DNA from: Ischnura elegans
Lineage: Eukaryota > Arthropoda > Insecta > Odonata > Coenagrionidae
NCBI RefSeq assembly: GCF_921293095.1
Contig: NC_060254.1
Span: 3,534,001-3,598,000 of the forward strand
DNA: 64,000 bases
Reading direction: 5' to 3'
Shown here: positions 1 to 64,000 of the stretch, one piece after another
How positions within the stretch are numbered: position 1 is the stretch's first letter
How the letters are laid out: every line of letters begins with the position of its first letter
Notes under the pieces: generated by a model
Databases searched by the model: none
The model's input: the letters and a program-made list of their open reading frames with translations, nothing else
Told to the model about the DNA's origin: nothing
Program-made: the position numbers and the translations under genes

Positions 1-373
1 AGAGCGTCCGCCCCCTTCCCCCCCCCCCCCCCCCCATTCTCAATCTCCGCTGTAATCGCATTCCGTCACCAGCTTTGCCACACGGAGGAAAACCCGAGAA
101 GCCTTGCAGCACAGAATTTTCGCGTTTTCACAAAAGTGTTATTTTCCCAGCTCTTCAGGGGCGGATTAGGATCTATTTTTTTTTTGGCGGGGATGTTTAC
201 TTTCCGCGCAATGGAGGAGTAAGGGGGTAGCGGACCCCCCATGTAATTTATGGAAAAACTGGAATAATAGTAATCTTGTAGAAAAAAATAAATTTTATTA
301 GCTTAACGAATAATATTTGAAAATAATTGACGAATTTCTCAACGCCACTTGTCAACGCACATCAGACTGCTTA
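1..373. other. Unassigned flank with poly-C run
   Basis: No gene or recognisable element is seen here. A run of C bases near position 22-35 resembles the C-rich cores of the hAT-type MITEs elsewhere in the window, so the far left could be the edge of another such element cut by the window boundary. Confidence 0.4.
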
Positions 374-381
374 CGCATGAT

Positions 382-582
382 CATACGCGGATCCAGGGGG
401 GTCACGGGGTCACCCCCCAGACCCGTCAAAAATATGCAACATTTGTAATATGGTCCCATTTTCATTGCGTTCGTTTTGTATAACGAGATATCCCTGTGCC
501 CTTCCCCCAGAACAAAATCCTGGATACAGCCTTGCTTGTGCGCCCCCCCCCCCTCCCGAAATAATTCCTGGATCCGCCCCTG
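382..582. mobile_element. hAT-type MITE, family A
   Basis: A 201-bp non-coding element with imperfect terminal inverted repeats (left CATACGCGGATCCAGG, right end reading CAGGGGCGGATCCAGG on the other strand). It is flanked by a near-perfect 8-bp duplication (CGCATGAT at 374-381, TGCATGAT at 583-590). The core carries C-rich runs. The same interior recurs at 21485-21671, which supports a repeat family. The 8-bp duplication points to the hAT superfamily. Confidence 0.75.
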
Positions 583-791
583 TGCATGATCACTTAGAGG
601 CATGTCATACCACCTAGGAGCTTCGGAAGGTAATTAACTGCCCAATTAATTATTGCGAATGGAACTGCATATGAAAATGACTGAAAATCCTTCGCCGCCG
701 GGTCAGGTGAACGCGAGCACGGATGGTAGTCGTGATGCATACAATACAACAGTGTTAACATTGGCGTATTATTATTAGAGTATTCTACCGA

Positions 792-2714
792 TTAAGGTAG
801 GTTTACATGGAGTACTAAAGAAGTGATCTGGGAGCCTTCCTTTCCTTCCATTACCGCCTTCTTCAATTCACTATAAGGCCTACTCCCCTTCAATCTATCC
901 AAAAATCCTACTCTTTTCCTTCCCCTCCCTCGTTTCCCTAACATTCTACCCTCTAACACCTTCTTCAACATCCCCTCCCCGCCGAGTACTCCCTCCATCC
1001 ATACCTTCTGTCTCCTCCGTATCTCATCCAAAAGCTGCCTCTCCTCACCCACCATATCCAGCACCTCGTCGTTCCTTATCCTCTCCGTCCATTTCACCCT
1101 CTCCATTCTTCTCCATACCCACATCTCGAATGCCTCCAATCTTCTCTCGTCTTCTTTCCTCAGTGTCCATGTTTCGGCACCATAGAGAGCTACACTCCAA
1201 ATCAAACTCTTCACTAACCTTTTCTTTAAACTCTTACATAACGATCCTCTAAGAAGCTCCTTCCTGTTCATGAACGCCTCCTTTGCTAGTGCAATTCGCT
1301 TCCTGATGTCTTTGCTACTGTGTCCGTTTTCCTCTAATGTGCTGCCCAAATAGTTAAACTGCTCTACCTGTTCAAGTTTTTCCCCACCTACTTTGATCTT
1401 ATGTCTCACATTCCTCGCTCGCGATACTTTACAAAACCGCATTACCTTAGTCTTCTTGTGATTAATCCTCATCCCATACTCCTCGCACCGCTCGTATAAC
1501 GCATCCACTAGAGCCTGTAATCCCCTCGCTGACTGGCTAATCAGCGCCTGATCATCCGCGAACCTTACCGATTTCAACATCATTCCTCCCACTTTCACTC
1601 CAGCTTCCAACTCGTCCCACGCTTCTCTTACCATCTCCGCAGCGTATACGTTAAAAAGCAGCGGCGATAGAGGACAGCCTTGCCTTACACCTCGCCCAAT
1701 GCTTGCCCACCCAGATTCCTCGCCCGCTACCCTCACTTGCGCAGTCTGGGCCATATAAAGATTACGAATCAGTCGTCTATCCCTCCAATCTACACCTATT
1801 CTCTTGAGAATATCCATCAGCTTAACCCAGTTCACCCTATCAAATGCTTTCTCAAAGTCCACGAAACAGGCATATACGTCTTGGTCATATTCTAGGTTCC
1901 TCTCGACGAGGGACCTCATTACTGCTATTGCATCACGAGTTGATTTCCCTTTTCTGAAACCAAATTGATCTTCGCCCAAATACTCGTTTGCCCTTGTCTC
2001 CATTTGTCTGTTCAATATCCTCAGTACCACCTTCGCCGCATGCGATATTAGGCTGATAGTTCTATAATCTCCGCATTCCACAGCTTTCTTCTTTTTCGGA
2101 AGCGGAATTAGAACCGTCTTCACGAAATCTTCCGGCCAACACCCCTCTTCGTAGATGCTGCGGACTAGTTCAAAAAACCTTTTCTTACTATCCTTCCCTA
2201 GATTCTTCAGAAGCTCACACGGGATATTGTCAACTCCTACTGCTTTCCTAGCCTTCATATCACGAAGTGCTCTCTCTATTTCCGAATCTAATATCCCCGG
2301 CCCAAGATTGTCCTCCTCCACTGCACTTTCATCCTCTAAACTCAATCTCTCCGGCCTGTTTCTTCCGTCATACAGGTCCTCCACGTATTCCTTCCATCTA
2401 CTCTGTACCTCTTCTCGCTCGGTTAGCACTCTCCCATCTTTAGCCTTAATTTTAAACATGGCTTGTCCTCTTTTGCCGCACGATAGCGACTTAACTTTGG
2501 CGTACAACGCGCCTACTTCTCCATCCTTCTGGAACTTTTCCATTTCCTCACACTGTATTTTCCACCATGCCTCCCTTGCCCTCTTAGTTTCACGACGTAA
2601 TCGATTATTTAGTTCCCTATACATTCTTTTTCCCTCCTCTGTGTCCACGCTCTTCCACTTCCTTCTCTCCTCCATTTCTTTTACCATCGCCTCCGTAACC
2701 CAAGGCTTTTTTTA
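792..2714 (-). CDS. RTE LINE reverse transcriptase
   Basis: A continuous minus-strand frame of about 630 residues. Visible RT motifs in order are FVDFEKAFDRV (aspartate motif A), GVRQGCPLSPLLFNVYA (motif B), RFADDQALI (the catalytic AD-D box) and LGSTLEENG. The C-terminal part has the LYGAETWTL / EMWVWRRM segment typical of RTE and BovB-like elements. The polymerase would copy element RNA at a nicked target site. The stop lies just before the short 3' UTR. The upstream part is joined to the endonuclease frame through a T-run at about 2707-2713, where the frame shifts by one base. Diverged pieces of the same family lie at 50213, 58890 and 60524. Confidence 0.9.
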
Positions 2715-3713
2715 TCCTTCTGCTGTCAACGTAGCCAATTGACTTCTCCGCCGCCTTAGCTATTCCAGTTTTAATATTATCCCATCTTTCCTCAACAGAC
2801 TTCGTACCTTCAATCTCCCGTACACTGATGTCCACTAGTTCCCGATATTCTCTCCTCATACTCCCCTTCAGTGCTTCTACATTCCGTTTCCGCACCCTCC
2901 TGCCTTTCATGAGCCTTTTGAATCTTACATTGCATTTCATAAGTACTAAATTGTGGTCTGAATCCGCATCTGCTGCTGGGAAGCTGCGCGAGTTTTTCAC
3001 ACTATTCTTAAACCTCTGTCTTACCATAATGTAGTCTATTTGATATCTGCCTACATCCCCTGGACTTTTCCATGTGTACCTTCGCCCTTTATGATGTTTG
3101 AACCACGTGTTTGGGATGAATAACTTGTTTCTCTTGCAAAATTCTGCTGCTTTCTCGCCCCTGTCGTTTCGAATTCCTAATCCAAATTCTCCTGTTTTGT
3201 TTCCATCCCTCCCTTCCCCGACTGAAGCGTTCCAGTCCCCCATCACTACCAGATTTTTCTTACCCGGTGTGTTTCTAATTATTTCCTCAAGCTGTTCGTA
3301 AACCTCATCTACTTCTTCCTCCCTATGATTGCTGGTGGGCATGTAAACTTGGACCACCACAAGGTTGGCGGGCCGCGCCTCAATTTCTACCACCAGAATC
3401 CTATCGTTTACCTGGTCTATACCTACCACACGCTTACCCAACTTCCCGTTTAATACTAATGCTACCCCTCGCTGGCTTTCTTCCCCTCCACTATATATAA
3501 CCCTATACCCATCACTCCAATAGTCCCCCCCCCCCCCCCATCCCTCCACCTCACCTCGCATAATCCTAAGATATCTATCCTCCCTTTATCCATTTCCCTT
3601 TTGATATTTTCTAACTTTCCCGCCCTCATCATAGTCCTCACATTCCACGTCCCCACATTTATAGCCGACTTCTTCTTCTCCATCTTCTTGGTCTTCTTTT
3701 CTTCTTTCTTCAT
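2617..3713 (-). CDS. RTE LINE apurinic-like endonuclease
   Basis: The N-terminal domain of the same LINE, in two overlapping frames. The 3713-side frame starts MKKEEKK and shows GTWNVRTM and ILGLCEVRW. The 2617-3561 frame continues with VVMGDWNASVG, a YTWKSP segment, IDYIMV and the terminal SDHNLV motif. These are the Asn/Asp/His positions expected of APE-type LINE endonucleases that nick target DNA. The frames meet at a long C-run (about 3525-3539 on the plus strand), so the break could be an indel in a homopolymer, real or from sequencing. The basic N-terminus may bind RNA or DNA. Confidence 0.85.
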
Positions 3714-4034
3714 TGCTGCTGCCGCTGATGGTGATGATGATAAGTCTCTGCAAGGATTTCGTATGTTGGCGACCCCGAGGACCTTGCCGGCCTCGCTGAC
3801 ACCCGCCCTATACGACGGGTCCCGGGCGATGAGATTCCGAGGCTCATTTGGTTGTACTCCATGTGTTCAGGGAAGAGATAGTTGGTAGGGTTTCCCACTT
3901 CCATTCCAACAGTGTTTTTTGCGTGACACCATCACGTGGACTACCTTTCGTCTGGCTCCTACCCTTTGACCTATCTGGCATGGGTGGCCCTACCGGGAAT
4001 AATTTAGAATTAATCCCGCCAGTGCAGCTCTAGG

Positions 4035-6397
4035 CAGTGGCGGCTCGTGAGTCAAATGCTAGGGGGGGCGCACTCCACCGGGGGGTCATATTTTTTTAAT
4101 ATTTCGTGTATTTTATTAAGTTTTTACGGCAATATAGGAATTAAATTCTGTGATGCCATACGTTCCGTTTTTTTTCAACAAAAATACCTAGTTTTCCTAA
4201 TAAAGCTTGATTAATAAATACTAAATGCAGTAGACTCTCGGTCATACGGATCGGCTTAGTCCGGACTCTCGATGATACTGATCAATGATCTTGAAGAATA
4301 AAAATATATTTGCTGCGATATTTTGCAAATACAAACGAAAATACGTAACTTTAGGTTTTAGCGTCTACATTCTTCGTGCGGATATGCCCGCAATACACTT
4401 CTGTTGTTCGTTTTGCAATAATAATGCGTTATTTGTCAAATCTATACAACATTTGCAATGATTTAGGTAGCAATGACACTTGTAACACCTGAGGAGGGAG
4501 GAGAGTGTCACTGACTTCCACTAGGCAACAAACACTACTAGAATGCCCGCGCGCGCTTTGCTTTGCAGATGTAAACTTTGATGGCGGTGTTCGCGATACT
4601 TCTTGAATACAGTATGATTTAAAATCAACAATTAAACATTTCTCACACATTTTTAACAAAATAGGAAATACTCACAGGCCTTTAGTTGTATTGCAAAAGT
4701 CCATCCTTCTTTCATTTTGTCCAGCAAAGTGATCAATTACACGTTCGTTGAAATCAGCGCTGGACAACAATTTCTTTCTGATTGAACACATGGCAAGGGC
4801 ACTAGTCTATAAATAAACAAGGGACGACACAAAATAGGCCGACGAAAAATACGACCAAAAAGAACAAGGTGCCTGGACACAGAATTGGGACAATTTTTCC
4901 CTATATTTCCCTTAAAAAAACGAGCACAGTTGATTAATTCAAAATTGTCTTCTTGAATGTACACACAGCACTAAGAAACTTCTTAATCGCCAATTACGCA
5001 CAATTAACTCCTCGAAAATGATGTCTGAACTCATTTCACTCCGTTCTTTCCGAGAGTCTTGCCGTTACTATAAGGACGACTCAAGGGAGATAGAAGTCGT
5101 GGTCCACTAATGCTGATTCAGCTGAGGGACGAATTTAAGGTCAGCAAAGGCATTCACGCAAACAAAGGACGTCACGGACCATCTCCTTGAGTCTAAGATT
5201 CATATGTGGTAAACACACGAGACGCCAACGGGTCGCATTTGGAATAACCGTGTCTTCGAAATCATTGCCATGATATAACAGAAAATAAGTTCTAGATCGT
5301 AAAAGAAGACGAATCGACTGAGCCACAGATGGGAGCTGTAAGGATTTCCTCACTGATATGAACTCTTCGAGGCCACTTAAATCAGACCCAAGTGGGCATT
5401 TTCCGTCAGATAGCTACCGCTCTGCCACTGAGGAATTAAGTGAACATGAACTAATACAACAAGGACGGCTAGAAAAATGATGAACCTACACACAAAAGGT
5501 GCATTGTACGCGGCACTTCATGACATTAATTGAATGACTCTATTTAAAGTCGCGCTTAACGATTTAAATCATATTTAATCCTTCACCCTTTCACGCACGC
5601 AACTATTTCTTAAATTATAAATCAGTGGGGAATGTTAACTGATTTTTCCTAATACTGCAGGTCTTTTGATAAATTTATCTGAAAAATAGGTACCGTATTT
5701 CTAATCATCGGGAAGATATGAATACATTGTTAAGGCCTAAATATTATAATATTAGTTTCCCCAAGGTTCTTGAAATTCGTAATCATAACAGAACTGTGTC
5801 AAATACTCGAGAATAGTTTTCCTTCGTCAATACGGCCTTTAACTGGTTGGATTTTATGTGTTCCGGAATTCAAACACCAAAAAACGCAAGCATAATGGGA
5901 TAATTTATTTACTGTAGCAATACCTACCAGTAATTAAAAATTAAAATCGTATAACTACACCCAGTACAGTGACCATTCTGATTCCGTACGTCCCTTTTCT
6001 GTGGCAGCACCAAGTAGACGCCAGATTATACGCCCGCCGGCCTGCGCAGCGATGTCAACTCACTCGTCGCTCTGCGCATTTTCGGACGACGTCCCAAGAC
6101 TTCCATAAGACACAACGTTAGACGCGTCATAGCACCAGCGGCCCCCACCACTACCACTCTCCATATAACTGCATGGGGATGGATTGGGACGTTCTGGCCA
6201 GCGCCCCACGGCTACAAATACGAACTTCTCGCGCTATTTCTTTTCGTGTTTTTCCAACACTTTCGATGTATGGGACTGAAAAAACGCTTTGATTAATCAG
6301 ATGTATAATTATAAATTAATGGATATTTATTTTTTTTACTTTTTCAAATATTTGGGAGGGGCGGCGTCCGAGAGTCCTTATGGGCAAACCGCCACTG
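4035..6397. mobile_element. hAT transposon inserted in the LINE leader
   Basis: A 2363-bp element with terminal CAGTGGCGG on both ends in inverted orientation and a perfect 8-bp target duplication GCTCTAGG (4027-4034 and 6398-6405). It sits inside the 5' leader of the RTE LINE. I did not recognise a transposase. Minus-strand frames at 4429-4659, 4737-4964 and 5141-5353 have no family I can name. A frame starting at 4791 runs 39 codons into a plausible splice donor. Either a degenerate autonomous element or a large non-autonomous one. Confidence 0.85.
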
Positions 6398-6465
6398 GCT
6401 CTAGGGGTCATAGGAACGCGCAAGCCTTTCCACCGCGACAAGGTTTTAGCCCAAGGGAAAGGGGC

Positions 6466-8300
6466 ATATATATTTGGCGTATCTATATATAATAAAGACC
6501 ACTTACGACCACTCACTCACCTATACAAATGTTTGGGGTGAACGAGACGAGATACGGCCAAAAGTCTAATCAAGATCCCCTCTAAAATTGTCTGAAACCC
6601 CAGGAAAAATTATGAAAACACTAAATTTACAATTATTTATCCGTCTATTCAATTAAAAGTGAGTGTATGGATTAGTTCAAAAAATGGCCACCAAATTCCA
6701 ATGGCGGCGCGGCAGTCATACAAACGAACAATCATAGCAACATATTTGTTTATGCAAACAAGAGGAGCTAAATTGGGAAAGAAGATAAAGGAATTAAAAC
6801 GAAAAACTGATTAATATAAGGAAGGAAATTAAGAAAGTAATATTTGATGTGTATTTCTTTGCGTCTTCTTTCCGCAAGAACAAACATCTGTTTAAATCAA
6901 AGCGCATTCAAATCAAAAGCGGAGAAATATAAGGTAAGAAATTAGTTGTTGTTTTTGGTATATTACATCGAAAGTGTGGTGGTTATTAATTTCAAAGTTA
7001 ACAAGTGCACTAAATGCCTATTTAGAAATATGATTCGTGCTGTTGCCTATAGTTCGTATCTTGTTGGCGATACACGATTGTAGTAGAAAGACTTTTAAAC
7101 AAGTCTTACATAATATAGGTTGGTAAAAATGATTTTATTTTCATTTTTTGTGATGGTGATAACTTATTATTTTTGTTTACGTTCTTTTTTCCGTTAATGT
7201 CCTTTTTAATGTACAATGTTATCCGTGAGCTGCAAGAGAGAACAGGCAGTGAATAATACAATATGGAAGATAAGGGCAAATAAAGGTATTTCTTATTCAA
7301 TTATTTGTCTTGCGAAAATCACGTTTCCTTGAGTGACTAAGTTCTACTGTAAAAATTATCGAAATATTGACATTCACAATGTCTTGTACACCAAAGGCAG
7401 TGATCCGTTACTCACCAGATTTATTGCGCATTGCGTTGGATATTAAAGCTGAGATATTTGTGTATCCCGATTCATTAAAACTTTAAATAGAGGTATTTCT
7501 GAAGTGAAATCATTCGCGATCACGATAAATAATATTTCGATAAAATTCGTTATACTAGCCCCAATTCATGCTAAGCGGCATTTGTTTCTAGATATTTATA
7601 TTCAGTCCCAACGTAATTCGCTTACGAAGGGGAACAGCTGTTACATCTTATTCGTATATCAAGAATTTGGTTGAGTTTTGTGGAAAATAATTAATAAACG
7701 TGTTTTTCATTGTAATTCGTTAAGCGGTTATGTTATGATATTACGTAGGCATTGGGTGTTACATTGGAACGTGGTCTCAACGTTTTTTGTATTTGAATTG
7801 AATAAGTTAGAGAAACTCGTAGAAATTTATTTTACTTTTTTAGCCCCTCAGAAAAACGTTTCTCTTTATAAATATTTACATTCATATTGTAGCCTACGTA
7901 CCATGCGCTTGTTTTACGTGAAAGTGGAAATATTGCTTATACCTAAGCTAGCCAGCTTAAAAGTAAACGATCCTTAAGTAACAAGCAGCAAACAAAAAGT
8001 GTAAGACCTCCCACAGTGAGCATAACAGGCCGCAGGCCTTTTTCGGGGGGGGGCCTAGGGGGGGCAGAGCCCCCCCAGCGAGCATAGTGAGTATATTTAC
8101 GTATATTTCACAAGACGATGTGGAGAGAAAAAAACGTTGAAATATTATGCTCGAAATGTTGCTAAAATTTTAGTTGTACTTACTACATGTGCTGTATAAG
8201 TTCACCAAAATACATAGAAGTTCCTCTCTCTTCCTCGCGCGATGGGTTACTCGCCGGAAAAACCGCTTTCGTCGATAGTGTAATTGTTTCGCTGTGAGGA
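6466..8300. other. AT-rich stretch, no gene seen
   Basis: No coding match or complete element was recognised. The only notable item is a G/C-run hairpin at 8058-8076 in a short G-rich block at about 8030-8080. Confidence 0.4.
8058..8076. repeat. G-run/C-run hairpin
   Basis: Seven G and one C pair with one G and seven C across a three-base AGA loop. It lies in a G-rich block with repeated GAGCATA-type words on either side. It may be the edge of a MITE. No terminal repeats or target duplication were found. Confidence 0.55.
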
Positions 8301-8310
8301 TAGGACCTTC

Positions 8311-8337
8311 CCAAGGTTCTTAGAGTAAGAACCTTGG
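8311..8337. repeat. Perfect 12-bp hairpin
   Basis: CCAAGGTTCTTA pairs perfectly with TAAGAACCTTGG across a GAG loop. The word GACCTTC flanks it on both sides in direct orientation. Function unknown. Confidence 0.7.
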
Positions 8338-8712
8338 GACCTTCCTACCTCTGAAATCGTGCATAGGGCTCATAGCGAGGGTTGCAGTAGTCAATTTGCA
8401 CCATTTGCACGACCCGATCAAATCAAATCGATCTCCAGTGGAACGCGTAAGCAATACGCGAGGGTCGACTCCGGAGAATAACGGAGATGGCTGCGCCGGG
8501 TATGTGGACCGACTTTTGAAAGTGACTGTACGACATTACCCCGCATTGTGATAGACACCAAAATCCCTTCTTATCTTCTAAGTTTGCGGTCAGCGTGCTC
8601 GTATAATAAACGAGGGAGAGAACCGTACGTGCGCAAGGTGCTGTCAAATCGGACACGAGAGGAAAAACTGCCCACGAAACACCAGCTGAAGAAGTTACGC
8701 AGTTGAGCCACT

Positions 8713-9046
8713 CAGGGTCGGTCTTGGGCGATTGGGGGTCAGGGGCTCATTGACGGGGCCCCCCTTACCCTTGGGGAATTTGGGGGTCCTCCCCCGGGAA
8801 ATTTTTACGAAATTGTATCCCCGGAAATGAGTCTTGCCGCTTTTATGGCACTTAAAAGCCAGTTAAAAGTGAATTTTTAAAAACTTTTTTAAGAGAAAAT
8901 ATGATGAAAAGTGAAAACTTCACTGCTTAAAAAATTTAATAATTCAATATGGTTCTTTTATCTATTAATTAGTGTATTTTTACGTTACGGGAGCCCCCTA
9001 ACCTCGGGGCCCTCGGCGATCGTCGACCAGCCGACCGCCGCCCCTG
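8713..9046. mobile_element. Probable hAT MITE
   Basis: Ends read CAGGGTCGGTCTTGGGCG on the left and CAGGGGCGGCGGTCGGC on the other strand at the right. Flanking 8-mers GAGCCACT (8705-8712) and AAGCCATT (9047-9054) agree at six of eight bases. The core has C/G runs and no coding. Confidence 0.55.
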
Positions 9047-10299
9047 AAGCCATTCTCTACTCCGCCTAGTTCGTGGAAGAAAGGTGTTGGGAAGAAGCCG
9101 TGGGAAGCCTTATCGCTCTTGAGACCGCACCGAGAAACGAATGCCCACGAGGCCCCATTTGACCACACAGTCCCGAGTCGGATCCCCGGATCGGAAGCGG
9201 CGAAGCATCGCAGGACGCTCCCGTGACTTTGGCACCCCCTGCTGCCGCTGTGGTCGTCATCTCCTACGCTTGGACACCCCCTCCCGCCCAAATCGAATGC
9301 CCCTCACATTCCGGTTCCGCAATGCGAAGCGGAAGAAGACGACGAAGGAAAACAATGGCGTAAGTGAGTGTGGCCTCCGAAGTCCCCCTTCGCCACAACC
9401 AACTAGCCAGCCTGCTGCTACTCCACTACGGGACATCGAAACCCACGCTTGAGGACTCGGAAATCAACGTTTCCTCTTCACCCTTCCAAATCCGACCATG
9501 GAAACCCTTTCTCTTTTAATAGGTACCATATTCTACCTCTTATCCCTTATTCCCTACGCCCAGTGGTTTATTTCGGCCAAAACAGCGTTGCGGAACCTTG
9601 CGGGGAAAAATGGGTACTTAATATAATTAAAAATGGCATAGTTTTATTAATATTTGGTAATACATGATTTCTCATTGTAACTTTTACGACAAGTTTAAAA
9701 AGAAGGAAATTTTTAAAATAGGGAAGTTTTAAAAGCACCGAAGTTTTAAAAAAAACGAAGTTTTAGGGGGGTAGGGTATGGGGAGCTTACATTTGGAAAT
9801 CATGTGTGAATTAAATGCGTGCGTATACGCTCTGGTTCCTAAAATTTTAAAAATTAAGCACTGCCTACGCCTGAAAACATCCTCTGAACACCAGCATACG
9901 AACCCTGAATCCTCTCTGTCCTTGCACACCCATTCTGAGACCAAGCGTCACCCGAAGCCGTCGACTACAAGTATGTCTACGAGGCGGGGTCGGAAGCGAG
10001 TGCGGGGAGGACGTGGAGCAGCTTACAATTAGACCGGAGACATGTGCAAGGGACGGCGACCCGTACGAAGGCGAAGGGAAGAAGGCGGACGGAAACCACG
10101 GCGCCAGGGAGACACAAGTCATCCGGAAAATAAAGAGCGTACATATGTAACGGCTCGCCTCACACCCACCATGCGCTGCCAGTCATTAAATATTAACAGG
10201 GTCTCAAACCCGATAAAAATAAAACTCCTCTAGTCCTTTGTCCAAATTTTGAAGCCTAATATCGTTTTACAGTAGGAGACAACTCTTGCCTTTGTCTGG
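9047..10299. other. Unassigned stretch
   Basis: It holds a fairly GC-rich part (9050-9450) with short overlapping open frames on both strands and no recognisable domain, then AT-rich sequence. No promoter, RNA gene or element ends could be supported. Confidence 0.35.
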
Positions 10300-10337
10300 T
10301 CGGACCAAAATTTAATATAGTATTAAAGGTGGCCATG

Positions 10338-10381
10338 GTACGATGCATTTGAGCTATCATCAGAGAGCCATCATCAGGTAC
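10338..10381 (-). ncRNA. Degenerate hammerhead ribozyme-like motif
   Basis: On the minus strand GTAC is followed by CTGATGA, a stem-loop, and a closing GTAC, as in the 32710-32749 motif. The catalytic GAAA box is not conserved here, so this copy is probably inactive. It marks the 3' region of the Penelope-like remnant. Confidence 0.5.
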
Positions 10382-10741
10382 AAGACACCACAGTGCATGA
10401 GGAAATCACATTTGTACATTTGAGGAAGGAGTGGGGGAGGATTTGACAATTGAAGGGGTGGGAAACAGGCTTAGCCCTAAGGTGTACGCGTACCACCTAC
10501 AGAGGAGAGAGAGTGGGAAACATTCAACTGAAGAGATACAGAAATCACATGGGTGGAAGTAGCATTCTGGTCATAAGAGATGTGTGGAAGAGCGACACGG
10601 AGGGATAAACCAGAGAAAGGGGATGGAGAAGAATAGAAAGGGGGCAGGGTGAGAGACGTACGTATGTCATTGGAAATGGAGTAAGAATAGCAAAGCAAGG
10701 AGGAGGCGGAGGAGAGAAGGGTAACTGAGAAAGGAGTGGAG

Positions 10742-11178
10742 CAGCTGCGGATACAGAGAAAATTCAAGGGGGCGCAAAAGATATCTTGAGTTACTTTTGT
10801 CATAATTAAAAATAATCAAGTCACATGCAGAGATTCAGACTTTTTATCTAAAGTGATTACACACATATTCAAGACAATGCCATATTATGAAATAAAAAAG
10901 TAACAAAGCAATGCAGGAAAAAGTGACTTTGTATGCTGTCACGCACATGGGTGCAAAGATAAATACACCAGCGGACTAAGTTTGCCATGAAAAAATATTT
11001 GGTATTTTATTTTTTGTTATTTAATATTTTAGGATCCCAGCTAAGTCAAATATTTTTGGCAAACTTCATCCGTTGGTGTATTTAAAAAAGTTACAATTGT
11101 GGTTCTGCTATGTTTGGCAATACAGGCAGCCCCACAAAGGGGGGGGGGGGCGCGTGCCCCCATCTGTATCCGCCACTG
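10742..11178. mobile_element. hAT MITE, family B, inside the Penelope remnant
   Basis: A 437-bp non-coding element. Ends read CAGCTGCGGATACAGAG and, on the other strand, CAGTGGCGGATACAGATG. It is flanked by GAGTGGAG (10734-10741) and GAGTGGGG (11179-11186), a 7/8 match. The interior near the right end (mGCAATACAGGCAGCCCC-like) recurs at about 51900-52128 and 62133-62387. Confidence 0.75.
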
Positions 11179-11344
11179 GAGTGGGGAGAGAATTAGCAGA
11201 GGTTAGAGGAAGGGATCTTAGGCAGAAAAAATGGTCAACGCAAGACGGGGCGCGGAAGGATGGGTTAGGGAGTGGGCAGGAATAAACATGTGGAGGTCGG
11301 AGTCAGTTTAATCGTGGGTGAAGAAGAAATGTGACCAATTTTTT

Positions 11345-11630
11345 CAGGATGGGGACCTTGAGGAGAGGAGATTGGGTGACAAACACTTGTGCATTCATGA
11401 GCATATTCGTATCAATTTGCACAATTTCAAATTGCTCTAAAATGTCTAGCCTTGTATTTTCACTATGGAGAAATTCTGGATGGAAGTTTTTGGCAAGAAG
11501 AGACGTTTCATCCCCATTTTTTCAGCACCTTTTGTGTTCTTTCATTCCAATAATGAAGCCTCCACTTGCCTGGCCTATTTGGTACATGTTGCATGAAAGA
11601 CAATTAAATTTCTATGCACCAGATTGATGA
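11345..11630 (-). pseudogene. Penelope-like GIY-YIG endonuclease remnant
   Basis: Minus-strand translation shows a Cys-containing YIGQ-like start (MYQIGQASGGF), an EHKRC segment, and a C-terminal part with ENTRLDILEQFEI and QSPLL. These match the order of conserved features in the GIY-YIG domain of Penelope-like elements, which nicks target DNA. The fossil is broken; no intact gene is claimed. Confidence 0.65.
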
Positions 11631-11640
11631 AAGTACAATT

Positions 11641-14085
11641 TTATATTTGTTGTGGCCCAGAATTTTACCAAGAGTACTAGCATTGAAGAAACATTGAATT
11701 TATCTTTAGAGAATTTGAGAGCAACTTTTTTGGAAAGAACTACCACAAACAATAAATGGAGAATTTTTTTACTTTTTTGTGATTGAGGGGAGGGAGCAAA
11801 GCAGTGAAATAGCTTTCTTTTTTTATTTCTGCTCTAAAGGATTTCAGTTATAGTATTTGACCTGTAGCTATAAGAAAATTTTCATTATTGATTGCGTTAA
11901 TGCAATTAATTTAATTATGGTAATTTCACCATCGAAATTAGTTAAATTTATTGGTAAATTGACAAGTCTATGTGGCATTGAATGACAAGCAAGGAGGATG
12001 GGTGATATAAGTCATTGGGAATATACACATTACAGTCACTATACAGTGGTATACAGCCAGGAGGGGAGGGGATGGTTTTCCAGGTTAAAACCTCCCCTTG
12101 AGCCTTTAAAAGAGTCAAAGGGAGGACCCTAGAACCCTTTGCTCAGGGGTGTTTTCCATATACACAGGAAAGGTCCTCAAATCTCCGGTAACCCCCCCCC
12201 CCCCTCCCCCAAATTACAAAATCTGGCAAAAACTGTCATTATAAGCAGGGTTTTCTGTGAATGCTAAATTTGTGTTTATCACCAACTAGAGGTGTTTGGA
12301 GAGATCAAAAAAGTTGAATTGTTTGTCGGATTCCACTTTTACTGTGAAGGTAATTTTGGGATGTTGAGAATTTAAAAGATTCAAAAAGCTATCTCATTGT
12401 CTGATACTTTCAGTTCTGCATACTACATATGTACTATTGTGGTGTCTCCTATCAGATGATGGTTCTGTGAGCTGAAAAACATTGCATACATCAAGCAATA
12501 GTGGAAAAATTCAAATATCTTTTATTTCAATACAGGTTACATAGCTGAAAGTCAAGCCTTGGTAATGCAGTAGGCCGGAAGAAAGGAAATTTGCAGGAAA
12601 ATGGAAAATAACAGAAGAATAGGCAATGACCCCCAATGGCTACAGGCCATAGTATGCATGGGTGCTCAAATCATTTAAACCCCCCCAAAATTTTGAGATT
12701 TTTTTGAAATGTTAAAACTTTTAAACCCCGTTTAAACTACCTTAAAACTTTCACTGGCTGTGGCCTTGCTCTGATTGCTAAAGACCATCCCCCAAGCAAC
12801 ATTTAGAATAATTTGACAGCCTAATTATTTTCTCTTCGCTCAATTATTTTAAATATTTGTAGGCATCTAGGTTTTATAACTGAAATATAATTAAAAGCAT
12901 TGGTTAAATGCAGCTCTCCTTCTCCTGGAACATATGCTGTCCCTCTATGTACACTTAAAATTATGTTAACACTGATGAAATTTTTCTTGTGCCTGAAATA
13001 GTACGAGCATTACATAAATTTTTTCAAAATTTTCTCCATAATTAAAGATACTGAAGAATGAACATTTAGCTTCAAGAACTTTACTGTAGATGACAGGAAG
13101 CCACAAACATCACAAAAAAATGCAGGTGGAAGGTATAAAGTGAAATGGAACAAAAGGTAATATCAAGCCAGTATTTTCCGGCTTCCACCTTAGCAATCAA
13201 AATTAGAATGGCAAAAACGGAGACCCAGGGTTGGTTCTAATGGGCCTGATTGGTTAGTCAAGACAATAGCATTGGTTTTCGTGATATTCAATTTTATTTT
13301 CATTCACTTTAAAACCGTCAAATTAATAGAAGTATGTATTAGGTCATATACATAATATTATGAATATTTCATTCACATACTTATTCCAAACATGATTCAA
13401 ATTACATATATGATGATGATGTGGGATTTCTATGTTGGCAACAGCTTTGGGTCACTTCCTTGAGTTTTCTTATACATACTTACATGTTAAAATACTCAAA
13501 AAATGTATACGATTTATTCTCAGACAACAAATGAAAAAGTAAATTTTTGTTTAATTTGCCTCAGACCAGGAGATTACTTGTTGCATAATCCAAATGAAGC
13601 CTCTTCAGCGCAGTAGGCAGCACTTGAGTCATTAACCATATCGTAGGCACCATGACTCCAGCACTCAATCTCTAAGGCATACTAAAGTAGCCTAGAATAC
13701 CCAAATAGTTGAGTACATATAAAATGTAAACATAGGTCCTAAACACCTGAGATAAGATACAGGAAAATGCTGTACCGCCAATACCATAGGAAGGGAAATC
13801 TCATTTGAAAGACCCACAGTCCAAACTCCCCTTTGGAAAGAAATATGAGCTTGGGGTGGTAGCAAGTGAAGGCATACCCTGTTTTACCATAATCCCTTTG
13901 GGTAGGAACGTAAACACAGGCAGTCATGGTTATTGCATTAGGATAGTTAGATTTTTAATTAGTCCGAAGGCATCTAACTCTCATGCCCTCAATATCTACA
14001 AAAATTAGGGGCTTGAATTCTAAACCCCAAGGACACTCTTCATCATCATTCATATTCGAGAGAACATTTTCCAGAGGGGTGGGAG
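11641..14085. other. AT-rich stretch with MITE-like patches
   Basis: No gene seen. A block at about 12044-12210 begins CAGTGGTATACAGCCAGG and contains paired G- and C-runs, suggesting a worn hAT MITE without a confirmed right end. A second C-run patch lies at about 12630-12770. The rest is AT-rich and unassigned. Confidence 0.4.
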
Positions 14086-14355
14086 CAATGGCAGATCCTG
14101 GATTTTTTTCTGGTGGGGCACAAGGGTCTCACTGGCAATCGGACTTCTCATTTTTTTATATTTAAAATGACATACCACAATTTACTGTACTAAACATTCA
14201 CCTTTTCTTAATATGAAATTAAATTATTGAGGCTCCGTAACACACAATATAAAAGTAATGAAAACCATATTCGAAATCTTGTCCATTTTGTAAGCGTCTG
14301 GGGGGTGGGGGACATGGGACATGTGCCCCAGGGCCCTTGCCTAAATCTGCTTATG
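14086..14355. mobile_element. hAT MITE
   Basis: A 270-bp non-coding element. Left end CAATGGCAGATCCTGG pairs imperfectly with the right end (CATAAGCAGATTTAGG on the other strand). Flanks GGTGGGAG (14078-14085) and GATGGGAG (14356-14363) match at seven of eight bases. Confidence 0.65.
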
Positions 14356-17300
14356 GATGGGAGAGTTCTTAAGCCCTTCCGGACCATGCGCTAATAAGCA
14401 CTTCTGGTTTTTCAACAGGGTGGTTTCCTATTATTTTTTTATTGTCTAAATCAAAAGATTATTACTCCTGGAGTACGTATTTCATGCTTTAAAATTTTTT
14501 AATGACGATATCTATTTTTCGCGACTAAACGAAAAGTGAAAATTATCAAGCGCGCGAAAATGCGACAGCTAAGTAGGAATGATGGGAAAAGTCCGTGTGA
14601 CGTAATTCTGGTTCCCGCTGTCGCTGTGTGAGGTGACCTTGGGACGAGGATGTGTGCGCCACTGTGATGCAGGCTGCTAGCAGGTAGCAGAGTACCCTGC
14701 TAGCAGGTAGCGCTTGGCTTAAGTGACGATTATTATTCCCCTATCAAACAAAGGAATGTTTCGGAACTTGGGTATTTTTAAAGTGTGATTATTAAGAGAT
14801 GTTTCCCTGAAGTCTGTGCCTCATGCATGCATTGGTAACCTCAGGCAATGTAAAACTCCTATCTACTCGTATAGAAACTAGGTCCCTGTGACGTCACGTG
14901 GAGTGGCATCGCATGGGCGCCAATCTGGACTTTTTCAAATGAGGTTAAAATTGACTATTGCCATTCGTCTAAACTGAGATTTCTAAAACCAAATAATTTG
15001 TATATTATGAATACACTAACGGTGGGTAACGAATCGCCATCAATGCCTTTCATTTTCTTTGATGTATTAAACTACCCTAATGCCTAAGACAATCAAACAA
15101 CCTCTTTCGAAGATATTTTTCCTATCAACTCTGAATGGTATTTGGATTTCATGTCTTCCGACTTATTCACTTTAGACAATCAGCAGCTCATAGTTCATTA
15201 TACCAATCAAATTATCTGCGAAAGGTATAGGGCCAATGATTTTTACCTAGAAATTGCTTTAATAGAAAACGGAAAAGTTTGGGTCTATTTATCTTTCAAA
15301 CACATTATGATTCACAGAAAAAAATAGTGAATCAATCCATTGCCAGCATAAATGGACAAAATGCAATGTCATTCAAAGGCAAATGCAGAGAAATTAAAGA
15401 ACATACAATCTCTTGGCATGAAGGATTTGCCATCTTCTGGCAAATTCGAGTAATTCATGCCTAACTGGAGTGGATTTGATTGAACACAAAGGCATTCACA
15501 CAGCTTATGGAGTGAGTTACTAGAATAAAATTAGCTACATCTAGAAATAAAAAGACTCAGGTGGATGCAATCGATTCATTACTCAATTGAAAATATCACT
15601 TCATCATTTTCAAACATTTTCCTCAACACACAGTCCATGAATTTTCAAGATGACACAGAGCAAGCATCATCAGTCAAAAAAGTCATGATGTAGGATAAAT
15701 TTAACAAAAATATACAACCATAAATGAAGTTAAAAAATGGCATATTGAAAGTATGCAAGTAAACACACATTCAAAGACAAATACGCATGACAATCACACG
15801 CACATTTTACAAGATGAAATTCACCTCACACAAAATCTTGAAAAATAATTTAAGAATGCTAATTGTAAACACATGATGACAATAATGTCAACAGATAAAT
15901 CATAACAAACTTTGTACTGTGTAAGGAATCATAACAAAGCTAAAAGAGAAAAATACAGAAACATTATCATCAACAACAAGTAAATATTCTATTCTAAAAA
16001 TCACAGCTTCATACTGAGAGCATTCTAATACTCTCATATGCAATTAAATGCATTATTCAAAGCTATTCGTAAATGACTGAGAGAGCGACTTGGCAAGCAA
16101 AGTAGCATCAACTGATCTATGAGCTAGCGAGCCACTTCAGAAAACCAGTAACAAGTAACAGATGGTAAGACGCTTCAGGAAAGATACATACACAGATTAA
16201 TATCTCATTTTTTGAATCAACTATGGTTCAGATACTACCCATGCCATTTATACTCACATACTATGGATAAAAAGATATGTAACAATTGTGAATTGGTTAA
16301 CATTAACTCAGTCACTGGAAGTGAAATCCCATACTGGTTTATCACTCCACCGTCAACAGAATATTTTCACAGAAAAGACACTGATCTAATGCTTAGCAAG
16401 AACCATCATTCCAAGTGATCTCACCAAACTCTTCAGTAAATCATAATTGTGCATTAAGTTTGCCAGAATTATTATCAGTGCATTACATATTTTGAAAGTA
16501 ATGCATTATTTTTAAATGGTGATTGAAGCTATTCATCAATTCCAACACTTAAATGCAGAAATATGCCATTCCACTTTCTAATTATTCAGCATGTTACAAT
16601 TATATTAATTTTAACATGAATTCCTTGAATGCAAGATTTCTCAGGTAAAAATGTTTTATAGGCAACCAATACATGTTATACAGTACAACCTGCACCAGAA
16701 TAAATGAAAAATACAGCGATTTCATTTTAAAACAGTTTTCTGAGCATTGAAAAGGATCTAGCAATATAAATTCACCGAGGATAAAATTATGGAAGTGGAA
16801 GCATAAGAGGAATTACATAAATTTCAACCTCAAAAATGCAGTTCATTCATTTTCACTGCATTTAACTAATGGCAGCCTATGTAAAACAATCATTCAACCT
16901 CAGAAAAGACAAATTTAAGAATGAGATCAAAATCCAAGACCACCAACCACACCCCCTCCATTACACTTCACACAGAAGTATGTAAATCTTAAAATTATAG
17001 ACGATGATCAACTGACCAAACAAAATGACATTTCTCAATTCAATTGACATTCATAAAAGTGAAAGAGGTGATTTGAGGAGCTCGCAGGTTTTCCAGCAAA
17101 AGAGTAACGCATTTTTCCATCAATAAATGCACCATATTAAGCTGAGATGAAAGTATATCCACTTGATTCTGCATGTTATTCTAACATAAAAGTAAGGATT
17201 AATAGCAGGTTGATTCGAATAGCTTACCCTGACAGATAATAGTGGTTCAAAATTAAGGTATAAATGATATAAATGCTTCACAACTCTCAGTATTTACGTA

Positions 17301-17973
17301 TACTGTTAGAAATGTAGGAGCTATTACACAAACCTATCATAAACAAACTTGCACAACTTCTACAACAAGATATTCTTTTGATGACTCACTTCAGATTAGA
17401 TGCATAAGCACCTAAATATTCTCATGTCATACTCTACTTGGCAAAATACCCTTGCTCTCATTACAAAAAAATAGCTCTAAAATTACAAGGTCAGTTGTGA
17501 TAGTGATGCCCACTACAATTTCTTATATGGCCACTGACAAATATCACATTGTCATACAAAAACAGCGACATATCTTCAAAACAGAGTCCATTAGTACTAG
17601 GCATCAGAATACTTACAGTCTACACAGGCATTGGTTTTTACAGTAGCTATAAAATGTTTCAACAAGAGAACATTTCATAAACATTTCAACTTGATTAAAT
17701 TTTCAACAGGAAAGTATCCATTAGCAGGTTGAACAGGGCAAGTTACGGAGTTACATAAAACAACATTTTGACTCCATTCATTATCAAATTCTGTACACAA
17801 ATTAAAGTGAAGAAATAAATGTTGTTGGTGCAAAGGTTGGTAAATGTGACTAAATAATTTCACCACTTGATTGTGGGATGATTTTCTATGAGAACGGCAC
17901 ATGAGTGAGAAACATTTATAAAAGGTAACAACGATAAAAAGAATAAATAACCTTGGAACACAATGTCTTTGTA
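14356..17973. other. AT-rich stretch downstream of Zucchini
   Basis: Mostly AT-rich single-copy-looking sequence with no recognisable coding. The end nearest 17973 is probably the 3' UTR of the minus-strand Zucchini gene, but the poly(A) site was not fixed. A short direct duplication of GCTAGCAGGTAGC lies at about 14675-14712. Confidence 0.4.
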
Positions 17974-18849
17974 CTACGTCAAACAAGAAAACTCATCCCA
18001 CAATCTTTGAAACTCGGAAGCAAATGGTTGAACGATACCCGGCTCCGACGTGATAATGACATTTTCCCAATTAGCCGTGACAGCCTGCATCGTCCAGTTG
18101 AAAGATCCACATATGAGGCACTCACCATCGATAATTGCAAACTTATGATGCATCAGCTGGAGTACTTTCTTGGTCCTTATTGGTATCCCTAATACAGAAG
18201 AAAGATAAAAATTAGAAACACATGTATTGCAAAGGCGAATGGAAAATATTCAAAATAAACAAAACATGATCCCTCTTCACCAAACAATAATAAAATCATC
18301 CACTTTGCTCCATTACATAACATGTTCACAATATGTTTGCATTCCTCGATACCCACCATGCCTCCTAAATAACTCAATGCGAGAACCCGTGGAATTGGCC
18401 ATCTCGTAATCAACAATTACACGTATCTTCACACCATTTCTCTTCAAGTTAACAATTTCTTGCCCTATTTCTTGGCAAGTTAGAATGAAGATGCAGACAT
18501 CCAGGGTTTTCTTCGCCTGCCTCAGGCGAATTATCACACGCCTAGAGATAAAGCCTATTAAAATTTGCTCTCTATGAATATATCCAATTAAAAATAATTA
18601 GTGTTACCTTAAATTCGTCATTTCGTGGATATATGAGCACATGTTTTGGTTGCATCCCGACTTCTTCTCGAAAAAGGCTGGGCATGCGATTCCTTTATCG
18701 GGGAAAAATAGAACTTCATTTTCCACTTTAGCCTTCGGGATCCGTCTTAACTTCTTAAAAGCGTAATATATTATTTCCGATCCCACGGCAGTAACGGTAA
18801 TTGCAGCTAAAATTTTCAATTTCGAATTGCTTAAGTCAAAATACGACAT
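17974..18849 (-). CDS. zuc: Zucchini / PLD6 mitochondrial cardiolipin hydrolase-like nuclease
   Basis: Three exons on the minus strand: 18849-18608, 18541-18357 and 18188-17974. All junctions are GT-AG and the coding length of 642 nt gives exactly 213 residues plus stop. Residues about 11-31 form a hydrophobic N-terminal anchor. C56, C66, C71 and H75 make a CCCH knuckle as in MitoPLD. The single HKD motif is H156-x-K158-x4-D163, followed by GSFNWT at 170-175. The family acts as a dimer on the outer mitochondrial membrane, where it makes the 5' ends of phased piRNAs and has also been reported to hydrolyse cardiolipin. At 213 residues it is somewhat shorter than the Drosophila and human proteins. 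The start is the only ATG before the anchor. All key residues are present, so it looks functional. Confidence 0.93.
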
Positions 18850-19265
18850 CTTCGCTTAGCGGCTTTTATTTATATTAACAAATGCGCATCGAAAATTGAG
18901 GAGCGGGTGGTAGGGTGAATATGATGTAGGCGGAAGTTTTAAATTAAAAGTTCTAGTTCAATTTTAGTTTTACAAACTCAGCACTTTTCAGTTGCTCTTA
19001 TACATAAAATTGAGTACTTCCACGAATAAACATACAATACTTAAATGCACATTCAAACATGCAATATTATGAGGTATCCTAATATGCAGTGCTGTAGTTA
19101 GGAAAAAAAATTTAGATGGTACTCAACAAAATTTGCCAACAGCTGGACATGTACTATAAATCCGGGCATGATTAATATGTCAAACTCCAACTCTTATATC
19201 AGTTTCAAGTTCTACCAAGAGATAACTCTGAACAAGTAAATAATCATTTCTGATTTTTCTTTCTA
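18850..19265. other. Zucchini upstream region
   Basis: AT-rich sequence upstream of the Zucchini start. No TATA box or initiator could be assigned with confidence. The promoter of Zucchini should lie in the first few hundred bases. Confidence 0.35.
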
Positions 19266-20800
19266 AAAGCCATTGAACAATGTACAGTATAGGGCTAATG
19301 ACATAGAAGAGTTGGCTAGTGATTGCGAAACGTGCAAGTTGACTAAGACCAATCAAAGTAAGGGAAGATACTTACATTAGTGCCCTGGCCAAAAACAAAT
19401 GCACCATGGAAACGGGTCCACCTAGATTTTTGTTCATTTCAAGGGTATGAAATCCTCATTTTGGTTGATAGCTTTTTGCACTGGATTGAAGCCTGGCCAA
19501 TGAGAAACACCAATGCACAAAGCACAAAAGTTAAGAACGTTCATAGCCATGTTCGGTATCCCACAAGAGTTAGTCACGGATAATGGCCCCCCCTTTTCAA
19601 TCTAGTGAATTCATTGGGTTCTGTAGGACAATTGGTATCAAGGTCACAAAAAGCCCCCCCTTACCATCCCTCTTCTAATGGCCTGACAGAATGAGATGTC
19701 CGCACAGTTAAGGAGAGTCTCAGTAAACAGGTTGTGGAGATGTTGGTTAACCATTTTTCAAAGATTCCACGGGTCCTGATCAGAGAGGAATTGGAAGGTA
19801 TGATTATGAACTTTCTGGGAGTATATAGAAACACCCCGAATGCCACATCAAGGGTTACCCCAGCTTCCCTAATTCTTAAGCACCAACCGAGGTCGTTCTT
19901 ATCTATGCTAAACCCCATCTTCAACAGAAGGGGTCTCACACGGGGCAAGGCTGAGCCAGCAAAACCAGCGGGGATGGGAACCTTCCCAAAATTCTCCCTT
20001 TCTGAGGAAATGTTGGTAAAGAATCCTAAAGCAGGTCTGTTACATTTTTGAAGGGGAGAAATAAAAGGGTTTTTGAGCAAGACTACTTAGCGGGTCCGGC
20101 TTCCCACTGGGGAGCGAATGGTGCATGTTGACCAGCTGAAAAAGTGCACAGCATCAAAAGCAAAACACCCAGAGAAACTATCATCTGCCAACCCCCTGTG
20201 GTGGATACCACTCCCACTAACTTCACCAACCCAATCGAATGGCCCGGGCAAAGAGAAGGGTGGCCATAATGGAATGAATTTGGCTATGCGGACTCCATTG
20301 GCTGCAAAGGCTTAGCAGTCAGTGGGACAAAGGAGGAGTGAAAGAACTATAAGACCCCCAGAGCGGATGAACCTGTGATTTGTGTGTGGGTCCAAATCGG
20401 GCCTATTCCTGCCCCTAATCCCTGTATCTATAATTACCTCCCTTAGATTCTCCTTATTATCAGCAGGATTCCAGGGATATTTTGCAGATTTGTGACATCC
20501 CAGCAAAGAATGGCCGGGGCTCAACATCATTCAAGTGTGCCGGAGAGGAGTGTTGGGAAGAGAGTATGAAGTTGCCGCCGCATCGTGCAACAAAGTATCG
20601 AAGGGCGATGTATCAATACACGACAACAGCAGCAGCGATTCGAGGGGTCGAAAAGCAACTAGGTGGTGTGAGGCGAGCAGCTATGGAACTGGTGTTGGTT
20701 AGCGCATGCTCATGTATCTAAAAATACCTCAGTAATCCTGTGTGTGGCGTATGCCGAATAAAGGGAGTTTGTTCCGTGATCTCGACTTATTAGACACAAC
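19266..20800 (+). mobile_element. Broken Gypsy (Ty3-like) LTR retrotransposon, 3' part
   Basis: A plus-strand fossil of the integrase region of a Ty3/Gypsy element. A zinc-binding-type CETCK segment is followed by a PWPKTNAPWKRVHLDF block and a DNGP-type integrase core. Downstream, roughly 20340-20800, is a non-coding stretch with an AATAAA signal that may be a 3' LTR. No gag, protease or RT is seen. The element is a fragment and broken in several places. Boundaries are approximate. Confidence 0.7.
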
Positions 20801-21447
20801 ATGCTCATGCTCCTCTGGGTGGTGCTGCCTTACTGAGGTAGAGCAAATTAAATAAATACTTTCTAAAATATTTTGTAAATACATTAGTTTTTAATATTTT
20901 TTTCTTATATGAAGCAAAGTAATTATGTATGTTTTTATATTTCAGGGGTTGTGGGGGTGTCTGGACCCCTTGGTACTCCTCGCAATGCCATTGAGTTGTG
21001 TGATTGGTAAAATATCAGTGGGTCTCTGTCTGAATGATCTGAATGGCTGGAATCGGAGCAATACTAGTATTTGTCTGCAACAGTCTTCTTACCCAGTCTT
21101 CAGCCAATATTTTTACTGCGTGGGGTTAAAAAGGTAGTACACATCAATTTACACCCTCTGCTGTCCAAATGTCAACCTCACCATATCATGGTATACCCTG
21201 CTAATGCTGACATTGTAACTTAGTGTTCCTTGGAACAAGGGGTCACCCTCTTTTAATTCCTAAAACTTTATTTAGAAGAAATCTTGGACAAAATAGACTT
21301 CAGCAAACATATCCCAACTAATGAGGGTAACATGAACACTTTATTATTATGATGCAAACCCAGGCGCAATCCCTAATAAATTGCCCATAACCTGGATGGA
21401 ATCAATTATGACAGTCAGTTTGTAGAAGTGTTAAGTTGGATCAGAAT
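20801..21447. other. Unassigned intergenic stretch
   Basis: No gene or element ends recognised between the Gypsy remnant and the nested MITE. Confidence 0.4.
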
Positions 21448-21885
21448 CAGTGGCGTAACTATGGGGGGATGAGAGGGATAGATCCATAGGCGGAACCACC
21501 GGGGCACGTGCCCCCCCCAGACCCTCAAAAATATGCAAGATTTTTAATACGGTCCCATTATCATTGCGTTCGTTTTGTATTACGAGGTATCCTTGTGCCC
21601 CACCCAGAACAAAATCCTGGATACGGCCTTGCTTGTGCCCCCCCCCCCCCCCCCCCCAGAAAGAAATCCTGGATAGATCCCCCCCTAAGACTCAGAGAAA
21701 TATAAAAAATTTTTAAAACTATTGTCTAGTTTTGACATGCAATAACTGCATCTGCTTCAATTTAGATTTTAAGGGACAAAATGATGGATATAAAGTATTT
21801 CCAGGCAAGCAATTTTTCAAAAATTTTCCGGACAACTTGATGCCAGGGGGGGGGGGAGGGGGAGGAATCGCCCTCCCAGGCTAGA
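21448..21885. mobile_element. hAT MITE (outer), host of a second MITE
   Basis: Begins CAGTGGCGTAACTATGG. With the inner MITE removed, the sequence reads through a G-run, ATAGATC, a C-run and then ACTCAGAGAAAT. That order matches the MITE at 53266-53548. The right end near 21885 is worn and its duplication is not clear. Confidence 0.5.
21485..21671. mobile_element. hAT-type MITE, family A, nested copy
   Basis: A 187-bp copy of the family at 382-582, with shared interior words (ATATGCAA, GGTCCCATT, TTGCGTTCGTTTTGTAT). A perfect 8-bp duplication GATAGATC flanks it (21477-21484 and 21672-21679). It lies inside the outer MITE 21448-21885. Confidence 0.75.
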
Positions 21886-22049
21886 TACAGAATAGTCCTC
21901 GCCCTATTTAGTTTTACGGCTGTAATAGTCCAGTTTAATCAAGATAGAAATTCAGATATATCTGGTTTTATCTATATTCCAGCAGTTTGCATCAAAGGAT
22001 ATTAAGTCCATCTTTCCCTAATACGTAATTTATTTTAAATAAAACACGT

Positions 22050-22354
22050 TCGAAGTGGCCGCAGTCGTCGCCTGTCGATGGCTCGACATCAAGAGATCGA
22101 TCCATCGAATATTTCGATACTGCGGTAGCTATCGATCACCTTGTTGCCGGTGTTTTTGTTGTTGGCCGTTCATGTCAGCGAGGAAAATAATAGTTGCGGC
22201 TGGATTTTGTATTAGTTTTTGTAATTATCCCTATACATGTGGATAAATTGAATTATTTATGCTAATTCACATTCAAGTTTACTGCGTATTATCTTCGGTT
22301 TCGGAATAGGTTGAGCTATATTTTAGATGCTCCATCATAGTGCATTCATTTAAA
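22050..22354 (+). promoter_or_regulatory. Putative TSEN34 promoter region
   Basis: The sequence upstream of the TSEN34 start is less AT-rich than its surroundings and holds several CGAT-type words, including TATCGAT near 22129 and neighbouring ATCGA/TCGAT words. These resemble the DREF element of insect housekeeping promoters. The transcription start is not defined. Confidence 0.4.
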
Positions 22355-25300
22355 ATGATCGACTTAGTTGTGGAAAACGGTAGAGTTCTAGTGTGGAATG
22401 TCGAAGGTAATTTTTCTGCAGATGTCTGTATTTTGTGCGAGTATTTTTTCCTTCCGAAGACTATAAAAAATATATGTATTCTTACTTTTAGACGTTTTCA
22501 AAATACGCCAAGATTACCGCATTGTGGGTCACCTCATAGGAAGTGTTGTCAACTTGTCATACCAAGAGAAGTAAGTTTAAATTATGAATTCGCCCATATT
22601 TACATGTGTATGCTGTTCACAAGTGTTGGAAGTCTTTTTCTCATTGCTATAACATGCAAATTATTGCACATTTTGAGTAATCATGAATTACGTCAATCTT
22701 ATTTGAAAAGTGTGCTGCGCAATACGGAGAATACTTCAACTTCGAAAAACTGTAATGTATTAAAGACCGTGATTGTCGGTAGTATGAATTTGTGTTGTTG
22801 TTGGGTTATCAAGAGGTGCACAGTTACGGTTTAAAAAGTATTGAGCTTTCTTGATCAACATTGTTTAGAATCACTTCTGTACTTATTTCATGTGCAGGCA
22901 TCAAGGTCTTCCTCTGGCTCTAATGAAAGAAGAGGTGAATCTTTTAGTCGATAAAGGATTTGCCCGGCTTGTTCAAATTCCAGCCCTCCAACAGAAACCC
23001 TCCCATGAAGCAGTGGAGCGATTTAAGGAGCATAGGGAACAAAATTATCACAAACAGGTTTGTATTGTATTGAAATTTACTGTCTCTGTTATGCAAGTTA
23101 AGGCTATCTCTGCGCATCAATTATTAGTTAATTCCTATTTTACGAATTCAGTTTTTGCAGTGATGAAATCAATGATATGATGAAGTTTCTGGATTACGAA
23201 AATATATATATAGTTCTCTTTTTGTAGAGTACATGAATTATTTTGCTCGTTAAGGTCTATAACTGTAGGCTTAAGAAACTCTGATTATAAGTAGCTATAA
23301 TCAGTGTTTCTTAAGCCTATCATAAAACGTAGAGTGCTGGTTCAATGCCCTTGGATAGTGGAATAACATACGTGGAATAGTTGTCTACGGTCTTTTTAAT
23401 TCTGGTGCTACATTTCATTAATTTTTTAAGTATATTTGAATATATTGTGGTTCCTCAATACTTCATGGAGTGTTCGTATGTGCAGATAATTTTAAATGCT
23501 GTATTGTATCCGTAAACTTTTGTAATTGCTTGCAAACTAGGTAATATGGGCATCAGAGGCACACCTCTCAACTGGATTGCATCGCACCTTCACAATCGAT
23601 CTCAGACAGTAAATCTTTTGATCGATGGCACTAAACATACCTCTAGTATTTGTTCATCCTCAATGGGTGTCCCACAAGGGTCTATTCTTGGACCTTTTCT
23701 ATTCTTGATATACATTAAGGTTTACCTACAACTTTATCATACACAGATAATATATACACCAAACCGATGACACAAATGTGATCATCTCCTCTTCTTCACG
23801 TAGCTACCTGATTGATAAAGCTAGGCAAGTTACAGAAATACTTGGTAAGTGGGCCAATGAAAACCATTTAATTGTAAACGCTGAAAAAAGCAAATTGATT
23901 CATTTCTCCACAGCGAAAAATTCTCATCAAGCCTACTTATTAAGAGTAATCACAAATCAATTGAGCAAGTGTCTTCTCTCCAGTTTCTGGGTGTATGTTT
24001 GAGTTCAAATCTTTCCTGGACCCAGCATACTGATCTCTTGAGTCATAATCTAAGTTCCACATGTTACTTACTGAGACAACTTAGTACAGTGGAACCTCGT
24101 TAAAGCGAGTACGGGCTATAGCGACACCCCCGCTATTAGGAGAGATAGCCGATGCACCGTCAATTGACCCTATAATAAGCGTGTTAAAAAATTCGTTTTT
24201 ACGAGACCCTTTCGGTGTTGGCTCTCGCTATAGCGAGGGTTTCACCGCCGGAAGAATTTCATCAAGACTCCTTAACCTCTGTAATTGCTAGCGATCTGTT
24301 AGAAATGAAGCTAATGGAGTGCTCAGTCTCAAATTTATGTGGTAAACTGTCGTTCGATAAATGTAATGATTGACGAAACAATGCTTTGCATGATTTTTAT
24401 TCAGTGCGGCGCTTATAAATTGTTTGAATAGTTAGTCGTAGTTTGAGTGAGGAAATTTAGTGATGCAAAAAAACATCGCCTTTCGTCTGGATTTACGCTT
24501 ACGTTTATCGGATAGATGTTTATCTGTCGCCGCACCACTCCTGTTCCTGTATATCTGTTCGCAACAGGTATATTGGCTATTATTTGCTCCACCTCCGGTA
24601 AAGCGACAATTCGCTATAGCGAGTGTTTATTTGTGCACCGTGGTGTGTCGTTATATCGAGGTTGCACTGTAGTTCAGTGAGAAGGGATACACTCCTTACT
24701 CCGTACTATGGGTTTGAGTTTTATTCCCATATCATACACAGTATAATTTTTTGGGGCTCCTCTCATCTCAACTCATTGCGCATTTTCAGACTTCAAAAAA
24801 AGGCTGTTAGAATCATAGCCCAGAAACCATCCAGATACTCATGCAGACCCTTATTCAAGGAGCTAGGCCTTCTGCCACTGCCTTGCATTTATATAATGAT
24901 TACTGTGTTGTACATCAAATCTAATATCATAAGCTTTCCCCTTAACCCTTTCGAGACCGCTGAGTTTTCGTCTTAGCATGACTGCTGTACTGAGCCCCAA
25001 GAAACTCTTCTTTCTCGTGGTACGGAGCATTTTTGAGGGCATTCGTTGAGAAGGGTCTAGCGGATTATTACACTCTCCGAGCTCCAACCTTTTTCGCCCC
25101 CTCGCAGCGGGGACTCCGCATTATCTCGGGCAGCGAGGGTTGATGTACTCCCTCCTTTCTGGGTTCACGACCATACCTGCGGAATTGGTTCGCGGTCAAC
25201 TTATGGATTGCTTATATGGATTTTTCAAATGGATAATTGTTGCTTGCACGTAAATTGCAGACTTTGAATTGAATTCCTCTTTTTTTTCTGAGCATTGTCA

Positions 25301-28300
25301 AATTTTAAACGAAGTTCTACGGTCAATTTTAACGGATTTAATGCATCAATCCTTTCAATGCCAAATATATGCTCCTAAAATTTTTCTTATCAAATTCAAA
25401 CCCTTCCAAAAATCTCATTAGCTATTTCTCCGAAATGCATTACTCGAGGTAAAAAAAATCCTTGCAAGAAAAGCTCTTTGTCTGTCACAGGGCAACCTTG
25501 GTATCCCTTGGAAAGTACGCTCCACTCGGGCATTCAGAACACCTGTGGAGCTTCTCTGGAATTGCATCCATCAGTATAATTATGTTTTTTCTCGGAATTT
25601 TTTAAATCCCTCATTTTGTTTGGAAAATACGCTCCACCACGGGCTGAAACAACTCATGAAGACATTCTCTGGAATTCCACCCATCAGTATAGAAACGTAT
25701 TTCTCAGAATGGGTAAAGTTCATTCTCGTTCACATACCCACAATTCTTTTTGATTATAAAGTTTCCCTTCACTTCTGTCTAAGTCGTTCTTGGGTTCAGA
25801 CGTTTGTGGTTCTCATTCTGCGAGTGATAACTTTACTGTATTCGTCGTGAAAAATTGGCAGTGTACCACCAGTGTTTTTTAATCTCTGTTTGCTGCGGCT
25901 GGAATCATGGCGAAGAGATTGAAAACGGATGAACAGATATTGGAGATTTTGACCCGCAGTGGTAGTGAGGATGGAGACCTGTGCTTCGATTCCGAGGACG
26001 ATGATCTGGGAATGGAGGTTGCTGGTGAATTGACATCTATATCGCTGCCCTCGACATCCAGGATATCGCGGGAGCTGCACTTCTCCGCGGCTACGTCTGA
26101 TGATTCCTCGTCCGATGCGGAGGAAAATGCTCCCAAGAAAAGGAAGATAAGTGATAAAGGCACAGTTTGGCGAGCCAAAGATTTATCGCCGAAGATATAT
26201 AATTTTGATTCTTCCTCTTCTGGCTGTAAGGCAGATGTATCTGAAAACTCGACAATTTTAGAATTTTTTGAAATTTTCTTTTCCGAAAATTAGGTGCAGT
26301 GGTTGAACAAGAAAATGGAAATTGACTTTACAGGAAGTATTTCACAAGAACATTTGAATAAAATTCAACAAATTACGCAAAAAATATTTAAAAAATTTCG
26401 GGTAAGAATAGGGGTGTTAACCTCAAACGAAAATACCCATTTAAGTAGATGATAACGGTGAGTTTTGGCTAATAATTCACATTGGTGAAAAAATTTCTGC
26501 AATAGGTGCATTACATTTTCTTTAGTGCTCCGTTGAAATTTGTGCGCCTTTGAAACGGCCAGTTTCGGCGGGAAGTCAGGCTCGAATGGCTGTGACGTCA
26601 CACACAGCTACTTCGCTGACTGCACGCTTTCGGTGAACGCCGTTATCCGAGCCGTGCTTGAATTTGTGGATGCCGTGGTGAGAAATGCCTTCGGATTGTG
26701 GTTTTGTGAGGGCTAATTCTAATACTGTACCTAACATGAGTGCTCTGATTCTCATTTTTCATCATTAATAAATAGAGGGCAAGGCAAGAAAAATATCTAA
26801 ATACGCAGTAATGACATTTTTAGCGCTCCGGAAATTCAAGGAGTCAAGCAGGCAAGTTAGGAGTCAATGCATATTAATTATGATAGCACTGTTAAATATG
26901 TTAATCGTACTTATGAGTATATTTTGCATCAAATACTTAATTTTGTTACGATTTACTCAACCTTGGCTTCCATTTTTATTCGAATTATCCCCTAGTAAAC
27001 GCTGAAATGGTTCTCCAGGGGTACATTTCATAATATATCACAAATCTCTGTCACGCAATGCTCGTTTTTTTAGTTTTAAAGGCTTTTGATAATTTATAGC
27101 CTATAAAAACTTAGGTGACATAAGGGAACTAATACCGTAAAATAATCATCTTGTTTGTCTCAGATTTGTCTGAATCATGATATGGAATGGCGAATTATTG
27201 TAAATATTTATTATTGTGAATGTTACTTTAAGGCCCCTTGCACACGCACCGATTTTGGACGGCCGGTAAAATACCGGCCGATATTTTACCGGTAAAGCGC
27301 TGCTTGCACACACGCCGGATTTTCACAGGTCAAAAGATAAGTTGCTTGGTTGTAGAGCTGGCGCAGGGGATCCGCAGTGGCATTGGCCGGTAGCTAACCG
27401 ACTTTTTACCGGTGCCGGTGCCTGGTCGGTCAGTGTGCAAGCTCCCATACCCTTCCATTGTTCACCATTGGAATGTTGACGGCCGTCCAAAATCGGCGTG
27501 TGCTATGGGTCTAAGGGTTGATAACTATTTCAGCCCTGCCAGAAAAGAATACGGCGATTCAGCAGTTTGCTATATCCAACTGAAAAGAGAATAATATATA
27601 CACTATGAAAGGGAGAGTTTGTCCTGAGCACAAAATCAGAAGAAACCACAGGAAAAATAATTTTTGTCACTTATTCTTCCGCCATACCCAGAGGAACAAA
27701 ATTTAAAAATTCATTTGGTTCACAAGGTACTAAATACTTGATGGCATTACATTTTTTATACTCACTCCATGTCAAATCTTGCTTTATTGGATCAGAGGGC
27801 TTTTGAATTTGAATTTCAAAACATTCAATTATATACTGTACATTGCTGTAATTGGCTTAAAAGACAAAGGTAGATCAAATTTGTTATGCTTCGGAAAAAA
27901 TATTAAATTTTTTAAGCGATGAGAAATAAGAGGTAAAGTTGTGTGGATAGTAGAAGAAACTCTCGTCTTACTTATTTGTAATTGGTCTCCTAATCTCTTT
28001 AAGTTGTCATTCAATTTAATTTTGATGATGGTGATGAAAATGTCTCTGGTGGCAATCTTAAATATTCCAGACGGCAAATCAACGACGTACATTGGATCAT
28101 TAGGTATTCCTAAGTATCCATTGGGGTAGCTTCATTATTAAGTCAGTTATATTATTGTTTTCACCAACTCCAAAACTCTCGGCTGAGAATGTGCTCGAGA
28201 ATATTTCATCAATAAACATTATGTTTGGTTTCTGTATGGCAATCTCTGGTGTATTAAATCTAAGACTAAGTTAGCATCAATTAACTTCGGTGTTCATTGA

Positions 28301-31300
28301 ATAGAAGCATAAACATTGTTCTTAATCTTTTGTAAATTATTTCCCTTCAAATAACTTATATTAAAATTGTTTTCGTCCGTTCGACTTATTTTGGAAGACC
28401 GCAAGTAAAACAATAAATCACGTTAACTGACGTTGTAATGCTGGGATTTAGTATAAATTTAACACTAACATTAAAATAATCTTCACAGCAATAATAAGAT
28501 GTCTTGCCGTTGATGTTTTTGGTCATCTCGCATTGCTGCAGTTAACCATTTCCTTCGCACACGAGAATTAAGAGGCACAGCAATAAAACGTTTTCCCGGA
28601 TTTCTTATTGTGGTAGAATTACAAAGCGGTAGAAAGCAATATAGTATATACGCCTTCTTCCTAATTTCCTCCATTTTCACCCTCGTTGTGTCTTCTCTGA
28701 CGCAGGATCACAGGTTTTTCGACGGGGTTGACGGGTTCCGCGAGAAGTTCGCTGTGTGTGACGTCAGCATGCCTTCGGCAACCATCGTGCGCTCTCGGAG
28801 CGTTTGAGCCGGCCCTCGGATTCCACACTTTTCGCTTAGCCTTTTTGGGATTAAATTTTTGAATAGAAAAGCGCTGAAACTGCCGCCGGTATCCTCTCGG
28901 TGTGCACTTTCATTTAAGATAGTAAAAAAAAATTGGTGAACAACCCTATTATCAGTCGTAATATGATAATTACACTGAAATCGAGATATAAGTTAATATT
29001 TATCGTAGAATTTCGTTTAAAAATTGTAAACGCTGATCAAAAGACAAACAATTCAATTCTTAGTTTATAGTTCTTGAGAAATGAACAAATATTTATTTCG
29101 AAAATTGACTCTATAAACAATTGTATGACCGCTGTCCCTTACCACTGAGAGGGGTTATTAAAGACGAAGGGTCCGGGTACCTGCTCCCGGATTCGGAGGG
29201 TTAATCCTAAACCCCGAAGCATTGGGTCCCGAGACAGAGGCGACCTAAACCCACGACCGTCCTGAAAGGGGGAGAGCTAGAAAACGTATATATACGGGTT
29301 TCGTTTTCTTGACCGGGAAAATCTCACACGTACATATACGCCCGTGGTCTCCCGGGTCAGGAAACGTCCACACGTATATATACGTGTACGGTAGGGAAAA
29401 GGTTAATAGTGACCATCACTCCCATCACACGAGATGCAAGCATGACATACATTACACTACTACAAGGACAAACTTAAACAAACTGGTCCTGAGGGAAATG
29501 GGGGTACGACTATATAGTAAACTCCCTGCTGATGTAAAAAATATTAAAAAATTTAAAATGCAATTAAAAAGGTTCCTTCTTTCAGGTTCATATTACTCTT
29601 TGGAGGAATACTTACATGAGTTAAGGGCTTGATGGAATGTTATACAATGTGATTTTTTTTCCTTCTTTGTTATGAGTGATTATTATATGTGATATATATG
29701 TACACCGATTTTATGCTTTGTGAAGTAACTCATGTTTTTGATGGATGTGCCTTATACCTTGACGAATGTACCTTGGTCTTTTGGGCAAATAAAACATATT
29801 ATTATTATTGCTTAATAGTTTGCTGAAAGCTTGCTTATACACATGGAATGAACCAATGTAATTACATATTTATTTTAGTCAGTGATAAATCACCTTGACA
29901 AAAAGAGTATATAAATAAAACATTGAAGAAAAACCAATGGAAGATGTTTCTCTTTATACAAGGAGGAAATTCCATTCTAAACGTTGTTGTCAAAGGAATT
30001 GCCTCCCATGCTTTTTTTACCGTGGGTTTTTTTCTCATTCACCCATTGTGTGTTCCAATTTATTCTGTCCATTCTAAGGCCCACGCACACTGATGGTAAC
30101 TTTTGTAAAGCAACTACTTATGTAGTTACTTTGAGGAGGTTCAAATAAAACACACAGCATTGACTGTGGCCTCGCACACGGGCGACTTTTTAGTTGCCAC
30201 AACAAAATAATTGTGTCTGGACCTATTCCGAGGGTGAGTAAATATTTCCGGCAGAAATAGACCACGTGGGTTTTTAGCAACTAAATACATAGTTGCTTTG
30301 AAAAAGTTGCCAGTGCGCGGGGGCCCTAAGTGGGGTCGGCATGATTTATCTGACCCGAAAAAATCTACTTTATTTATATGTATACACTGTTTTTATGTTC
30401 TTATCATTTGGATTTTTGTCTTCTGCAGCCTGTTTGTATCACCAGAGATTTCCATTCATAATTTTACTGACAGGCTGTAGCCAAAGGCCTGAGTAAACTG
30501 TTAGAGAGAGTCAATTAGCTGGACTCCAGTGTGAGCATCTTCAATCCATGAGACGAGAGAAATGCCTCCAATGGAATGTTCGAAATGGCCATGGATTGAT
30601 AGAGATTTTACTATAGCTATTACTCCTATCTCTTGCTTTTGATGTTTTGGAGGCTGGGATTATTGAGAACAATATGTGGTGCCGAATAATTAGTTCATCA
30701 AAAATTCAGTGTGTTTGAACAAGTCAACTCATTTATTGTGGTTTATGAAATATTATATGAAATGTTTCACAATTAAACAATGGACCAGTTCCACCACTTT
30801 GACCTTAGTACCACAATATGTATACAGCTGAGGACCTCAAATCCGGAGAGCTTGAGACCAAAGGATTCCTGGTTTTTCTGGATTTCTCCTCTTCAGCACG
30901 CGGAAAAAGTGGCACACTTTTTTTTGAGAATTTTAATGCAATAAAACCATAACTCAGAAATTCCACATGAAAGGGATTTTAACATTAATTAGCATAAACC
31001 TTCTAGCAGTATTTCAATTTAATATGTAAAACTTTGCTTTGCTTACTTTTAAAATGATTGCATTCTACATGTGGATGGTCTGTCGAACAACAACCCCCAC
31101 AAGAACATTTGTCGCCTTGATATGGATTCAAGTACACTACATTGGAGGAGGCAAAAAACTTGTGGAATACGTCGTCAAATCACGACCGTAGCTTCCGCAG
31201 CATAAACTGTTCAAGCTTAATACGGGATGAGAACGAGCAATAAATACATCTTTTTCGTCATGCTCAATAGCTTTCATTGATAGAATTTTGCTAGCGGACA

Positions 31301-34300
31301 TTGCCATATCAATTGATACCTTCCTTAGTTGGACAGTAAATCTTTGCCAATGCTTCTATGTACATATATTGCACACGGGTGCAAAGTAATCAGAAACTTT
31401 TATTAAAATTCCTCCTAATCTGTTGAGGTATTGCCTTCATTTCTGTTTTATCTGTGTATACCTTGGTGATCATATATATCATATATATCATATACCTGCC
31501 ACTCTATATTTATTAGTTCTTACGAATTTATTCAGATGTAACTAATTCCTTTTTTTAACTCTTGTGTTGAAGTTGAAATTAATTTTTTTGTTTGTCTAAA
31601 GTATAAGAATTTTTGGATGTATTTTGCATAATTACTTGTGGTGGAAAATGTTTGAATTGCATTAATGAATGTATTCATTGTATTTTAGGTTGCTGCTTAC
31701 CGAGAAGTAAGAGAAAAACAGCTACGGAGTATGATAGACCGAATTGTGGAGGGGAAGCAGAATAAAAGGAAGCAGCGCATGGGCATCACAGGCTCACCAA
31801 TCCCAAAACATGTCAAGAAAGAAAAATCTAAGGCAAATGAGGTAATGTTTTTCAAGTTTGTATATCACACGGAATATGGTGGAACTGTTTAAAAATCATA
31901 TTCAGTGATTCCTCAACGTATGAAGAAGATGCATTCTGAGACATTATTCGTAAGTTGGAGCCATTTCTAAGTTGAAAAAACCTTAGCAAGGCACTGAAAA
32001 GTGTAGTTATCCTGTCTTATGCAGCACTTCATTACAATTTTGTGTTAACTCTCGATGGTCATGAACAGTGGCGTAGCCAGAGGGTCCGGGCCCCCCACGA
32101 AATATTTAGATGCATAAAAAAATTAATTAAGCATGGATCGGCTGAAAGTCCACAGATAATAAATTATCATGTCATTGTTAAAACAGGTTTTTCCTTTTGT
32201 TAAAATAATACATTATAAAACGATACATTTACGTTCGGCTCAGTTGATTGGCTAAGGGAAAGTCACGTGTCGGGAAACTTTCCATCCCCCCCCCCCCATT
32301 GCTTTTGCAATACCAGTACACCTGCAAATTTAAATGAACGAAATGAACAGTGTCTACAGCTGAATATTTGCTTGTGTTTAGTTGATGTAAAGACTTCTGT
32401 TGTGTCACCAGCTAATTTATATTTGCAGACAGTAACGGGATGAGTGTTGTCCTTTTGATGTTTGTTTAACGCTATGGAATCAAGTTTTTATTTTACTCCT
32501 CACTGCTGCTTCTTTTAACAATGAGTAAGAGAACCATTGATTAGTTTTTTGACCAAAAACTTTAAAAATGATCGCGGAATCAAGAGAACAAGTGTTAGTT
32601 TTGCTGTTGCCCCGAGAGGTAGAAGAAACCACTGATGGCTCGAAGGAAGAAGAAAGAAGTTATAAATGAAAGTGAAAAAACTTTGTGAATGTCCACAGTA
32701 TTTATTCAAGTACGACTCGTTTCAGCGAATCATCGCTATCATCAGGTACAAATGCATGGTTTACATCAAGAAGTCTTATATATGTACATGCGGAAAGGAG
32801 GGTGTATGGTTATGAGTTGGTGAAAGTGGGAGAGGGGTTGGGGGGTAAAGGATGGGGGAATGGAGTGGGGAAGCGGAAGAAGAAAGAAGTCCGTTAATTC
32901 CAACTCCATGTTGTTCATCCTCTTGTGCTCAGTCAAATACTATTTGGCGTACAGATTATCAATTAAGCATCATTGGCCTAACCTCTATAGATATAGGAAT
33001 AGTTTTTGACCAGTTATTTCACTCCAAAACAGAGTTTTATAAATCTGCGGATTTGAAAAGCGAAGTGTTGAATGATTTATTTTATCCAGATGAGAGTTGT
33101 ATTTTTCCAGTAACCATCATTAACAATAAAAATTAAAGTTTCGTGGTACCTGGCTAAAAAGGTTCAATTGGCTTGCTTATTCTAAGGTTAAGGATGGAAC
33201 TTATTGTAAGTTTTGAGTGTTATTTGCCAATGTGTTCACTGGTAAAGGCCAACACCAAAAATTGGGAGCCTTAGTAACTCTGCCTTATAGGAAGTGGAAA
33301 GACGTAATAGATAAATTTACCTCTCAGTGTAACTTTGAATACCACAAATTTTCTTGTGTAGTTGCAGAAAGTTTATTAAGGTCGATTCTGGCCGAGTAGA
33401 AGACATCGAAGACATGATGCTGGATTCGCAGAAGGAGAAAGAAAAAGAACAAAACAGAGCTTCACTCTAGCCTATAATTGACACAATTGTATTCTGCGGT
33501 GAAAATGAAATACCCCTTTAGGGACGTCAGGACAGTGGACCACTAACGGCTGAAAAACCTTTAGAAAAGGAGGGCAAATTTCGAGCCTTGTTTAGGTACC
33601 GAGCAGTCACTGACAAAAGTTTAAAAAACCACCTTTTTAATTGTGCACGAAATGCAACCTATATTAGCCCTGAAGTACAGAATGAAATTATTAACATTTG
33701 TGGAAAACGTATGCAGAAAATAGTTGCTTAATCTGTAAACAGTGCAGATTGTTTTTCCATTTTAGGAGATGAAACGCTTGATGTGCCTGGAAAAAGCTGT
33801 TTTCACTTTGCATTCGGCACATTTCGAAAGAAAATAAACTTATCCTGAGAGAAGACTTCATCGCATTTACCTACATAACTGATTTGTCTTCTGAAAGCAT
33901 TTACGAATCTATTTGAACCATTTGTGCCAGTGTAGGTCTCAACATGGATAAAGTCATTGGCTGGGTGTGATGGTTTTTCAACGTTTAGTGGTCATTTGCC
34001 TGGCATTCATAAAAGATTACGCAAATCATATCTCAAAGCTGTTTATATGCACTGTGTTGCACACCGTCTGAATTCGGGTTTGAGTGACTCCTTAGACATC
34101 CCTTACGTAAGAAACTGTGTGGGAGCTGTAAGTGAAGTGGTCGATATGATGAGAAATGATACTCAAAGTGGTGACTTTTTAAAAAGACATATTGAGAATC
34201 TTGTACCAGACTCTCAAAAAACACGCCTCCTGGGCCTGTGTGACACAAGATTCATCGGAAGACAAGATTCTATCAAAGCATTTGTTGAAGCTTTTCCAGC

Positions 34301-37300
34301 TATTGTTGCTACTCCGCAAGAGTTATCTACTTCTAGTAGAGTGATATCGACTTCAACTGCCAATCTCCTAGCCTCTGTTGAAAAAGGAGGTTACATTGTT
34401 ATATCCCTCCTTGTCCTCCCATAAATAAAGCTCAGCCAAGAAAGATTTAAAATATTCTTATGCCACTCATGTCAGAGAAAACATTCTCCTCTCGCAGGCA
34501 CCAGCAAGAGAGGGTTAAAATTGTAAATGAGTCAGATGTTTGTTTGTGGAGTACTTACTGTGTGGAGGAGAAATAAATTTGCAGTTAACATGTATAAGTA
34601 ATGTATTTTCATGTTTATTAATTTCAGCAGCTTTGTGACTGTCAAGTGATATACTATCGATGGCTTAACCCTTGACGTGCGGCAGGCCGATATATTGGCT
34701 CTTACATAGTCCATTATTTAATTTGATGTAACTTATTTCAGTAAACGTAAAAATATAGATAAAACGGTGATAACTTTTACAGGAGTCACCCGCCATGCAC
34801 AATCGCACTAACACCCGGACATAGAACACTAGTCTAGAGCGAACACCTCTTAGTGTTCTATGTCCGGGCCTGCTCTCCGGCTGTGGCGCTGTGCGCATGA
34901 TTTGGACTGCTTGTGGCATCATATGCTCAGCAGTCCAGCAACATCTTGTCCGGTAGTGTCCGAAAATATCCACAGGGAAGAATGATGCCTCGGTAGCTTA
35001 ACTGGCTAAAGCACTCAACCGGAAATCGGGGGATCCGGGTTCGAATCCTGGTCAAGGCGAATGATTTTTTCTCTGTGGATCTTTCGCACGATTGTGCATT
35101 GCGGGTGACTCCCGTAAAAGTTATCACCACGGCTAGTCCCGGTATACTTTAAAGTAAAAATATTTTGTCAACATTAGCCAGTTTAACTTCATCAATTTAA
35201 AAAAACGTTCATGCATATGTAATAAATTACCATTGTATTGTTTTTTTTCTCCTTGTTGCTACATTTTGTGTCCTTAAACCTTCAATATGGACTTTATTGG
35301 CATTGCTTTCTTATGAAGTGCTGATCTTCATTATTTCCTCAAACTCACATATGACCTGACCCTGTATGTTGTAAGTTCTCAAAATACAAGAGAGTTACAT
35401 CTATCGCTCTCCTAATGTGTTGATTTCTTATCTAATGAACCTTTTAGTGCAACTGTTAAAGGATGTGGTATGAAATCAGATTTTCCTGGGTTAGAGTCCC
35501 ATTCCAACCACATTTTAAAAGTCTTCTTTCCAGTTTTTTTAATATGTTGATTCCCCTTAGCTGATTGTGTGACTGGTATTCTAAAAGAATTTATCGAAAC
35601 ACATTTTGACAGTTGGGTTAATCCTTTTGGGACAGGGCCCAGAAGTAGGATAATGGTCGTTCCCACGTGAATAGCACTGAAATGTCTTTGCATTCACATT
35701 GTAAAGATTTCACTTGGCTAGGATCCTCTTTGACTGGTGTTTCCACAGATTGTTCCACGGTCCAGTGCAGTACTCGATCTTTTTTCACTCAAGGGATGGG
35801 GATAATCTTGGCCCTTTTCCGCTGGATTTTACCATTTGTTGATGATGCATTCATGGTCAACAATTTTATTATTCTATGTTTTTTTTTCTAAAATATTTGC
35901 TGCTACAGCCTGGAATCATGGCATCAGTTCTTCTCGTTTAAAGGAGGAGGTAATGGTGCTGGAAAGTGGGGAAGAAGCTTCGAGTTCGTTGAATCCTGCT
36001 GCGCTGCTCAAGGAGGAGGTGGAGAAAATTGAGCCGTTCCCCCGAGAGCATGCTCATGTGACTGCTTATGTTGGTGAGTTTCCAACCCTCGGTCACCTTC
36101 AGCGGGAAAGCTTTAATTCAATGAATGAGTACAGGGTATTTTTGATGAAGCTCTGAGGGTCTTCACATTTAGTAGTTTTAGCTCTTAAAAATTTGGATGT
36201 TGTACTAATAATGCATAGTTTTCCATCGTAGATGTCTTGTGTTTTTTTTACTTTCATGAGCTTTGAAAGCAGTAATTAAGTGTTAAGTTTGGAAGTAAAT
36301 ATTTCTCAGGTTTTGCTATGGGTTAGGTCCTCCATGTCTCGTTCCATCGCTTCGATAAGCAACTTGTCCATCATCCTCAGGGATTCTGGAATCCAATTAG
36401 ATTAGATTGGAATCATTGGATTCCTGAATCCCTGAAGACAATGGGCAAGTTGGAGAAATCTTTACCCCTATTCTTGGCTGGGAAAGAGCTAAACATTATA
36501 TCAAGTGGTAAATTTGACTATTTTTAGCTCTGTAAGTTCTGAGATGCTCTTGTTAAGAGAGCTAAAGTTCATAGAATATATACGATTATTGAACCTCATG
36601 TAATAACCCTATCATATGAAGTTCATTCTTATATACAGTACTCAAGATCTCATCATGAATGACTTCATTATATGTTTCCAAAAAACCTGGTGAATTTCTA
36701 AAATCACTGCAGTGTGTTTAGAAGACAATGACATTAGTGTCTCGTTTATACATCCACATCCACAAGGTCCATCGAATTGTTCCACATGGCCCAAAATAGA
36801 AGACTTATGTGAAGTGCCATTGAAAAATACTCAGCAAATTGTGACTCATTCACTGTTTCCAGTCAGTCGCAGTGGGTGTTTGCACACATTGGATGCCATG
36901 GAAGTAAATAAGATTGAACTTGCTTTCAGTCAATGGATGTAGCCAATCATTCAGATATGAACTTTAAACTGTTATGAATGCTAAGTAGAATGAAACTTCA
37001 TTTTTTCCCTTGAATGTATGCAATCTTGGTGCAAAAGAGTTGAAAACATGCCTAACTTTGACATGCCTTAAAACAAAAAGTATAAAAATACTACCTTTTT
37101 TATTTTTTAATTGATAGCAGAACATTTAAACTACCCACTGAGAGATTTTAAAGAAAAGAAAAGGTGGCTTTGAACGTAGGTTTTCACCGCAAGAGGCATC
37201 GTTGTTAATGGCTTCCGCGAGCAGCTGCATGTTGCGCTTTGTCGTGCAAGCTTTCGCGTCCGTTATAGGGCACATCATCAGGGGATGAATGAAAATCGGA

Positions 37301-40300
37301 AGAAGGTTGTCAATTAATATATTCGCTAATCCTCCTCACTCCACCGGAGTAGTGGGGGAGGAGGGCAACGCTGACGTCAGCAGAACTCTCAGAACTTCTT
37401 TAATGAGCGACCTGTTTCCTTCTGCCAAGGACCGACTCCATGCCCCCAGAATTTCAGTCGAGTTGACGGCGCTAAACTCAGCCAGACCTGGAAGAGAATC
37501 TTCCGGAAGAGAACACAGCGATGATGTTGCAAGCAAGGTTATTCACCAGCCTCATGGAAGAGTCCGCTCGCCGCTCAAGGACAGGGCTGAGAGTTCTGCT
37601 GACGTCAGTGTCATCCTCCTCCTGCACTACTCCGGTGGAGTGAGGAGGGTTGGTGAACATGTTTATTGACAACCTTCTTCCGATTTTCATTCATCGCCTG
37701 ATGATGAGCCCTGTAACGGATGCGAAAGCTTGCACAACAAAGCGCAGCACGTAGATGCTCCCGGAAACCGTTCGCAATAAAAATAATAGGTGGCCTTTTT
37801 TAGTAATAAATTTTTAAATAATGACTTAATTTTTGTTTAAACAAGTCCTATTTGTTTATTATTGCTCCAAATGACTTGCAATTTATGTCAGAATGTGCAT
37901 AAATGATTTTTTTTTTCAAAATGAAACATTAACCACTGCTTTATGGGCCATGGTTCTTTGGAAGTCATTATTTATGTATTTTTCATTTTTTACTCTTGAT
38001 GCCTGACTCTGCAATGTTCAAAGGATAGTAACTTTATAAGGGTTCAGTTCTGAGCTGAGATAAAGTGATCATTATTCATCATAACGATACTGCTTTCATA
38101 TATATAACTTTCAGAGAAATCGGTGGTGGTCGCCTGACATGATTTTGCACAATCTGCCTGATTTGAGATGAAATGGCTCAGGGTGTAGATAAGTTTCTAT
38201 CATATAAGTGATTGAACGAACTACGGTCGCTAAACAGTTGAAAGAAAACTAATTCCCCAGGGCCGTACTCTTTGGTGGGCAGATGGGGGTGAGAAGATAT
38301 AATGCTAACAAGGGGAGTAATGAACGAAAACATGGTAAAACACTAAGAGATTATACAAATGCGAAACTCACAACAGCACCTCGCGGATTTGCTCCAAGGA
38401 ACAAATGTCCGCGGAGGACACACGAACTCACTCACTCAGGTTTGTGAAGCTCTCGCTTACGACAGTGACTGTCAAACACACGGGAGTTGGGAAAGGTGGA
38501 AGGGTAGTAAGTGCCCAAGAAGTATCTCCAAAGCCTTTTCAAGTTTCTATCATCTGAGAATATTACCCTCAGCAATAATTCCCATGGGTAGTAATTTCTA
38601 CCCCATCAGCAGTCTTCAGCTAATAATATTTAAGGACTGGGCACCACCCTGCAAAACATCAAATCCTTTGGATAAGCGGAAAATTGTATCTGAAATTTTT
38701 TATTCGATACCCAGTGGTCACCCTGCAAGTTCTTACACCCCCTAACGTGTTCAATTCTGTGCACATTTGTTGTAAAATTCGTATTTCCGTCTTATTTCAC
38801 TCTTTTCACCTGTTTTCCCATCACTTATTTCTATTCTTTTTATAATTACACTTAGGGTAACATTTTGGTGTTATTAATTGTGGTTGTCCTTGAGGTTTAA
38901 TTGTTCTCGATTGGAGATGCTGTATTCATTTATTTTAATCTCCCTTTTTTTTTAATTTCAGTGTCTCCATTCATTGATGCCATCCCTATGGCTGATCCTC
39001 CTTGGGATTATCCATCGAATGAAAAGGAATCTCTCCAGTATCGTGTCTTCTGTGACCTTTGGGAGAGAGGTCACTACATTACTCCTGGCCACAATTTTGG
39101 GGGTGATTACCTAGTTTACCCAGGTGAGTGGGAATGAGTCCTTAAAAAAGGAATCTACCCAAGGAAGTGGGTAGGTGATCCGTGACTTAAAGCAGGTAGC
39201 CATGGGGAAAAAGGGGGCTTTGTGTCTTTGGGGGGTCCTGCCGCCTCCTACCACTGGGAACACTTCCCCTTGTTGCAACTGTCACCATACATACCCTTAG
39301 GAGCCCCAGGTGGACTCCAGCTTTCTCTTTGCCAATAACATACTCAATGCAGATGCCTTTAATTCAAGATGTGCTGTGCTAGCCCTGGACATGGATGCCT
39401 TGAATACAAGGTATTGGTGCAGTTATCCTTTTTTCCATCACATGCTGTATGAATTATGTATTAATTGAGATCGGTGAAATTCGAGAGACGCGAAATAACA
39501 TGAAATCAGTAAATAAAAATGACATTTTGCAATTTTAGGTCAATTAGTGAAAAATCACAATTAATGAGTCATAATCTATTTAAATCTATCTCATTACAAA
39601 TCCAAGGTCAATTCGCTTGTTTTGTCTCGCGCATATAGAATTCGCGTAGTATCGCGCACTGTAGTGATGTCTCCGCCGGAATTTGCCGTTAAATTAATCG
39701 TGACCTCTCTCTTTGCTTCACATTTATCAACCCTGGAATAATCAGAAATGTCTAGAATGACGCGCTTTCTCTCCTGAAGAATGAGATACAGTAAACTCTT
39801 GATTTTACGAAGTCAGTGGGACCGGAAAATTGGCACTTCGTAAAATCGAGTTTCGTAAATTCAAACCTTTTTCATAAGTCACGAAAAAATTTTCGCTTTT
39901 GTTTCTTCCGCCGTTTTTTGTCTTTAGTGGTCTTATTTAAATGTTTTCGGTGGTTATTCTCTGTATAATTCATAGAAAAGGCTTTTTGCTATCGATTTAT
40001 GATGTGAAAAATCGTTAAATAATTATATCACCGTAAAATTCCCATTTCTTGTTCATACTTCAACATCAACGATCGCTAAAGAAATTCCCGACCAGTTTAG
40101 AAAACGTAATCAAATAATGAATTGCAATGTTTATTAACAAGTTTGCAAGAATTAACAGTTATAAATTTGCGGTTAGGAGCCAATAGCTACTATTAAGTAT
40201 GCAAACGATAGATATTTGTTTCTGACACCCACGGAATTTTAGCGGCAGCCGGCCTAACCGCCATTTATGTCGCCCTCTATCGCTCAGTGACGAGAAAAAA

Positions 40301-43300
40301 AAGAAAAACAAGGGTCTTAGCCCGTTTCCAAAATAACCTTCGTAAGTTAATATTTCGAGTTACTTCGTATTTTCAGCATAATGTGCTCTATTTTCACTGA
40401 GATTCAATTACGATCATAAATAACATAGGATGTGATTATCTTCTGGCGAATATTTGAAGTAAATTCTGTTTGAGTTCTCCGTCCGACTACTGTGTTCCAT
40501 CATCTTCGCAGACGTTGCCATAAAAGACTTAATTCTTCATCAGGACTGTATTCTTCATACCGGGTGTGAGGTGACCTGTTCATATAGTATGTTTCTCTCA
40601 TTTTATGCCGACAGGAGCAAGGTTCCAACCGGAAAACGACAGGAGAAACATCTTACAGTATCGGAGAAATATAGATAGAAACGTTATTATCCACATTGAT
40701 TGTTTTCCTACAAGAGACGTTTTATCATTTCTCAACGTGGTTAAGTATTGGTTCGCTAGCGTGAATTCCCAAAAAATGACACGCAAAAACCTGTACCGTC
40801 ACCTCATTTAGTTTTCGTGTTCCTTTCTCCGCCGTATTGAAAGTTAGGCAAAGGATCATTGACATAGAGAAAAGATTTTCTTAGTTTTAGCACTAAAAAA
40901 TTGTCGCGCCATAATCGTAAATAAATATAGTGTGGAAAGAGCAAAGAAATTAATTTCAATTGAAAAGTCAGCAGAGAAGAAGAGAGACAATTATAAGCGC
41001 GGCACCATTTTCCCGATAGTGGAAGATACTTCTTCCGCCTCTCTCCGGTTAATAACTTCCCCCCGTTGCAGGTAAAGATGAACCATGCCCTTCTCCACAA
41101 TCGGGGAACGTTCCCAGTGGGTGGGGTGAATAAGAGTGGGATGGGGATTGCCTGAGGGAAGAAGTGTGGTCAGCACAAGGACTGGTGAAGGGGGCAGGAC
41201 AAAGAAGGGTGGGGAAATGGCCTTCAGCTCTGCCTCAGTCTACTTTTGGGGGCCGTATTTTTTTGCGACGCACACAAGCTCAGTCTTCTTAGGGAGGGAG
41301 TGAATGGGAAATGCTGGGGAAGGAGGGGTTTGGGATGCGTAAGGTGGGTGTCAGCAAGATCAGCCAAAGGCGGCAGGAGGGAAGGGACGGCTTTGGAAAG
41401 ACAGAACCCCAGCATGGGAGAACGGGGAAGCGCGTGAGAAGAATGTTCATGGTTAGACTTGGAAGTGCGTCTTCATTACGAGAAGCCTGAAATATAAATT
41501 GGCGGTAAATAGAGCCCAGTACTTAAGATATTTAAGTTGTTCATTCACAAAGGCCAATATATACACGAAAAGATATTATGGCGCGGATTGCATGTATCAA
41601 CGTCCATTTCGGGATGTTATTAATTTCTGTTCCCATTTATAAAAGTAGCAAATATATTTGAAAGAATGATAATCATGAATAAAAATATCTAAATCAATAT
41701 CCAAATGCACATGAGCAAAATAGATGAATGTGTACATACCGATCCATCGCAAGTAATACCGCTCAAGCTTCTTCCGGTATAGGACTTTAAAATTCTGGAT
41801 AATGCCTTGGTCCAAGGGCTGGGACTTGCTAGTCGAGTTCGGGGGTAAAAAGAGGACTCGAACATTAGCCAATTTTAGACCTTCCACGTATTTATGAACG
41901 GTGGCATTATCCATTATTAAAACAATTTTGCTGTTCTCTCCAGAAATTTTTCTGTGTAGACGTATAACCGTTTGCTGGAAAATTTCTCGGGTCATCCAGC
42001 TGTTTTTATTTGCATGGTAAAAAACGGGGAGGGCTTCCAATTTTACATGTTTTAAGCACTGTGACCTTTCAAATTTCCCAATGACAACGGGCTTATTTTG
42101 TCCGTGCCCATTTGGTTGACGCACAGCCCCACAGTAACACGCACTTTACTCTTTTTTCCCCCATGGCACCTTTGCCCTTTGAAACCCAGGGTTACGTCAG
42201 GTAAGGCATTAAAAAATAGCCCAGTTTCAGGGGCCAGCGAGGGTGAGCTCGTCGAGGAAAGGGTCCCGGATTAGGGACCCTTCGAAGTGCTTCGGCGAAA
42301 AGTAGTCAAGTAGTCTTCGAAGTACGTTCACAGCAGTGCAAAGGGTTAATTAGGGGTGTACGAAATACTCCGCGCGACCTTCCTGACATGTTAAACTACG
42401 AATTATTGTCGATGCTATGTTTACGAACAGGCACGTAAATAGGGGCATAATGTCAGCCGCGATATTTTAACTTAACTCCTACTCCCCCTAAATTCCCACA
42501 GTGAGGTTTTAGGCGACCCATTTCTCTCCAAAGTTGCATTATCATTTACGATTTCGCACTTTTGATGGACCACAGTTGGAAGCGCTGATTTTTTAGCTAC
42601 TTACGCCGGCGTAACTAGTTTTGTTGACAAATTTTTCGCCGTAGTTCGTATAAACGAATGCCATTTGCTCCTAGGGACCGAGCCGAGGTTCGTAAATTCA
42701 AAAAATTTCGTATAATCGAAACTTCGTATAATCGAATAGCGCCATGTATTTAGCATAGGCTTTTCACCGGGACCGCAATATCACTTCGTATAATCGAAAA
42801 CTTCGTAAAATCCTGCTTCGTAAAATCAAGAGTTTACTGTATTCTGAATCAATGAAAACCTGAAAGAAATTCAACGTGGCCGCGAAAGAGTGAAAAGCTC
42901 ACGTGCCCAGCGCACATCCAATGCCGAGCAGTAATTCCGGTGACTCACCATGACACACAGTAAACAGCGTTATTGGATAACTTGTTGCAGGAAAAACTTA
43001 TGTGTGGGTCTAACTTAACAATTTTGTAGACTTAAACACAGCCGCTGGCTGGGAACGGAAGGCCGCTTTCAGATGAGACGGTTTTCTGCCGCCTGCACAG
43101 CGGCAAACGACGGCGCAGCACACTGCGTGGCGAGTGTTCACTGTGCACCTTTTCTTGCTCACTCTACAATATTAATGGTTGAACCATTTAGGTATGCATG
43201 TACCTTGAACCATTTCCTTCATTTGGTTTTATCAGAAATTTTGTACTGTCGTAATTTGTATTTAATGTTATGTAAAATGCTTAAAAAAGTATAAGCAGTT

Positions 43301-44659
43301 GTGAAATGAGCACCAAAAAATAATAAATCACCTAGAAATGTGCTAAAATTTTAACATTATAATAACACCGCCAAGATTTTCTATAACACCGAAATCACTT
43401 TTTTTTAAACGAATTTTAGCAAAAAATAGAACCACTTTCACAGACCTCTAAGTATTAACCCTTTCGCGCCGGACGTTGGGTGGAGCCCACGGGCATTTTT
43501 ATACGCAGAACACTTGACGTCGCGTATAGCTGTCGTGGATTTTTCAACGCAGACGACCAGACGTCGGCTCTGCGAGGGAAGGGAAGTGACCGCTGAGGTA
43601 GCAATTGTCCGATGCATTCAGGCCCGGCCTGAGACCCAGCTTAGCAAGTCCTTAGGGCCACTCCCTGGCAATATAGCCCGACCCTCCTGGGAGTGAGTGG
43701 GCACTCATTTATGACCATCCTCACCACAGGAATCCATTGCATAGTAGTTACGTTTTCAGTCGTCTTTTTCAGTGATATGTTTTATTGCATACTACTATGT
43801 TTTAATATGCACTCTGAAATGAATTCTTCATTTTGTTCTGTGCCCAAGCAATTTTTAAACGGAATTTGAGCATTAAAAATAATGAACTTCCGGACTTACA
43901 GTCTTATTACCTTATATTTACTAACTTTGTTGTTATTAACTCTAGAAACCCGTTTAAAATTCCACAATGCTTAAAAAAACGTTAGGAATTCTTTTAGAAT
44001 AGTAAATCATTTAAAATCAACTACAATGTTTGGTTGAAGCAAACACTGGTAATGCGATAAGTTGACTGTGGATTCGTGCTATGATAGGGTTAGAGGGTGA
44101 AGCCCAGTGGCCGGGGTAAGGGAATGAGCTGGGCCCCAAATCTGAGGGACGAAAACAGCCAGGCAACTCACCCCCAACAAAGAGCTCCATACAGAGAGGT
44201 TTAAAATATTCTTATGCTACTTGAGGTACGAAAACGTTTTTCTATTGTAGGTGACGGCAGGAAAGGGTTAATATGTAACATTTTTCAGAGGTAATTTCTC
44301 ATGTTGTAGTGCATTGGTGTTCTTGATGTGTGGTGTCAATTATAATGAAAATTTTATCTTTTGCAGGTGATCCTTTTCTATTTCATGCGCAGTACATTGT
44401 GAGGTGTGTCAAGCACAGTGAGCCAATAAGTGCCACAGACATTGTTGCATTTGGTCGTCTGTCTGTTGCAGTACGTAAGAAAGCAGTTCTTGCATCGGTG
44501 AAGGTTGTTGAAGACTGTAAAGATGGAGCAGCTGAAGTCTCCTACCAGTCCCTATCGTGGTCCAGCAAATATGTGCATCCAGCTTCCAAGTTACCTCCCT
44601 TCATTCAAAACAGGCAGATGTCCAGCAAGGCAGACATCAGTTCAGAAAATTCCTCTTAA
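22355..44659 (+). CDS. TSEN34: tRNA-splicing endonuclease catalytic subunit TSEN34 (Sen34)
   Basis: Seven exons: 22355-22406, 22492-22570, 22898-23057, 31689-31841, 35944-36073, 38962-39123 and 44367-44659. All have GT-AG junctions and give 1029 nt, 342 residues plus stop. The N-terminal part (to about residue 97) carries DYRIVGHLIGS and GLPLALMKEEV, typical of Sen34. A charged linker spans about 98-191. The C-terminal nuclease fold has the triad Y244 (in YPGDP), H252 (in FHAQY) and K283, with Y-H and H-K spacings equal to those of human TSEN34. The protein cuts the 3' splice site of intron-bearing pre-tRNAs within the nuclear TSEN complex. The exon 5 acceptor is the least certain: the stronger CAG at 35911 would bring an early stop, so AAAG at 35943 is preferred. 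Introns 3 to 6 are swollen by transposons. Confidence 0.92.
23266..23319. repeat. 24-bp-arm hairpin in TSEN34 intron 3
   Basis: Arms 23266-23289 and 23296-23319 are inverted copies with one mismatch and a 6-base loop. The size fits a small fold-back repeat or a short hairpin RNA. No flanking duplication was found. Confidence 0.75.
24087..24669. mobile_element. Tigger/pogo-like MITE inside the LINE
   Basis: A 583-bp element between TA dinucleotides (24085-24086 and 24670-24671). Left end CAGTGGAACCTCGTTAAAGC and right end CAGTGCAACCTCGATATAAC on the other strand. Words of the GCTATAGCGAG type repeat inside. No transposase. The TA duplication and CAGTG(G/C)AACCTCG end fit Tigger/pogo. Confidence 0.85.
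25907..26293 (+). pseudogene. piggyBac transposase N-terminal fragment
   Basis: A 128-codon frame starting MAKRLKTDEQ with an acidic stretch, a basic patch PKKRKI that could act in nuclear entry, and the STILEFFEIFFSE segment that begins the conserved piggyBac transposase domain. The frame stops there and the catalytic DDD core is absent. It sits in the correct orientation within the TTAA-flanked element. A free-standing host gene is unlikely. Confidence 0.75.
27232..27511. mobile_element. Harbinger-type MITE inside ISL2EU
   Basis: A 280-bp element with TAA at both edges (27229-27231, 27512-27514). Ends share GCACACG and then CGATTTTGGACGGCCG in inverted orientation. Interior has several CCGGT words. 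TAA duplication and GGCCC-type end fit PIF/Harbinger. Confidence 0.8.
27600..28092 (-). pseudogene. ISL2EU DDE transposase segment
   Basis: Minus-strand frames give a helix-turn-helix-like region (FKIATRDIFITIIKIKLN, then ISKTRVSSTIH), a YIIECFEIQIQKPSD segment equivalent to the first catalytic region of DDE_Tnp_4 enzymes (usual IIDCTE), a WSEYKKCNAIKYLV block and GGRISDK. The usual catalytic Asp in IIDCTE reads Glu here. The frame shifts at about 27850 and again near 27680, and the C-terminal part with the later acidic residues is missing. The element can no longer move by itself. Confidence 0.75.
28483..28680 (-). pseudogene. THAP-like domain of the ISL2EU element
   Basis: A minus-strand frame with YCFLPLCNSTT, then KRFIAVPLNSRVRRKWLTAA. 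This matches the start of a THAP zinc finger: the first two cysteines, the F-x-x-P region and the invariant Trp after RxKW. The second half with the remaining C and H is not in this frame. THAP domains bind transposon ends in ISL2EU and P-type elements. Confidence 0.65.
30078..30326. mobile_element. Harbinger-type MITE in TSEN34 intron 3
   Basis: A 249-bp element between TAA triplets (30075-30077, 30327-30329). Left end GGCCCACGCACACTG and right end GGGCCCCCGCGCACTG on the other strand continue into inverted GTAACTTTT / AAAGCAACTA words, giving arms of about 55 bp. Non-coding. Confidence 0.8.
32661..32874 (-). mobile_element. Short hammerhead-bearing Penelope-like insert
   Basis: A 214-bp non-coding insert in the hAT transposase region, flanked by a perfect 16-bp direct repeat GGAAGAAGAAAGAAGT (32645-32660 and 32875-32890). 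On the minus strand it has a C-rich stretch, a hammerhead motif and a short AT-rich tail, the same order as the Penelope remnant at 10300-11640. It is likely a 5'-truncated Penelope 3' end or a small non-autonomous relative. Confidence 0.75.
32710..32749 (-). ncRNA. Hammerhead ribozyme motif
   Basis: On the minus strand GTAC closes stem I. CTGATGA follows, then a 5-bp stem II (AGCGA with TCGCT), the GAAA box, a minimal stem III (CGAG), TC as cleavage position in GUC, and a second GTAC. All core bases of a type I hammerhead are present. Penelope-like elements are known to carry hammerheads with very short stem III. Confidence 0.75.
34385..34514. mobile_element. piggyBac-like right end
   Basis: Ends with GAGAGGG before TTAA (34515-34518). 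The preceding 100 bases match the right end of the piggyBac MITE at 43459-44267 (shared TTTAAAATATTCTTATGC). A possible left end, TTAACTCTC, lies at 32045 just before the hAT start, so the hAT may have inserted into a piggyBac MITE. Confidence 0.55.
34665..34700. mobile_element. piggyBac-like left end
   Basis: TTAACCCTTGACGTGCGG followed by a CCGATATATTGG palindrome resembles the other TTAA-CCCTT ends in the window. No partner right end was found. Confidence 0.4.
34814..34868. repeat. Perfect 18-bp hairpin
   Basis: CCCGGACATAGAACACTA and its exact reverse complement are separated by 19 bases. It lies inside the larger inverted repeat 34766-35128. Confidence 0.85.
34987..35058 (+). tRNA. tRNA-like sequence, probable SINE head
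   Basis: A 72-base tRNA-like fold: acceptor GCCTCGG with one mismatch, D stem GCTT/AAGC, and a T arm. The internal pol III boxes are intact (A box TAGCTTAACTGG, B box GGTTCGAATCC). The anticodon loop lacks the usual U33 and the stem has a mismatch, so it is more likely a tRNA-derived SINE head or tRNA pseudogene than a working tRNA. Confidence 0.6.
36360..36452. repeat. 38-bp-arm inverted repeat in TSEN34 intron 5
   Basis: Arms 36360-36397 and 36415-36452 are inverted copies with about six mismatches and a 17-base loop. Just upstream on the minus strand a CTGAGGA word and a small stem-loop resemble a very degenerate hammerhead context, so a Penelope-derived origin is possible. Confidence 0.65.
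37210..37770. repeat. Large palindromic element in TSEN34 intron 5
   Basis: Two arms of about 180 bp (about 37210-37392 and 37587-37770) are inverted copies at high identity around a 195-bp centre. Each arm holds a CCTCCTCACTCCACCGGAG block, a CATCATCAGG word and a GTGCAAGCTTTCG word. No clear target duplication was found. It could be a foldback transposon or a Penelope pLTR pair in inverted arrangement. Confidence 0.75.
41730..42235 (-). pseudogene. Tigger DDE transposase fragment
   Basis: Minus-strand coding with ETGLFFNALPD, FKGQRCHGGKKSK, a KPVVIGK block, WMTREIFQQ, LIMDNATVH (second catalytic Asp) and FLPPNSTSKSQPLDQGIIQ (third). The residue before ETGLFF reads Pro where the first catalytic Asp (DETGLF) belongs. 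A frame shift occurs near 42115. The N-terminal DNA-binding part is not seen; a piggyBac-like end abuts at 42346. Not functional. Confidence 0.85.
42236..42349. mobile_element. piggyBac-like end inside Tigger
   Basis: Ends GCAGTGCAAAGGG then TTAA (42346-42349), resembling the other piggyBac-like ends. A self-complementary GGGTCCC...GGGACCC hairpin lies just before it. The partner end was not found, so the insertion is inferred. Confidence 0.4.
43459..44267. mobile_element. piggyBac MITE in TSEN34 intron 6
   Basis: An 809-bp element between TTAA sites (43455-43458, 44268-44271). Left end CCCTTTCGCGCCGG and right end CCCTTTCCTGCCG on the other strand. Its right part matches 34385-34514. No transposase. 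It ends only about 95 bp before TSEN34 exon 7. Confidence 0.8.
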
Positions 44660-47306
44660 GAATTACGTCTTCCAGATTGTGTGTGGTTGGTATTTTTCTG
44701 CATTGGTTGCTTTTAAGACATTCATCTGATAAGAGAGAAATGGAAAGTATAAGTTAGACCTTTGTGAACTTTTATACATGGAAGAATGTATGCCTGTTTT
44801 TTTCATTTCAAAATCATTATTCAAGGCTATGCGTCAAATATATCATTTGGTATGTTGAAAAACCACATAGTGTGATTGAAAACATTCCCAGGAAAGTATA
44901 GGTTTTCATTTTTTATAAGTATGCAATGGAAATCCATTACTCCTTTTCATTTTAAAATTTCATTTTGTAAGTAGATTATTTTTGGTTCTAGAAATTCAAA
45001 TTGGAAAATAATTTCCATTAGTTGTATTTATTTTCTATCTTTTGTTGCATGAGCAGTCAATGTGAGAAAGTTTATTATTTAAGTAGTAGTGATTATGTGG
45101 GTGAGATTGTGATAAATGTTTTTGTTTTATTTCTCCACTTCAAAGAATTATTTAATGTCCAACAATAGCAGTGATGTGCTACTCTGACATGAATTTGGTT
45201 TTTCTTTTCCTGGTGTCCTTGAGATATTTCTTTGAGTGAATATATGAATTTATATTTGTACATATATCTCTGACACTCGAACTCTGGAAATAAGATGTCG
45301 AGGAATTACTTGGTGCTATTCCACACTGAACTGTGGAACCAGCCATATTAGATGATGAGCTTTCAAAATATCGAAGGATATACTCCTTTGGAATGAGTTG
45401 CTCCTTAATTTTTATTACGAATTTGTATGAAGTTAATTTCCAATTAAGACGTTTTACAGTGAAGTGTATGCCTAGTTAATAGGAAATTAGTCTATTGCCA
45501 AGTGCGAGCGTTTGAAGTGCTAAAATTTCAAATGATGTGGAATGAATGTGTTGGTGTCTAGTCAGTGTACTTGCACTTGCATTGTGTTCGGTAAATTAGT
45601 TGTCAGTGTGCGAGGAGCTCATGACTAATTAGGCTAGTGTGGAGGATGTCTTTTGCTTCGTTAACAGTGAGGATATTTTTCTTGAATATAAAATCATACT
45701 GGTTTTAGTTCAGTTTGGTATGAAATAGTATCTTATAGCATACACTTATGAAAAAGTGAAAGCCACACTTTGTTGAAAGTGTCTTGCCATCAGTAACTGT
45801 GTTCAATGTTCAAGGGTTATTTTGATGCTCAATTTAACTCTAGATGTGTCAGCAAGATCAATTTACTGTTACATTGTCTGTAAATGTTTGTACATACATA
45901 CTACATATATCTAAATCATGTACCTCTCACAAAATTTAGGTTTTCTCAATTTTTATTTTTATTTGGATGTATCATTCATTAGAATTGTCAAATTGCTGGG
46001 TAGATGACATAGCAGCGGCATTTCATTATGTATGTTAGTAGTTTAGTTGTGTCTGATTTTTGACCAAGTTAAACAGTTTACACAGATTTTACAGATTAAA
46101 TGGACATATTCAACTAAGTATATGTTCCAATTATATCAACTTTTGTTATGTATTTGCAATCACCCAAGTGTGTTACATATTACTATTAATGTGCATGTTT
46201 CAGTGCACGTAATGTGATCCATATTTAAGTGTTTTTTTTGGGCTCTGACCATTTGGTTACATTTATGAGTTTTATTGCTTGTAAATTGGTATACATATTG
46301 TGGAGCAAATGGGTTCCAAATGTGATAAATCTTCAATTGTAGTTGTCAAATGGTTGTGATCAATGCAGTGATGAGGAATTCACAATAATATTGAGGGAAT
46401 AAGATGAAATGTCTGGCATTAAGTGGCTTATTGCACTGGGTGCCTTGTATCTTAGTGGGCCATTGTGTGCAGGGCGGAAACAAGCAGAGGGATAGTTTGC
46501 TGGCATGTGGATTTCCCATGTGAATCAAAAGGCCTCAGAAATCCATTTGTTCTTTGACCTCCACCATGTTAACTGAATGGCTTTGAGTCCTGTGGCTGTG
46601 TTGCATAAGGTGACATTTCCCATTCATGCCCTTACCTTTGCCTTTCTTCAGTCTAAATCCATATTACCTAATCCTTCACTTAAGTTTCTCACTGATAAGC
46701 CTTTCACCTTCTCAGGGATTGGTTACTGTGTTGTGGCCGACCCTTTCCTAGTTAATTTTCCCTTAGGATGAACTTTGCTTTGAAATAATCATTTGGCTTT
46801 TCTAGGATTCAAACTAGACCTCCCAAGTGCTGGTGGTATGATTGGTAAAAACATGGTTGCCAACATAAAAAAATTAAATGGCAGCAGCTTTCTGGCAAAA
46901 TTTTAGCAGCATGCTCCACATGCCGGCATCCACACTAAAGGTTTCCATGTCAAAAATTTTGTCGTCGCTAACATTTGAGGGGGTGAGAAGCCAAGGGGTG
47001 CGAGTGATTTCTTTTTCTAAACAAAGTTAGGAACAGAAGTTAGGCAAAGAAAAAAAATGAGATCAATTAGATGTATAGTGGAGCATTTGATTTTCCACTC
47101 GATGTCAGCAAAAACAGAGACCTTGGCCACAAAGTTTTTGAATATGTATTAATTTTAACAATGTCTGTAACTAACTCTGTTTAGAGAGAAAATCACTTGC
47201 AGCCCTTGGCTTCCAATCTCCTCAATTATGAGTTGAGTCACAAGGGTTAAGAAGTACAAAATATGCGAAAAAAATTGACTATGAAGGTATTTATTCTAGT
47301 AACAAT
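44660..47306. other. TSEN34 3' UTR and downstream sequence
   Basis: AT-rich sequence after the TSEN34 stop with no coding match. An ATTAAA near 46096 is one possible poly(A) signal, but no site could be fixed. Short open frames near 46350-46770 have no recognisable domain. Confidence 0.45.
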
Positions 47307-47483
47307 TACCGTATTTCTCTGAATATAGTCCCCCTCTGAATATAGTCCCCCCCCCCCCCTAATTTTGAGGCTTCAGTTTCGGGAAAAGTTAAAAAAAATG
47401 CGTTTGAATATAGTCCCACCCTTTAATTTTACCACAGGCATTTTTGGAAAAAAAGGGGGGACTATATTCAGGCATATACGGTA
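47307..47483. mobile_element. Palindromic MITE with ACTATATTCA arms
   Basis: Terminal arms 47307-47331 and 47459-47483 match at 22 of 25 bases in inverted orientation (TACCGTATTTCTCTGAATAT at left). A second internal copy of GAATATAGTCCC follows each arm, and a C-run lies inside. Target duplication not resolved. Confidence 0.7.
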
Positions 47484-47494
47484 TATTCTGGGAT

Positions 47495-47537
47495 GTACAG
47501 ATCTTATTTTCAACTTCGTTGAAAATAAGATCTGTAC
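47495..47537. repeat. Perfect 20-bp hairpin
   Basis: GTACAGATCTTATTTTCAAC and its exact reverse complement with a TTC loop. The loop-proximal word ACTTCGTTGAAAATAAG is repeated directly just after, so part of the hairpin is tandemly duplicated. Confidence 0.85.
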
Positions 47538-47606
47538 TTCGTTGAAAATAAGCACCGCAATATGACCTTGTTTACGGTGTTTGTGGTGCTGCTATTCCCA
47601 CTTCTA

Positions 47607-47790
47607 AATTGGTAGCGCACCTAGCCTAGCACAATCAAGAGATCCAGGGTCAACTCCTGGGCCAGCCTGTGATTTTTTTAATGACAAATTTCGCCTTTGA
47701 TGCAAATAACTTTGCACCGTTGCGTGTGACTGCGTAGGAAGTCGCTTGTTTCTTGCAGTCCTTTCCTGCGTCACTGTGCAGGAATTACCC
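47607..47790 (+). mobile_element. tRNA-derived SINE-like unit, diverged
   Basis: A tRNA-like head (ATTGGTAGCGCACC, then GGGTCAACTCC as a worn B box) followed by GTGATTTTTTT, TTTCGCC and a GTGTGACTGCG tail. Order and words match the unit at 34987-35128. Boundaries uncertain. Confidence 0.5.
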
Positions 47791-47912
47791 TCACTCTTCA
47801 GCAGAAGAGGACTCTTTTATACCTTATTTCGGCATTAGACCTTAGTCACTCTAAGGTTCACGTGTTTCCTTTCGTAAGGATATGAGGGAAATGCATATTT
47901 TTCAACGCCAAG

Positions 47913-49480
47913 ATGACTATGTACGTGTATTTCTCTTTGTGCTTCCCCTATTCCATCTTTGTGGCCCACTGGCAGCATCTGAGTTGGTATGAAAGGCACC
48001 CTTCACAATTGCAGTTGTGGGATGGCCAAGGTGTGGCCTATACCCTTTTAATATCTGGAAAAATTGAAAAGATGGTAATATGTATGGTGGCTTTTCAATG
48101 AAAGTTTTCATTTCAGTACCTTAACAGATTGTTAAAAAGTAATTGTTGGATATCTGAAATCCCCTATATCTATGCATATTAGATCTCAGAGGCATTATCT
48201 CTGAGAGGTATAGCATACCGCCAAGATGCAACAGAAAGTAAAGGACCACTCCAATCCCCAAAACAATGACCTTAATCTGTGCCTGTACACTTTTCAGCCC
48301 TCCTTACTTACGTAAGCCTCCCCCATCACCCACAAAGAGTTATGCTGCGTAGTATACTTTTACTTTGTTTCTCATACTAACGAATTGAAGATTTAGTCAG
48401 TATGGAGGGCCTGATCTTTTTACAAATATTAGAGGAATTTCTTTGTTTAGTAATAAGTAAGTAAATATTGAAGAGATATGTTTGACCCAGTGTTAAAAAT
48501 TTTGGGTTGAGCTTATGACTGAAATGGTGCATTATGTGTTCACTCACCAGCTCTTAGGATTGCAGTATTTCACGTGATGTTGTGCTTATTTGTATTTCTC
48601 TCAGGAAAGAAGGAAATTCCCACAGTTCAATGATAAACAGGAAACTAGGGTGGCCTCGTAATTTTATGGTGTACCCTTTTCTCGAAAATTAGGAAAGTTG
48701 GGGAATATCATTTTGCTCGAAAATCATGGTATGTCTGAGAAAACAACAAAAAAAAAATCAGTCATGGGGGCCTCTAACAAATTGTAGTAATATTTTTGAT
48801 ACTTGGACATCCCATCTCCAGCATGCCATATAGGTGATTCTGAATAACTAGCATGAAGATGTTGAAATTAATTTTTTTCTGGTGATTCGGTTTTATTTGT
48901 TTAGAGGCTATCATTTAACTGCACTTATTCATATTTTTTTATCTTCTGTACAAATATTTGTTAAAATGCATGTCATCAAATCATCAGTGTAAGTCAATAA
49001 TCGTAAGTTTGGTTTGATGCATTCCATTTTCCATCCTGTTTGACTTTACTTTCCTACCCTTTCTACCCTTTTCACAGTGGCGAAATTCTTCTCCTAAACA
49101 TCCGTAATACTTTGAGTGCCGGCTACAAAATTTAAAGCCCTACTGAAAAATCCACCCATTTTTACTATATTCGTATATTTTTTAAAACATTAGCATCAAA
49201 AATATATTTATATAGATGTGCATTTCAATAAAAATGGACTTCGCTCTTCTTTATGAATGAGTTGAATAACATTCATTCCTATTTTTTTAATATATATTTT
49301 AACAATGAAAACCTACTGTTTTTGAAAAATCAAAAAGTTGCAACATATGATGTACTGCCATAACATGCATAGTAATTTTTTTAATACGCTCAATTTGAAC
49401 TATTTAAAGCATGGAAATCATAAAAAAACATTGTTCCAAGCAAAGCATTATATGTAAATCCTGGATGACAAAAAGGGTCA
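47913..49480. other. AT-rich stretch, no gene seen
   Basis: Only short open frames without recognisable domains. No element ends were identified. Confidence 0.4.
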
Positions 49481-49499
49481 ATGCACCCTCAACGAACGG

Positions 49500-50112
49500 T
49501 CCATTGGCCCAAAGAATTTTCACACTAAGTGGCCTAAGATGAGGTTGCCGGTAGCTATAGAGGACTTTTCATCCTCAAGACATAAAGTGAACTCATTTCC
49601 ATCGAGCAATGTGTTCGGGGGTCCAGGGCGGATCCCCGCAAGGATACGCTCTCGAGGACCGGGAACCAAGTCTGAGACTTATACGCCCGAGCCTCTCGAG
49701 AGGGGGAGGACAGATAGGAACAAAGGATAGAGGCATCGCCGCGATTAGAGCCCGACGACGCCTCAGGGAAAGGACGGGGAAGGAAGGACGGGACGAGGAG
49801 TCCTGCACCGTCACAAGGCGGGCAGGTCCTACTATAAGCGAAACCAAGCAATATGCAATTAATATTCTAACGACCTTGGGGGATTATTCTACGAGGAAGA
49901 ATAATCCAACGATCAAATCGTTAGATATTTCCATCGAGCAGTTGATTTTTGAAAAAACAACCCCTAAGCAGTAAACTGGAAAAGTACCACGAGCGAAATA
50001 TTATGGCTTCACGCATACAAAGCCAATTAAATGGAAAGACGTAATATTACGTCCATGACAATCCTCAGAAGGATTAGCAGGACGTAATATTACGTCCATG
50101 GCACGCAAAGTG
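49500..50112. mobile_element. piggyBac-like right part with twin palindromes
   Basis: Ends GCACGCAAAGTG before TTAA (50113-50116). Two identical 16-bp palindromes GACGTAATATTACGTC lie at 50038-50053 and 50081-50096, each followed by CATG(A/G)CA. GC-rich sequence at 49610-49840 precedes. The left end was not found. Confidence 0.5.
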
Positions 50113-50212
50113 TTAATAAATAATAGCCTGTCCTGCATGTGCACTGTCAACAATTTTCTTCATCAGTCCATTATGCCAAATGATGTGGCGACTTAGTTGT
50201 TCCATCTTCTGC

Positions 50213-50387
50213 TCAAGGTTTTTTAGTGGGCTTCTCTTTTCTCCCACTCTTCTTAGTACTTACTCGGTCGATCCATTTTATCTTCATCATTCTTCGGTAG
50301 CACCACATTTCGAATGCTCCCACTCCTGACTTCTCTGCTGATCCCAACGTCCAAGCCTCGCTTCCATAGAGAAACATACTCCATATG
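50213..50387 (-). mobile_element. RTE LINE fragment
   Basis: Minus-strand translation MFLYGSEAWTL and FEMWCYRRMMKIKWIDRV matches the C-terminal segment of the RTE LINE at 792-2714. A hAT MITE (50388-50638) has inserted at its upstream side. Confidence 0.8.
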
Positions 50388-50638
50388 CAGGGTTGCGGAC
50401 TTACAAAATATATTGGGGGGGACCAAACCGGGGATTTTCCCCGGGAAATTTTATATGTAGAGAGTTTTAAGTTTTTTGAGCATTTTAGAAGATTCACATG
50501 ATCAACATTAGAACCCTGATAACTCGAATCTTGATATCTGGACACCCCAAGGAAAATCGACAAGCCTGACACATTTTTTCCTCACAACCGTAACGAAATT
50601 TTTGAGGGGGCTTGGGCCCCATGGAGTCGGTGCCAGTG
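50388..50638. mobile_element. hAT MITE inserted in RTE fragment
   Basis: A 251-bp non-coding element flanked by a perfect 8-bp duplication TCCATATG (50380-50387, 50639-50646). Left end CAGGGTTGCGGAC, right end CACTGGCACCGAC on the other strand. G-run near the left end. Confidence 0.75.
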
Positions 50639-50646
50639 TCCATATG

Positions 50647-51894
50647 CAGCATCTGATGAATTGTTTCCTTACTTATTTGCTTTAATTCTGAACTGTGTGT
50701 TATCAAATAGTCAGGAATAATGCCAAAATAGTCTGCAAATTAGGGGAATTTCAGTTTGATTATTAAGTGGCCACGCTGTGTATATTTACATAACCAAGGA
50801 ATCTGTGGCTCCGCAATGCCATTTTGATTCTTATTGGCCGGACAATATTCATAATCAGTTAAATCGAAACTTGAAGCTTTTACGTGGTGGAAGGGCTCCA
50901 TATTTCATTTCATTATTTCTCCACATTTCATTATTAGTAAATTCATAATCAGATTCCCCTCTTGATAATGACCTGAAAGGGTAAAAAAACAGTTGAGTCT
51001 TTTAATAAATAGCATGTGGAATTAAACTAAGTTTAATTTTTAATCAATCATGTCGCAATTCCACAAAGTACCCTCACAAACTATTTATTTCATTCTCAAC
51101 TTCTTTCTCAGTGGTCTTGTTTCTGTGGAGTTTCAGTGGTGCATAAAAGCATTCTGTGGCCATCCTCTCTCCTCTTAATCAATCGGTATAAGTTCTTTTA
51201 AGAAGCATCTTTATGAGGAAGATGTTGTTCGTATGAAATTCATCTTTTTTATTGTCCATTTTCTCCATTATCCATCCTTTCTGAAGCTCCAGATTACCAT
51301 TACTATTTGGCTGTATCATGAATTTCTTATTGCATAGTACTGTGCAAGAAATTTTCTTTGGGGGAGCTTTGGTGGTATGCGGGTTGCATTTACTGATATT
51401 TTGTTTCCAATTCCCACGACTCGGAAAACCACGCATTCCATCGAATTAGCTGTATATATTTTGCATGATGCTGAAAATTTAATTCATTGTTGGTCATTGA
51501 CAAGCAGCATGAAATGTAACTACGTACATATATCGAAAAATGGAGTTTCAGAGGATAGAGAGTTTCACTCTGGAGTTGTGGTCTTCTCAGCAGATGTATC
51601 GCGGGTAGTCGACATAACGGGCGAAAAATTCAGCAGGGGTCACTAAAGATGTGCGAGTACCTACTCGAATAGTCGATTCAATAAGATGGTACTCGATTCG
51701 AGTGCTTCGGGTACCATTACGAACGTCGAGTAGTTTCGTTAACAGAGCTGTCGAGGCCAGCAATTCAGAAATCTGCCGACAGGAGGCGCTATCACGTATA
51801 TCGTTTGTTAAGTCGGTAAATCGTTCTAATGCCATAGACTGGGAGTCTCAGCTTGATTTATGCGTAGCAGTCAAATACTATAACAGTCGACGAC
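50647..51894. other. Unassigned stretch
   Basis: No gene recognised. A patch at about 51645-51720 with repeated ACTCGA/TCGAGT words (GATGTGCGAGTACC start) may be the edge of another transposon, but ends could not be fixed. Confidence 0.35.
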
Positions 51895-52128
51895 GCGGGC
51901 TCCGAATACCTTTTCGTCAGGGCTTGCGGGGCTGCCCTCACTGCCGAATATTGCAGAACCACAATTATAACGTTTTTATATGATAAGATAGCATTGTCTT
52001 GTATATGCGTGTTATCAGTTTAAATGAAACTTAAATTTTGCATGCAACTTGATTATTTTTTTCATTACGATGAAAGTATGGGCAGCTGGAAATATATTTT
52101 GCGCCCCCTTGAGTTTTTCTGTATCGGT
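51895..52128. mobile_element. hAT MITE, family B, second copy
   Basis: Shares GCCGAATATTGCAGAACCAC and the TTTTGCGCCCCCTTGAG stretch with the copies at 10742-11178 and 62133-62387. The right end reads CTGTATCGGTTACTG. The left end is unclear. Confidence 0.6.
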
Positions 52129-53265
52129 TACTGGCGGCGGCGGCGTATTCGGAGTAGACCGCTGCATCGCTCATGCTTTCGTATGCGATACTTTTATGTC
52201 CTACCCTACTTTCTTTGCTCAAACTCCGAGAGAATGCGTAAAAATTTAGTTTTCTATGAAAAAAATTGTAACTTATGGGTTTTAACGGGCAATGCCGGTT
52301 TTTTTTTCGTGTTTGACGGCACAAATGTTGAGGATTTTCAGGCTATTTCATAAATTATCATAATCGATGTAAATGTGGCCTGAGTCTTGTTCCAGCATTA
52401 CTCCTCCAAACCTTCATCTTTCTTTGATTTCACCATTTTTCACCTTTGCGGTCACTCCTGTCCTTGAACTCCATCAGTACATCAAACCTCTATAACGAAG
52501 ACCAAAAATATGTTTTATCAAAATAGCTACTGGTCACCTAGGTAGATGACAATGTACGCTGTGTTGAATTGAATGTAATATTTCCATTATCTCAGTATGA
52601 TCACAGTGTGGAGAAGCCAGCATAGCAGTTTGCAGTTCTGAGGAATTTTTTTTAGGGCCCTTTCGACTCTGTTAACATGACATTTTTATTGATGTTGCTT
52701 CCAAGCAATTCAAGTTTTTCTTCAGGTAGGTATCGTTAAGTTAATTGATAATTCTATTTCCAGCATATAAGCTCCAAATGAAAAGGATTTGAAACCACAC
52801 ATTGGTTGGCAAAAGTGCACATCAGATGTAGATTAGAGGAAGTAATGCAGATATATCGTTTATAAATATGATTAAATAGGTTTGATGGATGATAGCCTAG
52901 AGAAATACAAGAAACATAAATACATGCGAGGCAACATCTTCTTGGGCGAAATGAATGATTGCTTGTCGCTAAATCACTGCATTGAAGGATCTTTAGGGAC
53001 ATGGAGTTTTGAGCGCTATCTCCTATCTCTAATTTTCAGCAGACATTCATAATTGTCGTCCCCCTGCCGTGTGGTGGGATCCTCGCAATGCATATATCAC
53101 TCCTCCTGCCGTCCTCACTCAATCTCAACTCAATTTGAACATCATCATCACGCGGCGTTTGCACGTACTCATTTTGGGGTTCACTCTCTTCTCTTTCCCA
53201 AATAGGCGTCCTACTCTCGTATTTTATATTTAAATTTATGCCAATACACAATATTATGCTTGAAG
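52129..53265. other. Unassigned stretch
   Basis: No gene or element ends recognised apart from short open frames. A GGC-repeat tract begins it. Confidence 0.35.
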
Positions 53266-53548
53266 CAGTGGCGCAGCGAGGGGGTGGGTTTTGGGGGATA
53301 AACCCCCCCCCCCCCCCAGAGCTCAGAGAAATTTTTGAGTTTAATCCATTTTACTTAATGGATGAGTATTACTAATAGAATAGTGTTAGGATTTGTCAAA
53401 TATCTCTCATAAAGCGGTAAAACTAGTCATTTTGAATCATAAATCTTAAAATTTACCCGGGTGGGTATGCAATACCCCTACACACCTCAAAGTATTAGTT
53501 GCGCCTAAACCCCCCCCCCCCCAGCCTTGATTCCTAGCTGCGCCCCTG
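53266..53548. mobile_element. hAT MITE with perfect target duplication
   Basis: A 283-bp element. Left end CAGTGGCGCAGCGAGG, right end CAGGGGCGCAGCTAGG on the other strand. Flanks GCTTGAAG at 53258-53265 and 53549-53556 are identical. C-runs at both ends. Same family as the outer MITE at 21448. Confidence 0.9.
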
Positions 53549-54135
53549 GCTTGAAGAGTAACATTGCATGTCGCAGTGCGAGTACACGGGCAATGGGTAC
53601 ATACAATGAGCAGAGAGGAGACGAGAGTAGCATTGTCGCAGCCATGTCCCTGTGTTTGATTCCTTTATCATATTCTGATTGTCATATTCTGTTTTTCCTT
53701 GATTAAAACTGGAAGGACCGGCGTTATATGGCTGCGTAGAAGGGATTTTGACGGGAAGTGATTATTTGAAATATTTCTTCGTTTATGTTTAAATTTTTAA
53801 TGATAACTTCATTAGATGTTACCTTTTTCTTTATTTTTCAACACAACTGAATAATTGAAAAAAAATCATTTCCCAATAAAAATTTAAAATGAACAGCGGT
53901 CATCTCAATGTCAAAAGACGGCTGTCTGTCATGTACTTCACCTGCCCCTGCCCTTCCATAAGCCACTCGGTATGGCAGATTTGCCGCTTATTACCGTTCA
54001 AAATTTAATGAAGACTGTAAAATGCATCAATGGGCTAACTAAAACATCAAAATGGTAAAACGTATTACAATCAGGTGATTTCCTGAATAAAACACGCGTC
54101 ACCGTTGTAAATAAATTAGAAACGCTTAATCCGTC

Positions 54136-54890
54136 ATTTTAATAATAATAATAATATTTATTGTTCTGACAGGTGTTGGTCTTTTAAGGTAGTAGAAGTG
54201 AGTTATAACTCCATTTCTATGTGAAAAAAATAATTATATTTTAATAGAAAACGTATCATAAAAACTAAAAGTCGGAAAAAATTAAGACGACAGAAAAAAA
54301 TCCAGGGTTGTGATTAAGTGAGTAGGGGTGGGGGGGGGGGGGATGTGATAAGAAGGATGATGGGAGGGCGGCGACCCCGCTGTAATTTCTAAAATAATTG
54401 AATAGACATCCTCGAGGCGTCTTTGAAAGGAATTTTTTTATTTCACCAGCTTAACAAACTATCTTCAAAAGTAATTGATGACTATCCGAAAGCCAAGTGT
54501 CTGCGCATTTCACACCGAAAACTTGTTGTAGCGTAGAGGTATTGCATACCATCAAGGGGTCGCGGAAAATAATTATCGCCCCTCCCCTCCAGAAACTACG
54601 ACCTTCATCCGCTCCTGGTAAGTACATACATGAATACCATCGCATCGTTACATACATGCATCAAATGCGGACTAGAGGAGATACCGAGGCGAATATCATT
54701 GATGCATTCGAAAAACAGGATAGGCGTGAGGTAAAAACCTTGCGGAACTCCTGGAAACAAGTGAAATACGTGTGAGGTAACATCTTCTGAGGAAGAATGA
54801 ATTGTGTGAGCTTTTCGTTCGAGGGACTGCTGCGTCAAGACGGATGTCCGCAGCGGTACCGACCGACGCTTCTCTCCTGACGTTGCCATG
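54136..54890 (-). mobile_element. CR1/Jockey-type LINE fragment
   Basis: The low-coordinate end carries a minus-strand ATT-repeat tail after AATAAATATT. Minus-strand translation near 54620-54780 gives FPGVPQGFYLTPILFFECINDI and a worn DD box, the RT motif B-C region. A part near 54560-54620 beginning CAGGAGCGGATGAAGG on the minus strand may be an inserted MITE. Badly decayed. Confidence 0.6.
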
Positions 54891-55462
54891 GTGAGAAAGT
54901 TTGTGGGGGAAGGGTGGGAGGAGAGAGGGGAAGTGAGGGGAGGGGCCTTGGACTGCGAGAGATCGAAACAAGTGTCTGGAATCGCTGGAATCCCACGGAG
55001 CGGTCAGCCATTCACTCACTCGACGGTGGCGGTTAGAGCAGTCGCCGTAGTAACACGCTCCCCCTGCCACTTGATTCCTTCGTCTGTTTGTTGTCGTAGA
55101 ATCGCTTGGCGAGGCATCAGATCCCACCGCCCCGGTTTTTGTGCCTCGTTTTGGCTGAGAGCTTCTCTCGGCCAGTTGTGCTCGCGAAGTCTTGGTTGTC
55201 GTTCTCTTAGCCCTGCGGTCGGGTTGGAGCAAGTGCGCCGTTGGAAGCCGGTTGCGGCGAGCCGCGAAGCCGTTGAGTGGCGGAGCGTGTTTCCGATGAG
55301 AGGAACGCGGGTTATCGCGCACGACATTGCCTGAGGAACCCTCGATCCTCTTGATCGCGGGTGGTTGTTTACGTGTATCCACAGTGAATACCATCATAGT
55401 GAAGCAATCCAGAAGTGTTTTTTTTCACCTGCTGCTTTGCTGATGGATTGGAGCTAGTAATG
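54840..55462 (+). promoter_or_regulatory. GC-rich block, possible promoter and first exon
   Basis: The longest GC- and CpG-rich stretch in the window. It has open frames on both strands (for example plus 54888-55334) without recognisable domains, as GC-rich sequence often gives. A possible splice donor ATGG|GTAAAT lies at 55461. A plus-strand gene whose coding exons lie beyond the window is one reading. Confidence 0.35.
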
Positions 55463-58400
55463 GGTAAATTGAATTTTGTTTTCCTAGCACTGATTCACTT
55501 TTTTGTGCTCCGACAGTGGTGGTGGAGTGATGTTGAAGTCTCAGTTCAGTCTTCTGTGGCTAGTGGTATAACCTGGATGTGATTGATACATTTTTCATGA
55601 GATATTTCCGGTTGTCACACTGACCGCACATCCTGTGTGAACATAGTTTACAATTTTTGCGGGAGGAATAATGGCGGATTTTATGCTCAAACAGTTTTCC
55701 CTTTATTTCTTGAAAATCGGAAGCTTAAGGTCTTCTAAAAAATCGCATTGAACGTCATTATGCACTTCAAAAACTATTTTTTCCCGTATTGCGCCGGTCT
55801 CCTTCCAAAAACTAACTACTTACCTCAATTACCCCGTTATTCTGAAGAAAATGTTTTATTTGTTTATTTTTAAGATGGAAAGGAATTGGCATTTCCCTCA
55901 AGCGTTTATTTTTAATATTGAAAAGTAGTCATCAGTTAAAAACGTTCTTTTTCAGTGCCTATCTTTGTGTTGTTTTTATTATTTCCAATGTGCCAACGGT
56001 ATGTACCCATTAAAAACTTTTAACGGCGAAGGAAGCTTTTTCTGTTGAGAGTAGGTCATAACATCTACATTCTGAACTATTTGAAGGCTTTCGGAGTTTA
56101 ATTAGTACATTCTCTTGGCTTAACAAGATGTTGGATGTTGAAAATAAAAAACATATTTTGAATTTTAATGAGTTGACACATCTAAAATACGCCAAGCAAA
56201 CCTATCTTAATCGTTATAAAACTTTTATAATAATAACACACCTAATTTGTACAGCATAAACGGAAGTATGGTCAAGCAGCATATACATTTTAACGTATCT
56301 TAATCCTACGTTTAACCAAAAATCTCCCGGATTTCATATTCTGTTGAAACCACTGTCCTCTCCATCGGCTTCGAGTCCACGACCTCTTCGCTGTTTTGCC
56401 GTTTTTTTTCCGCTGCTTGTCCTTAGCAGTCGAGGTGTAGTGTGAGTTGGTGCGTGGCTCTCAGGCCGTCATTAAATATGACCTCAATGTTTCATTAGGT
56501 AGCACTCACATTTAAAATAACTAGAGTTTGGACAGTGATTCGGAGTATCCGTCTGAATTAAAATCACTTTCTTTAATGATAGAATTAATATTTTTTTAAT
56601 GACGTGCTTTGCGACGCTTTTGGTATTTTCGTTCGCCAATTATTGTCGTGTCTGTTTACGTAGGGTGTACTTATTTTATGGTATGCATAAGAGGGTGCAT
56701 TGACTTTTCTCGACGGGTTTTTTTTTGTTATGAATTACTCTTTTTAAACTTACGTTGACGTATTTAAATTTTCTTGGTTCATATTGTGTACCGTTTTTAA
56801 CTTTAGCCTATGTATAGAACATTCATAATTTACTAGTTAATTAGCAATAGAAAATGAATTATATTCATTCTAAATAATTGCCAATTATACTGGACTTTAA
56901 TTATGGAAAAATACTGCCACAAAGGTTTTATATTCGAGGGACAGACTACGTGCAAGTAATGTAATTTTTAAAACCTACTTAGAACAGGCAAATTATGTAG
57001 GACAGACAATGACTTAATCCTCGCTGGAAGCATAATAAATTGGGATGGCTGCACGAGGAATTTTCATAAATGCATAATTATTTTATTAATCAGCGAACCT
57101 ATCCATTATTTTCCTGTGCTTCATTCACGTTTTTAGCAGACACGGGCGATGGATCCGTGTTACACGATATGTTGACCGAAATTTGAATAACACGGATAAG
57201 AATCATTTTTGAGTGAGCATAAATAGAATAAAATAAAACATTGGAGCCACTAGAGCAATAATAATTTATTTAAATTAGTGAAGGTTGACTTGTTTTTAAG
57301 GGATATTACGAGTATTTGGCGGTGTTCTATCAAAGGTATCCGTTTGATTGGCCTTTTCATTCGATGATCTGCTGAAGGCTGGCTCTCCGTCTCTGTCCGC
57401 TCACTCGAGGAGGATGCGCGTTGGTACTCGGTGCCAGAGTGTATTTCCGTCGGCCTTGAAATTCGCGTGTTTACCTCCCGCTGGGTCCACGCGGGTCGAT
57501 AATGACGACACATCATGGGATGCTATGCTAAGCCTCTACTCGATGCCGTACAAATGCTTTTCCTGCGGCCTTCGGCTTTTCCCAATAAGCATTGGATTTA
57601 AAACAGTGCTTCGTGACTGAAAAATCCTCCATGCACTAACTAGCCTCATGAATGGAAAGCCGAAGCACTCGAATCTGTTATGGATCGTATTTCGGATGGG
57701 AACGTGGTCTGAATGATGTGGACCACACACGCCCCCTCAGTTTCTGGATGCTGGGCGGGGAATTTTTTCATCTCCCTCTATATGCATTCCTTAGTTTAGC
57801 CCTAAATTGGTTTTAAATGTGACAAATAACAATTTTTTCGGCGGAAGCCATTAATTTTGAGCTTCGACGTATCACCGCCGCTATTTTTTTTTAAATTTAA
57901 CTCTTTTGGTGCACTTAGGAAATGCGTGGTTGGTTGGAACTATTTCTTTCTCCGGTTTGTCCTTCCTCGAGATAATATTCTCAAATACCTAGTAGTCTCG
58001 CGGACGCGAAGGAAGTTTCATTTATACATGTCGAACAATAATGTTTACTATGGAAACAAGGCATTTAGCGACTGTTAACATTTAACCGAAAAATATATGT
58101 AGGTACCTACTTCTTGCATGTCATATTGTCATAACCGTTTTAGGAGTTACTTGTCAAACATTGTAGATCGTACTATATTCGGTGAAACTAAGAAATGTTC
58201 ATTTATGACCTCTATTTGAAAATTGATTGTTTAGTAGTTGATAGTCTAGTTCACAGTTTCTATATTACGAGTTTCACTTTATTCCTTGCCGTATTTTTAT
58301 TGCCATATGTTCCATATGAAATTATATATGAGTCAGCTATAGTTGGTTTCATTCGTGTTTCTGTTGGGAAAGACAAGGAAGTGTGTTCAGAGATCGGTGG

Positions 58401-58860
58401 CCTCGGTTGCGGCGTTTCTCTGGCAAGCAGCTTACGTAAAGAATGCATCCGTGAGTCTTAAAGGAAAAAAACGGAGGACCGCGGTGCAGTAATTAGATGT
58501 TTAGCGACGGCACGACCTTCGGCGTGACCGTGAGAAAACGTATCTTTGGCGTTTGAATCTTCTGTTTGTTTGGGATAAATGTCTTACCACAGTAAGAACA
58601 CGGCTTATAAAATTTTAATGTAAGCTATCCACTTTCCGAAAGTATGAAATTCTGATTTCTTCCCGATAAGTTCATTCATTCCATTGCGTCTGTGGTTTCT
58701 GTCTTCATTTTATGAAATTTCACTGTGACAATGTGAATAAAACGCAGCTAAAATTTCACGGGAGTTATTGCACACCACCGGTGTCATGGACGAATTCATA
58801 TAATAATGCTTATGTTCTGCTATTTTATGTTCTGCTCTTAGATTTTTGGTGTAGTTTAAA
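55463..58860. other. AT-rich stretch, possibly intronic
   Basis: No coding or element ends recognised. An open frame at 57348-57620 overlaps one on the other strand and matches nothing I know. If the GC-rich block at 54.84-55.46 kb is a first exon, this would be its first intron. Confidence 0.35.
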
Positions 58861-58889
58861 ATTGATTTTTGAGTCTTATGAGGGATGAA

Positions 58890-59250
58890 AATTTTATTGA
58901 AACCAGAACTGATTTGTTCGGTGAAGTAGGCGGAGAGTCAGAGGAACGACGAAATTGGGTGAGGAGAGCTTCTGTAGGTGAGATATCTAACGGCGGAGAC
59001 GTAGGGTTTGTGTGGAGCGAGTACCTACGGAGCGGAGAGGGCATGTTGGAAATCGTGATAGCGGGAAGAATGGGATTGGGAGGAAGAATGGGACCGTGAG
59101 GGAGGAAGAGAATAGGATTCATGGAAAAAATTAAATGTAAGGGGCTTTATTGTGAACTGGAGAAAAATGTTTATGTCGGGAGTGAAACTGGCGGAATAAT
59201 TCGCAAATGCTTGGTGAAAACTTGCATTAACCGGTAGAATACCTTAATAA
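58890..59250 (+). mobile_element. RTE LINE 3' fragment
   Basis: Plus-strand copy of the RTE 3' end. GAGGGCATGTTG, AGGAAGAG-AATAGGATT and the terminal CGGTAGAATA / TAATAATAATG tail match the minus-strand element at 765-960. The reading frame is lost. 5' truncated. Confidence 0.75.
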
Positions 59251-60182
59251 TAATGATGTTCAAATTTGATTTTTTTATTTTTGCCTCTGTTGCTGGCTTG
59301 AGCGAAGTCATTATGTGATTAACTTTATCAAAAACTTTATTTATCTGTCATGTTGTGTGGTTTAGAGTGAGTTAGGATGATTTCTTTTGCTACAATTATT
59401 GATTCTCCCATCCATTCGTAGAATTCGTGATTGAATAGCGAATTTGGGAGATCGAACTCACTTTATGTTTGTCCGGATGGAGTTAGGGAAGCTCCTACTC
59501 CATTTTGTTTATTCAATCGAACGTACGTAAATGCGCTCCGACAGTATTTTTGGTAATTGACGTTGAAGGTTCGGGTGAGGGACCGAGCGAAAGTCCCAAT
59601 CGAACAGAGACCCCCCTCTTCACTGTAAATATCTCAGCGGGGAATACGGTCGACTGCTCAATTATTCGCTCTCTTTTTTTATCGCGCGAGAATTCGGTTG
59701 ACCTCAGCTTTGCATATTGACTTAGTTTCTCTGCTTTTACTAATTATTTATTGCGTTTAACTGTTTATCGCTTGGCTGCTGATTGAAAGGTTGCATGTTT
59801 CATTGAAATCAGGTGTCCGGTAACTTCACCTAGGGTTTGAAACGTTGTTTCAAATCCTAGGTGGAGTTACCGGACCCTAGAGGTGGCTGGCAAGGTTTTA
59901 TGTAGATGTAGATGAATGCGTTGTATTCACACGCCTCTGACTGAGTCTAGGATGAGCTCTACCCTCACCTATCCACACCAAAATTCGGGTTCATTGACTG
60001 GGTGAGTAAAACTGTTTCAGCTGCTATCACCGGTATAACGAGAATAATTATTTATGGAGTAAAAAATCTAAGTAAATGTGTTTTACTTGCTTTTTTCCTT
60101 TCTCTCTCACGCATAATCCCCCTTTAACACGTTAAAAAGGAGGAAACTGGTCCCAATGACAGACCCGCACCGCAGACTTGCT
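59251..60182. other. Unassigned stretch with long hairpin
   Basis: No gene seen. It contains the 29-bp-arm hairpin at 59815-59875 reported separately. Confidence 0.4.
59815..59875. repeat. 29-bp-arm hairpin
   Basis: Arms 59815-59843 and 59847-59875 are inverted copies with two mismatches, at least one of which would be a G:U pair in RNA, around a 3-base loop. The loop is unusually tight. Could be a fold-back repeat or a hairpin RNA. Confidence 0.85.
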
Positions 60183-60515
60183 TTATATGATAATAATATT
60201 TATTAGACTTATAAACAGAAATACACTGTAATGGTCATCGTCAGGAAGAATAAATAACACATGAACAAGTAATTAAAATTTGATTACAGAGGTGTCACTA
60301 AGAACAAATTCCTCCAATGAGTAAAATGCTCTTGACTAAAGCCAATGGTAAATAATCGTTTTAAATCTTTGTAGGCTGACAAGCCTGACCTCATTTGGTG
60401 ACATATTAAAATACTTTAGCTTTAATACATTGAAAGATTTCATACTCTTTGATAGTCTACAGTGGGGGACTACTAAATTGTCCTTTATCAGAGTGATATG
60501 TTACCATAATCCTGA
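60183..60515 (-). mobile_element. CR1/Jockey-type LINE 3' end fragment
   Basis: The minus strand gives a C-terminal part with RFKTIIYHWL and SRAFYSLEEFV, then a TAATAAATATTATTATC tail. This matches the YYSLEEYL end of the LINE at 29407-29815. Confidence 0.65.
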
Positions 60516-60523
60516 TTTTCCGT

Positions 60524-60682
60524 TCGCTACCCTCACTTTCGCAGTATGCAGATTACGAGTGGTCGTCCATTCCTCCAATTTACGACTATTTTATTGAAAA
60601 TATCCATTAACTTTTCCCAGTCTTCTGTATCGAATGCTTTTTCGATATCCACGAGACAGGCATACACGTTCTGGTCTTATAG
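60524..60682 (-). mobile_element. RTE LINE fragment
   Basis: The plus strand reads CTACCCTCACTTTCGCAGT then CGAATGCTTTTTCGATATCC, matching 1728-1890 of the RTE LINE across the RT motif A region, with small deletions. Confidence 0.8.
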
Positions 60683-60689
60683 TAGGTGA

Positions 60690-62132
60690 ACAGAAATTCA
60701 TATCATGGAGAAAATACTTTACTCTTAACCCAGTTCCTCTATACCACATGTTTTAACTCAATAATGCGCGCAATTTGTCACCCTCCCCGATAGTTTTGTT
60801 TTTTTATGGAAAAAATAAATGGTATCATGTATGTACTGAATATATAAGCGAAGAGGAAAGATGGCAAGTGTACTAATTTAGAATTAACCGCTGTTCGCTT
60901 CAAAATTGAAATAACTAATCAGTATTGTCAGCCAATATTGGCTTACATCCTTTGGAGGTCATGCCTATTTTTGAAGTCCTTTTGAAAGCCGCAGGTTTTT
61001 TTTACTCTCTAATTTCGAATTGAAAGTTATTTTTTGTTAATTTTAGCCATACTTCAATTATATTTTATCAAGGTTTGTTTTTACGAATAATTTATTAATC
61101 CTAGTGAAATTTACGTTTGATTCCGCACAAGTAAGCTCTAAAATTTTATTTCTGAATTTCATCCAAATGATAATATGCCTTTTGTTTATATTGGGCCAAC
61201 TTTGAGAAATTAATTTTAAATGAACCGGAGGAAAAGTTCTACCTTTGCAAAATTTACATGAAGTTGATGTGAATATTAAGTTGGTGGTTTCAAAAATGTC
61301 CGCAGCGCGGTAATCAGTGCGATGCGATCCAATTTTTTTTACAATATTTTGGTGTCTAACGTTTGTAATTTGCGAGGAATAGCATTGAAAATTCATGAAT
61401 TTGATAGATCAGATCATTATGCATATAAATTTCGGTCAAAGCTACTGATTATACCTTATTTCCCCGTGAAATTCGTATCAATTTGTCTATCAGCGTCGCA
61501 AGTGGCGATTTTTGTAAACCCATTCAAATGCGCGGTTGGTGACGAACCATTTAGGGACCGAGTTGAGGAGACTGTTTTGTAATATTCGTGTCCGTTCCTT
61601 TCCGTCACCCGATCTCCCGCCCCCTACATATTTCGATTCTCCTTTTTTGCGCATCTGGAAGTCGTAAGCTTTTGCGAGAACAACACGTGACCGCATCTCC
61701 TCAAATGGAAGCCGCACCTTTTTTTTATGATTTTGGGGCCTCATAATAGGGGTGTGGCTTATAATCTGAATGTGGCTTAAATTCGAGAATTTGTTTAAAA
61801 TGGCAAAAATGACACCAATGAACCAAACCAGCCAATTCGGATTCACGTGAACCGCAGCTATACTAGCATAAGCCCCGAAGACAGTGAAGAATAACGACAA
61901 ATGTTTGCACTATAAATCGTATATTGAAGGTTAATTATAGGTAACAATGTGTCAAAATTACATTGGTAATATGAGGACGGGAATAAAAATGCCTAATATT
62001 TTAGGTGGTGGTTATATACTGTAAGATTTAGAAAGTTATCAAATCACACATTCCTAAATTAATAAATGAAACTGATAAAGGCGCGGATTTAATTCGCGAA
62101 TTTCCTTCTTCCCCTGTTCGAATGAGACGTAG
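60690..62132. other. Unassigned stretch
   Basis: No coding matches. The short open frames at 61058-61396 and 61490-61900 (minus) have no recognisable domain. Confidence 0.35.
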
Positions 62133-62387
62133 GTACACAGATGTCGGGCACAGGGGACGCGCGACCCCCCTTTGCGGGGCCGCTCCCATTGCCGAACATT
62201 GCAGAAACACAATTGTAATTTTCTTATACAGTAAGATGGTATTGTCTTATATGCGTGTATAATAAGTTCAAATAAAACTTTCTTAAACTTAGCACGCGAC
62301 TTTATTAATTTTTTATTGCGATAAAAGTAAAGGTAGTTCAAGATATCTTTTGCGCCCACCCCCTCGAGTTTTTTTGTGTCCGCTACT
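62133..62387. mobile_element. hAT MITE, family B, third copy
   Basis: A 255-bp element flanked by AGACGTAG (62125-62132) and AGACGTAT (62388-62395). The interior shares GCCGAACATTGCAGAAACAC, GTATTGTCTTATATGCGTGT and TTTTGCGCCCACCCCCTCGAG with the copies at 10742 and 51895. The outermost CAGTGGCG bases are worn. Confidence 0.65.
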
Positions 62388-64000
62388 AGACGTATAACGG
62401 AATTTGGCTGATAGAGAAGTACGGCATTTCCTACGAGGAGTGGCTAAAAGTAGGCTTCTAAATATGCTCCCAATGATTATGACGATGGTTCTGATGCGTT
62501 TGGGCGCCCTTTCACCACTAGAGCGGGGGGAGAGCCCATTTGAGAAGCTTGCGGAGAGGGTGAACATTTTTTTGCCAAGAAAATGGGACAGGTCGTTTTG
62601 TGAAGACATAACGGATAAAATCGCCCGCGGCACATTCGGACACCCGTGTAAACATATCTCCTCGGCTTTTCCCTCTCTCATGGGTTTCTCGACAGAGATG
62701 AATGCACCTGGAATGAATGAATGGCCGTGTAGACTTCCCTAACGTGTTTCACTTTTTTGCCGAAGAGTAATACCAAGGGGGCGACATACCCATAAGGATA
62801 ATGCGTATAGGTTTTGATACATCAGCGCCATCTATGCCAGTGGTCCAATGCTGCCGCGAAGTTTGAATGCACATCTCGGCGCGTGTTTCAATTTTTTTAC
62901 GCGTCACGATAGAGCGTGCTATTCAGGCCTAATAATGATACTGCAATTGCGAGAAACTTAAAAGCAGCGAATGTAGGAAAATCTTCCTGAAGAACTTCCC
63001 CAGGTTACTGAAGCAGTAACCATAATACAAGATTAATGTACAAAGTCAACTGGCGATCTGGTGGTTGGTAAGAATAATGATCTCGGAAACTTACTTCAGT
63101 GGACATTAGTATTTATTGATACAATAACTGGCAAAAGAAATACAACAATAACAATTTCAATATGACATACTAGAGATGAAATCTGAGGAAATTAACCATT
63201 CTACAAGCACATGAGATGCACAAGCAACAAATATCAATGACAACATGAGACGAGCAGCCTTTGCGTAATAGGAGAAAGATTCCATTACTTAAGTAAACAC
63301 TCCACACTCCACAGACAAAGAGGGTGACCCAATTTTCCTTGAGGTAGATGTATCTTGCAATAGCTCTGGTACAGGGAAAATGATGCTAATCCTGAAACCA
63401 TAGACCATAACAATACTTCACTAGAAATAAGCATGCAAGTTTGGATATCATTTCATGGAAGATAATTATTTAATTATGAAAGGAGGACATTATTTCGTAG
63501 GAAGTTGTTCATGATGAGTACCCATTAAGATATACAACATATCTTGGCAGAGGAGTCTTAAAATGAAAGGTTCTTATAAGTTAATATCCATCACTTATAC
63601 GAAAGAAAGTATTCCAAAAGTAGAAAACGAGAAAAGTGAAGAATATTTTATACCAATGTAGTAGAAATTAAGTTCTTACTTCAAAATGAAAGAGATTAAA
63701 GTTTTAAGAAATGTAAACATCGTAGAACACTTAATGAATAATGCCCAATTAATGACAATTAAACAGTTGAAAGGACAGAGTTGAAATAGCAAATTACATA
63801 CATAACCAACAAAATGATTATCATTAAACAAACGAAAGCATAGCACTAGCGATTAACGAGTAGTTTGAACACTAGAAAAACTGCTAGTACAATGAAAAAC
63901 ATATTGAAATATAAGGAATACAAGACACCATAAAATTTTGAAAACATGAGAAAAGGTTAGCTAATCACAGGCTGAAATCAAAATGGAATAATGAAGGAAA
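62388..64000. other. Unassigned right flank
   Basis: Open frames overlap on both strands at 62313-62742 without a recognisable domain. From about 63000 the sequence is strongly AT-rich, with no coding seen. Confidence 0.4.

What the first reader, a model, noticed from the sequence alone, without database searches (positions are those of the whole stretch)
23525..29815. Four-level nest of transposons from four superfamilies in one TSEN34 intron
A CR1/Jockey LINE holds a piggyBac (TTAA on both sides, LINE frame resumes across it). The piggyBac holds an ISL2EU (AT duplication, inverted AGGG-TGTT-ACC ends), and the ISL2EU holds a Harbinger MITE (TAA duplication). A Tigger MITE (TA duplication) sits separately in the LINE. 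Each boundary fits the target duplication its family uses, so the relative order of four families' activity can be read in one place.
Basis: partly seen in the sequence, partly recalled or inferred. Interest (0 to 1): 0.75.

Follow-up and report, generated by a model that had tools for sequence, protein, structure and literature searches.

The report
Nested transposons in a TSEN34 intron
An old retrotransposon in an intron was hit by three younger DNA transposons, but the innermost "fourth level" most likely did not insert here: it travelled in as a passenger inside one of them, so this is a well-ordered but ordinary transposon nest.

Summary
The nest is real and its boundaries are correct to within a few bases. 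Other copies in the same 1.72 Gb genome give paralogous empty sites for Tigger (TA), piggyBac (TTAA) and ISL2EU (AT). The Harbinger-type MITE is different. In 39 of 39 ISL2EU copies matched on both sides of its position (the window's among them), an insert separates the two halves, 278-280 bases long in 31 of them. 63 filled junctions were found genome-wide. One more distant ISL2EU relative, 88% identical, is empty with a single TAA. The MITE was therefore captured by an ancestral ISL2EU and amplified with it. This locus records four events (LINE, Tigger, piggyBac, ISL2EU with its MITE) and three nesting levels, not four. Private substitutions mark ISL2EU as youngest (0.16%, against 1.26% for the LINE and 0.91% for piggyBac) but do not separate LINE, piggyBac and Tigger. 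Chronology from nesting and MITEs amplified as passengers are in print (PMC5657132, PMC3903597; passages read), so interest is low. The useful lesson is that boundary duplications alone misread the last step.

The parts
23531..29809 (+). 5'-truncated non-LTR retrotransposon (LINE), interrupted twice; ends in (ATT)n; possible 7-bp target duplication ATTGCTT (read by eye)
   Evidence: 22 of 40 scored candidates match the joined 715-bp query end to end, one of them to base 714; 18 of 30 fetched copies align up to 23531 and go on upstream, and for the one compared (L005) the upstream 500 bp matches 16 of the other 17; RVT_1 in the window copy below cutoff and in a 651-aa frame of copy L019
24087..24669 (+). 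Tigger/pogo-type MITE, 583 bp, TA duplication
   Evidence: 871 first-look candidates, 40 scored; 8 of 8 fetched copies end at the same bases with TA on both sides
24946..29402 (+). piggyBac-type non-autonomous element, 1917 bp without its insert, TTAA duplication, ends CCCTTTCGAGACCG and (inverted) CCTTTTCCCTACCG; keeps an N-terminal frame at 25907-26290
   Evidence: LINE copies contiguous across TTAA; other copies with TTAA; frame relatives
26410..28947 (-). ISL2EU-type non-autonomous element carrying a MITE, AT duplication in A|AT|T; transposase remnant on the minus strand
   Evidence: 33 of 40 scored piggyBac rows run across the site; DDE_Tnp_4 1.6e-9; copies; sister copy L061 99.65% identical over 2539 columns
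27232..27511 (+). Harbinger-type MITE, 280 bp, TAA duplication; a passenger of the ISL2EU lineage, not an insertion at this locus
   Evidence: 39 of 39 ISL2EU copies split by an insert at this position; 63 filled junctions; one MITE-free relative with a single TAA; one clade, support 1.000
23058..31688 (+). TSEN34 intron 3, host of the nest
   Evidence: exons 1-3, joined by me, match Sen34 chains, best E 2.5e-9; donor GT at 23058 and acceptor AG before exon 4 at 31689 read by eye

Best explanation
A 5'-truncated LINE landed in TSEN34 intron 3. It was later hit independently by a Tigger MITE at a TA and by a non-autonomous piggyBac at a TTAA. Most recently a non-autonomous ISL2EU inserted into the piggyBac at an AATT (AT duplicated), already carrying a Harbinger-type MITE that an ancestral ISL2EU had acquired at a TAA. 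Shown: family boundaries, paralogous empty sites for TA, TTAA and AT, the same-position MITE in the sampled ISL2EU family, and one MITE-free relative. Inferred: mobilisation in trans by autonomous relatives, and that the piggyBac and ISL2EU insertions each took place at this locus.
For: LINE copies contiguous across both sites: 22 of 40 scored candidates end to end. piggyBac copies across AT: 33 of 40 rows; the others are 2 pieces of the window's own copy and 5 that start 15 bases after the site. The piggyBac|ISL2EU junction occurs once in the genome at up to 3 mismatches. Family ends and duplications in other copies. Private substitutions in the window copy: LINE 15/1190, piggyBac 17/1858, Tigger 4/578, ISL2EU 4/2444 (using 21 of 30, 12 of 28, 8 of 8 and 7 of 9 fetched copies); ISL2EU is lower than LINE (p 4.6e-5), piggyBac (p 5.7e-4) and, marginally, Tigger (p 0.048). 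MITE as passenger: 39 of 39 copies split by an insert, 31 by 278-280 bases, the rest 249-307 and one 514; 63 filled junctions against 0 for the matching empty pattern; of 15 further copies picked from the 150 rows of a transposase search, 13 carry MITE sequence and 2 lose homology before the site; 17 ISL2EU-borne MITEs form one clade with support 1.000 against 20 from another repeat, and MITE and host distances correlate, r 0.80 over 136 non-independent pairs; the closest ISL2EU copy has the MITE with 1 mismatch in 280.
Against: No second individual or species is held, so no orthologous empty site was seen. Private substitutions do not separate LINE from piggyBac (p 0.37) or Tigger (p 0.33), nor piggyBac from Tigger (p 0.8). 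Co-divergence of MITE and host is not clean: slope 0.83, and in seven copies (L081-L083, L085-L087 and L084) the MITE distance to the window is 0.015-0.025 while the host distance is 0.018-0.052. The sister copy L061 has AT on the left but GATT on the right. One LINE copy, L027, begins 3 bases before the TA site, as a 5'-truncated copy would. Only 40 of 86, 2208 and 162 first-look candidates were scored. The piggyBac transposase domain was not seen in this copy.
Confidence: 0.9

Rival explanations
1. One reading: four successive insertions at this locus, the Harbinger MITE last.
For: TAA on both sides of the MITE in the window; the MITE occurs outside ISL2EU.
Against: The MITE is at the same position in the ISL2EU copies, including a copy 99.65% identical on another contig. 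Independent hits at one base in dozens of copies are not credible.
Confidence: 0.02
2. The piggyBac already carried the ISL2EU when it jumped into the LINE, so the two inner layers arrived together, as the MITE did with ISL2EU.
For: Cut-and-paste movement of a 4.4-kb composite could leave no other copy; the unique junction does not exclude it.
Against: No other piggyBac copy with ISL2EU at this site was found. ISL2EU has far fewer private substitutions than this piggyBac, though that dates the piggyBac copy rather than its arrival here.
Confidence: 0.07
3. The MITE-like segment is an original part of ISL2EU that looks like a MITE by chance.
For: Nearly all sampled ISL2EU copies have it.
Against: An ISL2EU relative reads through with a single TAA, and related copies lie in a second, unrelated repeat between TTA and TAA flanks.
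Confidence: 0.02

Closest known systems
ISL2EU group of the PHIS superfamily (PMC4482050, passages read)
   Same: AT duplication inside A|AT|T; DDE-type transposase with HTH and THAP-like pieces
   Different: Non-autonomous; no YqaJ domain identified; carries a MITE; first bases AGGGG rather than the usual GG
Rice MULEs carrying the Tourist-like MITE Os0548 at one site (PMC3903597, passages read)
   Same: A MITE of about 280 bp (274 bp there) inserted once in a DNA transposon and then amplified with it; that paper counts 107 such elements, 40 with the intact and 67 with a partial MITE
   Different: Host there is a Mutator-like element in rice; here an ISL2EU, in what is probably an animal genome (inferred from gene content, not tested)
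Chronology of transposons from nesting (PMC5657132, passages read; PMC2517846 and PMC3014933, search listing only)
   Same: Order of activity read from which element interrupts which
   Different: Those works count interruptions over genomes; here one locus, whose innermost nesting would mislead a per-locus reading

Membership tests
ISL2EU | AT target duplication in A|AT|T | tested here: met
   AT on both sides in 7 of 9 copies, with flanking A and T in those seven; window joined site AGAATTATC
ISL2EU | DDE + HTH + THAP transposase | tested here: inconclusive
   DDE_Tnp_4 1.6e-9, 38.1 bits, above cutoff; HTH_Tnp_4 25 bits against cutoff 27 and THAP 21.8 against 23.9, both just below. Remnants only
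ISL2EU | second ORF with YqaJ exonuclease | tested here: inconclusive
   An open frame beside the MITE-free site resembles the second ORF by recall, but Pfam gave no match
piggyBac | TTAA target with TTAA on both sides | tested here: met
   Window; 17 of 21 copies with both ends mapped; four of the 17 share one flank
piggyBac | transposase DDE domain | tested here: inconclusive
   Only an N-terminal frame remains; no piggyBac match in Pfam or PDB.
Tigger/pogo MITE | TA duplication and CAGTG... inverted ends | tested here: met
   8 of 8 copies; ends align over 22 bases. That these ends mark Tigger/pogo is recalled
Tigger/pogo MITE | mobilised by a pogo-type transposase | not testable with these tools
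   No transposase was recognised in the element; no autonomous partner was linked
PIF/Harbinger MITE | TWA duplication and inverted ends | tested here: met
   TAA on both sides, single TAA at the MITE-free site, ends align over about 42 bases
PIF/Harbinger MITE | link to a Harbinger transposase | not tested
   No autonomous partner was sought
CR1/Jockey LINE | non-LTR reverse transcriptase, 5' truncation, defined 3' end | tested here: met
   RVT_1 2.8e-35 in copy L019; truncated start and (ATT)n end
CR1/Jockey LINE | placement in the CR1 or Jockey clade | not tested
   No reference tree was made

The most novel reading that the evidence does not exclude
The Harbinger-type MITE family spreads in this genome mainly as a passenger of other repeats rather than by its own jumps: captured once by ISL2EU and once by a second, unrelated repeat, both of which amplified it. 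All 20 copies fetched outside ISL2EU lie in that second repeat. The sample is biased: the 20 were picked from exact matches among the 100 places listed out of 1040 end matches.
Probability: 0.3. Interest if true: 0.4.

Novelty: new member of a known kind. Interest (0 to 1): 0.2.

Why it matters
It gives one clean record of the order in which transposon families arrived, and a worked example of why target duplications alone do not show where an insertion happened: paralogous empty-site tests turn a four-level nest into three levels plus a passenger. It changes no general understanding of transposons.

Tried and rejected
An early reading that the MITE interrupts the ISL2EU transposase domain was dropped: the flank of the MITE-free copy shows a plus-strand open frame there, probably the second ORF, though Pfam does not name it. 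The strict empty-site pattern gave 0 matches and a looser one gave the single MITE-free copy, so 'no empty site exists' would have been wrong. Linking the DDE_1 transposase remnant in the window (41600-42145) to the Tigger MITE failed: no matching end occurs elsewhere in the window. Two literature searches looked for passenger MITEs and for ISL2EU/piggyBac nests and one for ISL2EU with MITE; nothing is claimed to be absent from print.

Full report
What was claimed.

The observation. LINE homology runs from 23531 to 29809. Of 30 fetched LINE copies, 18 align up to 23531 and go on upstream; for the one compared (L005) the upstream 500 bases match 16 of the other 17, so the window copy is truncated at its 5' end. 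Joined LINE flanks keep one reading frame across both inserts. Target duplications alone are weak evidence: random 2-, 3- and 4-base matches in this window occur at 6.9%, 1.9% and 0.5%. The strength comes from the families. Tigger copies end at the same bases with TA in 8 of 8 fetched; piggyBac copies have TTAA on both sides in 17 of 21 with both ends mapped, of 28 examined; ISL2EU copies have AT on both sides in 7 of 9. Four of the 17 piggyBac copies share one flank on contig C14 and are not independent.

The gene. Exons 1-3, read before the LINE and joined by me, match Sen34 chains in the PDB, best E 2.5e-9; a tRNA_int_endo match lies in the frame 38901-39134. By splice-site reading exon 3 ends at 23057 and exon 4 begins at 31689. 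'TSEN34 intron 3' is right.

Empty sites. With the LINE joined across both inserts (715 bases), 22 of 40 scored candidates (86 in the first look) match end to end, 21 at 93-96% and one at 86%. Only the window's own copy is split at the two sites; one other copy, L027, begins 3 bases before the TA site. With the piggyBac joined across AT, 33 of 40 rows (2208 candidates) run across the site, 2 are the window's own pieces and 5 start 15 bases after it. These are paralogous empty sites for TA, TTAA and AT.

The innermost level. With ISL2EU joined across TAA, the 78 matched rows are two halves of 39 copies, the window's among them; none runs through. The halves are separated by 278-280 bases in 31 copies, by 249-307 in seven and by 514 in one (40 of 162 candidates scored). 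The 39-base filled junction has 63 matches in the genome at up to 3 mismatches; the matching empty-site pattern has none. Of 15 further copies, picked from the 150 rows of a transposase search, 13 carry MITE sequence at the site and 2 lose homology before it. A looser empty-site pattern found one place, C10:2602096; the 251 bases fetched there hold an ISL2EU relative, 88% identical over 167 columns, that runs through with a single TAA and no MITE. So the MITE is a genuine TAA insertion, but into an ancestral ISL2EU. The 17 ISL2EU-borne MITEs sampled form one clade with support 1.000 against 20 copies from another repeat. MITE and host distances among ISL2EU copies correlate (r 0.80, 136 non-independent pairs), but not cleanly: the slope is 0.83, and several copies have a MITE closer to the window's than their host sequence is, for example L087 at 0.018 against 0.050. 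The closest ISL2EU copy, on contig C8, is 99.65% identical over 2539 columns including the MITE. The MITE came in with the ISL2EU.

Order and age. Private substitutions in the window copy are LINE 15/1190 (1.26%), piggyBac 17/1858 (0.91%), Tigger 4/578 (0.69%), ISL2EU 4/2444 (0.16%). The comparison used 21 of 30 fetched LINE copies, 12 of 28 piggyBac, 8 of 8 Tigger and 7 of 9 ISL2EU copies, so the counts depend on that sample. ISL2EU is lower than LINE and piggyBac and marginally lower than Tigger; LINE, piggyBac and Tigger are not separable. The piggyBac|ISL2EU junction occurs once in the genome, as expected if ISL2EU landed in this piggyBac, but a joint jump into the LINE is not excluded.

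What each layer is. ISL2EU: DDE_Tnp_4 1.6e-9 with HTH and THAP-like pieces just below cutoff and AT within A|AT|T, as described for the group in PMC4482050 (passages), which also puts ISL2EU and PIF/Harbinger in one superfamily. The transposase is only a remnant. piggyBac: TTAA and an N-terminal frame; the DDE domain was not found here, and eight relatives with open frames of 458-623 aa exist but were not read. The Tigger and Harbinger layers are assigned by ends and duplications. A related LINE copy, L019, has a 651-aa open frame with RVT_1; the clade was not tested.

Comparison with what is known. Reading family order from nesting is an established method (PMC5657132, passages; PMC2517846 and PMC3014933, listing only). 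A Tourist-like MITE amplified inside a DNA transposon after one insertion is reported for rice (PMC3903597, passages). The present case is a new instance in another genome and host family.

Verdict. Observation confirmed; interpretation partly supported. Four events and three nesting levels are recorded at this locus, with a passenger MITE inside the youngest. Ordinary biology, low interest.

Noticed in passing
L097-L116 (fetched): The same MITE family at about 82-86% identity sits between TTA and TAA flanks at one site of a second, unrelated repeat, in 20 of 20 fetched copies outside ISL2EU. Genome-wide the MITE-end pattern has 1040 matches at up to 3 mismatches, ISL2EU-borne ones included.
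   Followed up: partly
30078-30325: A further MITE with GGCCC...GGGCC ends and CTAA or TAA on both sides, just downstream of the LINE in the same intron.
   Followed up: no
23266-23319: A near-perfect 24-base inverted repeat with a 6-base loop upstream of the LINE, possibly a tiny palindromic repeat.
   Followed up: no
L032, L033, L034, L036, L039 (contig C14): Five piggyBac copies share the same flanking sequence on an 18.8-Mb contig, suggesting that a segment with one insertion was duplicated repeatedly there.
   Followed up: no
17977-18855, minus strand: A PLD6/Zucchini-like gene (PLDc_2 4.9e-9; PDB mitochondrial cardiolipin hydrolase, E 2.5e-6), a piRNA-pathway nuclease by recall, lies next to TSEN34.
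   Followed up: partly
41600-42145, minus strand: A DDE_1 transposase remnant, E 6.3e-25, of pogo/Tigger type by recall; no end matching the Tigger MITE was found elsewhere in the window.
   Followed up: partly
G000 C5:3893121, C19:121366909, C19:119343644, C3:3413505: Distant relatives (41% identical) of the ISL2EU transposase piece lie in open frames of 459-500 aa in this genome, possible partners for the non-autonomous copies.
   Followed up: no
795-3585, minus strand: A second LINE-like element with open frames of 639 and 322 aa, the former with a reverse transcriptase.
   Followed up: no
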